From the NCBI GenBank assembly GCA_945883425.1, contig CAMCXM010000001.1:43424-107423 (forward strand): a stretch of 64,000 nucleotides of DNA, written 5' to 3'. Position numbers and translations under genes: made by a program. Shown piece by piece: positions 1 through 64,000 of the stretch (its first letter is position 1; each line of letters starts with the position of its first letter). The notes beneath the pieces are model-generated. The model had not been told where the DNA came from. It made no database searches and worked only from the letters and a program-made list of their open reading frames with translations. The DNA comes from Spirosoma fluviale. GTDB lineage: Bacteria > Bacteroidota > Bacteroidia > Cytophagales > Flexibacteraceae.

Positions 1-1
1 T

Positions 2-58
2 GCTGGCCGTATTTTCTCGAATATCAGGATGGTCTTCGACTAGAAGGATTTTTTTCAT
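2..58 (-). CDS. Response regulator receiver domain protein, N-terminal fragment cut by the window edge
   Basis: Reverse complement of 2..58 reads MKKILLVEDHPDIRENTAS, typical of a REC domain N-terminus; frame open to the edge. Not in the ORF track. Confidence 0.8.
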   Translation of the reverse strand, partial: MKKILLVEDHPDIRENTAS

Positions 59-179
59 TTTGGCTTTTAACTAAAAGGCGAATATAACCAATAGACCAAC
101 CCTATAGCCATGATATATTCCGGTGGTGCTGTTGATGATGGTAAGGTTTGGATGATAAAAAAGCCGAAACGAATACGAT

Positions 180-1592
180 TTAATTGTTCCTCAATTCCAG
201 CAGGGCCACATTTTCCACATGGTGGGTATGCGGAAACATATCCACCGGCTGGATTTCCTTCACTTCATACACCTCCGTCATCAGGGCCAGATCGCGGGCC
301 TGCGTGGCCGGATTGCAACTCACATACACTATCCGCTGCGGCCTCATTTTGAGGATCGATTCCACCACATCGGGATGCATCCCCGCTCTTGGAGGATCGG
401 TTATGAGCACATCCGGAACCCCGTTTTCTTCCACAAACTTTTCGTTGAGCACTTTGGCCATATCGCCGGCGAAAAACAAAGTATTCGTCAAACCATTCAT
501 TTCGGCGTTTACACGGGCATCTTCGACTGCGGCCTCCACATATTCGATACCGACCACAAAGCCGGCTTTGCGGGCCAGAAACTGCGCAATGGTTCCGGTT
601 CCGGTGTATAAATCGTAAACCAGATCGTTTTCACGAATTCCCGCCAGTTTGTCCACCAGTTGATATAAAACCAAGGCCTGGTCGGCATTGGTCTGATAGA
701 AGGAAGTTGGCCCTACGCGAAATTTCAGGTCTTCCATTACCTCCATCACCACATCGGTTCCCGAAAAAACGCGGGCCTTCAGATCGGAATAGGCATCGTT
801 GCGCTTCTGATTGAGAATGGTTTGGAGAGAAGTGATCTGTGGAAAGGCTTCCTGCATCGCTGTGAGCATGGCCTTTAGTTCTTCGGGATGGTTTTCAGCG
901 ATCAGAAGTAGAACCATCAGTTCGCCGGAAGCCGTCGTCCGGATCATCAGGTTGCGCAGCATCCCCGTTTGTGCCCGGAGATTGAAAAAGCTGAGCTTGT
1001 GTTTTTCGGCGTAGGCTTTGGTCCACAAACGGATGGCATTGCTGGGTTCGGGTTGCAGAAAGCACTCTTTTACGTCCAGAATTTTGTCGAAACGCTTGGG
1101 AATATGGAAGCCCAGACCATTCAGATCGGGACGGTTTTCACGGTCCATGTCCGATTCGTCGAGCCACCGCTGGTCGGAGAAGGTGTACTCAAGTTTGTTG
1201 CGGTAGTAGGTGGTTTTGGAAGAAGCCACGATCGGATGCCAGTTGCCTTCCCTGATTTTGCCGATCCGTTCGAAGGCATCTTTTACCTGCTTGGTTTTGA
1301 GCTCCAGCTGTTTGTTGTAGTCGAGGTTCTGCCATTTACAACCGCCGCACACACCGAAGTGGGAGCAAAAGGCTTCCTGACGGTCGGGAGACGGTTCTTT
1401 CATCCGGTACACCCGGGCTTCGGCATAGGATTTTTTATCCTTTTCCACCAGAATATCCACCAGGTCGCCGGGCACTCCGCCTTCTACGAAATAGACTTTA
1501 TCCTCAATCCGGGCGACGCATTTTCCTTCGGCGGCGATGTCCAGAAGGCGTACATTTTCCTTGACCTTGTTGCGTGGTTTTCTGTTTTTCAT
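180..1592 (-). CDS. rlmD: 23S rRNA (uracil-5-)-methyltransferase, RlmD/TrmA family
   Basis: 470 aa with N-terminal TRAM-like region, Cys cluster CSHFGVCGGCKWQ, YDLYTGTGTIAQFLA, ITDPPRAGMHPDVV, VYVSCNPATQARDL. Confidence 0.93.
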   Translation of the reverse strand: MKNRKPRNKVKENVRLLDIAAEGKCVARIEDKVYFVEGGVPGDLVDILVEKDKKSYAEARVYRMKEPSPDRQEAFCSHFGVCGGCKWQNLDYNKQLELKTKQVKDAFERIGKIREGNWHPIVASSKTTYYRNKLEYTFSDQRWLDESDMDRENRPDLNGLGFHIPKRFDKILDVKECFLQPEPSNAIRLWTKAYAEKHKLSFFNLRAQTGMLRNLMIRTTASGELMVLLLIAENHPEELKAMLTAMQEAFPQITSLQTILNQKRNDAYSDLKARVFSGTDVVMEVMEDLKFRVGPTSFYQTNADQALVLYQLVDKLAGIRENDLVYDLYTGTGTIAQFLARKAGFVVGIEYVEAAVEDARVNAEMNGLTNTLFFAGDMAKVLNEKFVEENGVPDVLITDPPRAGMHPDVVESILKMRPQRIVYVSCNPATQARDLALMTEVYEVKEIQPVDMFPHTHHVENVALLELRNN

Positions 1593-1819
1593 GGAAGGGC
1601 AAAACTAGGGTGTTTTTTCTGAACGGAAATGGGGCAGTCTGATTGACCTTCCTGGAGCGCCGCCGGGATTCGTGTGTCGCCAAGGCTGCTGATGGAGAAA
1701 AATATTCTATTTATCATTTGGCGCTGTTGGCACCACTGAAAACATCACGAATCATTCATGATTGAATGGTCAGCTATTCCCCAAAACGCCGTCCTCAAAT
1801 TACATAAATCCTGTCCTTC

Positions 1820-3118
1820 TTACGGTTTTGTATACGTTCGGATCAAATCCCAGGTGGAACGATCGCCTTCATAAATGCTGTTCAGTCCTTGTTCTTCCAC
1901 ACCCGGGTCGCCGCGAAAAGGTTCGCCGGATTTCCACAGGCTACCGTCCTTTGGAAAGGCAGTAAATCCTCCGAACGTCCAGAACGCCAGACCACCGAAT
2001 TGCGGATGCTCATTCTTTTTCCAAATGTCCATCGCCCAGTTGTAGTACTGGTCCCGGCTGGTCGTGGTGCTTTCGGCTGTGTAAAGATGACCATCACGGG
2101 GAAGGCCAAATTCTTCCAGAACGAGGGGCTTTTTCAATTCTTTGGCTACCTCCAGATGCCGGTTGAGCATCGCTCCTGACTTCTCCAGCACCTTGTACAT
2201 GTTGGCCGAAATGCTGGTGTCGGGAAACCACTTCCAGTTTTTGGGCCAGATGTGGAGAGTAAGGTAATCAACCGTGGAATTGCGGTGCGCTTTTTTATAC
2301 TCGCTCATGTCAAAATCATAGGCCACATCGCCTTCGATACCGGTTGCCACCATGTGGTTCTGGTCCAGTTTTTTGATCAGGAGTGAGGTTTCCTGTACCC
2401 ATTTCTGGTAGGCTTCGTTGGCGGCAGGTCTCATCGGACGGGGTTCATTGGCCAGTTCCCAGGAAAAAATCGCAGGATCAGACTTATAGGGCTTTCCCGT
2501 AATGGAATTGACCCGTGTAACGACTTTTGAGATCAGTTCATTTACCTGATGGATGCAGTCTTTACAGGTGTAAAATTGGGAAATGTAATCGCGGTACCCG
2601 TCCCAGGTCCAGCCTTCACTTTTTGGAAGAGGCGTCTTTCCGGTGCCATTCCATTCCAGATACTGACCAAAACCGCCGCTCCATTCCCAGTTGTTGGTGA
2701 AGAACAAAACGAGTTTGAGGTCACGCTTTCCACATTCCACCAAAAGAAAATCGAGGCCCTTCAGCACGTCTTCATTGAACATTCCTTTCTGTGGTTGATA
2801 AGAAGGCGAAACCCGAAGTGGAAACGAACTGTCTCCTTCCGACGAAACAAGAACGCGAATGTTGCGAACGCCTTGTTCCTTCAGAAAATCCAGCTCCTTC
2901 AACAACCGGGCCTGATCTCCGGGACCGGATTTCATGCCCAGATGCGCTGCCGGCCAATAGTTGACACCAATAAATTTGTATGGCCTTTTGTCCATTTCAA
3001 ACCGACCGTTTTTTACTTTTACGATGCCTCTTTTTCCTCCCTGATCAGAGGAAGCGATTGCAGGCATAAAGACCAGTAAGAAGAAACAGAATGATGTGAA
3101 ATGAATGGAAAATCGCAT
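1820..3118 (-). CDS. Secreted glycoside hydrolase, GH5-like (mannanase/cellulase type)
   Basis: Signal peptide from internal Met MRFSIHFTSFCFFLLVFMPAIAS; FIGVNYWPAAHLG, WELANEPRPM, LVLEEFGLPRDG motifs. Confidence 0.8.
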   Translation of the reverse strand: MRFSIHFTSFCFFLLVFMPAIASSDQGGKRGIVKVKNGRFEMDKRPYKFIGVNYWPAAHLGMKSGPGDQARLLKELDFLKEQGVRNIRVLVSSEGDSSFPLRVSPSYQPQKGMFNEDVLKGLDFLLVECGKRDLKLVLFFTNNWEWSGGFGQYLEWNGTGKTPLPKSEGWTWDGYRDYISQFYTCKDCIHQVNELISKVVTRVNSITGKPYKSDPAIFSWELANEPRPMRPAANEAYQKWVQETSLLIKKLDQNHMVATGIEGDVAYDFDMSEYKKAHRNSTVDYLTLHIWPKNWKWFPDTSISANMYKVLEKSGAMLNRHLEVAKELKKPLVLEEFGLPRDGHLYTAESTTTSRDQYYNWAMDIWKKNEHPQFGGLAFWTFGGFTAFPKDGSLWKSGEPFRGDPGVEEQGLNSIYEGDRSTWDLIRTYTKP

Positions 3119-3190
3119 GGATGACTGGTTTAACAACTGGAACCTATAGAAAAATAAAGGTAAAAGGAAGAAGTCAAAAGTCAAATGAGG

Positions 3191-3246
3191 ATTCAGGATT
3201 CAGTAATCAGGATTCAGTAACCAGGATTCAGTAACCAGGATTCAGG
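3191..3246. repeat. Heptanucleotide tandem array (ATTCAGG/ATTCAGT/AACCAGG), 8 units
   Basis: Read directly: ATTCAGG ATTCAGT AATCAGG ATTCAGT AACCAGG ATTCAGT AACCAGG ATTCAGG. Confidence 0.9.
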
Positions 3247-3344
3247 TGAAGAATTCAAACCCCAAAGGCACCACAACCACGAACTAAAAACTACTCAACC
3301 CGGTAAGCGGGCTGTCCACATATCGGGCTACCTGCATTCTATTT

Positions 3345-3372
3345 ATAATTCATCCTTCATAACTCATAATTC
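3345..3372. repeat. Heptanucleotide tandem array (ATAATTC-like), 4 units
   Basis: ATAATTC ATCCTTC ATAACTC ATAATTC. Confidence 0.7.
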
Positions 3373-3399
3373 CCCAGTCAGCTAACCGAAAAAAGCCCC

Positions 3400-3434
3400 C
3401 CAACCAATAACCACAAACCACTAATCATTAACCC
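3400..3434. repeat. Heptanucleotide tandem array (CAAACCA-like, reverse complement related to TGGTTTG/GTGGTTT), 5 units
   Basis: CCAACCA ATAACCA CAAACCA CTAATCA TTAACCC; same family as the array at 62225..62429 in opposite orientation. Confidence 0.7.
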
Positions 3435-3440
3435 CTCGCC

Positions 3441-4763
3441 CTATTCGTATCTCAGACTTTCAATCGGATTGGCGCCTGCCGCTTTGCGGGCTGGGAAAAT
3501 GCCGAACACAAGACCCACCGTGATGGCGACGCCGAAGGACAGCACCACCGAAAAGCCGGTGATGAAGGTTTGGATGCCGGCCAGTTTTTCCACACTGAAA
3601 CAGATTACAATGCCCAGCACGATGCCCGCCAGGCCGCCCGAAAAACTGATGGCCACCGCCTCGGCGATGAACTGCCACACGATGTCTTTCTTCTGAGCGC
3701 CAATCGCCAGACGGAGTCCGATTTCTTTCACCCGCTCCATCACCGAGGCCAGCATGATGTTCATAATCCCGATTCCACCCACCAGCAGCGAAATGGAGGC
3801 AATCACACCCAGCACAATATTGAACAGCTTTTTGGTTTTCTGCTCCTGCTTGAGCAACAGTTCGGGCACCACAATTTCCACATCTTCCACCCCGTTGTGC
3901 CGCCGGTTGAGGATTTTACTGATCAGGTCCACCGACGATTCCATGTGCTCACTTTCCTTGATGTTGACCACCAGCCGGTCGATCTGGTGGTAGTTTTCGG
4001 TGTTCTTTTTCTTGTCGTCGTTGTCTTCCCAGGGCCGGCGTTTCATGCTCGAAGGCGTGGTGAGGCCCCGGTTGTTGTACCGCAAAAGCACGGTTTTAAT
4101 GGGGGTATAAATATCGGAATTGTAGTTCCGGATGGAGAGCTTCTCAATGTTTTTGTCGCTCAGCAGTCCGCCTTCGAGCACGCCCACCACCTGAAGCCAG
4201 ACGTTGCCGCACTTAATAAACTGCCCGATGGGATTGATTTTGGAGAAATACGTGGCCTTGATCTGGCGGCCAATGATGCAGACGGCATCGGCGTTGTCGA
4301 GTTGTTTGGGTGAGAAATATTTGCCTTCGCCCACATTCACACCGGCCATCTGAAAATAGGCATTGCTCACGCCGATTAACCGGCCAGGCTGGCGGATACC
4401 GTCCCGCATAAACGGTGTTTTGATCTCAATTTCGGGACTGATCGCACCGGCATGTTCAACAGTGGCCAGGATGTTTTCGGCGTCTTTGAGGTTGAGTCCG
4501 GGCGAAAATTTGGGCTTGTCTTTGTTGTCTTTTTCTTCCTGCTTTTTCGCCGGATCAGGAGGAAGGGCTTTGATGATGAGGTTATTCGATCCCACCAGAC
4601 GGATTTGTTCGAGAATTTCCCGTTCGGCCCCGGCCCCAATCGCCAGCATGGCAATCACGGCCGCCACACCAAAAATGATGCCCAGCGAAGTAAGAAAGGC
4701 CCGGAACCGGTTGGTCGCCAGGGCTTCCAGACCCATTTTAAAATTCATCAGTAACCGCTCCAT
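3441..4763 (-). CDS. ABC transporter permease, MacB/FtsX type
   Basis: 440 aa; MGLEALATNRFRAFLTSLGIIFGVAAVIAMLAIGAGAEREI N-terminus, GGIGIMNIMLASVMERVKEIGLRLAIGA, C-terminal GIFPARKAAGANPIESLRYE. Confidence 0.92.
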   Translation of the reverse strand: MERLLMNFKMGLEALATNRFRAFLTSLGIIFGVAAVIAMLAIGAGAEREILEQIRLVGSNNLIIKALPPDPAKKQEEKDNKDKPKFSPGLNLKDAENILATVEHAGAISPEIEIKTPFMRDGIRQPGRLIGVSNAYFQMAGVNVGEGKYFSPKQLDNADAVCIIGRQIKATYFSKINPIGQFIKCGNVWLQVVGVLEGGLLSDKNIEKLSIRNYNSDIYTPIKTVLLRYNNRGLTTPSSMKRRPWEDNDDKKKNTENYHQIDRLVVNIKESEHMESSVDLISKILNRRHNGVEDVEIVVPELLLKQEQKTKKLFNIVLGVIASISLLVGGIGIMNIMLASVMERVKEIGLRLAIGAQKKDIVWQFIAEAVAISFSGGLAGIVLGIVICFSVEKLAGIQTFITGFSVVLSFGVAITVGLVFGIFPARKAAGANPIESLRYE

Positions 4764-4778
4764 TTCCTTTATCCGGAA

Positions 4779-6158
4779 TTATTTGCCTTCAGTGGCTATG
4801 GCGGGCTTAAATTCTGATTTCGGTGCCTGGTGCAGACTCTGGAAATCGGCCCAGCGTTTTTTCCAGGTGGCGTTTTCACTCTGAACCGGCGCCAGTGGCT
4901 TTTGAACCAGTTTTTTAAACTCCAGCCCCGATGTGTCCGTCGGAGTAGAAAGCAGAATCCGATCTTCTTTTTTCAACCCTCCGTAGATAATGCCATGGGT
5001 TTCGTTCACCGCTCCCACCAGAACCTGCTGGCGAACCAGACTTGTTCCATCTTTTTTGTAGACAAATGAGTGCCCGTTTGTATTGTTGAGGGCCTCGAGA
5101 GGAATGCTCAACACGTTGGTATACAGACCGGCGTGGATTTTACAACTGGTGGTCATGGCAGGGCGCAGCGACGGATCCTGTGTAAGTACATCAATCAGTA
5201 CCTCAAATACTTTGGCATCGGAATTGGGTTTCTGCTCACCCACATTGGCCACCTGCACCACGCCCCCTTCCAGCTTTTTACCCGGTTCGGCATCGAGTCC
5301 GATTTCAACATACTGGCCTACTTTTACTTTCTGAATATCCACTTCATTGATGTAGGTAATCACCTGCATCTGGGTAAGATCGGGAAGCGTGGCCACACTT
5401 GGATCCCAGCTGTTTACGGTGGATCCCACTATTTTTTTGGCCCCGTTCCAGTTGCGGCTGTAGATCACCATCCCGGCTTTGGGTGCCATAATGGTGAGTT
5501 TGCCAATGAGGTCGCTCAGGCGTTTTTGCTTGCTTTGGGCCAGACTCAGATCCGACTGAATGATCTGTACTTTGGTGACGGCCTGCTTTACCTTGGTTAT
5601 ATAGTTTTCGGTTTTAACGGTGAAGCTTTTCATCGCCTTCTCCAGCTCGATTTCTTTCTGGCGGATGGCGGCAGGTGCCTCAAACCGGCTCTGTTCTTTT
5701 TCGAGTCTTGCCTGTTCGACGGCATATTTCTGGTTGTAGAGATCATCACGGGCTTCACGCAAAGTGAGAGTGGTATCGAGGCGGGCCTGGTTGAATTCGG
5801 ATGTTTTTTTGTCTACCTCCAGATTGGCATCGCCCAGTTTACTGAGGATCGGATTTTTTTCGATGGAGGCTACATAGTCGCCTGCTTTCACCACGGTTCC
5901 TTCCTGAATGAGGTCTTCAATTTTCAATTCAGAATAAATCCCGGATTGCTGGAGTTCGGGACCGGGAGCCATAATTTCAGTCTGGTTTTTTGCCTTGAGT
6001 TCGCCGGTGGAGGTGACAAAAATCTCAAAAGGACCTTTTCGAACCGTCGCTTCGAGCACCACACTTGCCTCTCCTTTGGCAGGATTGTACATAAAATAAG
6101 CCAGTGCGCCAGCAACTACGGCGATGATAAGTCCGATCAGCAGGTTTTTAAATTTCAT
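4779..6158 (-). CDS. HlyD/MacA-type periplasmic adaptor subunit
   Basis: 459 aa; N-terminal TM, TVRKGPFEIFVTSTGELKAKNQTEI, long coiled coil, MAPKAGMVIYSRNW; immediately upstream of the permease. Confidence 0.85.
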   Translation of the reverse strand: MKFKNLLIGLIIAVVAGALAYFMYNPAKGEASVVLEATVRKGPFEIFVTSTGELKAKNQTEIMAPGPELQQSGIYSELKIEDLIQEGTVVKAGDYVASIEKNPILSKLGDANLEVDKKTSEFNQARLDTTLTLREARDDLYNQKYAVEQARLEKEQSRFEAPAAIRQKEIELEKAMKSFTVKTENYITKVKQAVTKVQIIQSDLSLAQSKQKRLSDLIGKLTIMAPKAGMVIYSRNWNGAKKIVGSTVNSWDPSVATLPDLTQMQVITYINEVDIQKVKVGQYVEIGLDAEPGKKLEGGVVQVANVGEQKPNSDAKVFEVLIDVLTQDPSLRPAMTTSCKIHAGLYTNVLSIPLEALNNTNGHSFVYKKDGTSLVRQQVLVGAVNETHGIIYGGLKKEDRILLSTPTDTSGLEFKKLVQKPLAPVQSENATWKKRWADFQSLHQAPKSEFKPAIATEGK

Positions 6159-6265
6159 TCAATGGTTGATCTGAATGCCAAAACTTAGAAATTCCATCAG
6201 TCCATCCAATTTTTTGGGATGAATGGTTCAATTCGATGCCCAGCAAAACGGAGAAGAATGGGAAT

Positions 6266-8122
6266 TTATTTCGGATCTCCTGTTTTTTGAAACAGTTGGT
6301 TATGGATCAGACCTTGTCGGTAATACTGCACCCGGCTGATGAGAACCGTCCGTAACCCTGTCGGTTTGGGTCTGTTATTTACCGCCTGCCAGAGCCAGCC
6401 TTCTACCGGGTCGATTGCGCTCCAGCTCAGGTTTCCGTCGGGATGAAACAAATGGTATTTCTGATCCTGAAATACGATCGGATAGCCGGGATTCGTTGCC
6501 CGCAAAGAATTACCCAGTTTGTTTTCATACAATGACTTCGATCCAACCAGATCGGAGATACCGGGCGCCAGATCGAGATGCTGCACCCAACGACTGGTAT
6601 CGGCCTTCAGTTGAACGGAAGGCGAAAAGAGCACCAGTGGAACATCGTAAGAACCAACCAGTCCGGCATAGTTTGGATCGATGCTGGCCTGTGTATGATC
6701 GGCCGTGAGGACAAACAAGGTGTTGGCAAACCAGGGTTTGGTCCGGGCAGTTTCAAAAAACCGGCGGAGGGCAAAATCGGAATAGGAAATAGCTTCGTGC
6801 ACCGGAAGCGGACCTTTTTTGAACCGTCCTTTATACCGATCGGGAATGGTATAGGGCTGGTGCGAGCTGAGGGTAAAAATGCCGGCGGCAAAGGGTTGTT
6901 TGAAACCATCCAGCCGGTTGGAAACAAACTGAAGGAAAGGCTCATCAAAAATGCCCCAGTTGCCATCGAAATCCTTCTGATCGGGATATTCGTTCATCCC
7001 GTAATAGGCATCAAAACCAGCCACTTTACTGAACAGATCAAAGGCCATGGTGCCGTTTTTTCCGCCGTGGAAAAAGGCTGTCTGGTATCCGTCCTTTTTC
7101 AAACGGGTTCCTAAACCTTCCATCCGGATGGAGAGATAGGGCGAGGTGGCAAAGGCTTCGTCCATCCAGGCAGGAACGGATGCGAGAATGGAAGGCAGAG
7201 CATCTCTCGACGTCCTGCCATTGGCAAAATGATGGGGAAAGTAAATTCCAGTCCGTGCCAGAGAATCGAGGAAGGGTGTGTAGCTGGTGACGTTTCCTTC
7301 GAGCCCGGTGTATTCGGTGGCAAAACTTTCGAGGATGATGAGCACCACATTGTGTCCTTTCAGCGGAGCCGTACCCGGTTGATTTTGTGGAAACAAAGAG
7401 GCACTCTCCGATTCGCTCAACCACTTCTGATCCGGAAGGGGTTTGAATTCCGTCGATTTAAAAAGAAGAAAAGGCGTAGTGAGAACGGCATGACCTGCTT
7501 CGGATTGGGGAAGTGTAAATGCTTCGCCCGGAAGCATAGGTTTTACCTGGAACGAATTCCGGATCATCATTACCCCTAAACCAACGCAGACCAGAACCTG
7601 AAAAAAGGCGGTCAAAGGTTTTGAATGTTCTCCGGAAGGACGGGACGGAAAGGAGCGGTACAATCCAAAAATCATCAGCCCGAAAACCGGAACCATGGGC
7701 CAGTAATGCACCATCAGTTGCGGAAGTTGCCGAAGCGAATCGGCCAGTAGAAACTCGAGTGTGGTGTAGGAAGTCCGCCGGTTGTTGAATGCAAAAAACG
7801 GCACGTCAATGGCATTGAGGAGAAGGAACAAGCTGTTGGCAACCACAAATATCCATTTCAGAATTCCGTACACATTCCGGTGAAAGTGGAACGGAAGCAG
7901 GAGGATCACCCAAAAAACTAAATCGATGCTGGCAATGGTGGAGGCATCAAAACGAAGCGACAGAATGACGAATGAAAACCAGTCTGATACAGTCAGCTTT
8001 GCGAACATTTCGGGGTACATCACCACAAACGCCACCCGGCAAAGCCAGTAGAATACCAGCACCATGATGGTTGGAAGGCCGATCCAACGTAGGTTTGCAG
8101 GAAATATCCAGTGAGGTAGCAA
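6266..8122 (-). CDS. LTA synthase family sulfatase / phosphoglycerol transferase-like membrane protein
   Basis: N-terminal TM helices then VVLIILESFATEY, FANGRTSRDALPSILASVP, FFHGGKNGTM, LFVLTADHTQ. ORF track start (8293) would overlap the GT2 gene antisense; start set to TTG 8122, alternative ATG 8065. Confidence 0.8.
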   Translation of the reverse strand: MLPHWIFPANLRWIGLPTIMVLVFYWLCRVAFVVMYPEMFAKLTVSDWFSFVILSLRFDASTIASIDLVFWVILLLPFHFHRNVYGILKWIFVVANSLFLLLNAIDVPFFAFNNRRTSYTTLEFLLADSLRQLPQLMVHYWPMVPVFGLMIFGLYRSFPSRPSGEHSKPLTAFFQVLVCVGLGVMMIRNSFQVKPMLPGEAFTLPQSEAGHAVLTTPFLLFKSTEFKPLPDQKWLSESESASLFPQNQPGTAPLKGHNVVLIILESFATEYTGLEGNVTSYTPFLDSLARTGIYFPHHFANGRTSRDALPSILASVPAWMDEAFATSPYLSIRMEGLGTRLKKDGYQTAFFHGGKNGTMAFDLFSKVAGFDAYYGMNEYPDQKDFDGNWGIFDEPFLQFVSNRLDGFKQPFAAGIFTLSSHQPYTIPDRYKGRFKKGPLPVHEAISYSDFALRRFFETARTKPWFANTLFVLTADHTQASIDPNYAGLVGSYDVPLVLFSPSVQLKADTSRWVQHLDLAPGISDLVGSKSLYENKLGNSLRATNPGYPIVFQDQKYHLFHPDGNLSWSAIDPVEGWLWQAVNNRPKPTGLRTVLISRVQYYRQGLIHNQLFQKTGDPK

Positions 8123-8128
8123 TCCGGT

Positions 8129-9163
8129 ATGCAGAATGAAGCCGCAAAAATGGGGGAAAATGTTGGGGAATGGCCCTTCGTATCTGTTTTTGTCGCCGCC
8201 CGCAACGAAGAACACAACCTCGAAGCCTGTCTGCGTTCCCTCCAAACCCAGCAATACCCCGGAAATTTTGAAGTCTGGATCGGAGACGATCATTCAACGG
8301 ACGGAACCGCATTGATTGGAAATGCGTTTTCTCAGCGAGACAGCCGGTTTCATTTTCTTTCGGTCCCCGACCCAAACAGCCATGTAAAGGGCAAAGCTTT
8401 GGCACTGGCCTGCATGGCGAAAGAAGCGAAAGGCGAAATCTTTCTGGTCTGTGATGCCGATATGACCATGCCTCCGACCTGGATGCAGGCCATGATTTCG
8501 GGAATGCAGCGGGAAAATGTGGACATGGTAAACGGCACCACGGCCACAAAAGGCGACACCATTTTTTCGGCTCTACAGGCCATCGACTGGCTCATTCCCC
8601 AGGCGACGTTTTCCTGGCTGAGCCGGTTTGACATCACTTACACGGCGATGGGCAACAACATGGGCATCACCCTGAAAGCCTATGAAGCCACGGGAGGATA
8701 CTTCGAACTGCCCTTTTCCCTGACGGAAGATTTCGAGTTGTTCCAGAAGGCCCGGTCGCTGGGTTTCCGGCTCCGTCATTTGTACCGCACCGACGTGTTC
8801 GGCATCTCGGCTCCCCAGAAAAAACCATCCGACTGGCTGCAGCAACACGTCCGCTGGATGGTGGGTTTCGACCAGCTTCCCTTCCGGCAACAGTGGGTTT
8901 TTTATGCCCAGCTGCTGTTTTATCCCGTTTTGATACTGTCCTTTTTTATGGGGCTTCCGGTGTTAAGAGACAGCCTGATGCTGATGTGGTTGGGTAAATT
9001 TTTGTACAATGGTTACCTGCTGGTGGGCATCCGTCAGTTTCATTTACTGACCTGGCTTCCGTTGTATGAAATTCTGTTTTGGCCTGCCTATATATCCTGT
9101 TGGGTGAAGTATCGGTTTTCAAAAGAAATTCATTGGAAAGGACGGAGCTGGAAATCCGGTTAA
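8129..9163 (+). CDS. Family 2 glycosyltransferase, membrane-associated
   Basis: PFVSVFVAARNEEHNLEACLRSL, WIGDDHSTDGT, VCDADMTMPPTW, QQHVRWMVGFDQLPFRQQ; C-terminal TM helices. Confidence 0.88.
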   Translation: MQNEAAKMGENVGEWPFVSVFVAARNEEHNLEACLRSLQTQQYPGNFEVWIGDDHSTDGTALIGNAFSQRDSRFHFLSVPDPNSHVKGKALALACMAKEAKGEIFLVCDADMTMPPTWMQAMISGMQRENVDMVNGTTATKGDTIFSALQAIDWLIPQATFSWLSRFDITYTAMGNNMGITLKAYEATGGYFELPFSLTEDFELFQKARSLGFRLRHLYRTDVFGISAPQKKPSDWLQQHVRWMVGFDQLPFRQQWVFYAQLLFYPVLILSFFMGLPVLRDSLMLMWLGKFLYNGYLLVGIRQFHLLTWLPLYEILFWPAYISCWVKYRFSKEIHWKGRSWKSG

Positions 9164-9275
9164 AGAAATCCGGATGGTAGGGAGATGTCCTTGAAAGTAT
9201 TGTTTGGTTCCTGTATGTTTGTATCCTGTGAATCCGCCAGCACATCCAACCTTCGCTGCGGATCACAATCCTGAT

Positions 9276-10154
9276 ATGATGCACCAATTCCGTTCTGCCC
9301 GCTGGCTGGCCGTACTATTTTTTGCTTGTCTGATTCATTTGTGTGATACGCAATCCGTGCAGGCCCAGTATGGCAAGAAAAAAGCAAGTGGCAAAAAGAA
9401 ACCAGCAGGCAAATCGGCGCCCAAAACATCGAAACCGGCAGCCAAAACAGAGGCTGCTTCAACGCCTGCCCCTTCCGGTCAAGCGATGAAATTCATTTAC
9501 GGCGATGTGTTTGTGGGTCCATCCATGAACTTCGCCAGTGGTGACTACATCGATTATCAGAAACTCTACTACGGCACCGCCAATCCAAATTTTTCGATCA
9601 CCGGGACATTCAAAAACCAAACTTTTTTTACAGCCGGAGCTCAGGCCCGAATCTTTCCGTTTCGTAAACCGGAATCAGCTTTATCCGCTTTATCGTTTAC
9701 TGCCGGGTTGTCTTTTCTGCAAAAAGGATTCACCCACGATGTTTTGCTGGTGAATAAAAGTCTGGATTATCTGGATGAAACACGTTTGAAGGAAGAATTC
9801 AACGCATCTTTCCTTGCAAGCCATTTGATGGTTCGGTATGGAAAACGATTGTATGCCGAAGCCGGAATTTCCATTGACTGGTTTTTAAGCGGTGTCCGGA
9901 ATCAGGAATTGCTGCGAAAATCATCGGGTGCCAATGCCTTTGAAGGTGCATTTGAAACCACTGCCAATGTAGACTATAATCTCACCACCAAAACGATGAA
10001 CAGCCAAAGTTTAAGCTGGGTTTTCGGAGTGGGGTATCAGATCACGGATATGTTTGGAGTCCGGTTTTTCAATAACCTCAATACCGGATTCTTTAAAGAT
10101 TCCAAACTTCAGAATTATCAGCCCTCTCTTCAGGTCACCGTTTCATTTCCATAA
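9276..10154 (+). CDS. Exported protein with Lys/Ala-rich linker and probable outer-membrane beta-barrel
   Basis: Signal peptide from MMHQFRSARWLAVLFFACLIHLCDTQSVQAQ, linker KKKASGKKKPAGKSAPKTSKPAAK, alternating strands to C-terminal SLQVTVSFP. Confidence 0.6.
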   Translation: MMHQFRSARWLAVLFFACLIHLCDTQSVQAQYGKKKASGKKKPAGKSAPKTSKPAAKTEAASTPAPSGQAMKFIYGDVFVGPSMNFASGDYIDYQKLYYGTANPNFSITGTFKNQTFFTAGAQARIFPFRKPESALSALSFTAGLSFLQKGFTHDVLLVNKSLDYLDETRLKEEFNASFLASHLMVRYGKRLYAEAGISIDWFLSGVRNQELLRKSSGANAFEGAFETTANVDYNLTTKTMNSQSLSWVFGVGYQITDMFGVRFFNNLNTGFFKDSKLQNYQPSLQVTVSFP

Positions 10155-10162
10155 TACCAGCT

Positions 10163-11014
10163 ATGAAAAATTATATTTGGATTCTCCTGATTGTGTTGTT
10201 CTCTTGCAAAAAGGGAAGTGTGGAAATGGAATCAGCCGACATTGGCATTGATCCGGTTGGAAACATCAACGCTTTAAACCGGGCACTTCAATTGAAAGGC
10301 CATTTTGAGGAAGGCACCTTCCCAACCCAAACCGTGGGTGCTCCGGTGCAGATAAAGCTGGTCGCCTCTCAGGATACCATTGAAATTGGAAATGAAACCC
10401 GGGCGTTTATCCCACTTTCCATTCCGGATCAGGACCGCCGACTTAAGTTATGTGGAATGAATATGAAAGTGTCAGGCTCAACTGGTTTCTGGAGTGTCGC
10501 CACTGTGAATGATTCCGTTTCTTCCGACTATTTTGTTGAAGTCACCATTCCAAGCCTGATTAAGTCAGGAACAATCCGTGTGGTGTTCAGTGCGAAACTT
10601 TGCTTCAACGGACAAAGCATTGTAACAGACACCGCATCCGTGGTTTTGAGTATCCGTCCTTCTTTACCCTGTGGCTCAGAAATTAAAGGCCGGAATGGTC
10701 TCACCATCCGGAAATTTGACATGGGTGAAAAAAAGGGGAAAGTAAAAATCGGACTCATCACCTACACCATTGGCGACAGGCTCGATGTCAAATACAACGG
10801 TGAATATGTGATCAGCACATGCTATTCTCCGAAGAAAGGATCGTATCCGAAATGCAACAGTCCGGCAGAATGCTTTCCGATCACCGCCCAGGAGAAAAGG
10901 TATTTTTACATGAATTACGATCCGGCGATTAGTCGGTTTATTGAAGTGTATGTTCTGGGATATTGTGAACTTCCGGATACCAAATGGATTGTGGATGTCG
11001 GTTGCCCGGAATAA
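10163..11014 (+). CDS. Hypothetical lipoprotein
   Basis: MKNYIWILLIVLFSCKKGSVE has a lipobox-like Cys; 8 bp after the preceding gene. Confidence 0.6.
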   Translation: MKNYIWILLIVLFSCKKGSVEMESADIGIDPVGNINALNRALQLKGHFEEGTFPTQTVGAPVQIKLVASQDTIEIGNETRAFIPLSIPDQDRRLKLCGMNMKVSGSTGFWSVATVNDSVSSDYFVEVTIPSLIKSGTIRVVFSAKLCFNGQSIVTDTASVVLSIRPSLPCGSEIKGRNGLTIRKFDMGEKKGKVKIGLITYTIGDRLDVKYNGEYVISTCYSPKKGSYPKCNSPAECFPITAQEKRYFYMNYDPAISRFIEVYVLGYCELPDTKWIVDVGCPE

Positions 11015-11126
11015 ATTCTGCATCTGAATCCCCAACAATCCTAAACGATTGTTAATCCTTTTTCTTTAATTCACCAATCAACGGTTCACTTTGCCGTTGT
11101 TTGCAGCACTACTTATTGTCTTTCCT

Positions 11127-14100
11127 ATGGCAAAAAATCGTTTCACACTTCCGGTCCTCATTTCCTCGCTCACTTTCTTTCTCGTCTTCTTTCTGTGGAT
11201 GGATTCCTCGTTTTCCATCACCCGGGTTTTTCAGATCCGGCAGAAAGACAGCCTTCGTCAGAAATACGCCGCCTGGCATAAAACATGGCCCATGGAACGG
11301 CTTTTCCTTCAGACCGACAAGCCTTTGTATAACCCAGGCGAAACCATCTGGTTCTCGGTTTTCATGGCCGAAGAATCAAAGTTGAGCAAACCCTCGCTCA
11401 GCGATATTGTCTATGTGGAAATCCTCAATCCGAAAGGAAGCATTGAGAAAACGTTCACCCTCATTGGAAAAGGTGGAAAGGCCAACGGCGATTTTCAGCT
11501 GTCTGCCGATGCACCCGGTGGCGTTTACAAACTGAAAACCCACACCCGATACATGCAGAATGCCGGACGGGAAACCATCCGGGAAATTCAGGTACAGGAA
11601 ACGGTTCTTCCCCAACTCAAACTCACACTCGAACTCGACCGGCAGGCATACAAAGCCGGAGATCCGGTGTCGGCCGTCTTCACGGGTTCATCTCTCGACA
11701 ACAAACCAATGGCTGGTTCGGATATCGACATCAGCATCGTAGCCGGTTCTCAAACCCTTTTCAATCAGCAGGCTCAAACCGATGCTGAAGGTAAATTCAA
11801 AATTCTGTGTGCTTCTCTTCCGGCTTTTCCGGCAGGCAGCAGTCCGGTTCTCAATGTGTTGATTCAATTCAACGGAGAAACCGAATCCATCACCAAAACC
11901 ATTCCGACGGTTGACAAAGACCTGCTCGTCTATTTCTTCCCGGAAGGCGGAGATTTTGTGCAGAACCAACCCGGCCGGATTGCCTTCAAAGTCCTCAAAC
12001 CCGATTCCACCTCTGCCGATGCGGAAGGTTGGCTCGTTAATCAGAAGGGAGAAAAACTGAAATCTGTCAAGACCCTGCACCGTGGAATGGGCAGCTTTGA
12101 AATCACACCAAAAGCGGGCGAACAATACCGAATCGAATGGACGAGTCCGCTTGCCTACACTTCCGCACTGCCGGAAGCACTGGAAAAAGGATACAGTTTG
12201 TCGGCCAGAGCGGAGAAAGATGCCGTCCGTTTATCGGCGGGCGCACCCGTATCGGACAACCTTTTACTGGTAGCCGAAATGAGAGGTCGCTGGCTCTGGG
12301 ACCAAACATTGAAATCCGTAACCCGTCCGGAAGATGTGCGGATTCTGGTCGATAAATGGCCGGCCGGTGTGGTCAAATTCAGTCTTTTCGACGGACGGGG
12401 CCTTCTTCGTTGCGAACGAATGGTATTTGTGAATGCCGATAAGCAGTTAAAAATCAGCGTAAAAACCGATAAAGAGCGATACCAGACACGGGATAAAGTG
12501 ACGGTCAATGTCCGGGCTTCCGACCAGAGAGGAATTCCGGTACCGGGACAGATTTCACTTTCGGTTGTGAGCGATGCGCTGTTGGGCTATGCCGATGATA
12601 AACAGGGAAATCTGGTTTCAGGCATGTTGCTGGAACAGGATCTCAACACCAAACTCGAACATCCGACGTTCTATTTTTCCAAAGATGTGAAAGCCAATGC
12701 GGCTTTAGATCTTGTGATGATGACCTACGGCTGGCGGGGACTTTCCTGGAAACGCATCATCGAAGATCCATTGGAGAAACCCGGGATGCAGCCCGAAAAA
12801 GCGGTGATTTCCGGAACGCTGATGAACAGCATGGAAAACAAAGCATTGAGAGGGGCAAAAATGGAAATCGGGAAAACCGTGGTGTACACCGATTCCAATG
12901 GTGCCTTCCGTTTTCCGTTTATCGATCTCACCAAACCGGTTACGGTCAAAATTTCAAAAGGCAAGGAAGGAGTGGATGAGCAGTTCATCAGCCGCTACAG
13001 CGATCAGATGGTGTTGTATTACAATCCCTATCCTGTTGTATACGACCGCATGGTTCCGATGGCAGCCATGGCCGATAACAATGTGATGGAGGGGGCCGTC
13101 CTTGAAAAAGGTGGTGAAAGAGTAATGCGACGAAACCCGGTTCCGGGAAAACCAAAAGGCAATGCGGCCAAAGCGAAAGCAGAAGAAGTGGCCGTCAGAA
13201 AAGACATGAAAGGCTTTGCTATGGATGCTGAAGCTGCACCTCCAATGCGGGAGCCCCAATTGAAAAGACGTCCCGGTAGAATGGCTCCAGTTCCGCCACC
13301 GGTTGAAGAATCGCCTTACCATCTGGTCCGGAATTTCCCGAATCTTCCTCCCGCCAAAACCACCGAACGAACCGATTTCAAAACCACCTTGTACTGGTCA
13401 GGAATTGTGGACCTTGATCCCAACGGACGGGGCAGCTATTCGTTTTACACCGGAGGCGACATTACGTCCTACAAAGCATTGGTTCAGGGCATGGGTCCGG
13501 ATGGATTGCTGGGAACTGGCCAGACGCTTTTCTACACCGAACTGCCGTTTTCCATTTCCACCAAAATTCCGGTGGAACTTTCCATTGGCGATCAGGCAAA
13601 TCTTCCGGTGATGGTGAAAAACAAAACCAACCAGACACGCACTTTTACTCTTCAGGCTGAAATGGGTTCAGGAATCAAAGCAGGGCAAACACTTCCTGCT
13701 TCCGTTTCCTTGAAGCCCGGAGAATCCAGAGAACTTCCATTTCCGGTTTCAGCTGTGAAAGCGATGGATTCCTGCAAAGTACGCCTGGCGATTTCGTCCG
13801 GAGAAGATGTGGATACCTGGGAAAAACACATCCGGATTGTGCCGAAAGGATACCCGGTTTCGGTGTCGGTTTCCGGAAGGGAAATGACCAAATACTTCAA
13901 TGCTGAAGTCCGGAATCTGGTACCGGGAAGTCTGGATGTTCACGTTACCGCTTTCCCGGATGTAACCAGCGATCTGCTCAAAGGTGTGGAAAGTATCCTC
14001 TCTGAACCCTTCGGCTGTTTCGAACAAACCAGTATGACAAGCTATCCCAACGTACTGGTTCTGAACTATCTCAAACAATCGTCCAATCCCAATCCTGCCC

Positions 14101-15431
14101 TTGTCAGTAATGCAGAAGTGTTGTTGGAAAAAGGATACAAACGCCTCACCAGTTTCGAAACCAAACAAAAAGGTTATGAATGGTTTGGGGGAACTCCGGC
14201 CCACGAGGCACTAACCGCCTATGGTCTGATGCAGTTCAAGGAAATGCAGAAAATAGCGCCGTATGTGGATGGAAGCATGATCGACCGCACGGCAGCCTGG
14301 CTCATGAGTCGCCGGGATGGAAAAGGCGGATTTATGCGATCGTCTCAGGCACTCGACAATTTCGGACGGGCCAGCGACGACATCACCAATGCCTACATTG
14401 TGTACAGTCTGGCCGAAGCCGGATCTCAGCAATTGGATCTGGAAATAAAGAAAACTACACAGGTGGCACTGGAGAAGAAAGATCCTTACCTACTCGCACT
14501 GTCAGCCAACACGTTGTGGCTCCTTAAGCAACCGGAAAAGGCAAGGGAAGTAACCAAAGTCCTGCTCAGTCTCCAGACAAACGACGGCAGCTGGACCGGA
14601 CTCACCCATTCCATCACCTATTCCACCGGGCAAGCACTAACCGTGGAGACAACCGGTTTTTCGATTCTGGCCTTAATACGATCCGAGGAAGCCGACAAAG
14701 CCATCATAGACAAAGCCGTTCAGTTCCTGTGTTCGCAGCGGGCCGGCAGCGGTGGTTTTGGAAACAGCCAGGCCACGATTGTGGCGCTGAAAGCGCTGAC
14801 TGCCTATGTTGTTTTCTCAAAACGAGCTGTCGAGGACGGTGCCTTTACACTAATGGTCAACGAGAAAGAAGCGGCCAAAGCCGACTGGAAAGCGGGTGTT
14901 CAGAAATCAATTTCCGTGAAGGGCTGGGAGAACACACTGAAAGAAGGACAAAACAAACTCGAGTTTACGTACTCAGTTTTGAAAGACCCCCTTCCGTTTA
15001 CAGTTGGCATCGATTATTTCACATCTCTCCCTCCTTCTGATGCGAATTGCAAAGTATCGCTGACTACCAAGCTGACAGCCTCGAAAGTGGCCGTTGGAAA
15101 ACCGGTTCAGATGGAAATTCAGCTGAAGAATAATACGAAGGACGGACTTCCGATGACCATGGCCTGTGTGTCGGTTCCGGGAGGCTGCGTGGTTTCACCG
15201 GTTCAGTTCCGTGAACTGATGGATGCGAAAAAGGTGGATTTCTACGAAGTGAAAGGCAACAAAGTCTTTTTGTACTACCGCCAGATGATACCGTCAGAAA
15301 TTAAAAACATTGTCCTGACGCTGACTCCGGTGATCAAAGGAACGTACGAATCCTCTGCTTCTTCCGCCTATTTGTACTACACGGCTGAGCACAAAATCTG
15401 GTCAGCCGGATTGCCGCTTGTGATTGAGTAA
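11127..15431 (+). CDS. Alpha-2-macroglobulin family protein with CxEQ thioester motif
   Basis: MG2-like ERLFLQTDKPLYNPGETIWFSVF; A2M domain TLYWSGIVDLDPNGRGSYSFYTGGDITSYKALVQGM; EPFGCFEQTSMTSYPN; terpenoid-cyclase-like thioester domain. Start set to internal ATG 11127. Confidence 0.9.
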   Translation: MAKNRFTLPVLISSLTFFLVFFLWMDSSFSITRVFQIRQKDSLRQKYAAWHKTWPMERLFLQTDKPLYNPGETIWFSVFMAEESKLSKPSLSDIVYVEILNPKGSIEKTFTLIGKGGKANGDFQLSADAPGGVYKLKTHTRYMQNAGRETIREIQVQETVLPQLKLTLELDRQAYKAGDPVSAVFTGSSLDNKPMAGSDIDISIVAGSQTLFNQQAQTDAEGKFKILCASLPAFPAGSSPVLNVLIQFNGETESITKTIPTVDKDLLVYFFPEGGDFVQNQPGRIAFKVLKPDSTSADAEGWLVNQKGEKLKSVKTLHRGMGSFEITPKAGEQYRIEWTSPLAYTSALPEALEKGYSLSARAEKDAVRLSAGAPVSDNLLLVAEMRGRWLWDQTLKSVTRPEDVRILVDKWPAGVVKFSLFDGRGLLRCERMVFVNADKQLKISVKTDKERYQTRDKVTVNVRASDQRGIPVPGQISLSVVSDALLGYADDKQGNLVSGMLLEQDLNTKLEHPTFYFSKDVKANAALDLVMMTYGWRGLSWKRIIEDPLEKPGMQPEKAVISGTLMNSMENKALRGAKMEIGKTVVYTDSNGAFRFPFIDLTKPVTVKISKGKEGVDEQFISRYSDQMVLYYNPYPVVYDRMVPMAAMADNNVMEGAVLEKGGERVMRRNPVPGKPKGNAAKAKAEEVAVRKDMKGFAMDAEAAPPMREPQLKRRPGRMAPVPPPVEESPYHLVRNFPNLPPAKTTERTDFKTTLYWSGIVDLDPNGRGSYSFYTGGDITSYKALVQGMGPDGLLGTGQTLFYTELPFSISTKIPVELSIGDQANLPVMVKNKTNQTRTFTLQAEMGSGIKAGQTLPASVSLKPGESRELPFPVSAVKAMDSCKVRLAISSGEDVDTWEKHIRIVPKGYPVSVSVSGREMTKYFNAEVRNLVPGSLDVHVTAFPDVTSDLLKGVESILSEPFGCFEQTSMTSYPNVLVLNYLKQSSNPNPALVSNAEVLLEKGYKRLTSFETKQKGYEWFGGTPAHEALTAYGLMQFKEMQKIAPYVDGSMIDRTAAWLMSRRDGKGGFMRSSQALDNFGRASDDITNAYIVYSLAEAGSQQLDLEIKKTTQVALEKKDPYLLALSANTLWLLKQPEKAREVTKVLLSLQTNDGSWTGLTHSITYSTGQALTVETTGFSILALIRSEEADKAIIDKAVQFLCSQRAGSGGFGNSQATIVALKALTAYVVFSKRAVEDGAFTLMVNEKEAAKADWKAGVQKSISVKGWENTLKEGQNKLEFTYSVLKDPLPFTVGIDYFTSLPPSDANCKVSLTTKLTASKVAVGKPVQMEIQLKNNTKDGLPMTMACVSVPGGCVVSPVQFRELMDAKKVDFYEVKGNKVFLYYRQMIPSEIKNIVLTLTPVIKGTYESSASSAYLYYTAEHKIWSAGLPLVIE

Positions 15432-15458
15432 AAGGAAGGAAAGGTTGGTTTGCCTGGA

Positions 15459-16736
15459 TTAATCTTTCAGACAGCGAACGGTATAACCCACTCCGCTGGT
15501 GGCAGAACCAGAAAACGCTTCATCATCAAAATTTGTCATCTTGATGGCAAAAGGAGATGCTGATTTCATCCACCAATAACCCAGGTTATCAGACTGCAGA
15601 ACCACTCCGGCTTCATTTTTATATCCGGAAGGATCGGCATTAAAAGAGCTGGTTCCCTGAGTTTCAATGGTGCTTCCCCAGCTGTTTTTAGCTTTCAGTT
15701 TCAGGCCGGCTACCTGCCAGCCACCCAATCGGTTAAAAAGGCTGTCCCATTCCGTACGGTTGGGAATGTGCCAGCCAGCCGGACAAAGATTACGGGACTC
15801 TGTAATGGCATAGTGATTGTAAAATTTTCCAAGGGCAGAATTTGTGGCTGATACCTGAGCAAATGAGGCATTTGTGGTTGTATCCCAATCCAGATTCGAA
15901 TTAGTGGCTTTAAGGCTTTCACCGTTGGAAAAACGGCTGGTGTTCAGATTCTGCTGCATCCAGAGCTGATTACCAATTTTGATGGTGGTGTATAAGTATT
16001 GCTCGGAATCCCGGAAAGAAGTAGAATAGGCATAATTTTCACCATACGCTGTGTCGGCTCCATTCACGGCAAAGGCTCTGAAATAATAAATGGTCGCTGG
16101 TAAAAGTCCGGTTGCCGCCCCGCTGAAACCCGTAGTATCAGCAGATCCACCTAAAACAAAACGGGTGCCCGATGGAACCGGATTGACACTCGTTCCCCAG
16201 CACACACCTTTTGAAAGGACGGAAGTCAGACCTGAAATGGTGTTGAGTTTTAGTCCTTGCCAATTGAAGACCAGAGAATCTGTATTTCTGGGACTTGCAG
16301 AAAGGGCTTTCATGGCATGAAGTCCGTAGAACCTAATCTGAGTACCATATGACGTATCCACTTTATTCTCTCCGCTTCGGGATATTGCAAAGGCCCGGAT
16401 GAACCAGATTTTTTTATACTGAAGTGCGGGGATATTGGTCGTGAAGGTTCCGAATGCCGTACCGGAAAGAATGACGGAATCCTTTGTAATGACTGGAAAT
16501 GTGGTGGTTCCGTAACAGATACCCTTCGAAATGAGGGTAAAATTGTCCTTTGTGGTCACCGATCCAGATACCTGAAGGTTTCCATTTTCATATTTCAGAC
16601 TGGTTGCATCTGTTTTTAATTCTAAAACAAAGCTGTTTCCGGTCGGAGTAGGGTCTGTGCCTTTGGAACCGCAACCGGCTCCCAGCAGCAACAGGAAAAA
16701 GTAAGGGCAGATTTGGTGGAGAATCGTGTTTTTCAT
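15459..16736 (-). CDS. Lipoprotein with Fibrobacter succinogenes major paralogous (FISUMP) domain
   Basis: Lipobox LLLLGAGCGSKG; NQLWMQQNLNTSRFSNGE, LCPAGWHIPNRTEWDSLF, GYTVRCLKD. Confidence 0.85.
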   Translation of the reverse strand: MKNTILHQICPYFFLLLLGAGCGSKGTDPTPTGNSFVLELKTDATSLKYENGNLQVSGSVTTKDNFTLISKGICYGTTTFPVITKDSVILSGTAFGTFTTNIPALQYKKIWFIRAFAISRSGENKVDTSYGTQIRFYGLHAMKALSASPRNTDSLVFNWQGLKLNTISGLTSVLSKGVCWGTSVNPVPSGTRFVLGGSADTTGFSGAATGLLPATIYYFRAFAVNGADTAYGENYAYSTSFRDSEQYLYTTIKIGNQLWMQQNLNTSRFSNGESLKATNSNLDWDTTTNASFAQVSATNSALGKFYNHYAITESRNLCPAGWHIPNRTEWDSLFNRLGGWQVAGLKLKAKNSWGSTIETQGTSSFNADPSGYKNEAGVVLQSDNLGYWWMKSASPFAIKMTNFDDEAFSGSATSGVGYTVRCLKD

Positions 16737-16777
16737 TCAGAATCGTTTCCGGAATTGTACTTCACCCTACGGCAGCA

Positions 16778-18148
16778 TCAAATGGGATAGTAATAGATTT
16801 TAAGCTTCACGTTTCCTTTTGGAATCTGAAGCCGGTTTACAGTTGTTCCCCATTGTGCCGAATACAGAACAAAGGTTGCGCTGGTGCGGGCTCCATCCAG
16901 AATATCCTGAATGTGGCTGGTGATGTTGCACCGGTAGTTGTCGTTGGCTGTTGAATACTGGAAAACCTGAGCCGATGTCTGTGATTTGGCTGTTGCCTTG
17001 GTCATTGAAAAATTCGATTGGATAAGGGTCAGAATCCCTTCATCGTTGTACACCACCGTTGCAAAATCATCTTCATTTGGGATGTGGTAATCGTTCCGGC
17101 AACTGATCCGAAGATAATCCGGTAAAGGATAGTCTACCGAAAGTTTCGGTGTCACAATAAGTTCTGCTTTGAAAACCTTGATTTTCCGCGTTTGCTTTTG
17201 TTTCCAGTTGAGCAACCCTGGCATTTTCACCACCGATGCCAGACCTCCCAGACCCTGAATGGCAGTAAAGCCAGACGCCTGATCCGAAGAAATACCGGAT
17301 CCGGGAACAATGCTCTTCCATGGTTCTTTGTAATCTGGTGAAAAACGGTAATACTGAACGGTGGATGTATTGGTTCTGAATTTCAGGGTCCGAAGTTCTC
17401 CCAAAGAAGATGAACTGGTTTTTACCCGGTATGAAATCTGGAGAAAGGCCGGGGCCGCATCTGTATTGTACTGAAGATCAAAACGGGTTACCTGTGGATT
17501 GGCATTCAGTGATTTGATGGCAAAACCTTTGAAACAGCTGTCGAGAAAGGTGCGGTCATTGCGAAACGTCTTCATCTTTTTCCATTTCTGAATGATGAAA
17601 TTACCCAGCTCATTGGCATCAATCCGGATGATGTTGTCTGTCCGCGATGCATTGAGGGAAGTGAGAAGTGGAGTATCGCTGTAAGAAGGTGCGGCTTCAG
17701 ATCCGAAATGAGTACGGTCGCCATCCAGTATCTGGGTCAACGGATAAAGGCCATACTGGTCGGTTCCTGTCGGGCCATAGACTTTATCGTACTGAAGAGT
17801 CAGGGTTGCCTTGGTGTATTGATCAAGAATGGTATCCGGGCAGGTGCCATACGATTCGGGAAGAAACTGGAAGTAGCTTTCTGTATTTAGTTTGCCCAGA
17901 ATGATATCATCGTAGGAACCAGCGAAAACATATTCACGGTTGCTGGTTGCCAGTGAATCGAACTTATAGGTTTCAGCGGTAATCGGGAACTCAGCAGTAG
18001 AAAAGGAATCGGAGTCTATGTATTGAGTGTTGGCAATCGCCAGATCAGGCGGTGCTTCAAATGACTCTCCGGTGTTCTTTATGCACCCCCCAAAAAAAAG
18101 GGCTGACACGATCAGTGCCAGCCAGATAATACCCTGAAAATGTTTCAA
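16778..18148 (-). CDS. DUF4270 family lipoprotein
   Basis: ALIVSALFFGGCIKNTGESF lipobox; DUF4270-like sequence; adjacency to glycogen synthase and panC typical of Bacteroidota. Confidence 0.75.
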   Translation of the reverse strand: MKHFQGIIWLALIVSALFFGGCIKNTGESFEAPPDLAIANTQYIDSDSFSTAEFPITAETYKFDSLATSNREYVFAGSYDDIILGKLNTESYFQFLPESYGTCPDTILDQYTKATLTLQYDKVYGPTGTDQYGLYPLTQILDGDRTHFGSEAAPSYSDTPLLTSLNASRTDNIIRIDANELGNFIIQKWKKMKTFRNDRTFLDSCFKGFAIKSLNANPQVTRFDLQYNTDAAPAFLQISYRVKTSSSSLGELRTLKFRTNTSTVQYYRFSPDYKEPWKSIVPGSGISSDQASGFTAIQGLGGLASVVKMPGLLNWKQKQTRKIKVFKAELIVTPKLSVDYPLPDYLRISCRNDYHIPNEDDFATVVYNDEGILTLIQSNFSMTKATAKSQTSAQVFQYSTANDNYRCNITSHIQDILDGARTSATFVLYSAQWGTTVNRLQIPKGNVKLKIYYYPI

Positions 18149-18149
18149 T

Positions 18150-18974
18150 TTATCCGACCAGATCCTGGTAAATCGACATATAATTTTCTACCCAATCTTC
18201 GTTTTCGTGGTTGATTTCAGCCAGCCGTTTGTTGTCTTCATTGGGAATGGTGGCCAGAAGTTCGTTCAGTGTCTCACTGTACGGCTCCGATCTTTTCAAT
18301 ACCACATCGGCATATTCAACCGCGATTTTCATCAATCCGTCAAAGTCAGCCGACTGAAGATTACCCAACATACTGTCTTCAATATCCAGCATTTTCACTT
18401 TTTCCATCATCGTGGTGCGATCGAATTTGTGTTCGAAAGCATTGTTATAAATGGAGAAAATGGCTTTTGCATTTTTGAACATCGGGTCGTTCTTGTACGT
18501 GGTTTTCATGTACATTGGTATGAGGCTGGTCATCCAGTCATTGCAATGAACGATGTCCGGAGCCCATCCCAGTTTACGGACGGTTTCCAGAACGCCTTTG
18601 CAGAAAAAGATTGCTCTCTCGTCGTTATCAGCGTGAAATTTATTGTCTGCATCCACAAAAACAGACTTTCTGTGGAAATAATCCTCATTGTCAATAAAAT
18701 AAACCTGCAATTTGGCATTCGGAATCGAAGCCACTTTGATCACCAGAGGTTTCTCCTCATCACCAACCGAAATATTGATTCCTGAAAGCCGAACTACTTC
18801 ATGCAATCTGTTTTTCCTTTCGTTGATGGTTCCGAAACGGGGAACCAGAATCCGGATTTCCATTCCTCTTTCCTGCATCACCTGCGGAATCCGCCGGATA
18901 AAATCGGCTACTTCAGAGGTTTGGAGAAAAGGATTAATTTCACTAGCAGCATACAGAATTCGGAGTTTCGACAT
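18150..18974 (-). CDS. Glycogen/starch synthase-like protein, catalytic N-domain only
   Basis: MSKLRILYAASEINPFLQTSEVADFIRRIPQVMQERGMEIRILVPRFG; DIVHCNDWMTSLIPMYMKTTY. Start set to ATG 18974. Confidence 0.82.
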   Translation of the reverse strand: MSKLRILYAASEINPFLQTSEVADFIRRIPQVMQERGMEIRILVPRFGTINERKNRLHEVVRLSGINISVGDEEKPLVIKVASIPNAKLQVYFIDNEDYFHRKSVFVDADNKFHADNDERAIFFCKGVLETVRKLGWAPDIVHCNDWMTSLIPMYMKTTYKNDPMFKNAKAIFSIYNNAFEHKFDRTTMMEKVKMLDIEDSMLGNLQSADFDGLMKIAVEYADVVLKRSEPYSETLNELLATIPNEDNKRLAEINHENEDWVENYMSIYQDLVG

Positions 18975-19019
18975 ATAAGGATTGTGATGTTCTGTTAAAA
19001 GGTGATTTAAACAATGATG

Positions 19020-19050
19020 CAAAATTATACAAATTTTAGGCAGAATTCAA
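19020..19050 (-). promoter_or_regulatory. Bacteroidota-type promoter for the glycogen synthase gene
   Basis: Minus strand TTG - 20 nt - TAATTTTG (TANNTTTG), 46 bp upstream of the ATG. Confidence 0.5.
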
Positions 19051-19147
19051 TAAAGGATATAGCATTGCTGCCTGAAAGCACCTGTAACAGGGCCATAATC
19101 AGGCACTCAAACAAGGCCTTAACTAACTGAATTATAAATCAAACAAG

Positions 19148-19993
19148 GTGGAAATTGCACTACAAAAAGAATTTTTAAAATCATGGGTGCTTTCGGTTCA
19201 CTCGGAGGGTAAAACGATTGGTTTTGTTCCAACAATGGGCGCTTTGCACGATGGCCACCTCGATCTGGTACGAAAAGCAAGGACCGAATGCGATGTGGTG
19301 ATCGTCAGTATTTTTGTGAATCCCCTTCAATTCAACAACGCAGGCGACCTCGAAAAATACCCGAGGCCCATTTCGGAAGATCAGAAACTGCTTGAGGCAG
19401 AAGGTGTCGATCTTCTTTATTCACCGACGGCCGATGATTTTTACTCCTCTCCGTCCCGGCTTACGCTTGACTTTGGTTCCGTTGCCTCCGGACTGGAAGG
19501 CGCTATGAGGCCTGGTCATTTTTCAGGGGTTGGGATTGTGGTGGCCCGTCTGTTTCATCTGGTGTCTCCCGACAAGGCTTACTTTGGGGCGAAAGATCTG
19601 CAGCAGGTGGCGGTGATTCGTGCCTTAGTACGCGATCTGGATTTTAACGTGGAAGTCATTCGGTGTCCAACCCGGCGGGAAGAAAGCGGACTGGCCATGT
19701 CGTCACGAAATCTACGGTTAACATCCGAAGGACGGAAAACGGCTTCTCACCTTTTCAAAGCGCTCAAACTGGCTTCCGGAATTGAGGACCCTGTTTCAGG
19801 AAAGCAAGAAGCAGTCCGGTACTTATCACAGTATGCCGGCATAGAAGTGGAATATCTGGAATGGGTGAACGCTGAAACAATGGAAGTGTGGAACGGAAGT
19901 AGCCCGGCTCCGCACGAAACCGCCATTTGCATCGCTGCCTGGATCGAAGGTGTGAGACTGATCGACAATATTGTGCTGAACGATTTTGAGTAA
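19148..19993 (+). CDS. panC: Pantoate--beta-alanine ligase
   Basis: IGFVPTMGALHDGHLDLVRKA, VSIFVNPLQFNNAGDLEKYPR, MRPGHFSGVGIVVARLFHLV, KDLQQVAVIRALVRDL, SSRNLRL. Confidence 0.96.
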   Translation: MEIALQKEFLKSWVLSVHSEGKTIGFVPTMGALHDGHLDLVRKARTECDVVIVSIFVNPLQFNNAGDLEKYPRPISEDQKLLEAEGVDLLYSPTADDFYSSPSRLTLDFGSVASGLEGAMRPGHFSGVGIVVARLFHLVSPDKAYFGAKDLQQVAVIRALVRDLDFNVEVIRCPTRREESGLAMSSRNLRLTSEGRKTASHLFKALKLASGIEDPVSGKQEAVRYLSQYAGIEVEYLEWVNAETMEVWNGSSPAPHETAICIAAWIEGVRLIDNIVLNDFE

Positions 19994-20164
19994 AATCCGT
20001 CAAAAGAAGGACCGTTCCTCTCTCATTATCCACCAAATCCCCGAAATTGAAAAGTATTTCCGCATTCTCTCCACGGGCAATGCAATCCATTTTGTAAACT
20101 TGCCGCTCTTTAGGACGGAGCCGGAATCCATCGGGCAACTGTTTCGGCCCATTGTTTCTTCGGA

Positions 20165-22576
20165 ATGAAAGAACGAATCCTCAATTTCCTTCTCACCCTG
20201 TACGGGATTTTGCTCATGGGCCTGATGGTGCTGGGTGAAACCATACGTTGGATATTATTCTTTCTCTATATTCCCAAACCCAATCCTGCCCCTCCAGTTT
20301 ACTATGTAAAAGTGATGTGGCGGAATTTCGGACTCGCCATCTTTTTTATCTGGTTTTATTTTCAGGCAGTCGATCTCAATCTCTTCTGGTTATTCGGCAA
20401 AAGCCCCAGTCTCGCTGAACTTGAAAAGCCAAAACTGGCCGTAGCATCGGAAGTTTATTCTGCTGACGGTGTGCTTCTGGGAAAATACTACCGTGAAAAC
20501 CGCAGTCCAACAGAGTACAAAGAAATTTCGCCCTTCGTTGTCAAATCTTTGCTGGCCACCGAAGACATCACCTTTACTGAACACACAGGTGTCGATCTGG
20601 GCGCCACCGTCGGGATTGTGTACTACATGATCAAAGGCGACAAGCGGGGAGGAAGTACCATCACCCAGCAACTGGCCAAAAACCTGTACAAAACCCGTAA
20701 AAAGGAAAAACTGGGTGGAATCCTGAGTTACATTTCTGGCATCAAAACCCTGATCGACAAAACCAAGGAATGGATTACGGCCACAAAACTGGAACGCAAT
20801 TACACCAAAGAGGAAATCATGTCGATGTATCTGAATACAGTCGATTTTGGTTCCAACTCATTTGGTATCCGGACCGCAGCACAAACCTTTTTCAAAACCA
20901 CCCCAGGCCGGTTGAAAATTGAAGAAGCTGCCGTACTGATTGGTATGCTGAAGGCGACTACCACCTACAATCCACGAAAGAACTACAAGAAATCGATGGA
21001 TCGCCGGAATACCGTTCTGGCCCAAATGAAGAAGTACAACTTTCTCACAGGCAAGCAATACGATTCACTTTCAGCACTTCCAATCCGTCTGAATTACAGC
21101 CAGGAACCGCATCCGGATGGAGTGCTGGATTACTACGGAACCTATCTCACCACCAAACTCAACGAGTGGGCCGACACCAACGATCTGGACATTTACACCG
21201 ATGGCCTCAAAATCTACCTCACCCTCGACACCCGTTTTCAGAAGCTGGCAAAAGAATCGGTGGAAGAACACATGAAGTCTTTGCAGCGTCGGTTTAATGA
21301 ACACTGGCGTGGTCAAAACCCATGGCGGGATGAGAAAGGAAATGAACTGGAAGGTTTCATTGACCAGATGGTTCAGCGGACCGATTCCTACAAAATCCTG
21401 AAACGGAAGTTTGGAGAGCAGAACGATTCCATCCAGAAATACCTGAACCTGCCGAAAAAGATGGTGCTGTTTTCATGGAATGGTCCGGATACGGTGATGA
21501 TGAGTACCATCGATTCGCTCAAATACTGTAAGAAGATTCTACATGCTGGCTTTATGGTGATGGATCCGTATCGGGGGCAAATCAAAGCATGGATCGGAGG
21601 AATCAATTATGATTTTTACAAATACGACCATGTGAAGCAATCCGTTCGTCAGCCGGGTTCCACATTCAAAGCCTTTGTGTATGGAGCGGCTATGGAAAAC
21701 GGATACAATCCTTGTTCCAGAGTGCAGGACAAATGGGTGAAGTACGAATACGACGAAGATTCTGCTGGAGTTACGGTGCATAAAACCTGGATCCCGGTGA
21801 ATGCCACCCGTTCCTTCACAGGCGGCAATCTGACACTTCGCTATGCCATGGGCCGGTCCATCAACTCGGTGGCAGCGCAGCTTACTCATATGCTGGGGGC
21901 GCAAAAAGTGGCAGACTTTGCCAAAAAATGTGGGATCTCCACGCCGTTGAAAGCCACACCATCCATAGGATTGGGTCCAAACGATGTGTCGGTATTTGAT
22001 ATGGTCGGAGCGTATTCCGTATTCCTCAACAACGGTTTCTGGAACGAACCGACGCTGATCTCCCGTGTGGAAGACCACAACCAGAATCTGATCCGGAATT
22101 TCACACCGGTTTCCAAATCGGTGATGACCGAAGAAGGCGCATACAAAATGGTCCACATGCTGAAAGGCACCCTTCAGGAACCGGGAGGAACCGCACAGGC
22201 TCTATTCAGTTTCAACATTTTCTACGGAAATGAAATGGGTGGCAAAACCGGAACTTCCAGTAACCAGTCGGATGGTTGGTTCATGGGATTGACCAAAGAT
22301 CTGGTTGGAGGCGTCTGGGTCGGCGCTGAAGAGCGTTGCGTTCACTTCAGGGGACTTCGTCAGGGCGAAGGCTCCAAGACCGCTCTGCCCGTGTTTGGGT
22401 TGTTTATGGAGAAGGTGTACAGGAAAAAGGAACTGGGTATCCGGGTAGGCTTTTTCCCGAAAAAGAAATTCTCTCTGCCTTTCTGCCCGACACGTTCACC
22501 CAAAAAGGTGGTGGATTCTGCCGGTTCCATTGCTGATCCGGGCGAACCCGATGCAGCGGAATTAGAACTGGAATAA
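20165..22576 (+). CDS. Class A penicillin-binding protein (transglycosylase/transpeptidase, PBP1A-like)
   Basis: LLATEDITFTEHTGVD, RGGSTITQQLAKNLY, RQPGSTFKAFVYGAAME, GGKTGTSSNQSDGWFMG. Confidence 0.93.
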   Translation: MKERILNFLLTLYGILLMGLMVLGETIRWILFFLYIPKPNPAPPVYYVKVMWRNFGLAIFFIWFYFQAVDLNLFWLFGKSPSLAELEKPKLAVASEVYSADGVLLGKYYRENRSPTEYKEISPFVVKSLLATEDITFTEHTGVDLGATVGIVYYMIKGDKRGGSTITQQLAKNLYKTRKKEKLGGILSYISGIKTLIDKTKEWITATKLERNYTKEEIMSMYLNTVDFGSNSFGIRTAAQTFFKTTPGRLKIEEAAVLIGMLKATTTYNPRKNYKKSMDRRNTVLAQMKKYNFLTGKQYDSLSALPIRLNYSQEPHPDGVLDYYGTYLTTKLNEWADTNDLDIYTDGLKIYLTLDTRFQKLAKESVEEHMKSLQRRFNEHWRGQNPWRDEKGNELEGFIDQMVQRTDSYKILKRKFGEQNDSIQKYLNLPKKMVLFSWNGPDTVMMSTIDSLKYCKKILHAGFMVMDPYRGQIKAWIGGINYDFYKYDHVKQSVRQPGSTFKAFVYGAAMENGYNPCSRVQDKWVKYEYDEDSAGVTVHKTWIPVNATRSFTGGNLTLRYAMGRSINSVAAQLTHMLGAQKVADFAKKCGISTPLKATPSIGLGPNDVSVFDMVGAYSVFLNNGFWNEPTLISRVEDHNQNLIRNFTPVSKSVMTEEGAYKMVHMLKGTLQEPGGTAQALFSFNIFYGNEMGGKTGTSSNQSDGWFMGLTKDLVGGVWVGAEERCVHFRGLRQGEGSKTALPVFGLFMEKVYRKKELGIRVGFFPKKKFSLPFCPTRSPKKVVDSAGSIADPGEPDAAELELE

Positions 22577-22600
22577 TTGCCGGATCCGGAATTTAATTCC

Positions 22601-23857
22601 TTAAAATCCTCTCAGAAAATCCAGTACCAACCGATACATTTCAGGAAACCTGGCCAGACTCAGAGTGGATGCTTTGTCGTCCACATCATGGTAAAACCCC
22701 GGACCACCAAGCGAATACATGAAAAAGGCCGGAACTCCTTTTTCTGAAAAAGGGTAATGATCTGAGTTGGCCGCCTTACCGCGTACTTTCAGCTCCGGAA
22801 GATAATTTTTCGATTGATTGATGGATTTGAGGCGTTCAAATAATTCAGGATAGATCGAGCCGTTCACGACGGTTGCTCCGTTTTCGCCAAATCCCATCAG
22901 GTCCAGATTCATCACAAACCGGATACGCGACAACGGAACCAACGGATTTTCTACAAAATAAAAACTACCCAGTAAACCCGCCTCTTCTCCACTGAATGCA
23001 ATAAAAAGGACGGAGTACTTCAGAGGTTTGGCCGATAATTCCCTTGCCATTTCCATCAGCATGGCCGATCCGCTGGCATTGTCGTTGGCTCCTGGAAAAA
23101 TCACTGATTTCCCCAGCATTCCGAGATGATCATAATGGGCGCAGATAACCAGAAAGGAATCTTTCACCGAAGTTCCTTCCACCATACCAATCACGTTTCG
23201 AGCTTTTATCTGTGTATTCATCTGTGGCCTGAAATCAATGGAAACCACCGAGTCTGATGGCATCAAGGAGGATTTTTTCAAATGAATCACAACCGGGGAT
23301 TCCTGTGTTTCTGATAGAGTGTGGGTGAGCTTTTCTTCCGGTTTCAGGTACACGAAGCGGGAAGCTGCTGCTGATGCGGGTAGTTTTTCTTTGGGTTTGA
23401 GAATTCTTGCAAAGGTTTCCGGATTCATTTCTTCCTGTGTTTTCAAACTATCGGCAAGCCTGAATCGCAAGGTTCCTTTAAACGGGATGGTACCAGCAGA
23501 TGGCAGAAAATCAGTGCCAGCTTTGAGTTCCCGTCCGTTCATTCGCAGCCGGGGTTCCTTGGGAAAGAGATTCTGGCGGATGGTAAAATTCTGGAAAAAA
23601 GAACCCTGAACGGGTTTCAGTCCGGCCTGGAGAAACTGAGATTCAATAAACGATGAAGCCTTGAGATGCCCTTTGAAAAGATAACCCCGTCCGTTCATGG
23701 AAGCAGATGAAAGAATACCAATGTTGGTTTTAACCCGGTTCATATCCTGGGCCCAACCGGATACAGAGAAAAGGACAAAAAACAGACTGCTCAGTGCTGT
23801 CTTTTGAAAAATGCAGGTTAAAGATCGAAGACCTGAAGAGATTAAATATGTTTGCAT
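22601..23857 (-). CDS. Secreted M28 family zinc peptidase
   Basis: Signal peptide from MQTYLISSGLRSL...SGWAQ; VICAHYDHLGM, FPGANDNASGSAMLMEMAREL, FIAFSGEEAGLLGS, NSDHYPFSEKGVPAFFMY. Confidence 0.9.
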   Translation of the reverse strand: MQTYLISSGLRSLTCIFQKTALSSLFFVLFSVSGWAQDMNRVKTNIGILSSASMNGRGYLFKGHLKASSFIESQFLQAGLKPVQGSFFQNFTIRQNLFPKEPRLRMNGRELKAGTDFLPSAGTIPFKGTLRFRLADSLKTQEEMNPETFARILKPKEKLPASAAASRFVYLKPEEKLTHTLSETQESPVVIHLKKSSLMPSDSVVSIDFRPQMNTQIKARNVIGMVEGTSVKDSFLVICAHYDHLGMLGKSVIFPGANDNASGSAMLMEMARELSAKPLKYSVLFIAFSGEEAGLLGSFYFVENPLVPLSRIRFVMNLDLMGFGENGATVVNGSIYPELFERLKSINQSKNYLPELKVRGKAANSDHYPFSEKGVPAFFMYSLGGPGFYHDVDDKASTLSLARFPEMYRLVLDFLRGF

Positions 23858-23886
23858 CTCGAAAATCAAAATAACTGTTACCCGAT

Positions 23887-24531
23887 ATGAGTGCAATGCG
23901 ATCAACCGGAAATAAATCCGGCAACAATACACTGATTTTTATTGCCGGAGGATTAACCCTTTTGCTGATTGCTCTTATTTTCTGGGGCACCAGTCAGAAA
24001 TCGACCATTGATCAACTTCTGATGTCGGCCGCTCCAGACAGTTCCGGATATGTGGCCGATTCCAATTCTCTTCAGATTCCTGGTGAAAAAGTGGAAGAAA
24101 CGGCCCCGGTTGTACCCGACGTAAAACCTGTTGCCGTTGACTCAACTCCAGTGGCCGCAACGCAAGCCTCTGCCAATGACAGCAGTGCAAAGACACCCGA
24201 TCCGGTGCCAGTCCCGGTGGTATCGGACAACGGAAGCGATGTGGTGGTGGTCTACAAAATCCGGACAGGAGATACGATGTACAAGATTGCTGCCAAATTC
24301 GGAAACAAGCCCGCCGATATTATGTCATTAAACGGACTCACAGATATGAGTGTTCAGGCTGATAAAGATATAAAAGTGAAAATCAAAGGAATACATACAG
24401 TTGGGGGTGGTGAAGGCCTTTTATCGGTCGCTGAAAAGTATGCAGTGCCTGCTAAAAGCATTAAAGTTGCCAATGGACTTACTTCCGATGTAATACCCGC
24501 TGGGAGCAAGCTTATTATTCCATTAAAGTGA
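23887..24531 (+). CDS. Membrane-anchored LysM domain protein
   Basis: N-terminal TM TLIFIAGGLTLLLIALIFWG, Pro/Val/Ser linker, VVYKIRTGDTMYKIAAKFGNKPADIMSLNGL and a second degenerate LysM. Confidence 0.85.
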   Translation: MSAMRSTGNKSGNNTLIFIAGGLTLLLIALIFWGTSQKSTIDQLLMSAAPDSSGYVADSNSLQIPGEKVEETAPVVPDVKPVAVDSTPVAATQASANDSSAKTPDPVPVPVVSDNGSDVVVVYKIRTGDTMYKIAAKFGNKPADIMSLNGLTDMSVQADKDIKVKIKGIHTVGGGEGLLSVAEKYAVPAKSIKVANGLTSDVIPAGSKLIIPLK

Positions 24532-24752
24532 TTAAATCAAGAATCAAAATCATAAACACCTCTTATACTGAAACTTAATAAATCATCATCCTTTCTTAAT
24601 ACAAAAAATAATTGAAATAGTTATACGTTTTGAATGTGAATTTTCAGAACTTATTTGACAATTTAGTACAGACGGTTAAAAAGTTTTAATGCAGGCGACA
24701 GTTTAACTGATCCAAATTTGTTCGTAAATTTAGAACTTAAACTTCTTCAATT

Positions 24753-26819
24753 ATGAGTACAATTACATTAATCCAAACCGGAATTCCGACGCGGAATTCC
24801 AGGTTGCCGGGTGTAAAGTCATTATTCCTTATTACCCTGCTTTTTTTGTTTGCAATTGGAGCCAAGGCACAAACAACCATCAGCGCACCAATAACTACTC
24901 CTGTTCTGCCATTTACTATTTGTGCAGGCAGCAGCTTTCCGGTTTCCTTTACCACAACCGGCACTTTTAATGTGTCGAATCAGTTTCAGGTTCAGCTTTC
25001 GAATTCAACCGGCTCCTTTCTTTCCGGAACGGTTATTATCGGAACGGGGTCTGCATCTCCGATCAGCTGTCTTGTTCGCATTGGCACAGGTGCTGGCACA
25101 CAATACCGGATTCGGGTTTTGGGAACCTCTCCTTCAACATTAGGCTCCGGATCAAGTCCTGTTACACCTATCACTGTCCGATCCAAACCAACAAGCCCGG
25201 GAACGACCGCCGGAAGTCGCTGTGGTACCGGAACTGTGGCCATCAATGCAACAGGCTGTACAACCACACGCTGGTACGCTGCAGCGGAAGGAGGCAGTAA
25301 TCTGGGAACAGGCTCTTCTTTTACTACGCCTTCGATTTCATCCACAACCAACTATTTTGCTTGTTGCGTGGATGGCAACGGATGTGAAAGTATCCGGACT
25401 AGCACTACAGCAACGGTTAACCCGGCAGCCTCCATATCTTCTTATTCACCGACATCCGGAATTATCGATCAGGATTTAATTACCATTACGGGAACGAATC
25501 TATCCGGGATCACCAACGTGAGCTTTAATGGCGTCAGCGCCACCTTCTCAGACAATACAGCTACATCCGTATCAGCCATTGTTCCAATAGGCGCAACAAC
25601 GGGTCCTGTTTCTTTGACCACACCGTGCGGGGTTATTTCAGGATCAAGTTTTACCGTCGTGAAACCCAGTATTGCGACTCCAACATTTGGTCAGCCATCC
25701 GGAACCTACGATGTTGGATTTTTTACGACTCTTTCAACAGCGACAGCCGGAGCTTTGATTTACTACACAACCAATGGCAACAACCCGGTCGTCGGAACGG
25801 CATTTACCAAACTATACCAGGATGAACCCATTTTTATTGCCTCAACACAGACTGTACGAGCGATGGGATTCCGCAATGGCTGGACAACTTCCGGCATTAG
25901 AACCGCTAACTATACAGTGAACAACCCCAATATTGTGGCAAAACCAGCCATTTCGCCGGCAACGGGTTCTTACACGGGAGGACAAACTGTAACGCTCAGC
26001 TGCTCAACACCAGAATCTGTGATTTACTTCACCACCAATGGCCAAGTACCGGTTCCGTTTGTGAACACTCCGGTGCGTTACAGAGGTCCGTTCACTGTTT
26101 ATGATCCTCAAGTAACCATTCGTGCCATCGGAACAAGGACAGACTGGGCTGATAGTGATGTTGCTGTAGCCTTCTACACTATTTCTGGTGGTTCCCAATT
26201 AAGCGCCTGTTCTCTGAATCCACTTCCTGGAACATATGGTTCTCCCATTTCAGTTACCATAAGCAATGCGGATCCACTGGCTCAGATCTATTACACCACC
26301 GACGGAACAGACCCATACAAGCTGCTTCCATTGGCGAGACCCTATGCCGGTCCGGTTGCCATCAATTCTTCCCGCCCACTAAAAGCTCAGGCTTTCCGGA
26401 ATGGATTTGGAGACAGCCCACGCGTAGTAGGAAATTATACCATAACCGGCGGCAGAAAAGCTGTTGACCAGAGTCCGGCCGATGAGAATGGCATGTATTA
26501 CACAGAAAGTGTGGGTGTATATGGTGGAAATCCAGAGCCCACTGTCCTGTTGTCTGACAATAATTCTTCAGGCATCGGGGAGATGGATGTTTATCCAAAT
26601 CCAACAAACGGAACGGTTTTTATTGATTACGGAACAGCCCGTGAAAACATTGAAATCTCCATTTTCAACATGATGGGTCAGCAAGTAAAAACCGCTTTAA
26701 CCAAAGAATCATCGTTTGGTGCAGCTATGTTTCTGGGAGGCAATCCGGCTGGGTTCTACCTTGTTCGGATCAAAGGAGACAATGATTTGGTGACGTATCG
26801 AAAAATACAATTGAAATAA
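24753..26819 (+). CDS. T9SS-secreted surface protein: Ig-like, IPT/TIG-like and three chitobiase-C-terminal-like modules, type A sorting domain
   Basis: SRCGTGTVAINATGC; SYSPTSGIIDQDLITITGTNLSGI; YYTTNGNNPV, YFTTNGQVPV, YYTTDGTDPYKL; C-term MDVYPNPTNGTVFIDYG...YRKIQLK. Confidence 0.82.
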   Translation: MSTITLIQTGIPTRNSRLPGVKSLFLITLLFLFAIGAKAQTTISAPITTPVLPFTICAGSSFPVSFTTTGTFNVSNQFQVQLSNSTGSFLSGTVIIGTGSASPISCLVRIGTGAGTQYRIRVLGTSPSTLGSGSSPVTPITVRSKPTSPGTTAGSRCGTGTVAINATGCTTTRWYAAAEGGSNLGTGSSFTTPSISSTTNYFACCVDGNGCESIRTSTTATVNPAASISSYSPTSGIIDQDLITITGTNLSGITNVSFNGVSATFSDNTATSVSAIVPIGATTGPVSLTTPCGVISGSSFTVVKPSIATPTFGQPSGTYDVGFFTTLSTATAGALIYYTTNGNNPVVGTAFTKLYQDEPIFIASTQTVRAMGFRNGWTTSGIRTANYTVNNPNIVAKPAISPATGSYTGGQTVTLSCSTPESVIYFTTNGQVPVPFVNTPVRYRGPFTVYDPQVTIRAIGTRTDWADSDVAVAFYTISGGSQLSACSLNPLPGTYGSPISVTISNADPLAQIYYTTDGTDPYKLLPLARPYAGPVAINSSRPLKAQAFRNGFGDSPRVVGNYTITGGRKAVDQSPADENGMYYTESVGVYGGNPEPTVLLSDNNSSGIGEMDVYPNPTNGTVFIDYGTARENIEISIFNMMGQQVKTALTKESSFGAAMFLGGNPAGFYLVRIKGDNDLVTYRKIQLK

Positions 26820-26836
26820 TTTTTCAGGCAGACCAT

Positions 26837-26874
26837 AAAAAAAGGCCTGAAGCAAATTGCTTCAGGCCTTTTTT
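26837..26874 (+). terminator. Rho-independent terminator
   Basis: GGCCTGAAGCAA-A-TTGCTTCAGGCC palindrome with A-tract before and TTTTTT after, 17 bp past the stop. Confidence 0.85.
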
Positions 26875-27205
26875 GTTGTCAAAATCCATATATTTTAGAA
26901 AGTCTGCCACTATCAAACAGATCGGGAAGTCAAGCTGTAAGACTTGAATTTTAACCAGTCTATGAAATTCAAAAAATATACGTTTACCTTTGCTGATTGA
27001 TAGTGTATGATGTTAATAAAACTATATTCGCTTGCAAACTACAGCTTCTGTAAATCAATTGGAATTGCCCTTGCATTCTGCTAATGAAGGGGAAGAACCA
27101 AAAAGTTTGTTTTTTACCAACAAGGAAACAAATGTACAGCCAAGCTTTTTTGCGGTTCAATACAGTTTAGTTTAAAACTCATCCACCTCTTTTCTTCACT
27201 TCGAA

Positions 27206-30200
27206 ATGAAAAAACGTTCTACAAAGCCAAACCCAGGCACGACAATCCAGAGAATGAAACGAGCATCCTTTTTCCTGTTCGCATTCTGTGTCATCCTTTT
27301 TTCTACGCAGGCATTCTCTCAAATCCGGGTAATCAATCCAAGTAATGCCGGAGTTTCACTGGCTGGAAACAGCTCTTATACCGTGAGATGGTCGAAAGGA
27401 GGAACTACGTTTTCCAGAGTGAAGATCAAATTATCAATAGACGGTGGGGTGACGTTCCCTTTTTTGCTGGTAAACAATACGCCAAATACAGCAACTGACA
27501 CCAGTGAAAACATCACGGTACCTGGTTTAATCACGAGCCAGGCCAGAATCCGGATTACCAATCAGGCCGATTCAACCGTAGGTGATGTGTCTGACAATAA
27601 TTTTGAGATTACAGGCTATTGCTGGCCATGGAGTGTGAGTTGTACAAATAACTTTATCCAGAATTTTACGGTCGGTACTCTTAACAATTCAAGTACCTGT
27701 TCTACCCGAGGATATGTTTCAAACACACCATCCGGAACCCGTACAACCAATCTTTATACCGGCTCTAAGGTGCCGTTCACTCTAAAAACCAGCAAAACCA
27801 ACATCAATATGGGGGTGGCCATCTGGTGTGACTTCAATGGAGATAAAGATTTCAGTGATGCCGGAGAATTCTTGTATGCCAGTTCTACCCTCGATACAAC
27901 CCACCGTGATTCCATTTCTATTCCATCCGATGTAACAGCGGGTTTAAAGGTGTTACGAGTCAGAACCGTGCGGGCAACATTGCTGTCATCTTCCGATTAT
28001 TGCACTTTTTTCAATACCGGGGGAGAAATAGAAGACTATCAGGTTACCGTCGTCTCACTTCCAGGTTCAGGCCCGATTGTTGTTCGGATTCCAAACGCTA
28101 CCGGAATCACGCTGGACAACAATACATCGTATACCGTTCGTTGGTCGAAAGGAGGAACTCTATATGATAAAGTAAAAATCAAGCTGTCGGAAGATGGGGG
28201 AGCCACCTATCCTTACACACTTGTCAGCAATTCAAACAATCTCACCACTGATACTTCTGAAGCCATAACGGTTCCTGGTATTATCACTTCAACTGCCAGA
28301 ATCCGCATTGAAAACCAGAATGATTCTACCGTCGGAGACAATTCGGATAATAATTTCACCATTCGTGGCTATTGCTGGCCATGGAACACCAGTTGCACAA
28401 ACAACTTTATTCAAAGTTTCACTGTCAACTCTCTTAACAGCACAAGCACCTGTTCATCAAGAGGATATATTAATTACAACACCTCCAGAACCACAACATT
28501 GTATTCAGGAGAATCCTATGCCTTTACATTAAAGACCTCAAAAACAAATACTGACATGGGTGTTGGTATCTGGTGCGATTTCAATGGAGACTTTGACTTT
28601 GATGATTCCGGCGAATTCCTGTATGGCAGCCCTACACTGGATACAACATTCTCCGGAACCATTTCGATACCGTCCGGCCTGACGCTTGCCAATCGCAGAT
28701 TGAGAATCCGTACCGTACGTGGCAATCTTCTTGGTGCTTCCAATTATTGCACATTTTACAATACCGGTGGAGAGATAGAAGATTACTCTGTTGCCATTGA
28801 TCAGATTATTGGGGCTGGGCCATTGGTGGTTCGTAACCCAAATGATGCCAGCGTAACGATGACATCGAATGGTAGCTATACCGTAAGATGGTCGAAAGCC
28901 AGCACTACCTATGATAAAGTGAAAATCAAATTCTCAGATGACGGAGGTTTAACCTATCCCTACCTTTTGGTAAACAACACACCCAACACTTCTGCGGATA
29001 CTTCAGAGGCGATACTTGTACCAGGAATTACCACCACACAGGGAAGAATTCAGATTACAAATCAAAGTGATTCAACCATTGGGGACGTTTCAGACAATAA
29101 TTTTACGATTACTGGTTACTGCTGGCCATGGAACACCAGTTGTACAAACAACTACATTCGTTCAGTAGTGGTAAATACACTTAACAGCACGAGTACCTGT
29201 TCGACCCGAGGATACGTGAACAATGCAGCAAGCGGTACAAGAACGACTACATTATACCAGGGCCAGTCATATCCCATCACAATTAAAACGTCGAAAACAA
29301 ACAATATGGGTGTTGCCGTCTGGTGCGATTTCAACAGCGATTTTGACTTTGACGACGCAGGAGAATTTCTGTTTGCCAGCAGTAGTCTGGATACTACTTT
29401 CAGCGGAAGCGTAACAATTCCGGCAGATGCGCCACTGGGTGCCCGTCGGTTCCGTGTTAGGACAATCAACAACACCATTCTGTCATCAACAGACTATTGT
29501 GCTTTTAATAACTCAGGAAGTGAAATTGAAGATTATACGATTACCATTGACGAAACTACAGGCATTGGACCTCTGACAGTTACCACTCCAAATACAGGCG
29601 GGTTATCTCTGGCCACAAACACTACTTATGCTGTTCGTTGGAAAAAAGGAAACAGCACGTATGACAAGGTCCGAATCAAATTCTCTGCTGATGGGGGAGC
29701 TACATTCCCTTATCTACTTGTAAACAACACACCGAATCTCTCTTCTGACACAGCTGAGAATATTATTGTTCCAGGTATCATTACCACACAAGGACGGATC
29801 CGGGTATCCAACCAAAATGACTCAACTGTTTCTGATATGTCAGACAACAACTTCACCATTACGGGTTATTGCTGGCCATGGAGTATGAGTTGTACCAATA
29901 GTTTTCTTCGGAAAATTACCCTGAACACACTCAGTACAACCAATACCTGTGCAACAAGGGCATACAGTTCAGCTGCCGCATCCGGAGCCAACACTACCAC
30001 ATTGTACACAGGGCAATCGTATCCGTTTACTGTGAAAACATCGAAGACCAGCCTCACTCAAGGAGTCGCCATCTGGTGTGATTACAACAATGATCTGGAT
30101 TTTGACGATGACGGCGAATTGCTGTATACGAGTTCAAGCCTCGATACTTCGTTCACGGGTTCCATAACCATTCCTTCAGACATAGCGGTAGGAGCCAAAC

Positions 30201-32980
30201 GACTGAGAGTCAGAACAGTAAATAATCAATTACTTAATGCTTCGCAGTCCTGTACATTCTTTAACACAGGTGGAGAAATTGAAGATTTCACCATTACCAT
30301 TGATGTGATTCCGGGAGTTGGTCCTATAGTTGTCCGTACTCCGACTGCAGCTGGTATTTCACTCGCTTCCAATTCAAGTTATACCGTCCGCTGGGCGAAA
30401 GGGGCCACAACTTTTCCTACCGCCAAGGTGAAACTTTCGGTAGATGGAGGTTCCACTTACCCATATACCCTGGCTGAAAATGTATCAAACGCATCAATCG
30501 AAAACAGCACTTCCGTTGTCGTTCCCGGCATCATTACTACCCAGGCTAAAATCCGTGTATCGGATCAGAATGATTCCACCAGTAATGATGAATCAGACAA
30601 CAACTTCACCATTACGGGTTATTGCTGGCCATGGGGAATGAGCTGTACCAACAATAGCATCAATGCATTTACCCTGAATACACTAAGCCGAAACAGTGGT
30701 TGCAGTGTAACAAGGGGATATACGGTTGTTGCCGCTACTGGAACAAGCACAACCACCATGCAACGTGGTCTTACATATCCATTTACCGTCAGTACCAGCA
30801 CGGCAAGCCCTAGTATGGCGGTTGGTATCTGGTGCGACTTTAACAACGATCTGGATTTTGATGATTCTGGTGAATTCCTTTATGGAAGCCCATCTTTCGG
30901 AACCAGCTTCTCGGGCAACATTACCATTCCCGGAAACACAGCCACCGGACAAAGAATACTTCGGGTGAGAACCGTTCGGGGATCGTTGCTCACTGCGAGT
31001 GATGCCTGCACATTCTTCAATACCGGAGGTGAAATCGAAGATTATACGATCACAATCGATCAGCCAACCATCGTAATTACTTCTCCACTTGCGGAGATCT
31101 GTCCAGGAACAAATATCTCCGTTGCGTTCACTACCACCGGAACATTCCTGGCCGGCAACTACTTTCAGGTACAGCTTTCCAATTCCAGTGGTGTTTTTGG
31201 TGCTGGAACGTCTGCTTTGGCAAATGGAGCTTCTTCGCCCATTACCTGCCATGTCGGAATCGGAACAGCTTCCGGAACGTACCGTCTGAGGGTAGTCGCT
31301 GCCACTCCGGCGCCCGCTCTTTTCGGAACCAACTCTGACTATTTCACCATCCGGTCTAAGCCTTCAACACCGACTTCTACAAATGGCAGCCGTTGCGGAA
31401 CGGGAACTGTGACCCTTTCTGCCGCAGGATGTTCAACCATCGAATGGTACGATGCTTTAACAAAAGGAAATCTGATTGGAAGCGGTACTTCTTTTGTAAC
31501 GCCATCCATCAGTTCAACTGCGAATTATTTTGCGACCTGTATTGATGCCCAGGGTTGCCAGAGTTTGCGGAAGCAGACAAGTGCTGTAGTAAATCCACTT
31601 CCATCGATTACCAGTTTCAATCCAACTTCAGGAAGTGTTGGATTTACAAACGTGGTTATTTCAGGTACGGCATTCAGCGTGGTTGATTCTGTGGTGTTTT
31701 CCGGAAATGCAAAAGCACAGATCATTTCTAAAACTTCAACCAGCATTACCGTAAAAACTCCGGTGAATGCTGCATCCGGAACCATCCGTGTTTACACTCC
31801 TTGCGGGATGATTGTAAGCTCTGGTTCATTTACAGCAGTCGTTCCCAGCATTGCAACTCCGGTGATATCTCTCGCTTCGGGAACCTATCCTTCGAGCACA
31901 ACCACCACACTGTCATGTGCGACAACCGGTGCCGATATTTACTACACTTTAAATGGTGTTACTCCAGATCCTAATAATCCGGTAACTATACTCTATACAG
32001 GCGATCCTATCTTTATCGGTGTTGGCCTTACTTTGAAGGCAATCGGTTACAAACAAGGTTGGACAACCTCAGGTATTGCAACAGCCACTTATGCCATCAC
32101 CACCCCAACCATTGTATCGACGCCGGTTATTTCACCTGCGAGCGGTACTTATACAGGAGGTCAGGTGTTGACCATAACTTGTTCTACGCCTCAATCATTG
32201 ATTTATTTTACTTTGAACGGACAGGAGCCAATAATGGATGGGAACACTCCAATCCGCTATCTTGGACCAATTACCGTTGCTGAAAATGTTTCAGTGAAAG
32301 CCATTGGCGTACGCGATGGATGGTCTTCCAGTCCGGCTGCCTGGTCAGAATTGTTCATTTCAGGTGCGAGTACGCTTAGTGCCTGCACATTTGATCCGGT
32401 GCCAGGCACATACAGCGGAGCCCAATCAGTGACCATCAACAATGCAGATCCGTCGGCTCAAATTTACTATACCATTGACGGTACTGATCCATACCGTTAT
32501 CTGCCTCTTGCAAAACCATATGCAGGTCCGGTTGCCATTAATTCCAGCCTTACCCTAAAAGCTTCGGCCTACAGAGACGGATTTGGTGACAGCCCAAGAG
32601 CAGTTGGTAATTATACCATCGGAGCCGTAAGGATGGCCGTTGATCAATCAACACCAGCTTATTACACTGAACCATCTGGTCCGGCGTATTCTTCCGGAAG
32701 TAATTCGTCCTCACCGTTTCCTGCCAATAGCAATGAAATGATGGTTTCTCTTTATCCGAATCCGACAAATGGAATTTTGTTTATTGATTTCGGATCCCGA
32801 AAAGAGAATATGAAAATCACCATTCTCAATGTTTTGGGTCAGGCAGTTAATGTGGTGGAAACAGAAGGTGCTTCATTCGGTGCCGCCTTGAATCTGTCAG
32901 AAAACAAACCGGGAGTTTATATTGTCCGCATTTCCGACTCAAACGGAAACCAGGTGGAGAAAAAAGTTGTACTCCAGTAA
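27206..32980 (+). CDS. T9SS-secreted surface protein: five GEVED-type repeat units fused to Ig-like, IPT/TIG-like and chitobiase-C-terminal-like modules, type A sorting domain
   Basis: Five copies of GYCWPW...SCTN...CDFN.D.DF.D.GE...FNTGGEIEDY; C-terminal region parallels the entire upstream protein; MVSLYPNPTNGILFIDFG...VEKKVVLQ. Confidence 0.85.
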   Translation: MKKRSTKPNPGTTIQRMKRASFFLFAFCVILFSTQAFSQIRVINPSNAGVSLAGNSSYTVRWSKGGTTFSRVKIKLSIDGGVTFPFLLVNNTPNTATDTSENITVPGLITSQARIRITNQADSTVGDVSDNNFEITGYCWPWSVSCTNNFIQNFTVGTLNNSSTCSTRGYVSNTPSGTRTTNLYTGSKVPFTLKTSKTNINMGVAIWCDFNGDKDFSDAGEFLYASSTLDTTHRDSISIPSDVTAGLKVLRVRTVRATLLSSSDYCTFFNTGGEIEDYQVTVVSLPGSGPIVVRIPNATGITLDNNTSYTVRWSKGGTLYDKVKIKLSEDGGATYPYTLVSNSNNLTTDTSEAITVPGIITSTARIRIENQNDSTVGDNSDNNFTIRGYCWPWNTSCTNNFIQSFTVNSLNSTSTCSSRGYINYNTSRTTTLYSGESYAFTLKTSKTNTDMGVGIWCDFNGDFDFDDSGEFLYGSPTLDTTFSGTISIPSGLTLANRRLRIRTVRGNLLGASNYCTFYNTGGEIEDYSVAIDQIIGAGPLVVRNPNDASVTMTSNGSYTVRWSKASTTYDKVKIKFSDDGGLTYPYLLVNNTPNTSADTSEAILVPGITTTQGRIQITNQSDSTIGDVSDNNFTITGYCWPWNTSCTNNYIRSVVVNTLNSTSTCSTRGYVNNAASGTRTTTLYQGQSYPITIKTSKTNNMGVAVWCDFNSDFDFDDAGEFLFASSSLDTTFSGSVTIPADAPLGARRFRVRTINNTILSSTDYCAFNNSGSEIEDYTITIDETTGIGPLTVTTPNTGGLSLATNTTYAVRWKKGNSTYDKVRIKFSADGGATFPYLLVNNTPNLSSDTAENIIVPGIITTQGRIRVSNQNDSTVSDMSDNNFTITGYCWPWSMSCTNSFLRKITLNTLSTTNTCATRAYSSAAASGANTTTLYTGQSYPFTVKTSKTSLTQGVAIWCDYNNDLDFDDDGELLYTSSSLDTSFTGSITIPSDIAVGAKRLRVRTVNNQLLNASQSCTFFNTGGEIEDFTITIDVIPGVGPIVVRTPTAAGISLASNSSYTVRWAKGATTFPTAKVKLSVDGGSTYPYTLAENVSNASIENSTSVVVPGIITTQAKIRVSDQNDSTSNDESDNNFTITGYCWPWGMSCTNNSINAFTLNTLSRNSGCSVTRGYTVVAATGTSTTTMQRGLTYPFTVSTSTASPSMAVGIWCDFNNDLDFDDSGEFLYGSPSFGTSFSGNITIPGNTATGQRILRVRTVRGSLLTASDACTFFNTGGEIEDYTITIDQPTIVITSPLAEICPGTNISVAFTTTGTFLAGNYFQVQLSNSSGVFGAGTSALANGASSPITCHVGIGTASGTYRLRVVAATPAPALFGTNSDYFTIRSKPSTPTSTNGSRCGTGTVTLSAAGCSTIEWYDALTKGNLIGSGTSFVTPSISSTANYFATCIDAQGCQSLRKQTSAVVNPLPSITSFNPTSGSVGFTNVVISGTAFSVVDSVVFSGNAKAQIISKTSTSITVKTPVNAASGTIRVYTPCGMIVSSGSFTAVVPSIATPVISLASGTYPSSTTTTLSCATTGADIYYTLNGVTPDPNNPVTILYTGDPIFIGVGLTLKAIGYKQGWTTSGIATATYAITTPTIVSTPVISPASGTYTGGQVLTITCSTPQSLIYFTLNGQEPIMDGNTPIRYLGPITVAENVSVKAIGVRDGWSSSPAAWSELFISGASTLSACTFDPVPGTYSGAQSVTINNADPSAQIYYTIDGTDPYRYLPLAKPYAGPVAINSSLTLKASAYRDGFGDSPRAVGNYTIGAVRMAVDQSTPAYYTEPSGPAYSSGSNSSSPFPANSNEMMVSLYPNPTNGILFIDFGSRKENMKITILNVLGQAVNVVETEGASFGAALNLSENKPGVYIVRISDSNGNQVEKKVVLQ
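27320..31066 (+). repeat. Five in-frame GEVED-type repeat units of about 750 bp
   Basis: Unit starts IRVINP (about 27320), IVVRIP (28076), LVVRNP (28823), LTVTTP (29573), IVVRTP (30326); spacings 747, 750 and 753 bp for the exactly placed ones. Confidence 0.88.
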
Positions 32981-33000
32981 AAATTGAAAAACTCAGGAAA

Positions 33001-33027
33001 GGCCACCCTAAAAAGGTGGTCTTTTTT
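33001..33027 (+). terminator. Rho-independent terminator of the large T9SS gene
   Basis: GGCCACC-CTAAAAA-GGTGGTC followed by TTTTTT. Confidence 0.75.
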
Positions 33028-33029
33028 AT

Positions 33030-33225
33030 CCCAGATTCCGCATTAGGATGTTAATCGTCTGATTCACACCTATAATTTTCCCTTTCGGACAAATGAACAC
33101 GAGAGTGTGAAATTTGCGGGCGCAGCCCAATGAAATGTCTTTGAGGACGCCATAGCGTCTGGGCCATAAATGAATGTGAATCAGTCGATTTGGATTAATT
33201 GATTTTTTCTATTGCGGAATCTGGG
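33030..33225. mobile_element. MITE-like non-autonomous element, 196 bp
   Basis: Perfect 13-bp terminal inverted repeats CCCAGATTCCGCA...TGCGGAATCTGGG, further inner inverted repeat AATCGTCTGATTCACA/TGTGAATCAGTCGATT (one mismatch), flanked by TTTAT at 33025..33029 and 33226..33230; no transposase. Confidence 0.8.
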
Positions 33226-33226
33226 T

Positions 33227-34504
33227 TTATGAACCTCTTCCTAAAAAATAAGAACCCAGACTGCATTCCATACAACGCCTGGAGAGGCAGTATCCGGTGT
33301 ACAATTCATTGAGCGCCTGGCTCGTGGCAGCAGTTTCACACTCGATCCCAAAGGATGTCCACATTCGTATAACGGAATTCGGCTCACTTCGAACAGCCGA
33401 AAGCCAGTCCATCGCTTTTTCTATATAATCCGGATTCTCTTTCTCCAGGCCAATTGCCGTGAGGAAGGGCGCTAAAAAATTGATTACCAGGGAATCTTTC
33501 AAAAACGGACTCCAGGAGATAGTTCCCTTAAACGGATTCACCTCATGAAGAAAACCATCCAGAACCGGTGAAATTGAAAGAGGGCCTGGCACAAAGAAAT
33601 TGGATGGCTCCGTTTGGTTCTCTGTGAGCAATCGAAACCAGTCGGGAAGTTTATGAATCATTGAAGCCAGAATCAATACGCGATGAATCGGGAACGAGCC
33701 CGGCCGGATCCGGAATTTCTTCCAGGCAAGGGGATGAGATTCAAGCTGATGTTTATGAGCCAGAAAAAGATATTCAGACCGCAATGCCGTATGCGATTCA
33801 CCCTGATTATCCTCGTTCAGAAATCCAGCCTGTCCAAGTAAAAGCGAAAAAATCCTCTCATCATGCCAGCCCAGGCCGGCAAAAATCCTGACTGGAATGG
33901 ATTGGGCCAGCATCAACATGGGCTCTGCGTTAATTTTCAATCCCAGTGTGTGGGCAAGGGTCTGATAAAATGTTTCCTGCCAATCCTTGCCATTCAAAAG
34001 CCAGCGTTTGAGAATTTCCCGTGCCTTCCTTTCGAGTCGTTCTGTTAACACGCGTTCCTGCATGCCCGTCATCCGAATGGCTGGCACAGAATGTAGAAAC
34101 GATTCACAGGCGATGCTTTTCGGAGCGGGATTCATGAGCTCACGATACCGGAGCAGAACCTCCAACGGTATTTTATCCTTCAACTCCAGCGTAGGAACGA
34201 CGGTGCCATCCAGCCGAAAAGCTTCAGCATCTTTTTCCCAGACCACATGCAGAATGACCGATTGATAAGCCGGATCGGCTTGGTGGTTATGATCATACCA
34301 TTCACTGGCACGAACATGGATTTCAACAGATCCTATCCAATCAAGCTGATCGATGACGATTTTGGCCTGTTCAAAGTCGGGTCCTGAATTGGAGTTCCGG
34401 TAACCGGTCTTCAGAATGGTAAGTGAGGCTCCGTCCGTAAGCCGGGCATTTTGACGCGTATGCAATTGCTGCTGCCAGAGCAGGTGTAAAAAATCCTCTT
34501 TCAT
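33227..34504 (-). CDS. DUF2851 family protein
   Basis: 425 aa; KEDFLHLLWQQQLH, NSGPDFEQAKIVIDQLDWIGSVEIHVRASEWYDHNHQADPAYQSVILHVVWEKD, C-terminal Cys-rich CLSRRCMECSLGSYFLGRGS. Confidence 0.85.
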   Translation of the reverse strand: MKEDFLHLLWQQQLHTRQNARLTDGASLTILKTGYRNSNSGPDFEQAKIVIDQLDWIGSVEIHVRASEWYDHNHQADPAYQSVILHVVWEKDAEAFRLDGTVVPTLELKDKIPLEVLLRYRELMNPAPKSIACESFLHSVPAIRMTGMQERVLTERLERKAREILKRWLLNGKDWQETFYQTLAHTLGLKINAEPMLMLAQSIPVRIFAGLGWHDERIFSLLLGQAGFLNEDNQGESHTALRSEYLFLAHKHQLESHPLAWKKFRIRPGSFPIHRVLILASMIHKLPDWFRLLTENQTEPSNFFVPGPLSISPVLDGFLHEVNPFKGTISWSPFLKDSLVINFLAPFLTAIGLEKENPDYIEKAMDWLSAVRSEPNSVIRMWTSFGIECETAATSQALNELYTGYCLSRRCMECSLGSYFLGRGS

Positions 34505-34554
34505 TTTCTTTTAGTTTAGGCTTCAAAAATAGGAGTTTTTCTCACAAAAAATAC

Positions 34555-34584
34555 TTGTGGAAAACAAAGAACCATGTACTTTTG
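34555..34584 (+). promoter_or_regulatory. Bacteroidota-type promoter upstream of tRNA-Leu
   Basis: TTG (34555..34557) - 19 nt - TACTTTTG (34577..34584), 12 bp before the tRNA. Confidence 0.65.
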
Positions 34585-34596
34585 CCCTCCCTTAAA

Positions 34597-34680
34597 GCCC
34601 AGGTGGCGAAATTGGTAGACGCACTACTTTGAGGTGGTAGCGCCCGTAAGGGTGTGCTGGTTCGAATCCAGTCTTGGGCA
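34597..34680 (+). tRNA. tRNA-Leu (anticodon GAG)
   Basis: GCCCAGG acceptor pairing CTTGGGC, long variable arm, anticodon loop in CTACTTTGAGGTGGTAG, GGTTCGAATCC T-arm; no encoded CCA. Confidence 0.93.
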
Positions 34681-34682
34681 CA

Positions 34683-34718
34683 AAAAAACCCGTCACGTGA
34701 AAACATGACGGGTTTTTT
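34683..34718 (+). terminator. Terminator after tRNA-Leu
   Basis: AAAAAACCCGTCA - CGTGAAAACA - TGACGGGTTTTTT. Confidence 0.88.
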
Positions 34719-34768
34719 GTTTTACAATGAAAGGCCCGGCCATTCAAAAGGAAAAGACAAGCTTTTAA

Positions 34769-34811
34769 CCCAGAAAACGCATTAGAAAATCTATTCCGAG
34801 CATTATCTGGG
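34769..34811. mobile_element. 43-bp mini-element related to the 33030..33225 MITE
   Basis: CCCAGAAAACGCATTAGAAAATCTATTCCGAGCATTATCTGGG flanked by TTTAA at 34764..34768 and 34812..34816; its left end resembles the MITE right terminus (CGCAWTAGAAAA). Confidence 0.55.
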
Positions 34812-34873
34812 TTTAATCAGGCTCTTTACCCTAGTATAACCGGGTAGTTCATTTGAACATACCGGTCTTAAAT

Positions 34874-34908
34874 CCTGAGTACCGATTACTTCTTACTGAT
34901 TACTGAAT
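34874..34908. repeat. Heptanucleotide-period array, 5 units
   Basis: CCTGAGT ACCGATT ACTTCTT ACTGATT ACTGAAT; reverse complement shares ATTCAGTAATCAG with the array at 3191. Confidence 0.5.
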
Positions 34909-34916
34909 TTCTATTC

Positions 34917-36467
34917 TTAAATATCAAACTTAATCCCCTGAGCCAAAGGCAATTCTTTGCTATAATTGATGGTATTGGTCTGACGGCGCATATATGCTCT
35001 CCAGGCATCGGAACCGGATTCACGTCCACCACCTGTTTCTTTTTCACCACCGAATGCTCCTCCGATTTCTGCGCCGGATGTTCCGATGTTCACGTTGGCA
35101 ATACCACAATCAGATCCTCTCCAGTTCAGGAAACGCTCGGCTTCCTGAAGACGATTGGTAAAAATGGAAGAGGAAAGTCCCTGACGAACATTGTTCTGAA
35201 TGGCGATGGCATTGTCGATATCCCCATCGTATTTCAGGAGGTATAAAATCGGAGCAAAGGTTTCTTCCTGAACCATATGGTAGTGGTTTTCCGCTTCCAC
35301 AATGGCTGGTTTTACATAACAACCATCCATACCGGCTTCCGCTTTTTCACCTCCAATGATCAGCTTTCCTCCTTCTGCCTGTACTTTCTCCAATGCATTG
35401 AAAAACGCGGATTCAGCTGCTTTGTCTACCAACGGACCGACCAGATAATTTTCATCCAACGGATTTCCGATCGGCAATTTTTTATAGGCTTCCACCATTC
35501 GGTTTTTCACTTCTTCATAACGCGAACTGTGTACAATCAGACGGCGGGTGCTGGTGCATCGCTGTCCACATGTTCCAACAGACCCAAATACGGTACTGCG
35601 GATGGCCATGTCCAGATTGGAATCTTCGGCAATGATGACGGCATTGTTTCCGCCCAATTCAAGTAAAGATTTACCCAATCTTTGTGCAACGGTTACGGCC
35701 ACGGCTTTCCCCATACGAGTGGAGCCTGTAGCAGAAACTAGTGCAACCCGTGGATCCGAAGCCATAGCCTGACCGATTGTTGCGTCTCCAATGACAAGAG
35801 AAAACACACCTTCCGGAAGCTGATTGTCCTTCAAAACTTTTTCGAGTAAGCGTTGGCAGGCAATGGCGGTGAACGGTGTCTTTTCAGACGGTTTCCAAAC
35901 ACAGACATTTCCACAAACAGCGGCTAATGCTGCATTCCATGCCCAAACGGCAACCGGAAAATTGAATGCCGAAATGATACCAACCGTTCCAAGTGGATGC
36001 CACTGTTCCATCATCCGGTGCTCCTTCCGCTCTGAATGCATGGAAAGACCATACAACTGACGGGAAAGCCCAACAGCAAAATCACAGATGTCAATCATCT
36101 CCTGAACTTCGCCCAGACCTTCCTGTACGATTTTTCCCATCTCAATGGAAACCAGCTGGCCCAAAGGAAGCTTGTATTGACGTAAAACTTCACCGTATTG
36201 ACGAATGATCTCGCCCCGTTGTGGTGCCGGAATGGCGGACCAGACTTTATACGCAGCATCTGCTGTTTGAAGGACGGAATCAAAATCCGCTTTGGAAGCA
36301 CCTTGAACCTGTCCGATCGAGCTGCCGTCAATCGGTGACTGAATGGAAAATACGGAGTCTCCGGAACCTGCTTTCCAGGCTAGTCCGGTGGAAGTGGATG
36401 CATGAACACCGGCTGGTATGCCGAGTTGTGAAAACAAATCCTTGATGGTAGACGAAATGGCTGTCAT
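34917..36467 (-). CDS. Aldehyde dehydrogenase, ALDH7/aminoadipate-semialdehyde dehydrogenase-like
   Basis: FNFPVAVWAWNAALAAVCGNVCVWKPSEKTP, LLELGGNNAVIIAEDSNLD, GSVGTCGQRCTSTRRL, NIGTSGAEIGGAFGGEKETGGGRESGSDAWRAYMRRQTNTINYS. Confidence 0.92.
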   Translation of the reverse strand: MTAISSTIKDLFSQLGIPAGVHASTSTGLAWKAGSGDSVFSIQSPIDGSSIGQVQGASKADFDSVLQTADAAYKVWSAIPAPQRGEIIRQYGEVLRQYKLPLGQLVSIEMGKIVQEGLGEVQEMIDICDFAVGLSRQLYGLSMHSERKEHRMMEQWHPLGTVGIISAFNFPVAVWAWNAALAAVCGNVCVWKPSEKTPFTAIACQRLLEKVLKDNQLPEGVFSLVIGDATIGQAMASDPRVALVSATGSTRMGKAVAVTVAQRLGKSLLELGGNNAVIIAEDSNLDMAIRSTVFGSVGTCGQRCTSTRRLIVHSSRYEEVKNRMVEAYKKLPIGNPLDENYLVGPLVDKAAESAFFNALEKVQAEGGKLIIGGEKAEAGMDGCYVKPAIVEAENHYHMVQEETFAPILYLLKYDGDIDNAIAIQNNVRQGLSSSIFTNRLQEAERFLNWRGSDCGIANVNIGTSGAEIGGAFGGEKETGGGRESGSDAWRAYMRRQTNTINYSKELPLAQGIKFDI

Positions 36468-36504
36468 GAACTGGTGTAAATCTTTTTTAAAAAATATTAA
36501 GAAT

Positions 36505-37377
36505 CTATTTTCCAACCAGATTAATAATAACCAGAACCGTGGTGATACTGGAAATAATCAAACTGATGGCAGGCAGATTAAGCCTGAAGTTTTTGGCTTT
36601 CATTGGTTCTACATATAGAACATCGTTGGGCAACAGAAAGAAGTGATTACCTTCAATCAGTGACCGGTCGGTAAGGTCCAGAGTGCTGATCTGCACTTTG
36701 TTGTCAATGGTCCGAATAAGTTTGATCTTGTGCCGGTTGGCAACATCCGTGAGATCCCCGGCAAATCCAATCGCTTCCAGAACGGAGGCTCTGTCGTTGT
36801 ATATGAAGTGAACCCCTGGTGATCTTACTTCACCCAGCACGGTCACTTTAAAACTCACCAGCTTCACTTTTACCTGAACATTGCTGGTGTACTTATCGAT
36901 TTTTTCAGCCAGAATAGCCGAAACTTCCGGTATGGTTTTATCTTTCACATACACATCTCCTAATAGTGGAAACTGGATATTTCCTTTTCCATCGACCGTA
37001 TAACCTGAAATATAGAGCTGGCTCAGACTCATTTGCATTTGTACATTCGAGGTCTGTCCATCCAGATTAAATGGCTGAACAGAAGCCGGGTCCTGACCCA
37101 TTACCTTAATATTGAGAATGTCGCCGTGCTGAACTTTATACGCCTGTATCTGCGCCTGGTATTCCTTAACCTGCTCGTTTCCCGTTTTGTTTGATTTCGG
37201 TTTATCCTGCAGATAGACCAGCTCTCTGTTTGGAATACAGGACTGAAAAACGATCAGAATCAGAAAGAATAAACGAAGAGGATGGCTGGCTATCAAGAGA
37301 TATTCGTTCGAAAAGGAGTGCAAATGTAGGCTTTTTCTCTGTGGAAAACAGTGGAAATCCGAAGGCGGCTCATTCAC
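36505..37377 (-). CDS. Polysaccharide export lipoprotein, Wza/BexD-like, with C-terminal TM
   Basis: LIVFQSCIPNRELVYLQDKPK lipobox; YKVQHGDILNIKVMGQDP; SGYTVDGKGNIQFPLLGDVYVKDKTIPEV; C-term AISLIISSITTVLVIINLVGK. Confidence 0.85.
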   Translation of the reverse strand: MNEPPSDFHCFPQRKSLHLHSFSNEYLLIASHPLRLFFLILIVFQSCIPNRELVYLQDKPKSNKTGNEQVKEYQAQIQAYKVQHGDILNIKVMGQDPASVQPFNLDGQTSNVQMQMSLSQLYISGYTVDGKGNIQFPLLGDVYVKDKTIPEVSAILAEKIDKYTSNVQVKVKLVSFKVTVLGEVRSPGVHFIYNDRASVLEAIGFAGDLTDVANRHKIKLIRTIDNKVQISTLDLTDRSLIEGNHFFLLPNDVLYVEPMKAKNFRLNLPAISLIISSITTVLVIINLVGK

Positions 37378-37400
37378 CTGTTGACTGTAACCTCTGGCCC

Positions 37401-38774
37401 TCAGGCATTCAGTTTTTCTACAACCTGATCCAGATTCAGCTTTTCCTGCGTACCGGTCGCCAGATTTTTCAGGGTCAGTGTACCTTCTTTGATTTCATCT
37501 TCACCTGCTACCAAAACCCATGGAATCTGTTTGGCATCCGCATACCCAAACTGCTTTTTCAGCTTGGCAGGTTCGGGATACAATTCACAGGAAATGCCCG
37601 CTTTTCGCAAAGAAGAAAGCAGCTGAAGGTAAAATGGAATCTGATTTTCATCGAAGAGGACAACCAGAACTTTGGAAGAAGAAGCGGGCATCGAAGCCGT
37701 TTTTCCCAGTTCGGACAGTAAATCATAGACGCGATCTATACCAAACGAAAAGCCAACTCCCGGAATACCGTTAACGCCAAACACAGACGTGAGTTCATCG
37801 TAGCGGCCGCCTCCGGAAATACTTCCCACCTTCACGCCATGCGGAACGACTTCAAAAATAGGTCCGGTGTAGTATGAAAGTCCACGGGCCAGACTCAGAT
37901 CAAACCGCATTTTAGCCAGGACTTCCGGAAAACCTGAAACCATAGAGACAATCTGATCCAGATCCGAAAAACCACTGGCCGCCAACTCATTGCCGGATAG
38001 CTTTTCTTTGAGAACGCTGTAATCACCCGATGTAAACGAAATGATACCCGTCCGTAATGAAGCCAGTTTCTCCACAAACTCCGGTGAAAACCCCTTCTGC
38101 GTCATCTCCTGCGCTACTACCAGCCACTCCACTTTATCCAGCTTATCCAGACTCACGCTCATATCGGCTTCCCGGCCGGGCGCTCCGCAAAAATCAGCCA
38201 GCCCGGAGAGGATCTTCCGGTGGTTGATTTTGATGATGAAGTCTTCAATTTCCAACCGTTGCATCACTTCGCAGATCATCTGCATAATCTCGGTTTCGCA
38301 GATCAACGACTGCGTTCCAACCACATCGGCATCACATTGATAAAACTCGCGATAGCGACCAAACGAAGGACGATCGGCTCTCCAGACCGGTTGCATCTGG
38401 TAGCGTTTGAAAGGAAAGGTCAGCGTGTTTCGGTTCATCACGACAAAGCGGGCCAAAGGCACTGTGAGATCGTACCGAAGCGCTTTTTCCGATACCTTCC
38501 GGGTAAGTGCTTTGTATCCTTTTTCCACGTCTTCTGCCTTCACATCCGACAGGAAATCGCCTGAATTCAGAATCTTATAAATCAACTGATCACCCTCATC
38601 TCCATATTTTCCGGTGAGTACACTCAGATTTTCCATGGCCGGGGTTTCCAGCGGTGCAAATCCAAACCGCTCAAAAACGGACCGAATCGTAGAAAAAATA
38701 TGGTTCCGGACCATCATCTGCTGTGGGCCGAAATCGCGTGTACCGCGGGGAATGCTGAGGTTTTCTTTTGCCAT
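37401..38774 (-). CDS. hisS: Histidine--tRNA ligase
   Basis: RGTRDFGPQQMMVRNHIF, LRYDLTVPLARFVVMN, QMQPVWRADRPSFGRYREFYQCDADVVG, ISGGGRYDEL. Confidence 0.95.
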   Translation of the reverse strand: MAKENLSIPRGTRDFGPQQMMVRNHIFSTIRSVFERFGFAPLETPAMENLSVLTGKYGDEGDQLIYKILNSGDFLSDVKAEDVEKGYKALTRKVSEKALRYDLTVPLARFVVMNRNTLTFPFKRYQMQPVWRADRPSFGRYREFYQCDADVVGTQSLICETEIMQMICEVMQRLEIEDFIIKINHRKILSGLADFCGAPGREADMSVSLDKLDKVEWLVVAQEMTQKGFSPEFVEKLASLRTGIISFTSGDYSVLKEKLSGNELAASGFSDLDQIVSMVSGFPEVLAKMRFDLSLARGLSYYTGPIFEVVPHGVKVGSISGGGRYDELTSVFGVNGIPGVGFSFGIDRVYDLLSELGKTASMPASSSKVLVVLFDENQIPFYLQLLSSLRKAGISCELYPEPAKLKKQFGYADAKQIPWVLVAGEDEIKEGTLTLKNLATGTQEKLNLDQVVEKLNA

Positions 38775-38822
38775 GTTTGTCGCAGGAATCCACTTTTCAG
38801 GAGGATACCTTCTTGTTAATTA

Positions 38823-39515
38823 TTAAGGACTGACGGTTTTCTGTTCAATCCGTTTTTCGTACTGATCGCCTTTGAACAGATAATTGATGTAGATGCCCGG
38901 CGTGTGAACATGGTTTGGATCCAGCTCACCAACCGGTACAATTTCTTCCACTTCGGCTACGACAATCTTTCCGGCAGTTGCCATCATGGGATTGAAATTG
39001 CGGGCCGTCCCTTTGTAAATGAGGTTGCCCATCGCATCTCCTTTCCAGGCTTTCACGAAAGCAAAATCGGCGGTAAGTCCATGTTCCATGAGATAAGTCT
39101 TGCCTTCAAATTCGCGGGTTTCCTTTCCTTCGGCGACTTCGGTTCCTACACCTGCCGGAGTAAAAAAGGCCGGGATTCCCGCCCCACCTGCACGAATTCG
39201 CTCGGCCAGCGTTCCCTGAGGAATCAGTTCTACTTCCAACTCGCCGCTCAGAAGTTGTCGTTCAAACTCTGCATTTTCTCCTACATAAGAAGAAATCATT
39301 TTTTTCACCTGCCGTGTCTGGAGCATCAGACCGATACCAAAATCGTCGACACCGGCATTGTTGGAAATACAGGTAAGGTTTTTTACACCCGATCGTAACA
39401 GCGCTGCAATGCTGTATTCCGGAATTCCGCTGAGGCCAAAGCCGCCCAGCATCAGTGTATCGCCATTTTTTACCTGGGCCACTACGGCATCCAGATCGGT
39501 AATAATCTTGCTCAT
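38823..39515 (-). CDS. CoA transferase subunit A (3-oxoacid CoA-transferase type)
   Basis: VKNGDTLMLGGFGLSGIPEYSIAALL, CISNNAGVDDFGIGLML, GELEVELIPQGTLAERIRAGGAGIPAFFTPAGVGTEVAEGKE. Start set to ATG 39515. Confidence 0.92.
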   Translation of the reverse strand: MSKIITDLDAVVAQVKNGDTLMLGGFGLSGIPEYSIAALLRSGVKNLTCISNNAGVDDFGIGLMLQTRQVKKMISSYVGENAEFERQLLSGELEVELIPQGTLAERIRAGGAGIPAFFTPAGVGTEVAEGKETREFEGKTYLMEHGLTADFAFVKAWKGDAMGNLIYKGTARNFNPMMATAGKIVVAEVEEIVPVGELDPNHVHTPGIYINYLFKGDQYEKRIEQKTVSP

Positions 39516-39683
39516 ATCAGGTGTATCAGAATTGGACCGCAAAGAAACGGGGTTCCCTGATAAAATCCCGAAGGATTTACACACTGAAATTAAGAGTTTT
39601 TAACCAGTGCTGACTTTCAGATAGTTGGTTCATTGGTTCGATTTATCCATTTTTGGGGCCATTTACAGTGTGAGAAAAATCAT

Positions 39684-40868
39684 ATGAAAATTCTGCTTCA
39701 GTTCTTCCGGATATTCACAGGCGCCTTATTTATCTTTTCTGGTTCTGTCAAACTGATCGATCCGGTAGGAACTCAGATCAAAATGGAAGAGTACTTCGAA
39801 GTATTTGCCCAGGCCTTTCACCCGTTCTTTGAACATTTTGTGGCGTTTGCACTTCCCATTGCCGTGATCATGTGTGTGGCCGAAGTGGTGATGGGCGTTG
39901 CCCTTCTTCTTTTTTATAAAATGAGAATCAACATGTGGCTGTTTCTGCTACTGATGATTTTCTTCACGTTTCTCACCGGATACACCGCCATGGCTCTGTA
40001 TGCCAAGGAACATCAGGAAACCGGATTCGCAGTCTGGTTTGCCTCTTTCGCCGGTGTTGCAAGTCCAGCCGAAATCAATGCCGTCAGCGATTGCGGTTGT
40101 TTTGGTGACTTTATCAAACTTCGTCCATGGGAATCCTTTCTGAAAGATCTGATCCTGATGGTACCAACTATTTTCCTGTTCTGGAACCGAAAGAAACTGG
40201 AATCGGAATTCAAGGAAAGTGTCAATATCACCGGAATGGTGTTGTCGCTTGGAATCTCCTGTTTTGTTGCCTGGCATGCCATCGAACATCTTCCGATGTT
40301 TGATTTCCGTCCGTATAAAGTGGGTGCCAACATCAAAAAGAACATGGAGCCTTCGGAGCCTCTTCGTTATGTGTACTTTATGGAGCGCAATGGAGAGACG
40401 AAGGAATTCACCGAATATCCAACCGATACCACCTGGAAATTCAAGACAATGGAGGTGGCCAATCCAGATGCCAAACCGAAGATTACTGATTACAGTCTCT
40501 GGAACGACGAAGGCGATTTTACACAGCAATCGTTCGAAGGCAACAAACTTTTTCTTATCGTTCGGAAGGCCGATAAAGTGGATCCGAAAGACCTAAAAAA
40601 AGTGAGTTCTCTTTTCAGCAACATGGCCAAACTGGGCAAAATGAAAATTGAGTGTTCCGTCATTACAGGAAGTGATGCCAAATCGATGGAACTTCTCCGT
40701 CATGAAGCACAACTGGCCGTTCCGTATTATTATGGTGACGGTACCGTCCTGAAAACGATCATGCGATCCAACGTAGGATTGTGGATGTTGAAATACGGTG
40801 AAGTGAAAGGCAAGTGGCATCTCAACGACTGCCCGGATATCCATGAAGTGATTGAATCGTTGAAATAA
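39684..40868 (+). CDS. DoxX-like membrane protein with C-terminal soluble domain
   Basis: FFRIFTGALFIFSGSVKLIDPVGTQIKMEEYF; four-helix membrane region; SDCGCFGDFIKLRPWESFLKDLIL. Confidence 0.82.
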   Translation: MKILLQFFRIFTGALFIFSGSVKLIDPVGTQIKMEEYFEVFAQAFHPFFEHFVAFALPIAVIMCVAEVVMGVALLLFYKMRINMWLFLLLMIFFTFLTGYTAMALYAKEHQETGFAVWFASFAGVASPAEINAVSDCGCFGDFIKLRPWESFLKDLILMVPTIFLFWNRKKLESEFKESVNITGMVLSLGISCFVAWHAIEHLPMFDFRPYKVGANIKKNMEPSEPLRYVYFMERNGETKEFTEYPTDTTWKFKTMEVANPDAKPKITDYSLWNDEGDFTQQSFEGNKLFLIVRKADKVDPKDLKKVSSLFSNMAKLGKMKIECSVITGSDAKSMELLRHEAQLAVPYYYGDGTVLKTIMRSNVGLWMLKYGEVKGKWHLNDCPDIHEVIESLK

Positions 40869-40872
40869 CGAT

Positions 40873-41943
40873 TTAGCCTCCCGCTGGTTTATAAGCAAAC
40901 CGGTCTTTGAGCTGATTGATTGGTTTTTCAATCAAAAACCAGGAAGCACTGCAAATCAGCAAGGTGAGCAGGGAATAAATGATCCACCTGACTTCAACGG
41001 AGGGAATTTCCAATCCATTTATTTGGAAACTCCATTTCACAAAATCCGGCACAAAGAGATGGTAGAGATAAATACCATAACTGATTTTACCCAGGTAGGA
41101 AACGAAGGGGTTGTTGAAAAAATAGCCTGGTATTCCCCTGATTCCCCTGGCTGCCATGTAAATGAAAAAGGCACAACCAATGGCAAAAAATGGAATCACC
41201 TGACCAAGGAAACTGATTCCATAAAACTGAACCCAACGAAGTTTGATGCTGAGCGTAATCATCCAGAACAACCACATCAGCGCAGCGGCATACGGTATCG
41301 GTTTTTCTTTTTGCCACAACAAGGACAAAGCACTGCCCACACCAAACGCATCAAACTGACAAACCGGAAATTTGGAAAACTGTGTGGCGGGTGCCTGCAG
41401 ATAAAGTCCGGCCTTGGTAGCCATACCCAATAGAATAAAACCCAGAACAAGATGCCAGTTGTATTTGGGTGGGCAGCTCAGAATGAGAACCGGCCAGATA
41501 AGATAGTATTGTTCTTCAATGGCCAGCGACCAGAGGTGCTCCACATAACCGGAATGCCAGTTGTTGGTGAGAAAAAGCAAAATATTGTACCCATAGCCGA
41601 CAAGCCAGGGCCAGATTTCCCGTGCATGACCAATGCCGAAAACCAATAAGCATCCGACATATAAGTAGTAAATGGGAAAAATCCGGATGGTACGCCGGAT
41701 GTAAAAGGTTTTGAGAATCCGGGAGCGAATGCCCGCAATTCCGGATTGAAAGGCATCCTGCTGGCGAAGTAGAATATTGGTGATCAGAAATCCGGAAAGC
41801 ACGAAAAACATGCCCACCCCCATCGAACCTCCTAAGTGAATAGGGCTTGGTCCTTCGTACCAATGATGCAAAACCACCATTAACACAGCAATGGTACGCA
41901 CCCCATCCAGGTGCTTAAAATAGGGATTACCGGAAACGGTCAT
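40873..41943 (-). CDS. Acyltransferase 3 family membrane protein
   Basis: YFKHLDGVRTIAVLMVVLHHW, GMGMFFVLSGFLITNILL-type motif, FYIRRTIRIFPIYYLYVG, SLAIEEQYYLIWPVL. Confidence 0.9.
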   Translation of the reverse strand: MTVSGNPYFKHLDGVRTIAVLMVVLHHWYEGPSPIHLGGSMGVGMFFVLSGFLITNILLRQQDAFQSGIAGIRSRILKTFYIRRTIRIFPIYYLYVGCLLVFGIGHAREIWPWLVGYGYNILLFLTNNWHSGYVEHLWSLAIEEQYYLIWPVLILSCPPKYNWHLVLGFILLGMATKAGLYLQAPATQFSKFPVCQFDAFGVGSALSLLWQKEKPIPYAAALMWLFWMITLSIKLRWVQFYGISFLGQVIPFFAIGCAFFIYMAARGIRGIPGYFFNNPFVSYLGKISYGIYLYHLFVPDFVKWSFQINGLEIPSVEVRWIIYSLLTLLICSASWFLIEKPINQLKDRFAYKPAGG

Positions 41944-43427
41944 TTCTGAAAATAGCTGCTCAGCATTTTCTCAGCATAATGTTCAACCGGAGCAAAATCG
42001 TCGAGCAAAACAATTCCTTCTCCTTTTCCAATATCATTGAGTTCCACTTCCTGGGCCAACATATCCTGAATTTCCGGTGATACCTGTGGTGCCCTGTAAC
42101 CTGGATTTTTCAAAGAGCATACCAGCATGATATTCTGAACCCGCTCAGCAGGTGCTGTCTTCCGCGGTTTGAATGCCTTCACAACCGGGAAAACCTCCCG
42201 GCAGGTTTTCACCATCGAATGAAATAAATCACGGTTTGGGCCTGCCACCGGACTGAGAATGTTGATCATGAGCACACCATCTTCGGTGAGCGAAGTGGCC
42301 ATTTTCTCCATCGCTTCTTTTGATACCAGGTGAAACGGAATGGAAAACAGAGAGCGGTATGCATCGCCCATAATGACGTCGTACTTCTTCTTGTTGTGGT
42401 TGAGGTAGATTCTTCCATCCTCATGAATGGGAACAATCCGCTCATCGGGCTTAAGCCGAAATTCTTTCTCGGCAATGTCGGTGAGAGCCGGATCAATTTC
42501 AAGGACATCCATTTTCATGTTTGGATAAGCATTCTGAAAATACTTGGGAACCGAATACGCACCCCCGCCAATCAAAAGTGTGTTCACCGGATTCGGATGA
42601 AAATGAAACATCATTTTATAAAACCGGGAATAAACAAAGGCCAATGAATCAGAATCGAGGTACATTCCTGAACTGTATTCGTTTCCCACCTTCATCACTT
42701 TACAAACCCGGTCGTGTTTTTCCGGATACGGTCCGGTAATCACCTGTACTGAACAATACTCGGTATCGCGGATTTTCAACAGATTGTTTTTGCCAAAAGC
42801 CTGCACAAAAGGAGATATCAGAAACACAACCAGCGCAATGGTGGCATCGTTACTACGCCTGTTGATCAAGGCCAGAATTAAGGTTAATGCACTGAGAATA
42901 AACATGATGTTTCGACTTCCCACCCAAGCCATCAGATAAAATCCGACGAGAAACGTACCCACAATACTTCCTACCGATGACAGAGCGTACAAACGCCCGA
43001 TGGTAGCGCCGGATGTATTGATGTCTTTCATCCGGATGCGGACAGCTTGCGGAGAAACCATACCAAGCAAATAGGCAGGCAAACCGAATAAAATGCTGGC
43101 TGATACAGCGGCACTCCATTTCACACTCACAAAAAACGTGGTGATGTAAGCCAGTACCGTCTGGTTGATGACCGCCACAACCCCAATGGAAACGCCCGCC
43201 AACAGCAAAACCTGAGACAGCCGTTTCTGACTCGGGTCCTCATCGGCTTTCATTCCGCCATGGTAATAACCCAGACTAAGGCTTGCCAGAATCACTCCGA
43301 TGAGGCTGGTCCAGATGAATGTGGAAGTTCCGACATAAGGTGCCAGTATTCGGGAGCCGGTCAGTTCCAGCATCATGACCACGGCACCACTCAGGAAGAC
43401 CGTAATTTCCAGGACGTATTTTTTCAT
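41940..43427 (-). CDS. Membrane-embedded spermidine synthase-like protein
   Basis: N-terminal TM helices ITVFLSGAVVMMLELTGSRILAPYVGTSTFIWTSLIGVIL; C-terminal LLIGGGAYSVPKYFQNAYPNMKMDVLEIDPALTDIAEKEF, YDVIMGDAYRSLFSIPFHL. Confidence 0.88.
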   Translation of the reverse strand: MKKYVLEITVFLSGAVVMMLELTGSRILAPYVGTSTFIWTSLIGVILASLSLGYYHGGMKADEDPSQKRLSQVLLLAGVSIGVVAVINQTVLAYITTFFVSVKWSAAVSASILFGLPAYLLGMVSPQAVRIRMKDINTSGATIGRLYALSSVGSIVGTFLVGFYLMAWVGSRNIMFILSALTLILALINRRSNDATIALVVFLISPFVQAFGKNNLLKIRDTEYCSVQVITGPYPEKHDRVCKVMKVGNEYSSGMYLDSDSLAFVYSRFYKMMFHFHPNPVNTLLIGGGAYSVPKYFQNAYPNMKMDVLEIDPALTDIAEKEFRLKPDERIVPIHEDGRIYLNHNKKKYDVIMGDAYRSLFSIPFHLVSKEAMEKMATSLTEDGVLMINILSPVAGPNRDLFHSMVKTCREVFPVVKAFKPRKTAPAERVQNIMLVCSLKNPGYRAPQVSPEIQDMLAQEVELNDIGKGEGIVLLDDFAPVEHYAEKMLSSYFQK

Positions 43428-43609
43428 TGGGACAATTCAGGTTGCAAAAAACAATATCCGGAAGAAATTATTCCGGAAAATTCGACTGTATTTTTCTGGA
43501 TGAGTTTCGAATGTAAAATGAGCGGACAGAAATAATGGTTCAAAAGCCATTTTTGGTACAATCAGAGGGGTTGTCTCCATAAGCAAACCGTGAACACGTC
43601 CGGTATTTT

Positions 43610-44341
43610 TTATCGGCTGAGGGCTACGTAATCACGCAACACAGCCAAAAGGAAATCTTTATCATTCACAATCTCACGCGGAGGAATTCCCATTTTCCGG
43701 GCGAGGATGACGGATAATTCGGTGATCGATTGCCGGTGGCCGGCTGTCGCATTTGCCTTTGACCGGTCGAGTACTTCTTTGATAAGGATGGCCTCGCTTT
43801 CCGAAATCATGATGGATTGGGCAAAACTTGGTGTGTAATTGGCCAGAGATTTAATTTTCAATAGCTGACTCACCGAGTTTTCTTTCGGAAAATACTTTAC
43901 CACCACCGTATTGGAAAGAATCTCTCCGATCCGTTGCCTGGACGGAGAAAACCCAACCAGCAATGCAACCGCTGCTCCCGAACTAAGGAAAATATCGACC
44001 GAACGGAAAGCCCAGCGGATTACATAGTCCATCAGCTCACAAGGTTGCCCGTCGAGCCGCATGATTCTCAAATGCAAGATCCGCTTTCCTATTGAGCTTC
44101 CGTGCAGAAAGTATTCACTCACCAGAGAATAGAATACAAATACCGTCACCAAAACAATGCCGACCACCAGCTGAACATCCTCGCCAAACGATGAGTAAAC
44201 ACTTGCAAGATAAAAGATCAATGTTGCAAACACACCCATCACCGTCCAATCCAGAAAAAGAGCCAAAAGCCTTTCCCAGAAAGTTCCGAGTTCATACCGG
44301 ATCATGACGTTCTGAACCGTTTTTATTTCAATGGATGCCAC
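43610..44341 (-). CDS. RDD family membrane protein
   Basis: IRYELGTFWERLLALFLDWTVMG; FYSLVSEYFLHGSSIGKRILHLRIMRLDG. Confidence 0.85.
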   Translation of the reverse strand: MASIEIKTVQNVMIRYELGTFWERLLALFLDWTVMGVFATLIFYLASVYSSFGEDVQLVVGIVLVTVFVFYSLVSEYFLHGSSIGKRILHLRIMRLDGQPCELMDYVIRWAFRSVDIFLSSGAAVALLVGFSPSRQRIGEILSNTVVVKYFPKENSVSQLLKIKSLANYTPSFAQSIMISESEAILIKEVLDRSKANATAGHRQSITELSVILARKMGIPPREIVNDKDFLLAVLRDYVALSR

Positions 44342-44384
44342 TGGTCTGTGCGTGCTTTTTATTTATTTGCGTCACCTAAAATCG

Positions 44385-46199
44385 ATGAAGGAGACACGGT
44401 TCATTGAACAAAACAAGGAAAAGTGGGCGGATTATGAAAATATGCTGAAGGAACAATCGCCGGATGCAGAAAAAATCTACAGCCTGTTTTATTCCATAAG
44501 CGACGACCTGGCCTACGCCCGGTCGCATTACCCCAATCGGTCTGTTCGGGTTTACCTGAATAATCTGGCGAGAAATCTTTTTCGCAATGTGTATTCCGGT
44601 CGGAAAACCACGCTGCGGTCTGCGCTCGATTTCTGGAAAACCGATGTGCCGATGGCTCTGTACAACACCCGGTTTGAACAACTCGCAGCCTTTCTGGTGT
44701 TTCTTATCGCTGCCCTCATCGGTATCGTATCGTGCCTGTCCGATGATCAGTTTGCGGCATCCATTCTGGGAAAATCCTATGTCCGGATGACGCTGGAAAA
44801 CATCCATAATGGCAAACCAATGGCCGTGTACGACGAAGATTCTCCTTTTTCCATGTTTTTGACCATCGCCATCAACAACCTCAAGGTCTGCTACATTGGA
44901 TTTTCGATGGGTATCATGGGGGGCCTGGGCACTCTTTATATCCTGCTGTACAATGGAATTATGGTGGGGACCTTTCAGTTTTTCTTTGCCAAATACAACC
45001 TTCTCTGGTCCTCATTTCTCACCATCTGGATGCATGGCGCACTGGAAATAAGCAGCATCGTGATCGGATCCGGAGCCGGTTTTACTATTGGAAAAGGACT
45101 TCTCTTTCCCGGAACCTATTCCCGTCTGCAATCTCTGTTGCTTGCCGCCCGCCGGGCCATTACCATTATGATCGGCATATCACCCGTCATTGTGGTTGCC
45201 GCCTACATCGAATCCTTTCTCACCCGATATTACGACATGCACGAAGCCATTAAGCTGGCACTCATCCTGGCTTCATTCGGCTTTATTCTTTTCTATTTTG
45301 TTTTCTATCCGTTTATCAAAGGACGGAGTCAAAAAGAATATTCCTACCAGGCCGATGGTCTCACGTACTTAAAACCAGTCGCCTTTGATCCCAGGCAGAT
45401 ATACAACGCTGGCCAGATTTCCGGTTTCTCCCTTCGGTTTTTTGGAAAGGTATTTCAGAAAACAGGTTGGACCACAGTCGTTTTTTCCGTTCTCTACACC
45501 ATGTTTGTAGCGGTTTTGCAATACCAGGAAACGAATGGATTTGAAATCGTAAAGCAATCGGGACTTTGGTTCACTCTCTTTTATTTTTCAGAATCGACTT
45601 CTGCATTTGCACTTCATATTTTACTGATTTCCAGCCTGGTGCTCATTACCTGGTTTCATGTGATCAAATATGCGGATCCCGCCAATGCCCGGTCATTTCC
45701 CGCAACAATCGCACGTTTCGGAATTCCAACGCTCATTGTGTTCGGAACCATCTCCGGTTTTTTCCTGATAGATAACGGCTGGAACCTGTTCTATGCGCTC
45801 ATTCTGCCAGGTATGTATGTGTGGTTGGGTATGACGCTGGTTTCAAAAGATTCCATTGGAAACATTGTGGGCAAGACCTGGGAGTACACTTTTGGGTCTC
45901 TTTGGAAGTCGGTTGCCTGCTTTCTGATTTTCATACTGCTGGGGCTGTTTTGCATTCTTCTCAGCAGCTCACAGATGACCAGCAAGGTTATGGATCTTAT
46001 ATACTGGAACGTGTCGGTAAACAACAGCGAAACCACCCGCATCATTTTCACCTACCTGCCCACAATATTTGGATATTTATTACTGTTGATCACGGCTCAG
46101 TTGCTGGTCATTTCTTCCTGCATTCTGGCATTTACCCTGATCGAAACCAACCAGGCCAGTGGATTAATTACCCGGATCCGGGCTTTACAGAACGAATGA
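44385..46199 (+). CDS. SpoIIM-type (stage II sporulation protein M) membrane protein
   Basis: MKETRFIEQNKEKWADYENML N-terminus; FLTIAINNLKVCYIGFSMGIMGGLGTLYILLYNGIMVGTFQFFF; IWMHGALEISSIVIGSGAGFTIGKGLLFPGTYSR. Confidence 0.87.
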   Translation: MKETRFIEQNKEKWADYENMLKEQSPDAEKIYSLFYSISDDLAYARSHYPNRSVRVYLNNLARNLFRNVYSGRKTTLRSALDFWKTDVPMALYNTRFEQLAAFLVFLIAALIGIVSCLSDDQFAASILGKSYVRMTLENIHNGKPMAVYDEDSPFSMFLTIAINNLKVCYIGFSMGIMGGLGTLYILLYNGIMVGTFQFFFAKYNLLWSSFLTIWMHGALEISSIVIGSGAGFTIGKGLLFPGTYSRLQSLLLAARRAITIMIGISPVIVVAAYIESFLTRYYDMHEAIKLALILASFGFILFYFVFYPFIKGRSQKEYSYQADGLTYLKPVAFDPRQIYNAGQISGFSLRFFGKVFQKTGWTTVVFSVLYTMFVAVLQYQETNGFEIVKQSGLWFTLFYFSESTSAFALHILLISSLVLITWFHVIKYADPANARSFPATIARFGIPTLIVFGTISGFFLIDNGWNLFYALILPGMYVWLGMTLVSKDSIGNIVGKTWEYTFGSLWKSVACFLIFILLGLFCILLSSSQMTSKVMDLIYWNVSVNNSETTRIIFTYLPTIFGYLLLLITAQLLVISSCILAFTLIETNQASGLITRIRALQNE

Positions 46200-47104
46200 A
46201 AATGCCAAAAATCTTTATTTTAAGGTTGGTGTTGTGCCTTCTGTTTATGGCTGGACAAGTTGCCTTTGTTTCCGGCCAGCAAATAGATTCCACGGAAGAA
46301 TTTACCGAGATCGATACGTCAGCTTTTAGCCAGATACATTCAGAGGAAGAAAATACAGTTTCAGAAGAAGAATCAATACAGTCGGAAGAGGGAGATGAAG
46401 AAGCCACGAAAAGAGAGATGGCCATCCGCAAGTCAAAATACGATTCCCTCCTTCTGAATGCAGCCAATGTACGGTACGATACCGTCCGTAATCCAGTGAC
46501 TGTTGTGCATGATTCCACCAGCTGGAAAGCGGAAACAAATGGGTTTGATTTTACCGAGCATCCTCCCAAAAAGATAGATAAGAAACCGGAAAAAGTGAAT
46601 GAGCCGTTCCGGTTTCCGGACTGGAATCTGGGCTGGCTGGCTCCATTCGTGAAATACGGTTCCCTCATCCTGCTGATTGGACTGATGGTCTGGCTCATTT
46701 CGATGGTGGTAAAGCAATACATTTCGGAACCCGAACTCTCCAAAGACGACCTTCTTTCCTGGGAAGTGAATCCGGATAAAATATCCTACGATAAACTGGA
46801 AGAATTACTGCAAACCTATCTCCGTGAAAACAACCACCGGCAGGCACTCCGCATTCTGTTTCTGATGGTCCTCAAAGATCTCAGTACAATGGAACTGATT
46901 GTCTGGAAGAAAAATAAGACCAATTACGATTACCTCAGAGAATTGAAAGACACCGGTGTGCAGCTTCCGTACCGAAGGATCAGTATTGCCTTTGATGCCG
47001 CCCGTTATGGCAACTACACAGTAACAGAAACCTCGTTCCTTGTTGTAAAAGGTCATTTCGATTCCATTCAGAAGGCCATTAAACCCACCATTCCGGCCTC
47101 ATGA
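46196..47104 (+). CDS. DUF4129-like membrane protein
   Basis: Signal peptide MKMPKIFILRLVLCLLFMAGQVAFVSG, acidic region, TM LILLIGLMVWLISMVV, C-terminal ALRILFLMVLKDLS...FDAARYGNYTVTE. Start set to 46196 (ATGA overlap with SpoIIM stop). Confidence 0.75.
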   Translation: MKMPKIFILRLVLCLLFMAGQVAFVSGQQIDSTEEFTEIDTSAFSQIHSEEENTVSEEESIQSEEGDEEATKREMAIRKSKYDSLLLNAANVRYDTVRNPVTVVHDSTSWKAETNGFDFTEHPPKKIDKKPEKVNEPFRFPDWNLGWLAPFVKYGSLILLIGLMVWLISMVVKQYISEPELSKDDLLSWEVNPDKISYDKLEELLQTYLRENNHRQALRILFLMVLKDLSTMELIVWKKNKTNYDYLRELKDTGVQLPYRRISIAFDAARYGNYTVTETSFLVVKGHFDSIQKAIKPTIPAS

Positions 47105-48450
47105 AACAAAAGCAGATCTGGATCGTGCTGGTATTTTTTCTCGGGATGGGCGCCGTTTTGTACTACTATTTTTTCTACAGACCTTACCCAAAATACAACT
47201 GGGCACAGACGCTCAATGCCAGCGGAAAAGAACCCTATGACCTGGCTATTTTTTACAAACACCTGCAGAATCTGCCGGGAATAGAAGCTGAAATCAACAA
47301 AGGAAAAACCCTGAATAAGGTTCCTCTGAAAACCGATTACCAGGCCTACCTGTTTATTCATGGCAGTGAGCCAAATTTCACTACGGATGATGTCGACCAA
47401 CTCATCGACTTCCTCAACAACGGGGGAAAAGCCTTGTTCATCACGCCTGAGCTGGGTCAGAATCTTTCCCGAAAATTGTTTCGTGACGGTATCGAAGATC
47501 TCATTCTGCTGCGGGCAGAGCTAAAGGCGCCCAACGATTCAATCGGTACAAGGACGGTACCGGTTGGGTTTTTCAATCAAAGCAAAAATCCGAATGCCCG
47601 ATATTTTGTAAAGTCCGCCGATTCCATCGAGCTGCTTCAATACCACCACTTTGTAATGAATGGCGAGTGGTTCTATCTCAAAAATCCTGTCCGGCAAATC
47701 GGATACATTGACAACCAGATCAATTTTCTGGAGCTGAAGGTTGGAAAAGGAACGCTTCTCTGGCACTGCAATCCTCTTTTGTTTACCAACTTCCATCTTC
47801 TGCGTCCTGAAATCCAGGAATATTCCGATGGTTTACTGGCTCATCTGGGCCTTGAAAGCAATTCCAGAAAAGCGGAAAAGAAAGATGGCGTGTTGTCATC
47901 CATATTTTCGGACAAAGAAAAAAACAACACAGGCATGTTGCTGATTGATGAAGCATCCAAATTGCCGTACAGTTCAGAAAATGAGGACAACGAGCAATCC
48001 CCTTTGCGGTTTATTCTATCAAAGGAATCCTTCCGGTGGGCATGGTACACATTGCTGGCAGGCGTGATCGCGTTTCTGGTCCTTCTGGCCAGACGTCGGC
48101 AACGCATCATTCCGTTGCTCCCATCCCGCACCAATTCCACTCTGCATTTCATCAGGGCCATTTCTGAATTGTACCTACGGAAGCAAAACCATTATTTCAT
48201 GAGTCAGCAGAAAATGAAGCTTTTCCTCAACCACATCAAAACCCGGTATGGCATTCAGAACCAGGGGCTTTCCAAAGAATCCATTCAGGTCTTATCGCGA
48301 CGATCCGGGGTGAATGAGGAACTGATTACCTCCATTTTCCAGTCCTGGAACTACATTCAGGACTACTCCGTGCAAAACACAACCGCCAGCCAGCTGGCAC
48401 ATTTTCATTCGATAACCGAACAATTTTATCAACAAAGCAAATCGCTATGA
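47101..48450 (+). CDS. DUF4350 domain protein
   Basis: Start overlaps preceding stop; YNWAQTLNASGKEPYDLAIFYKHLQNLPGIE; LIDFLNNGGKALFITPEL. Confidence 0.8.
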   Translation: MKQKQIWIVLVFFLGMGAVLYYYFFYRPYPKYNWAQTLNASGKEPYDLAIFYKHLQNLPGIEAEINKGKTLNKVPLKTDYQAYLFIHGSEPNFTTDDVDQLIDFLNNGGKALFITPELGQNLSRKLFRDGIEDLILLRAELKAPNDSIGTRTVPVGFFNQSKNPNARYFVKSADSIELLQYHHFVMNGEWFYLKNPVRQIGYIDNQINFLELKVGKGTLLWHCNPLLFTNFHLLRPEIQEYSDGLLAHLGLESNSRKAEKKDGVLSSIFSDKEKNNTGMLLIDEASKLPYSSENEDNEQSPLRFILSKESFRWAWYTLLAGVIAFLVLLARRRQRIIPLLPSRTNSTLHFIRAISELYLRKQNHYFMSQQKMKLFLNHIKTRYGIQNQGLSKESIQVLSRRSGVNEELITSIFQSWNYIQDYSVQNTTASQLAHFHSITEQFYQQSKSL

Positions 48451-49439
48451 ACGAGGAAGAAGAAATCCTGGGTCAACCTGAAATCAAACAGGAACTCGAC
48501 CAGTTGTTTGAACTGGTACAAGCCATCCGGACCGAACTGTCAAAAGCTGTAATCGGGCAGGAAGACGTGGTGGAACAAATGCTGGCTTCCCTGCTGGTGG
48601 GAGGCCACATTCTACTCGAAGGAGTCCCGGGAATTGCCAAAACCCTCATTGCACGAATGCTTTCGCAATGCCTGGATCTTCGGTTTTCCCGCATTCAGTT
48701 CACTCCGGATCTGATGCCCACGGATGTGACGGGTACGTCGGTTTTCAACCTTAAAACATCTGAGTTTACATTTCACCCCGGCCCGGTGTTTGCCAACATT
48801 GTGCTGATCGACGAAATCAACCGGGCACCGGCCAAAACCCAGGCATCCTTGTTTGAGGTGATGGAAGAAAGACAGGTGACCATCGATGGCAAGACCATTC
48901 CGCTGGAAAAACCGTTTGTGGTTCTGGCCACACAAAATCCGTTTGAACAGGAAGGCACCTATAAGTTGCCGGAAGCCCAGCTCGACCGGTTTCTGTTCCG
49001 AATCAAGATCGGATACCCAAGTCTCGAAGATGAAATCCAGATTCTAAACCGATTCAAAGGCGATTTTGAACAGAATTCGCTGCGATCACTCAAGCCGGTG
49101 GCCAATGCCGGAATTCTGGCGAACGCAAAAAATCTGATCGAACGAATTCATATTCAGGATGAACTGATCCGCTACATTGCCACCATCATCGACCATACCC
49201 GAAACAGTGGTGATCTCATGCTGGGCGGTTCACCACGGGCTTCGCTGGCCATCCTGAAATCGGCCAAAGCCATGGCCGCCCTGGCCGGAAGAGATTTTGT
49301 GACACCAGAAGACATTCAAAAAGTACTGGTACCGGTTCTCAATCACCGCATCATTCTCCATCCGGAAAAAGAACTGGAAGGCATCGAACCGGAAGAAGTG
49401 ATTTTCGATATCGTACAACGGGTAGAAATTCCGCGGTGA
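48447..49439 (+). CDS. MoxR-family AAA+ ATPase
   Basis: VVEQMLASLLVGGHILLEGVPGIAKTLIARML, FTPDLMPTDVTGTSVFNL, GPVFANIVLIDEINRAPAKTQASLFEVMEERQVTI. Confidence 0.96.
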   Translation: MNEEEEILGQPEIKQELDQLFELVQAIRTELSKAVIGQEDVVEQMLASLLVGGHILLEGVPGIAKTLIARMLSQCLDLRFSRIQFTPDLMPTDVTGTSVFNLKTSEFTFHPGPVFANIVLIDEINRAPAKTQASLFEVMEERQVTIDGKTIPLEKPFVVLATQNPFEQEGTYKLPEAQLDRFLFRIKIGYPSLEDEIQILNRFKGDFEQNSLRSLKPVANAGILANAKNLIERIHIQDELIRYIATIIDHTRNSGDLMLGGSPRASLAILKSAKAMAALAGRDFVTPEDIQKVLVPVLNHRIILHPEKELEGIEPEEVIFDIVQRVEIPR

Positions 49440-50770
49440 GGTACTTGTCCAATTTCTTTTTAAGACCCCGGTTTTTCTTTGCTCTGGGAGGTCAGGTGGC
49501 ATTGTTCTGCAGCTGTTATTTTCTGCCGGACTGGTGCTTCTTTATCTCCCAGCTTTGCCTGTTTGGATTTCTGTTTGTCACCTTAGGAGATGCTTTGTTT
49601 CTATATACAAGACAAAAGGGTGTCACGGCCACGCGAAATTGCTCACCCATTTTCTCCCTCGGAAGTGAAAACAACATTCACCTCCACATTCAAAACCAGA
49701 TGGGCATTTTTCTGAACTGCAACCTGTTGGACGAACTGCCCGCCCAGTTTCAGAAACGGGATTTTGAGCTCTGTTTTGAACTGCTGCCACACGAAGAAAA
49801 AAACCTGCATTATAAATTAGTCCCGAAAACCAGGGGCGAATACACTTTTGGAAATATTCATCTGTACTGCCACAGTCGGTTGGGTCTGGTGGAAAAGCGG
49901 GTCACCTGCCAGGCCGAACGCAAGGTGCATGTATATCCTTCCATCATCGAAATGAAGAAGCACCAACTCATAGCCATCCAACGGTTGGCCACACAGACGG
50001 GCCTCAGGAAAATAAGACGGATCGGGCACAGTTACGACTTTGATCACATTAAAGAATACGCTCGTGGCGATGATCCACGAAGCATCAACTGGAAGGCAAC
50101 CAGCAAGCTAAACCGCCTGATGGTGAACCATTATGAGGACCAGAAATCGCAGCAGATTTACAGCATCCTGGATCTGGGCCGTAATATGAGCAGCCCATTC
50201 AATGAAATGAGCCTGTTGGATTACTGCATCAACGCCACACTGGTTCTTTCCAGGATTATTCTCCAGAAAGACGACAAGGCAGGATTGCTGGCCATTGGTG
50301 ATAAGACGAACCAGTTTATTCAGGCCGAAAGAGGCAACCAGCAGTTGAGTAAAATGATGTCGGTGTTGTATAACCTTAAGGAAACCGAAGGCGATGCCAA
50401 TCCAGACCGACTGTATCAACTGATCCGGAGCCACATCCGCATCCGGAGTTTGCTGATGTACTATACCAATGTGGAAAGCCTTAGCCAGCTGGAGCGAATC
50501 CTGCCTTTGCTGGAAAGAATCAAGTCTCGTCATTTATTGGTGGTGGTGATGTTTGAAAACGCGGAAATCGCCGCATATACCAGAGAGAGCAAACAAAGCA
50601 TTCCGGATATTTATACCCAGACCATCGCCCGCAAATACCTGTTTGAAAAACAGCAGATTGCGCACCGTCTGCGAAGAAGTGGCATCTACACCATCCTCAC
50701 TCCCCCAAACGAACTCACCATCAACAGCATCAATCAATACCTGGAACTGAAAGCGAGGGGATTGATTTGA
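49436..50770 (+). CDS. DUF58 domain protein (GTG start)
   Basis: RRIGHSYDFDHIKEYARGDDPRSINWKATSKLNRLMVNHYEDQKSQQIYSILDLGRNM; follows MoxR with a 4-nt overlap. Confidence 0.93.
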   Translation: MRYLSNFFLRPRFFFALGGQVALFCSCYFLPDWCFFISQLCLFGFLFVTLGDALFLYTRQKGVTATRNCSPIFSLGSENNIHLHIQNQMGIFLNCNLLDELPAQFQKRDFELCFELLPHEEKNLHYKLVPKTRGEYTFGNIHLYCHSRLGLVEKRVTCQAERKVHVYPSIIEMKKHQLIAIQRLATQTGLRKIRRIGHSYDFDHIKEYARGDDPRSINWKATSKLNRLMVNHYEDQKSQQIYSILDLGRNMSSPFNEMSLLDYCINATLVLSRIILQKDDKAGLLAIGDKTNQFIQAERGNQQLSKMMSVLYNLKETEGDANPDRLYQLIRSHIRIRSLLMYYTNVESLSQLERILPLLERIKSRHLLVVVMFENAEIAAYTRESKQSIPDIYTQTIARKYLFEKQQIAHRLRRSGIYTILTPPNELTINSINQYLELKARGLI

Positions 50771-50890
50771 AAAATCAGGATGCCATGTAAGCACGGAAAG
50801 AAATGATCACCTCAGAACAATCTCCAGTGTTCTCTTTGAAATATGTTCCTGTGCGATAAGAAAAAGGACGGCGTCACAAGATTTTTCAGA

Positions 50891-51020
50891 AGAGAGTGAA
50901 GAGTGAAGAGTGAAAAGTTGAGCGCAGCGAAATGGCGCAGAAGGCGCCATGAAGAGTGAAAAGTGAAGAATGAAGAGTTGAGCGCAGCGAAATAGCGCAG
51001 AAGGCGCCATGAAGAGTGAA
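50891..51020. repeat. 60-bp tandem duplication of GAGTGAA heptamers plus a GGCGC hairpin, with partial third unit
   Basis: 50891..50950 and 50951..51010 align without gaps with 6 mismatches; each ends GCGCAGAAGGCGCCAT. Confidence 0.88.
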
Positions 51021-51045
51021 GATTTAAATCGGGTCACAAGCTTTT

Positions 51046-51194
51046 TTCTGGGGAGAGAAGAGAATTGATTTGCGTTTCTGGCACCAGCGGTGCCCAATGT
51101 CAGTAGAGAATAAAAACAGGATACTAAGCTCCAGAGGAGCGTCATGTTAGTGGGTTGGGATAAGGCTATTGACATTATACCCGGCTGGAGTGAA
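51046..51194 (+). repeat. Dispersed composite repeat, copy 1
   Basis: TTCTGGGGAGAGAAGAGAATTGA ... CTGGCACCAGCGGTGCC..ATGT ... AGCTCCAGAGGAGCGTCATGTTAG ... GCTATTGACATTATACCCGGCTGGAGTGAA; collinear with 62461..62704. Confidence 0.85.
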
Positions 51195-51325
51195 CTAATT
51201 TGAAAGGACGGCCGTTTGCAAAACCTGGAATGTCACTATGTGAAAATTTCAGGACAGCTCGTTGAATGCCCAATCAGACGACACTATAATCCCCTCCCCG
51301 GAATTTTCACGTACCCAAAAGACAT

Positions 51326-51359
51326 AAAAAAAGGGCTGCCCCTTTCGGAGCAGCCCTTT
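51326..51359 (-). terminator. Terminator of the giant T9SS gene
   Basis: GGGCTGC-10 nt-GCAGCCC, with a seven-T tract on the minus strand; 20 bp past the stop. Confidence 0.87.
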
Positions 51360-51378
51360 CAATTATCTATTCGTGTGA

Positions 51379-54300
51379 TTAACGAACGATCAGTTTGTCA
51401 ACAAACGTCTTACCTGAAGTGATCACTTTCACTGAGTAAACACCAGATGCGAAATCGAATTCAATGTTTTTCTCTGAAACTTTATCAGCCAGAACATTCA
51501 TTGATCCGTTATACACAACCCGTCCTACCATGTCAGTTACGATGATCTGAGCATCAGATGAAGAAACACCTTGAACAGACACCGTTACTTTAGATGATGG
51601 AGAAGCAGGGTTTGGATAAACACCTACACCAATGCCATCAACCATTTTCGAAACACCAGTCAAAGTTGAAGGAGAAACTACGATCTCGAAACGATTCGCA
51701 GAAACACCAGCATCACCCGATCCAATGTAGAAACTGTACTGAGGCTGAGCATTGATGCTAACAAGGTTTCCAAGCAGATTATCACGGAGATAAAGCTCAA
51801 CACCATTGTCAAGGTTCTCAAGATCTTCAAAGTTGAAGGTATACATACCAGTCGTGCCTTTGTAGTTCATTGATACCGGAATCACTTTCGACTCAGATGG
51901 AACCGGAACGGAATTGATCAACAACTCAGCACCTGACTCATCAATCATGCTAAACTCATATGCGCCACCAGCAAGTGCGTGTGCATCTCTGTTTGCATCG
52001 AATCCAAACGTAGCCTCATCATCAAAACGAACGATACCATCGTAACGGTAGTCAGCCTGATTTGAGTTACTCAAACGGATACGGATCTGATTGTTGTTCT
52101 GAGCAGCTGTACGAACAAATGCACCAGAGTTGGAAACAAATTTAGCCGCTTCTCTTACTTTCAAGGTAGCCGTGGTTCCGCTTAATACTTTCACCATGAA
52201 ACCTTGAGAAGAAGGGATAATGTTATCACTAACTGAGGTAGCAGCGTAACCAGTAGCTAGAGCACCAGCTGTTCCAACAGTTCCAAGATATACTCTGTAT
52301 CCACCCAAGGCAGAGTTCCAGGTATAGAAAGCGTTGTTCATGTTTGCTGGTTTCTCCCATCCATTGGTTAAGGCAGCACCTGAAGTAGCATCCCAGTTTA
52401 ATGGAGCAGGCAACGGATTCGATAACAGGTTCCAACCCCAGTTTGCTTCAACACATGCCACAGTAGCCGGCCCGATGTTTGGCTGACAATTTACATTGGT
52501 AGAACGAGTCAAAGCTGGGAACGTAACAGTACCTGTTGCGATCGGACCAACGTTATCCAACGTGTTGGTATTGAACATCGATGAACGATCCAACCATACA
52601 CGGTATCCACGACCACTTTCGATGGTGGTATTACCTGGCGCTCTCCATCCTAATTTCTGAGCAGTATCAAGCGTCACATGTGACTGGTTCTCGACATATT
52701 CAAAAATAGATGTGTGCTGAGCACCAATTGGAATAATTCCACCTCCCTGAGCACCGAAACCAGAAGATGGTCCGTATACTTTGAAGTTATCAGAGTAGTC
52801 AGTGAAAGTCTGACCAAGAGCTGGAGAACCAAGGAAGAACCAGCCATCATTCGTACCTGGTACATAACGCTGAGTGGTAACATCACCAGTGAAGGTAGTA
52901 CCGGCCGGAATAGGTCCGATTTTACCAGTACCAGATGCATCACTAAATAGAATCAGATTACCAGTTGTAATATTCACAGGACGGGTATTGGTTGCTGAGA
53001 AGCTCATCAAACCAGTAACTGTGGCATTACCCCCAATCTCAACAGAACCAGTAGCTCCTGTTTTGGCGATCTCAATGTTATTGAACACGGTATTACCCGT
53101 AATGTTCTGAACACCGGTAACATTGAAAACAACTTTACCGACGCCACTTACAGAAGAAGTAGTACCAGTCCAGTTTGCTTTTACATTCAGGGCATCAGAA
53201 GATCCACCAAATGTAAGTGAACCGCCGTTGGTGTAGCTTACACTACCAACATTTGCAGTACCGCCAGTAATGGAAGGCTGGTAAGGCGTATTGCCGGAAA
53301 TAGTCGCCGCTACAGTCGCAAACGCAGGATCGTTTGGTCCAGGACTCGAAGCCCAGTTACCATCTACAAACCAGTTGTTTGGACCTGCAGTGGTACCCAA
53401 CCATACGTTGGTCAGGAAGAAGTTAATCGTCTGACTTTCTTCAAGGAAACAACCGGCTCTGTCTGTCGCACTTTGTGTTACAGTGTAAGAACCTGGAGCG
53501 TATGTACTTCCAAAAGGAACACCTGTGGTAGGCACAGGATAACCTCCTGCGATACAATCCGGACAAGCCAAAGCTGAATTCGACAAAGCATTCGGGAACG
53601 ACATTGACCAGCTTACCAAGCTACCCACATCTTCACCAGAAAGGTCAGTTACGATCAGTTCCCAAGCTCCGTTTGCCGAGTTAGCAGCAGCAGAGAACGT
53701 AGAGAAAGCAGTTTCTGAAATGTAATCAGCACTGTACGGTTCGTCGTTGGCTGTAACTCCAGAGATAGCGGCACCGGTAGATCCCAATATCGTGTTGTAG
53801 AAGTTACGTCCGGCTCCACCTCTCTGGTTGATCAGATCGATGGTGGTTACACCTTTACGAAGTTGAACACGAAGATCACCAACATGTGGGTGGTCGATGG
53901 TTACCCGTACTGACTGAAGAGAATTGGCAGCGAGACCAATGGCTCCTACATCTACGATGGAAGTAACACCGGTAATGTTATTATCCGGAATAGCCGTCAC
54001 CGTAGCATCTCCGAAATAAGCAGAGGCTACACCAAGAGCTGAAGAAGCCGTTACCGTTGCACTGTTACCCACAACCAGGTTGGTTCCCGGAGCTACAGCC
54101 AGGGAAATACTTCCTTTTGTTTTCAATGGAATGGAAACAAAGGCTGAATTATTGCCAGATACCAGATCACCGGTTAAGAGAGCCTCACCTGTGATATCAA
54201 CAGAACCTGATTTGAATGTAAATATAGAACCAAGGTTGTAGTCAAGCTCCTGACCTTCAGCCAAGGCACCTGCCGTAATACTCAAACTGGTAGGAGAGTT

Positions 54301-57300
54301 TACCACTGCACCTGAAATCTGAGCTCTAACCTGGAATCCGGAAACGGATCCACAACCATTGTTACGAACACGAACAACAACACCCATTGTAGGATCGTCG
54401 CAAGTTGAGTAACCTTGAATTGTACTCTTTACACCCACAACCTGAAGATCGCTGGCAATTTTCGGTTCAACTACAAGATCATCTAAGAAGAACAATGAAG
54501 CAGGACCTGAACCTGAACCAACAAAGGCAAGACGAATGGTAGAACCTGCGGAATAACCGCTTAGGCTAACCTCATATTTACGCCATACCAAGGATGGAGC
54601 AGAAGCACTGTATTGAAGCAATTCAGTAGGCGAGGCCATTCCTTTACCAGTGGTGATATCAGAAATATTTAAATTACCTGAGAAGGTAGCACCCTGGTCA
54701 GTTGACACACGTACTCGGATACCTGGATCGGTAACCAAAGCAGAAGCGTGAACAGCAGCCCAGAATGTAGCTCTGTAGCAATCAGCGGTAAGGTTAATAC
54801 ATGGAGAAATCGCTCTTCTGGCAGCAGCATTGATACCAAGAGAAGCATCGTATCCAAGTGCCCGGGTTCCACCGTGAGCGGAAATGGTACCGCCATAAGT
54901 GTTGTCCAGAGTACCTGAGTATGTGCTCCAGGCAGCTCCCAGTTCGAAAGAAGCATCAGCCACTTCAAAACCAACCGATGCAGAAGGAGAAGGAGTAAGC
55001 GTAGGAGTAGCGACTAAAACATATGGCGTAGTCAAGGTGTTGTTTGGCGTATAAAGATCACCGAACATATTCACAGCACCATCAAACGAATACGATCCTG
55101 GAGTTGACATATCCAAAACACCCGCTGGAATATCCAGAGTTGCATTCGGAGCCAAAGGCGAAGAAAGTGTAAAGTTTGATGCGACAGATACAGGACCTCC
55201 TGGTGTAGTTACGGTTAACGCACTGGCCAGAATAGAACCTGAAATAAGAGCATTAGAACCCGCATTACGAACACGTACGGTTACGGTCATCGCATTGTTG
55301 AAGCAGGTACCTGCAGCAACAGGAGCTACAACACCTACAAACTCAAGATCTCTTACTGGCAAATAGTAACCGGTTACTCTCCATGAATCATCATTCACGA
55401 AGTTGTAGTTTGTTCCGCAAGCCGGAGTAGTACCAAACGTACGGAAAGCTCTGAGCTCAAAGCTAACCGGACCAGTTGCACCGTTGGCCAATGTAAGACC
55501 AGTACGGTTGTAGGAGAAAGTACCTGCTGAATTTCCCGTACCGGAAGCAACCGAAGAAGCGGTTGAGGTAGTAGGTGAATAGAGAACAGAACGCTGCTCG
55601 CTCATCCAGCCATTTCCAGCAGTATTACCCGTCATCTGATAGGTAGTGGTTACACTGGAAACCGTATGGTTCGCCGGAATGGTAATACTTTGAGTACCCG
55701 GACAGGTTGATGCAGTTGCACTTGTAACCGTAGTAGCAGAATATTCTGAATTGATTACACCTGAACTGTATAGTGAAGAAGATGTACCAGGAATAATCTG
55801 AACTGGTCCGGTCCACTCACTCACACCATCCACAACACCACAATCTTTTCTTACCCATACGTAGTAAACAATATGGCGAAGAAGTCCTGTGATATTAGCG
55901 GTAGAAACACCACCACCTAAAACCAGACTTGGAGTGGTCAGGCTAGTTGGAGCGGTTATAGATGTACTGAAATACACATTGTATGCAGTGGTAGCAGACG
56001 GAGTCCAGCTAACTGATCCACTGGTAGATGTAGTTGTTCCGCTGGCAACCAGGCCAGTTGGAGGCAAACAAGGAGGAACGATTACGTTCACAGAGAAATC
56101 GACTGTCTCGCCCAATCCTGTAAGGTTGGCACAAGGATCCGTTACAGCAGCGGAAGCAATACGCACACGCATGCGGTGAACACCTGCAGCTACACTGAAA
56201 TCAGGAAACAGGTTACCCGTAATGCTGAGAGCAGAACCACCCGTAAATACGTTTTCAAATGCATCAGCAAAATCACCATCGTCATTGAAGTCAATGTAGA
56301 TGGCAGCAAATGTAGAAGCACTTGTATTTGTAATGGTAAACGGAAGTGGAGTACCCAATGTCAGATTGGTCTGAAGAAGTGTTTCATCCAAATAACCAGG
56401 TGAAACAATGGCGGTTGGATTGGCATATGCAATCGAACCCGCACTGAATGCCGACATATGGCGGAGAGTTCCGCTCATGGTTGGTACACAATAGCACTGA
56501 GCAAGGTTGGTTGTAAACGATGATACGGTTGGGCAGGTAGCTGCACCGTATGTGTTTACAGGAACCACTCTCCAGTAGTATGTTCCAGCTGGATTTACAC
56601 CTGCATTGTAGGTAGTACCAGCCTGGTTCGAAGAAACCAATGGAGGCGTACTTGATGTTCCAAAATATACATCGTATCCGGTTGGAGCTCCACCACCACT
56701 GGCCCATGTCAACGTTACAGGATTCACCGCACAAACGGTGTTGTTCAGGTTGATGGCGCAGTTTGGAGGCGTTGGAGTGAAGAACTGAGCCGCAATCGCA
56801 AAACGGAAATCCGTTCCATTAATCGCAGCAAAATCCTGCCATGTGCTTGATCCTGTCGGAGACTGGAAGAACATAGCACCAGAACGAATCGGTGTTTCCG
56901 TCTGTGTAGCGAATGCAAGATTGGTTGTACCTGTCTGCATCACACCCACAAAGAAATTACCCGTTACGGCAACATTCGGAACCGGAACAAATGACGTTCC
57001 AACACCCGTAGTCAGCGTAGGTGATGTGTACAAGAGTGTACCAGGAGCACCGGCCGTTTCAGACCAGATTCCGATGTTGTATGGCTGACCAGCAGTTGTA
57101 AAATCAACTTTTACTTCATTTACCTGAGCCGCAACAGCCGTGGTAAACAGAGCAACAAAATCACCGGTTCCCCCGTTAAATCCTACACCCAATGGATCAT
57201 TTGCAATACCTGGGTACTTGTACGAGAAGAAGTTGGTGGTGATGTCCTGAGTCAATACCAATGAGTTATCGGTGTTAATGATATCAGCCGGAACGGTGAT

Positions 57301-60300
57301 GGTCACCGTATTTGAACCGGTTGCCGTTGGCGTGTACGCAGCAAATGAAACAGTCGTAGTTGCACCGGCAGCCAGTGTAACAGACTGAGTGTTAGAGAAT
57401 GTATTGGCACCGGTAATGTTCAACGATACGTTTTTCGTCCAGCTATTGTTACCGTTATTGGATACAACCACCTGAATTACCTGGTTGGTACCAAACGTTA
57501 CCGGAACACTACCATACATGTAGGCAGTCGAAAGACCGGCTTCGTTCAGAATTTCAGGACCAACACCCGCATTGTCTACGTAGATGTTGTTACCAAAATC
57601 TGAAATACCACGGATTTTAACCTTGTTGGTACCAGCCGGAATTGGAATGGAACGTGTCTTCCAGTCACTTGCTGACGGTACATAAGCAGATGATGTTGGA
57701 GTAGCAGAAGTCAGAGATCCACCAACACCTCCTACCAATGTTGTTACCAATGTATAGCTGGTACCACCGTCCGATGAGGCATAAATTTCAAGATTTTCTA
57801 CCTCAGTACCAGTGTACGGTGCGTGAGCAGAACTGAAGTTTACTGCATACCCTGCCGGAACCGCTGTGGTTGTTGGCAAAATCAGATCTGCTGCATCACC
57901 TGCTGAAATTGAATATGCATTAAATAGTGCAGAACCAGTACCAGTTACAGAAGCCGTTGAACTGGTCCAAACATCGGTTCCTACATTTGGCTGATTATCC
58001 CAGCAAGTTGGAAGGAAGGTTCCTGAGAAATCCTCAGAAAACGGAACTGCCTGATCAGCACAACCTGTTGTAAATGTGTATGGCCCAACATATGAACTTT
58101 GGCTACCACCGCAATTGGCACGAACCCAATACTCATAGGAAGTCAATGGAGAAAGACCCGTTGGTGTATATGGATGAGCCGTTACACCCGGATTGGAAGC
58201 AGCACCGCTTGGCGCACCACCACCCGGAGTGGTAATATGTACATCCCATACGGTTTCCAAACAACCGGTTTGCCAATCCAAATCAGCGGTAGATCCGGTG
58301 ACACCAGTTATGATTCCGGCAGATGGTTCCGGACATGGAGGAGCTGGAGCAACTGTTACAATGTAATCTTCGGTTTCACCAAATCCACCGGAAGCACAAG
58401 GATCGATGGAAGTTGGCGTAGCCAGCCAGATAATACGCACACGCATTCTGTGGTTACCAACGGGTGGTGAACAGGAAAGTGAAATAGGGAATGTTGCAGG
58501 TGGATATCCAGCTACATTAAAGCCTTGTCCAGCAGCGATGGTCGCTGTTCCGATTCTCTCAGATGGAGTTTCGAAAATACCATTGTCGTTGTAATCGATC
58601 CAGGCGGCTACTCCCTGAGAACCCCAGGTACCGATGGAAACCTGAACCGTATAACTGGTACCGGCATTTAAGGTGGCCGTTAAGTTTGCAGCACCTGTAA
58701 AGAACGTGAACGCCGGATTGGTCTCAGCCAAACCTGAATTATTGGCTAGTGTGGTTCCCAGGATTTGAATGTCAGAAATCAAATCACCGGAAGTTTTACC
58801 TGAGGTATAAACTGGAATACATGGTAAGGTGGTGAAAGACGATGATGTCCATGAACTTACATCACCCGCACCACAATCCGTTTGAACGTATAAAGTGTAA
58901 ACAGTAGATGAAGACAAACCTGTTTCTGAAGCCGTTACCGTTGGAGCGGTTGTAGAGCCAGAAGAAAACAGGCCTACTGCGCCGGAACCAGCCGCACCAG
59001 AGGTACGGATTTCCCAGTTGTAGTTTACTGGTGTTCCAGACGTAGGAGCAACCCAGCTAAAACTGGCCGTTGTCAACGCTGGCGTTACAGCAATACCGGT
59101 AACAGGAAAACAAGTAGGGGCATTGGCAATTGAAATATCATCAATGTGAAAATCTATATCCGGTGATGTTGAATTAGTGGAAGCAACAAACGCAATCTGA
59201 ATGGTTTGACCAGCATAGGCAGCCAGACTTACTGCTTCAAGTGAACCTGTGTTGCTGTAAGAACCTGCACCTGTATAGGTTTTGATGATATTGGCACTGT
59301 TCCAGGTGGCCCCGAAATCAGTTGACACAATCACACGAACCGCATGCGTACCCAGCGTTGACTGTGCTACAGTACCATTATAACTGGTTACCGCCATGTT
59401 GTAGGAAAGCTGTTTAGGACCTCCACTTAACAAAAATGGCTCGGTAATGACCCATGCATTGTTGGTACCATACAAATTGATCTTAAATGCGTTATTGGCC
59501 GTGGCATTGGCAAAAGCTGAAGTTGGACTCCAATTATTGGTACCCGTTGTTACCGTAGAGTTACCAGAAAGGTTCAATGTTCCGGTTGCCTCTCTCCAGC
59601 ACGAAGGATTTCCTGTTGGTGCCAGTGAATAGGCAGTGGTAAATGCTTGTGTGTAAGGAAGTGCCGGAGATGAACAAGGCGTTGTAAACGCCAAAGAAGC
59701 CCATGGGCTAAAGTCTGTACCATTACAGTCAGAACGAACATACAATGTATAGGCTGTATTGGCAGACAAAGCCGAAGAAACATCCGACAAAATTGCAGGA
59801 GATCCTGTAACATCACCATCGACCAAACCAGCAGGTCCGCTACCGGCAGCACCGGAAGAACGAATTTCCCATTCGTATCCAACACCCGGAGCCGGTGAAG
59901 CGGCAGTCCAGCTGAAAGCAACCGCTGTGGCAGAACTAGGAGTTACTGTTAATGCTGTAGGAGGGGTACATGATGGCGGAGTAGCAATCGATACATTATC
60001 AACTCCAATGTCATTAGCACCAAAATCGCTAGTTGCCTCGAAACGAACGACACAGGTTGACGCCGAAGCAGAAGTCAAACCAATGGATTTGGAAGCCCAG
60101 GCTGCATCCACACCATACGTAGCCAGTACCGATCCAAAAGTAGCACCACCATCGGTGGAGAGTCTTATCGTCAGATTGTCGGTTCCTGAAACATTGATGT
60201 AATCAAACGTCAACGTTTTCAGACCGGCTGGTGATAAATCCACATACCAGTCCATATAACCGGTACCACCCGCACTGATTTGGTAGGAGTGGAAACGTGC

Positions 60301-61314
60301 AGCCCCACCAGAGGCAGGAGAGGCAATTGAATAACCTCCAGTAGTATTTGACCATCCACTGGCAGTGGTTCCTGCTGCTACGTCATTTCTTCTCCAGCAT
60401 CTTTCAGCAAAAGCAGGCCATGCACGCCAGCTCGCAAGAGCAGGCAAATCAGAAATGGCATTACCATCTACCCATGGAGCGGCATTGAAGTTCTCAGACG
60501 TTGGCAATGTAGCATACGTCGGAGTTGCAAGTTCAGCTGGAGGTGTGTAGGTAAAAGTACGTCCGGAAGTTGGAGCAGCCGGAGTCGTTGCATTGCTTGT
60601 GAATCGCATGCTCGTTACTAATGCAGCACCACCTGTACCTACGGTAACGGTTGGAGCAGACCATGTAGTTGCTGTGGTTCCGCCGATACTTTGATAATCT
60701 CTGGAACCTGCACCACGGATACCTACCTGAGGAAAATTGGTTGTTCCGGTTGTTGCCGAACAGGTACCGTACACCAAACGAATCACATTGGTTGTTTGAG
60801 TCAACCGAATCTGAAAGGTAATACGATCAGCGGTTTGCCCTGAACGAGCCATGTCGGTGTATTGTACAACGAAGTCACTACCGCTTGGTCCGTAAATAAT
60901 AGACGGAGAAGCTGCTGTAGAGGCGACAAGATTCGTTGCAAAACCAGAAACAGTACCTTCAACTAATACGCCAGGCCCAGTAATACCAGTTGTGGTGGTG
61001 GCGAACCCACTATTCGGGCCGAAAATAATGTATCCATTATTGTTAATACGGATATTGGTATAATCCTTTCTGTTATAACGAAATGTAAAACCGAGAGGAA
61101 TATCTCCGGAAACCGCATCTGTGGATAAGGCAGCACCTGATTGATAGGTGGTTCCCGTAATTGCCGTATATGTTCCGGCAGAGGTGCCATATGTATATTT
61201 GGACGTCTGTGCAAATGTTTCCAGCTGCGCAGCACCAAACATCAGAAGAGCCAGGAAAAACCAGCTGTTAGCAGAAGACAATAAACCAGCACTTTTAGTA
61301 AATGTGTTTTTCAT
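51379..61314 (-). CDS. Giant (3311 aa) T9SS-secreted multidomain surface protein
   Basis: Signal peptide; choice-of-anchor-J-like segments; Fn3-like segments ending YVRSDCN/YVQTDCG; GEVED GFGETEDYIVTV and GLGETVDFSVNV; P-domain-like VRVTIDHPHVGDLRVQLRKG...WELIVTDLSGEDVGSLVSWSMSF; C-terminal GVYPNPASPSSKVTVSV...FVDKLIVR. Confidence 0.9.
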   Translation of the reverse strand: MKNTFTKSAGLLSSANSWFFLALLMFGAAQLETFAQTSKYTYGTSAGTYTAITGTTYQSGAALSTDAVSGDIPLGFTFRYNRKDYTNIRINNNGYIIFGPNSGFATTTTGITGPGVLVEGTVSGFATNLVASTAASPSIIYGPSGSDFVVQYTDMARSGQTADRITFQIRLTQTTNVIRLVYGTCSATTGTTNFPQVGIRGAGSRDYQSIGGTTATTWSAPTVTVGTGGAALVTSMRFTSNATTPAAPTSGRTFTYTPPAELATPTYATLPTSENFNAAPWVDGNAISDLPALASWRAWPAFAERCWRRNDVAAGTTASGWSNTTGGYSIASPASGGAARFHSYQISAGGTGYMDWYVDLSPAGLKTLTFDYINVSGTDNLTIRLSTDGGATFGSVLATYGVDAAWASKSIGLTSASASTCVVRFEATSDFGANDIGVDNVSIATPPSCTPPTALTVTPSSATAVAFSWTAASPAPGVGYEWEIRSSGAAGSGPAGLVDGDVTGSPAILSDVSSALSANTAYTLYVRSDCNGTDFSPWASLAFTTPCSSPALPYTQAFTTAYSLAPTGNPSCWREATGTLNLSGNSTVTTGTNNWSPTSAFANATANNAFKINLYGTNNAWVITEPFLLSGGPKQLSYNMAVTSYNGTVAQSTLGTHAVRVIVSTDFGATWNSANIIKTYTGAGSYSNTGSLEAVSLAAYAGQTIQIAFVASTNSTSPDIDFHIDDISIANAPTCFPVTGIAVTPALTTASFSWVAPTSGTPVNYNWEIRTSGAAGSGAVGLFSSGSTTAPTVTASETGLSSSTVYTLYVQTDCGAGDVSSWTSSSFTTLPCIPVYTSGKTSGDLISDIQILGTTLANNSGLAETNPAFTFFTGAANLTATLNAGTSYTVQVSIGTWGSQGVAAWIDYNDNGIFETPSERIGTATIAAGQGFNVAGYPPATFPISLSCSPPVGNHRMRVRIIWLATPTSIDPCASGGFGETEDYIVTVAPAPPCPEPSAGIITGVTGSTADLDWQTGCLETVWDVHITTPGGGAPSGAASNPGVTAHPYTPTGLSPLTSYEYWVRANCGGSQSSYVGPYTFTTGCADQAVPFSEDFSGTFLPTCWDNQPNVGTDVWTSSTASVTGTGSALFNAYSISAGDAADLILPTTTAVPAGYAVNFSSAHAPYTGTEVENLEIYASSDGGTSYTLVTTLVGGVGGSLTSATPTSSAYVPSASDWKTRSIPIPAGTNKVKIRGISDFGNNIYVDNAGVGPEILNEAGLSTAYMYGSVPVTFGTNQVIQVVVSNNGNNSWTKNVSLNITGANTFSNTQSVTLAAGATTTVSFAAYTPTATGSNTVTITVPADIINTDNSLVLTQDITTNFFSYKYPGIANDPLGVGFNGGTGDFVALFTTAVAAQVNEVKVDFTTAGQPYNIGIWSETAGAPGTLLYTSPTLTTGVGTSFVPVPNVAVTGNFFVGVMQTGTTNLAFATQTETPIRSGAMFFQSPTGSSTWQDFAAINGTDFRFAIAAQFFTPTPPNCAINLNNTVCAVNPVTLTWASGGGAPTGYDVYFGTSSTPPLVSSNQAGTTYNAGVNPAGTYYWRVVPVNTYGAATCPTVSSFTTNLAQCYCVPTMSGTLRHMSAFSAGSIAYANPTAIVSPGYLDETLLQTNLTLGTPLPFTITNTSASTFAAIYIDFNDDGDFADAFENVFTGGSALSITGNLFPDFSVAAGVHRMRVRIASAAVTDPCANLTGLGETVDFSVNVIVPPCLPPTGLVASGTTTSTSGSVSWTPSATTAYNVYFSTSITAPTSLTTPSLVLGGGVSTANITGLLRHIVYYVWVRKDCGVVDGVSEWTGPVQIIPGTSSSLYSSGVINSEYSATTVTSATASTCPGTQSITIPANHTVSSVTTTYQMTGNTAGNGWMSEQRSVLYSPTTSTASSVASGTGNSAGTFSYNRTGLTLANGATGPVSFELRAFRTFGTTPACGTNYNFVNDDSWRVTGYYLPVRDLEFVGVVAPVAAGTCFNNAMTVTVRVRNAGSNALISGSILASALTVTTPGGPVSVASNFTLSSPLAPNATLDIPAGVLDMSTPGSYSFDGAVNMFGDLYTPNNTLTTPYVLVATPTLTPSPSASVGFEVADASFELGAAWSTYSGTLDNTYGGTISAHGGTRALGYDASLGINAAARRAISPCINLTADCYRATFWAAVHASALVTDPGIRVRVSTDQGATFSGNLNISDITTGKGMASPTELLQYSASAPSLVWRKYEVSLSGYSAGSTIRLAFVGSGSGPASLFFLDDLVVEPKIASDLQVVGVKSTIQGYSTCDDPTMGVVVRVRNNGCGSVSGFQVRAQISGAVVNSPTSLSITAGALAEGQELDYNLGSIFTFKSGSVDITGEALLTGDLVSGNNSAFVSIPLKTKGSISLAVAPGTNLVVGNSATVTASSALGVASAYFGDATVTAIPDNNITGVTSIVDVGAIGLAANSLQSVRVTIDHPHVGDLRVQLRKGVTTIDLINQRGGAGRNFYNTILGSTGAAISGVTANDEPYSADYISETAFSTFSAAANSANGAWELIVTDLSGEDVGSLVSWSMSFPNALSNSALACPDCIAGGYPVPTTGVPFGSTYAPGSYTVTQSATDRAGCFLEESQTINFFLTNVWLGTTAGPNNWFVDGNWASSPGPNDPAFATVAATISGNTPYQPSITGGTANVGSVSYTNGGSLTFGGSSDALNVKANWTGTTSSVSGVGKVVFNVTGVQNITGNTVFNNIEIAKTGATGSVEIGGNATVTGLMSFSATNTRPVNITTGNLILFSDASGTGKIGPIPAGTTFTGDVTTQRYVPGTNDGWFFLGSPALGQTFTDYSDNFKVYGPSSGFGAQGGGIIPIGAQHTSIFEYVENQSHVTLDTAQKLGWRAPGNTTIESGRGYRVWLDRSSMFNTNTLDNVGPIATGTVTFPALTRSTNVNCQPNIGPATVACVEANWGWNLLSNPLPAPLNWDATSGAALTNGWEKPANMNNAFYTWNSALGGYRVYLGTVGTAGALATGYAATSVSDNIIPSSQGFMVKVLSGTTATLKVREAAKFVSNSGAFVRTAAQNNNQIRIRLSNSNQADYRYDGIVRFDDEATFGFDANRDAHALAGGAYEFSMIDESGAELLINSVPVPSESKVIPVSMNYKGTTGMYTFNFEDLENLDNGVELYLRDNLLGNLVSINAQPQYSFYIGSGDAGVSANRFEIVVSPSTLTGVSKMVDGIGVGVYPNPASPSSKVTVSVQGVSSSDAQIIVTDMVGRVVYNGSMNVLADKVSEKNIEFDFASGVYSVKVITSGKTFVDKLIVR

Positions 61315-61337
61315 AAATTGGTTAATTTAGAAGGTTA

Positions 61338-61766
61338 TTATTGTTCAGATTTGAATCTTTCGGTGAGCTCTTGCTTAAGGATTTCACGCTTCTCGTCGGA
61401 AAGAGCTCCGTAGTTTGCCTCATAATCCGCAATTTTTGCTTCTACCCGAGCCTCCATCGCCTGCTGCTCTTTGAGAGCAATCTGCTGCTTACGGAGTTCA
61501 AGATCAGATGATTTCGCCTTATTTTTTTCGGCGGCAGCAACTACTTTGGCATTGGTCGCCTTTACAGCGCCTTTAACCGACTTGGAATCCTCCCCAACTG
61601 TGGCCCTTTGAGGCACAGCTGCTGAAGTCTTCGCACGAACAGATCCGGAGCCATTTTGTTGGCCACCCGAACCCGCAACAGCCCCCGCTTGCCCAAGGCA
61701 ATGGAGACTCAGCATAAGAGGCACTGCTCCCAGCAGCCATCTCTTAGTCTTCGATAGATTGAACAT
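61338..61766 (-). CDS. Small secreted coiled-coil-rich hypothetical protein upstream of the giant gene
   Basis: Signal peptide MFNLSKTKRWLLGAVPLMLSLHCLGQ, Ala/Gly/Ser region, charged ELRKQQIALKEQQAMEARVEAKIADYEANYGALSDEKREILKQELTERF; 23 bp before the giant gene. Confidence 0.7.
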   Translation of the reverse strand: MFNLSKTKRWLLGAVPLMLSLHCLGQAGAVAGSGGQQNGSGSVRAKTSAAVPQRATVGEDSKSVKGAVKATNAKVVAAAEKNKAKSSDLELRKQQIALKEQQAMEARVEAKIADYEANYGALSDEKREILKQELTERFKSEQ

Positions 61767-61883
61767 GTTGAACATAAATTGAACGATTTTATCCGCCGCA
61801 AACGCATTTGGTAACCCGGGATGTGAAAAAGCTTTTATAAAAAGTCTTCACAAAAATTACATGAAACGTTTTTAACGGAATTT

Positions 61884-61912
61884 CAAATATAAAGTAACAA
61901 TTTAATAAACAA
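61884..61912 (-). promoter_or_regulatory. Bacteroidota-type promoter upstream of the small secreted protein / giant gene pair
   Basis: Minus strand TTG - 18 nt - TATATTTG; followed by a roughly 110-bp leader. Confidence 0.55.
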
Positions 61913-62164
61913 GTAAAAAAATTGTGTAATTGTTAAAAAGGCTATCCAATTGAGTAAAAACGCAGATTCCGGCCGATAAAATTTTATCAATTGCCTGATC
62001 GGCCAAAGAAAATTTGGCCTCCACAGGCAGAGAACCCGGTTTGGATGAACCAATAAAGTCCATAAAAAGAGGACTATTTATCCGCAATCTTTCCCCTGAA
62101 AAAGGCTGCGTTAACAATTCCTTTACAATCCAGGGACAAGGGACGAATCCTGGATGACACACCA

Positions 62165-62197
62165 TTTGCGTTTCTGGCACCAGCGGTGCACGATGTT
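62165..62197 (+). repeat. Dispersed composite repeat, partial copy (GGCACC hairpin part)
   Basis: TTTGCGTTTCTGGCACCAGCGGTGC identical to copy 1 at about 51070..51093. Confidence 0.8.
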
Positions 62198-62224
62198 ATT
62201 TGAAAGATAAAAAACGGCCAAGCA

Positions 62225-62429
62225 CTGGTTTGTGGTTAGTGGTTTGTGGTTTGTGGTTAGTAGTTTGTGGTTTGTGGTTTGTGGTTTGTGGTTGGTGGTT
62301 AGTGGTTAGTGGTTGGTGGTTGGTGGTTGGTGGTTAGTGGTTTGTGGTTGGTGGTTTGTGGTTTGTGCGGAACGTGGCGCCTTGGCGCCAGTTAGTGGTT
62401 AGTGGTTTGTGGTTAATGATTTGTGATTT
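62225..62429. repeat. GTGGTTN heptanucleotide array, 20 uninterrupted units plus 5 after an interruption
   Basis: 62225..62364 is exactly 20 x 7 bp (GTGGTTT/A/G); interrupted by GTGCGGAACGTGGCGCCTTGGCGCCAGTTA; resumes at 62395. Confidence 0.95.
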
Positions 62430-62460
62430 GTCAATATCTAAAAAAAGGAGCAAAGGAAAA

Positions 62461-62704
62461 TTCTGGGGAGAGAGAAGAATTGAAACCCATCATCATTTGG
62501 AATTCTGGCACCAGCGGTGCACGATGTTAATAGAAAGAGAAAAGAAATACGCCCAAGCTCCAGAGGAGCGCCATGTTAGAGGTTCAAATAAATGTCTTCT
62601 CCTACAATAAGCGTTTGAATTGCGAAACAAAACATTTCGCTCCGCTGGAGCTAATCATCATGTGCTGGTCAGCGCTATTGACATGATAACCTGCTGGGGT
62701 AAAT
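62461..62704 (+). repeat. Dispersed composite repeat, copy 2 with internal insertion
   Basis: TTCTGGGGAGAGAGAAGAATTGA ... CTGGCACCAGCGGTGCACGATGT ... AGCTCCAGAGGAGCGCCATGTTAG ... inverted CATTTCGCTCCGCTGGAGCT ... GCTATTGACATGATAACCTGCTGGGGTAAA. Confidence 0.85.
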
Positions 62705-62847
62705 TCACGAAACCGGTATAACGAAAATTTCCTCTGAAACCCGGCAAGAATGCAGAGCAACAGAGGAAATTAATTTTATTGATAAATATCGGTCAGGATT
62801 CCATCATTTATCAGAACCGGATAAAAGATGATGCCTTGTCCTTTCGA

Positions 62848-64000
62848 TTAATCTTTCAGAACGAGCGGTTTTTTACCCAGGCTCTTTCCGTCTTTCACCA
62901 GCTCAATCATATAAACCCCAGCTGGGACCGATTGAAACGTTGCCTGTATTCCAGATGCCGGAGCTGATTTATACGTCTTCCGGTATACCGGCTGACCAAC
63001 CAAAGACCAGAGCATCACTTCCACTTCACCCGCAGATGCATGCTCCTGCTCAATGAATATGGCAGAAGTAGATTGTGCAGGGTTAGGATAAACTTTAAAA
63101 CCAGCAGTTGGATTGGACAATACCAGACTGTTTGAAACCAGAATAGGTATGGTAAAGTATGTGGTATCGTTCGTAGGAACCTGGTCACCAGAGGCTTTCA
63201 CCCATGCATAACCGGATAAATTACCAGCGGCAGGAGGAATGAAGTTGATAAAATCAGCTGTATCAGATTGCGAAGCGAAAATCTTAGGAATCAGAATCGA
63301 ATCAAGGGAAGCCCCGATTCGCACATAGACCTTCACCTGATTGATGGAATTGGCACCCTTGTTACTCACTTTCACTTTCAGTGTATTGGTTTGACCCTCG
63401 ACAACCGGATTGTTCTTGAAAAACACGGAATCCGCTTTCACATCGAAATTGATTCCATTACTGATCTGAACATCATCGATAAAGAAGAAGGAAGTTTGTG
63501 CTGAATTGGCACCGTCCTTCACCCAGATCCCAATACGAGTCTCCACGTTTGGATTCGCATATTCGGCCAGAGAAAAGGTGTAGTTGTTCAGAATCTTGTC
63601 GATCCCGTTCGGTTTGTTTTTCGAGAACGTAATAAACGGCTTCCACAAAGCACCACAATTGGTTGTGATCAAAACAGAGACGGAGTCGTCGTCGCCGAAG
63701 ACGCCTTTAGCTGATAGCACCGAGTTTAGATGAGCTGCTTTGAGCGTTAGAAAACTATTCGGTACGATCTTCACACCCGGAGACAAAATCCAATCGGATT
63801 TATTGGTTCCGGTAAGGGCAATCCTGGCAGCAATTTGTCCGTCTACGTCACCGGCCCTCCAGGATGAATTCACAATATTGGTTCCGTTCTTGGTTGCCTC
63901 TGTCCAGCCTGGATACAAAGTGGCAAGGTTGTTACCGTTGAATCCGGTGAAGTCCACATTTGTGGTAAAAACTGAATCTCTTTGAAGAGTTAACCGAAGT
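62848..64000 (-). CDS. T9SS-secreted protein, truncated at its 5-prime end by the window edge
   Basis: Frame stays open past the listed start (RLTLQRDSVFTTNVDFTGFNGNNLATLYPGW); FFFIDDVQISNGINFDV; FKVYPNPAQSTSAIFIEQ...LGKKPLVLKD. Confidence 0.82.
   Translation of the reverse strand, partial: LRLTLQRDSVFTTNVDFTGFNGNNLATLYPGWTEATKNGTNIVNSSWRAGDVDGQIAARIALTGTNKSDWILSPGVKIVPNSFLTLKAAHLNSVLSAKGVFGDDDSVSVLITTNCGALWKPFITFSKNKPNGIDKILNNYTFSLAEYANPNVETRIGIWVKDGANSAQTSFFFIDDVQISNGINFDVKADSVFFKNNPVVEGQTNTLKVKVSNKGANSINQVKVYVRIGASLDSILIPKIFASQSDTADFINFIPPAAGNLSGYAWVKASGDQVPTNDTTYFTIPILVSNSLVLSNPTAGFKVYPNPAQSTSAIFIEQEHASAGEVEVMLWSLVGQPVYRKTYKSAPASGIQATFQSVPAGVYMIELVKDGKSLGKKPLVLKD

Follow-up and report, generated by a model that had tools for sequence, protein, structure and literature searches.

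The 196-bp element at positions 33030-33225 of the 64,000-nucleotide stretch analysed here (the window) is a genuine MITE: it is short and non-coding, has terminal repeats and a target duplication, and occurs in dispersed copies. The sequences of its ends and of its target make it very probable that its parent belongs to the IS1380 family, a transposase of which would have moved it in trans in a near-neutral insertion. Based on genome matches and repeat analysis, it is assigned to family 1 as a 196-bp variant with two interior modules, A and B. An earlier note had described an element of this length with 13-bp perfect terminal repeats, an inner repeat and flanking TTTAT, all of which was recovered in the sequence. 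The terminal inverted repeats are 17 nt long (94%), with the outermost 13 nt perfect; the left one, CCCAGATTCCGCATTAG, occupies 33030-33046 on the plus strand and the right one, CCCAGATTCCGCAATAG(AAAAAAT), 33209-33225 on the minus strand. The two ends read CCCAGATTCCGCATTAGGATG and CCCAGATTCCGCAATAGAAAAAAT, the end type being CCCAGATTCCGCA. Nested within them, a subterminal inverted repeat has 16-nt arms with a 94% match, AATCGTCTGATTCACA at 33053-33068 (plus strand) and its partner at 33175-33190 (minus strand). TTTAT is present at 33025-33029 and again at 33226-33230.

Small hairpins fill the interior, namely ACACGAGAGTGT at 33097-33108, GGGCGCAGCCC at 33118-33128 and GACGCCATAGCGTC at 33146-33159. 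Module B (35 bp, 33094-33128), with the hairpins ACAC-GAGA-GTGT and GGGC-GCA-GCCC, is missing in 138-bp and 161-bp copies, while module A (23 bp, 33138-33160), with the hairpin GACGC-CATA-GCGTC, is missing in 138-bp and 173-bp copies and longer in 220-bp copies. Owing to the nested inverted repeats, the RNA of the element folds far better than shuffled sequences (z of -5.9 and -6.4), and a long hairpin is possible on either strand. The element shows no sign of any product: the open reading frame list contains no frame of 60 aa or more within the 196 bp, a scan for promoters and terminators called none inside it, and an Rfam search gave no family above threshold. The two interior hairpin segments and the lack of a reading frame had been noted before and were found again in the sequence. 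In transcripts, the hairpin RNA could influence the DUF2851 mRNA at its 3' end.

The insertion lies between convergent genes. On the minus strand, the DUF2851 gene (Pfam PF11013) ends with a TAA stop codon at 33227-33229, which is included in the right TTTAT copy. On the other side, gene 27206-32980 encodes a T9SS-secreted protein of 1924 aa with GEVED domains (PF20009) and a Por secretion tail (PF18962), and is followed on the plus strand, at about 33001-33029, by a hairpin and T-tract resembling an intrinsic terminator, GGCCACC..GGTGGTC-TTTTTTAT, which was read from the sequence and is absent from the output of a simple terminator scan. The left TTTAT copy ends this T-tract. When the flanks are rejoined over a single TTTAT, the pre-insertion stop codon of DUF2851 is seen to have sat within the T-tract. 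The 5-bp duplication hands each neighbour a TTTAT copy, so both genes are intact, in keeping with the proposal that stop and T-tract had each kept their function.

The element is one of many. Its own genome, a 94.5% complete draft of 3.75 Mb in 228 contigs, yielded 50 matching pieces with the element as query, and its ends occurred 43 times per strand, compared with 1 and 2 occurrences of a reversed-pattern control; the element is therefore not a chance arrangement. For a second family, whose ends are related (CCCAAATTCCGCAATAGAAAAAGC … CCTATTGCATAATCTGGG), there were 44 matching pieces. The catalogue of complete, pair-ended elements comes to at least 59, and more copies are cut by contig ends. 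About 19 of them belong to family 1, with lengths of 138, 161, 173, 196 and about 220 bp, and 35 to family 2, with lengths of 137 to 233 bp; the rest comprises one 58-bp single-end palindrome and four others with related ends. The palindrome (L040, contig 50, 12354-12411) is near-perfect and consists of just one family 1 end facing itself. Halves of different families are also joined in chimeras: family 3 with family 2 on contig 20 (L058, 12793-12943), and family 2 with part of family 1 on contigs 37 (6927-7230) and 76 (8734-9123). Chimeric elements mostly have no matching target duplications, which suggests recombination between copies. Beside a truncated family 1 copy on contig 135 (L012, about 50-150) lies a short tandem repeat, ACTGACTCCTGAGT. 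On contig 147, a copy in a 398-aa open frame was first considered to interrupt a gene, but the break lies at residue 16 of a stretch that extends the frame upstream of its likely start, and the idea was rejected. The plasmid records searched contained no copy. In the sister species G001, family 1 is represented by one degraded copy and family 2 by at least 14 copies with 82–94% identity, several of them with 5-bp duplications.

The target rule of these elements is WTWAW with a 5-bp duplication. For the 57 elements with both flanks readable, the duplication matched at 5 of 5 positions in 29, at 4 of 5 in 17 and at fewer in 11; obvious chimeras are among the elements whose flanks do not match. 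The flanking 5-mers have T at position 2 in 108 of 116 cases and A at position 4 in 111 of 116, the other positions being mostly A or T.

The earlier note had emphasised the exact placement of the element at a stop codon and at a terminator T-tract. As a description this is correct, and the family 1 copy on contig 11 (7195-7332), with an identical core, shows the same arrangement, with a TAA stop contained in ATAAA at one border and a terminator T-tract at the other. Such a coincidence could mean that the position itself is selected, the element targeting stops and terminators or being retained there for a benefit such as protection of mRNA 3' ends. Stop codons are, however, not enriched. The TAA stop of an open reading frame of at least 100 aa falls within the 5-mer in 11 of 59 copies (19%), and the same is true for 20 of 104 harmless WTWAW sites in the window, intergenic or at a stop codon (Fisher p 1.0); a binomial test against a wider WTNAW control, with a stop at 24 of 196 sites (12%), gave p 0.10. 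Copies with a terminator-like hairpin within 30 nt are somewhat over-represented (10/53 copies, 4/104 controls, Fisher p 0.005), a post hoc result from a crude caller and a single 64-kb control, which we take as weak, and within 10 nt of the border the enrichment disappears (3/53 and 3/104, p 0.4). Hence, selection for the position is improbable. The WTWAW target, the presence of T-tracts and TAA at gene ends, and the loss of intragenic insertions account for the arrangement.

The earlier note had left the parent family unnamed; it can now be given as IS1380 from ends and target, on which the link rests, while the transposase was not found in the element's own assembly. The comparison was made with complete IS1380 elements of 1.39–1.40 kb from the same order and class. 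L204 (1402 bp) has the ends CCCAAATTACGCAATAGAAAAAAA and CCCAGATTACGCATTAG (CCCAGATTACGCATTAGAAAAATG), and is flanked by the 5-mers TTTAT and ATAAA, which do not form a direct repeat. L206, with the ends CCCAAATTACGCAGTTG and CCCAAATTCCGCAGTTG, has TTTAA on both sides, and L147 (1390 bp), with the ends CCCAAAATAAGCGATAG and CCCGGATTAAGCATTAG, has a TTTAA duplication. WTWAW flanks are thus seen at L147 and L206, and also at L209 and others. In the genome G108, of the same order, IS1380 transposase fragments lie just inside ATAAA|CCCAAATTACGCATTAGG (also ATAAA|CCCAAATTACGCATTAGGG). The two ends of such elements are unlike each other (CATTAGG and CAATAGAAAAAA), and both are matched by the ends of the MITE, with 15-16 of 17 terminal bases in agreement at each. 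The left repeat is identical to the L204 end CCCAGATTACGCATTAG at 16 of 17 positions, and the right one resembles the other end, CCCAAATTACGCAATAGAAAAAAA. The transposases of L147 and L204 were assigned to IS1380 by NCBIfam (NF033539, 242 and 256 bits at a cut-off of 180) and to PF13701 by Pfam.

Searches of the 228 contigs of the 94.5% complete own assembly with PF13701, the G108 fragment or a G194 transposase as queries turned up no IS1380 transposase, and neither did a PF13701 search of four same-genus genomes. This leaves some room for another transposase family with CC-rich ends, such as IS1634 or another IS4-like family, and the IS1634 and IS4 models of NCBIfam do match the L147 and L204 transposases weakly, as distant relatives of IS1380. 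The agreement of the terminal bases and of the WTWAW flanks is, however, with elements whose transposases exceed the IS1380 cut-off, and such a parent is therefore quite unlikely. With IS1380 as the parent family, the parent may have been lost, or it may be unassembled, repeats being what drafts of this sort tend to lack; a partner transposase in the genome would be expected for an active MITE, but a stranded one, as these copies may be, need not have it.

For the insertion itself, the following course is proposed. A DDE transposase of the IS1380 family (PF13701 / NF033539) would recognise ends of the CCCRRATTNNGCAWTAG type and cut at CCC, and the ends would be joined to a WTWAW target with a 5-bp stagger, which later appears as the flanking duplication. 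Here the target would have been TTTAT, at a place where the minus-strand TAA of DUF2851 formed part of the terminator T-tract of the convergent gene. With a TTTAT copy for each gene, the insertion would have been harmless and would have been retained, its remaining effect being the hairpin-rich stretch of 196 nt placed just after the DUF2851 stop codon.

That the element is instead a fixed regulatory or termination feature of the DUF2851 3' end, an immobile 3'-UTR hairpin or bidirectional terminator, would suit the strong hairpin that either strand can form (z about -6), the convergent intergenic region beside a terminator and the post hoc excess of terminators within 30 nt, but is highly improbable given the many copies with target duplications at unrelated genes, relatives lacking the element, the missing T-tract after the big stem, and the absence of an internal terminator call and of an Rfam match. 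The relatives in question are the same-genus genomes G001, G002 and G004, in which the 3' end of DUF2851 is readable. The MITE is absent from all three, and therefore is not a fixed part of the gene; together with the many other copies in the genome, this comparison, which the earlier note had suggested along with a search for further copies, bears out its reading of the element as a MITE. The G002 locus was rejected as a true empty site, as its convergent neighbour has no blastp match to the T9SS gene. On contig 131 of G001 (L242), a family 2 copy follows directly past the terminator of a homologue of the T9SS GEVED gene (51% identity over 471 aa), so that homologous GEVED genes in two species are each followed by a different MITE.

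Compared with known systems, this is an ordinary kind of element, to which the present analysis adds the parent family, the target rule and the family census. With prokaryotic MITEs in general it shares its short, non-coding nature, terminal repeats, target duplications, intergenic location, stable structure and mutual insertion (PMC10969869). In a text search, this review did not mention IS1380 as a parent (PMC10969869), and the literature searched seems to contain few descriptions of IS1380 MITEs. MITECca01/02 of Cardinium, also Bacteroidota, are derived from ISCca4 of the IS982 family (PMC9769881). They are likewise transposase-less, of about 240 bp, with many intergenic copies and ends in common with an insertion sequence; they differ in their IS982 parent, which is present in the genome, whereas the IS1380 parent here was not found in the draft (PMC9769881). 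Members of the IS1380 family, including ISEcp1, have in common with the window MITE ends that start with CCCRRAT, 5-bp AT-rich duplications and WTWAW flanks, and for ISEcp1 direct repeats of 5 bp in AT-rich targets have been reported (PMC7527135). The MITE differs by its hairpin-rich filler between the ends and by carrying no transposase gene, and hence it is not an autonomous IS1380 insertion sequence. In this way, a sizeable group of unannotated repeats in a Bacteroidota-like genome is assigned to IS1380, with a WTWAW rule derived from dozens of natural insertions, and the TAA-containing 5-bp duplication illustrates how an insertion at a stop codon can leave the gene undamaged.

The interior is the least ordinary feature of the element. 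The length classes reflect which of several separate hairpin modules, each of 23-35 bp, a copy contains, and such interiors are a naturally occurring resource for studying how MITEs change in length. The window copy, with A and B, and the copies on contigs 11 and 84, with neither, differ at only two core bases, both at the module junction, and the contig 9 copy, with A only, agrees with four 138-bp copies at every core base. In family 2, for which L073 (649-785), L061 and L071 serve as alignment examples, core variants show no association with the modules M1, M2 and M3 (mean r2 of 0.010, 0.024 and 0.014, the null being about 0.03), while an association does exist between variants to the left and right of the M2 site (0.062 vs 0.029, p 0.0045). 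On the core tree (137 columns, mean identity 93%), which is poorly resolved, module changes are about as frequent as with shuffled labels. These observations are only suggestive of modules whose occurrence is unlinked to the sequence around them. Both exchange between copies and repeated, exact gain or loss of modules would fit. We consider it possible, though rather doubtful, that hairpin modules are gained and lost precisely and repeatedly, with the remaining sequence of the element unaltered, and that an unrecognised process edits MITE interiors faster than point mutation; if true, hairpin-guided slippage, template switching and exchange between copies would be candidates. The central hairpin of family 2 (CCTAAATCCTCTCC..GGAGAGGACTTAAGG) resembles an extragenic palindrome that other genera of the order carry outside MITEs (L255, 201-578, in G006; L256; L257) and is arranged in tandem in places, with a period of 84 and 4.5 copies in L255.
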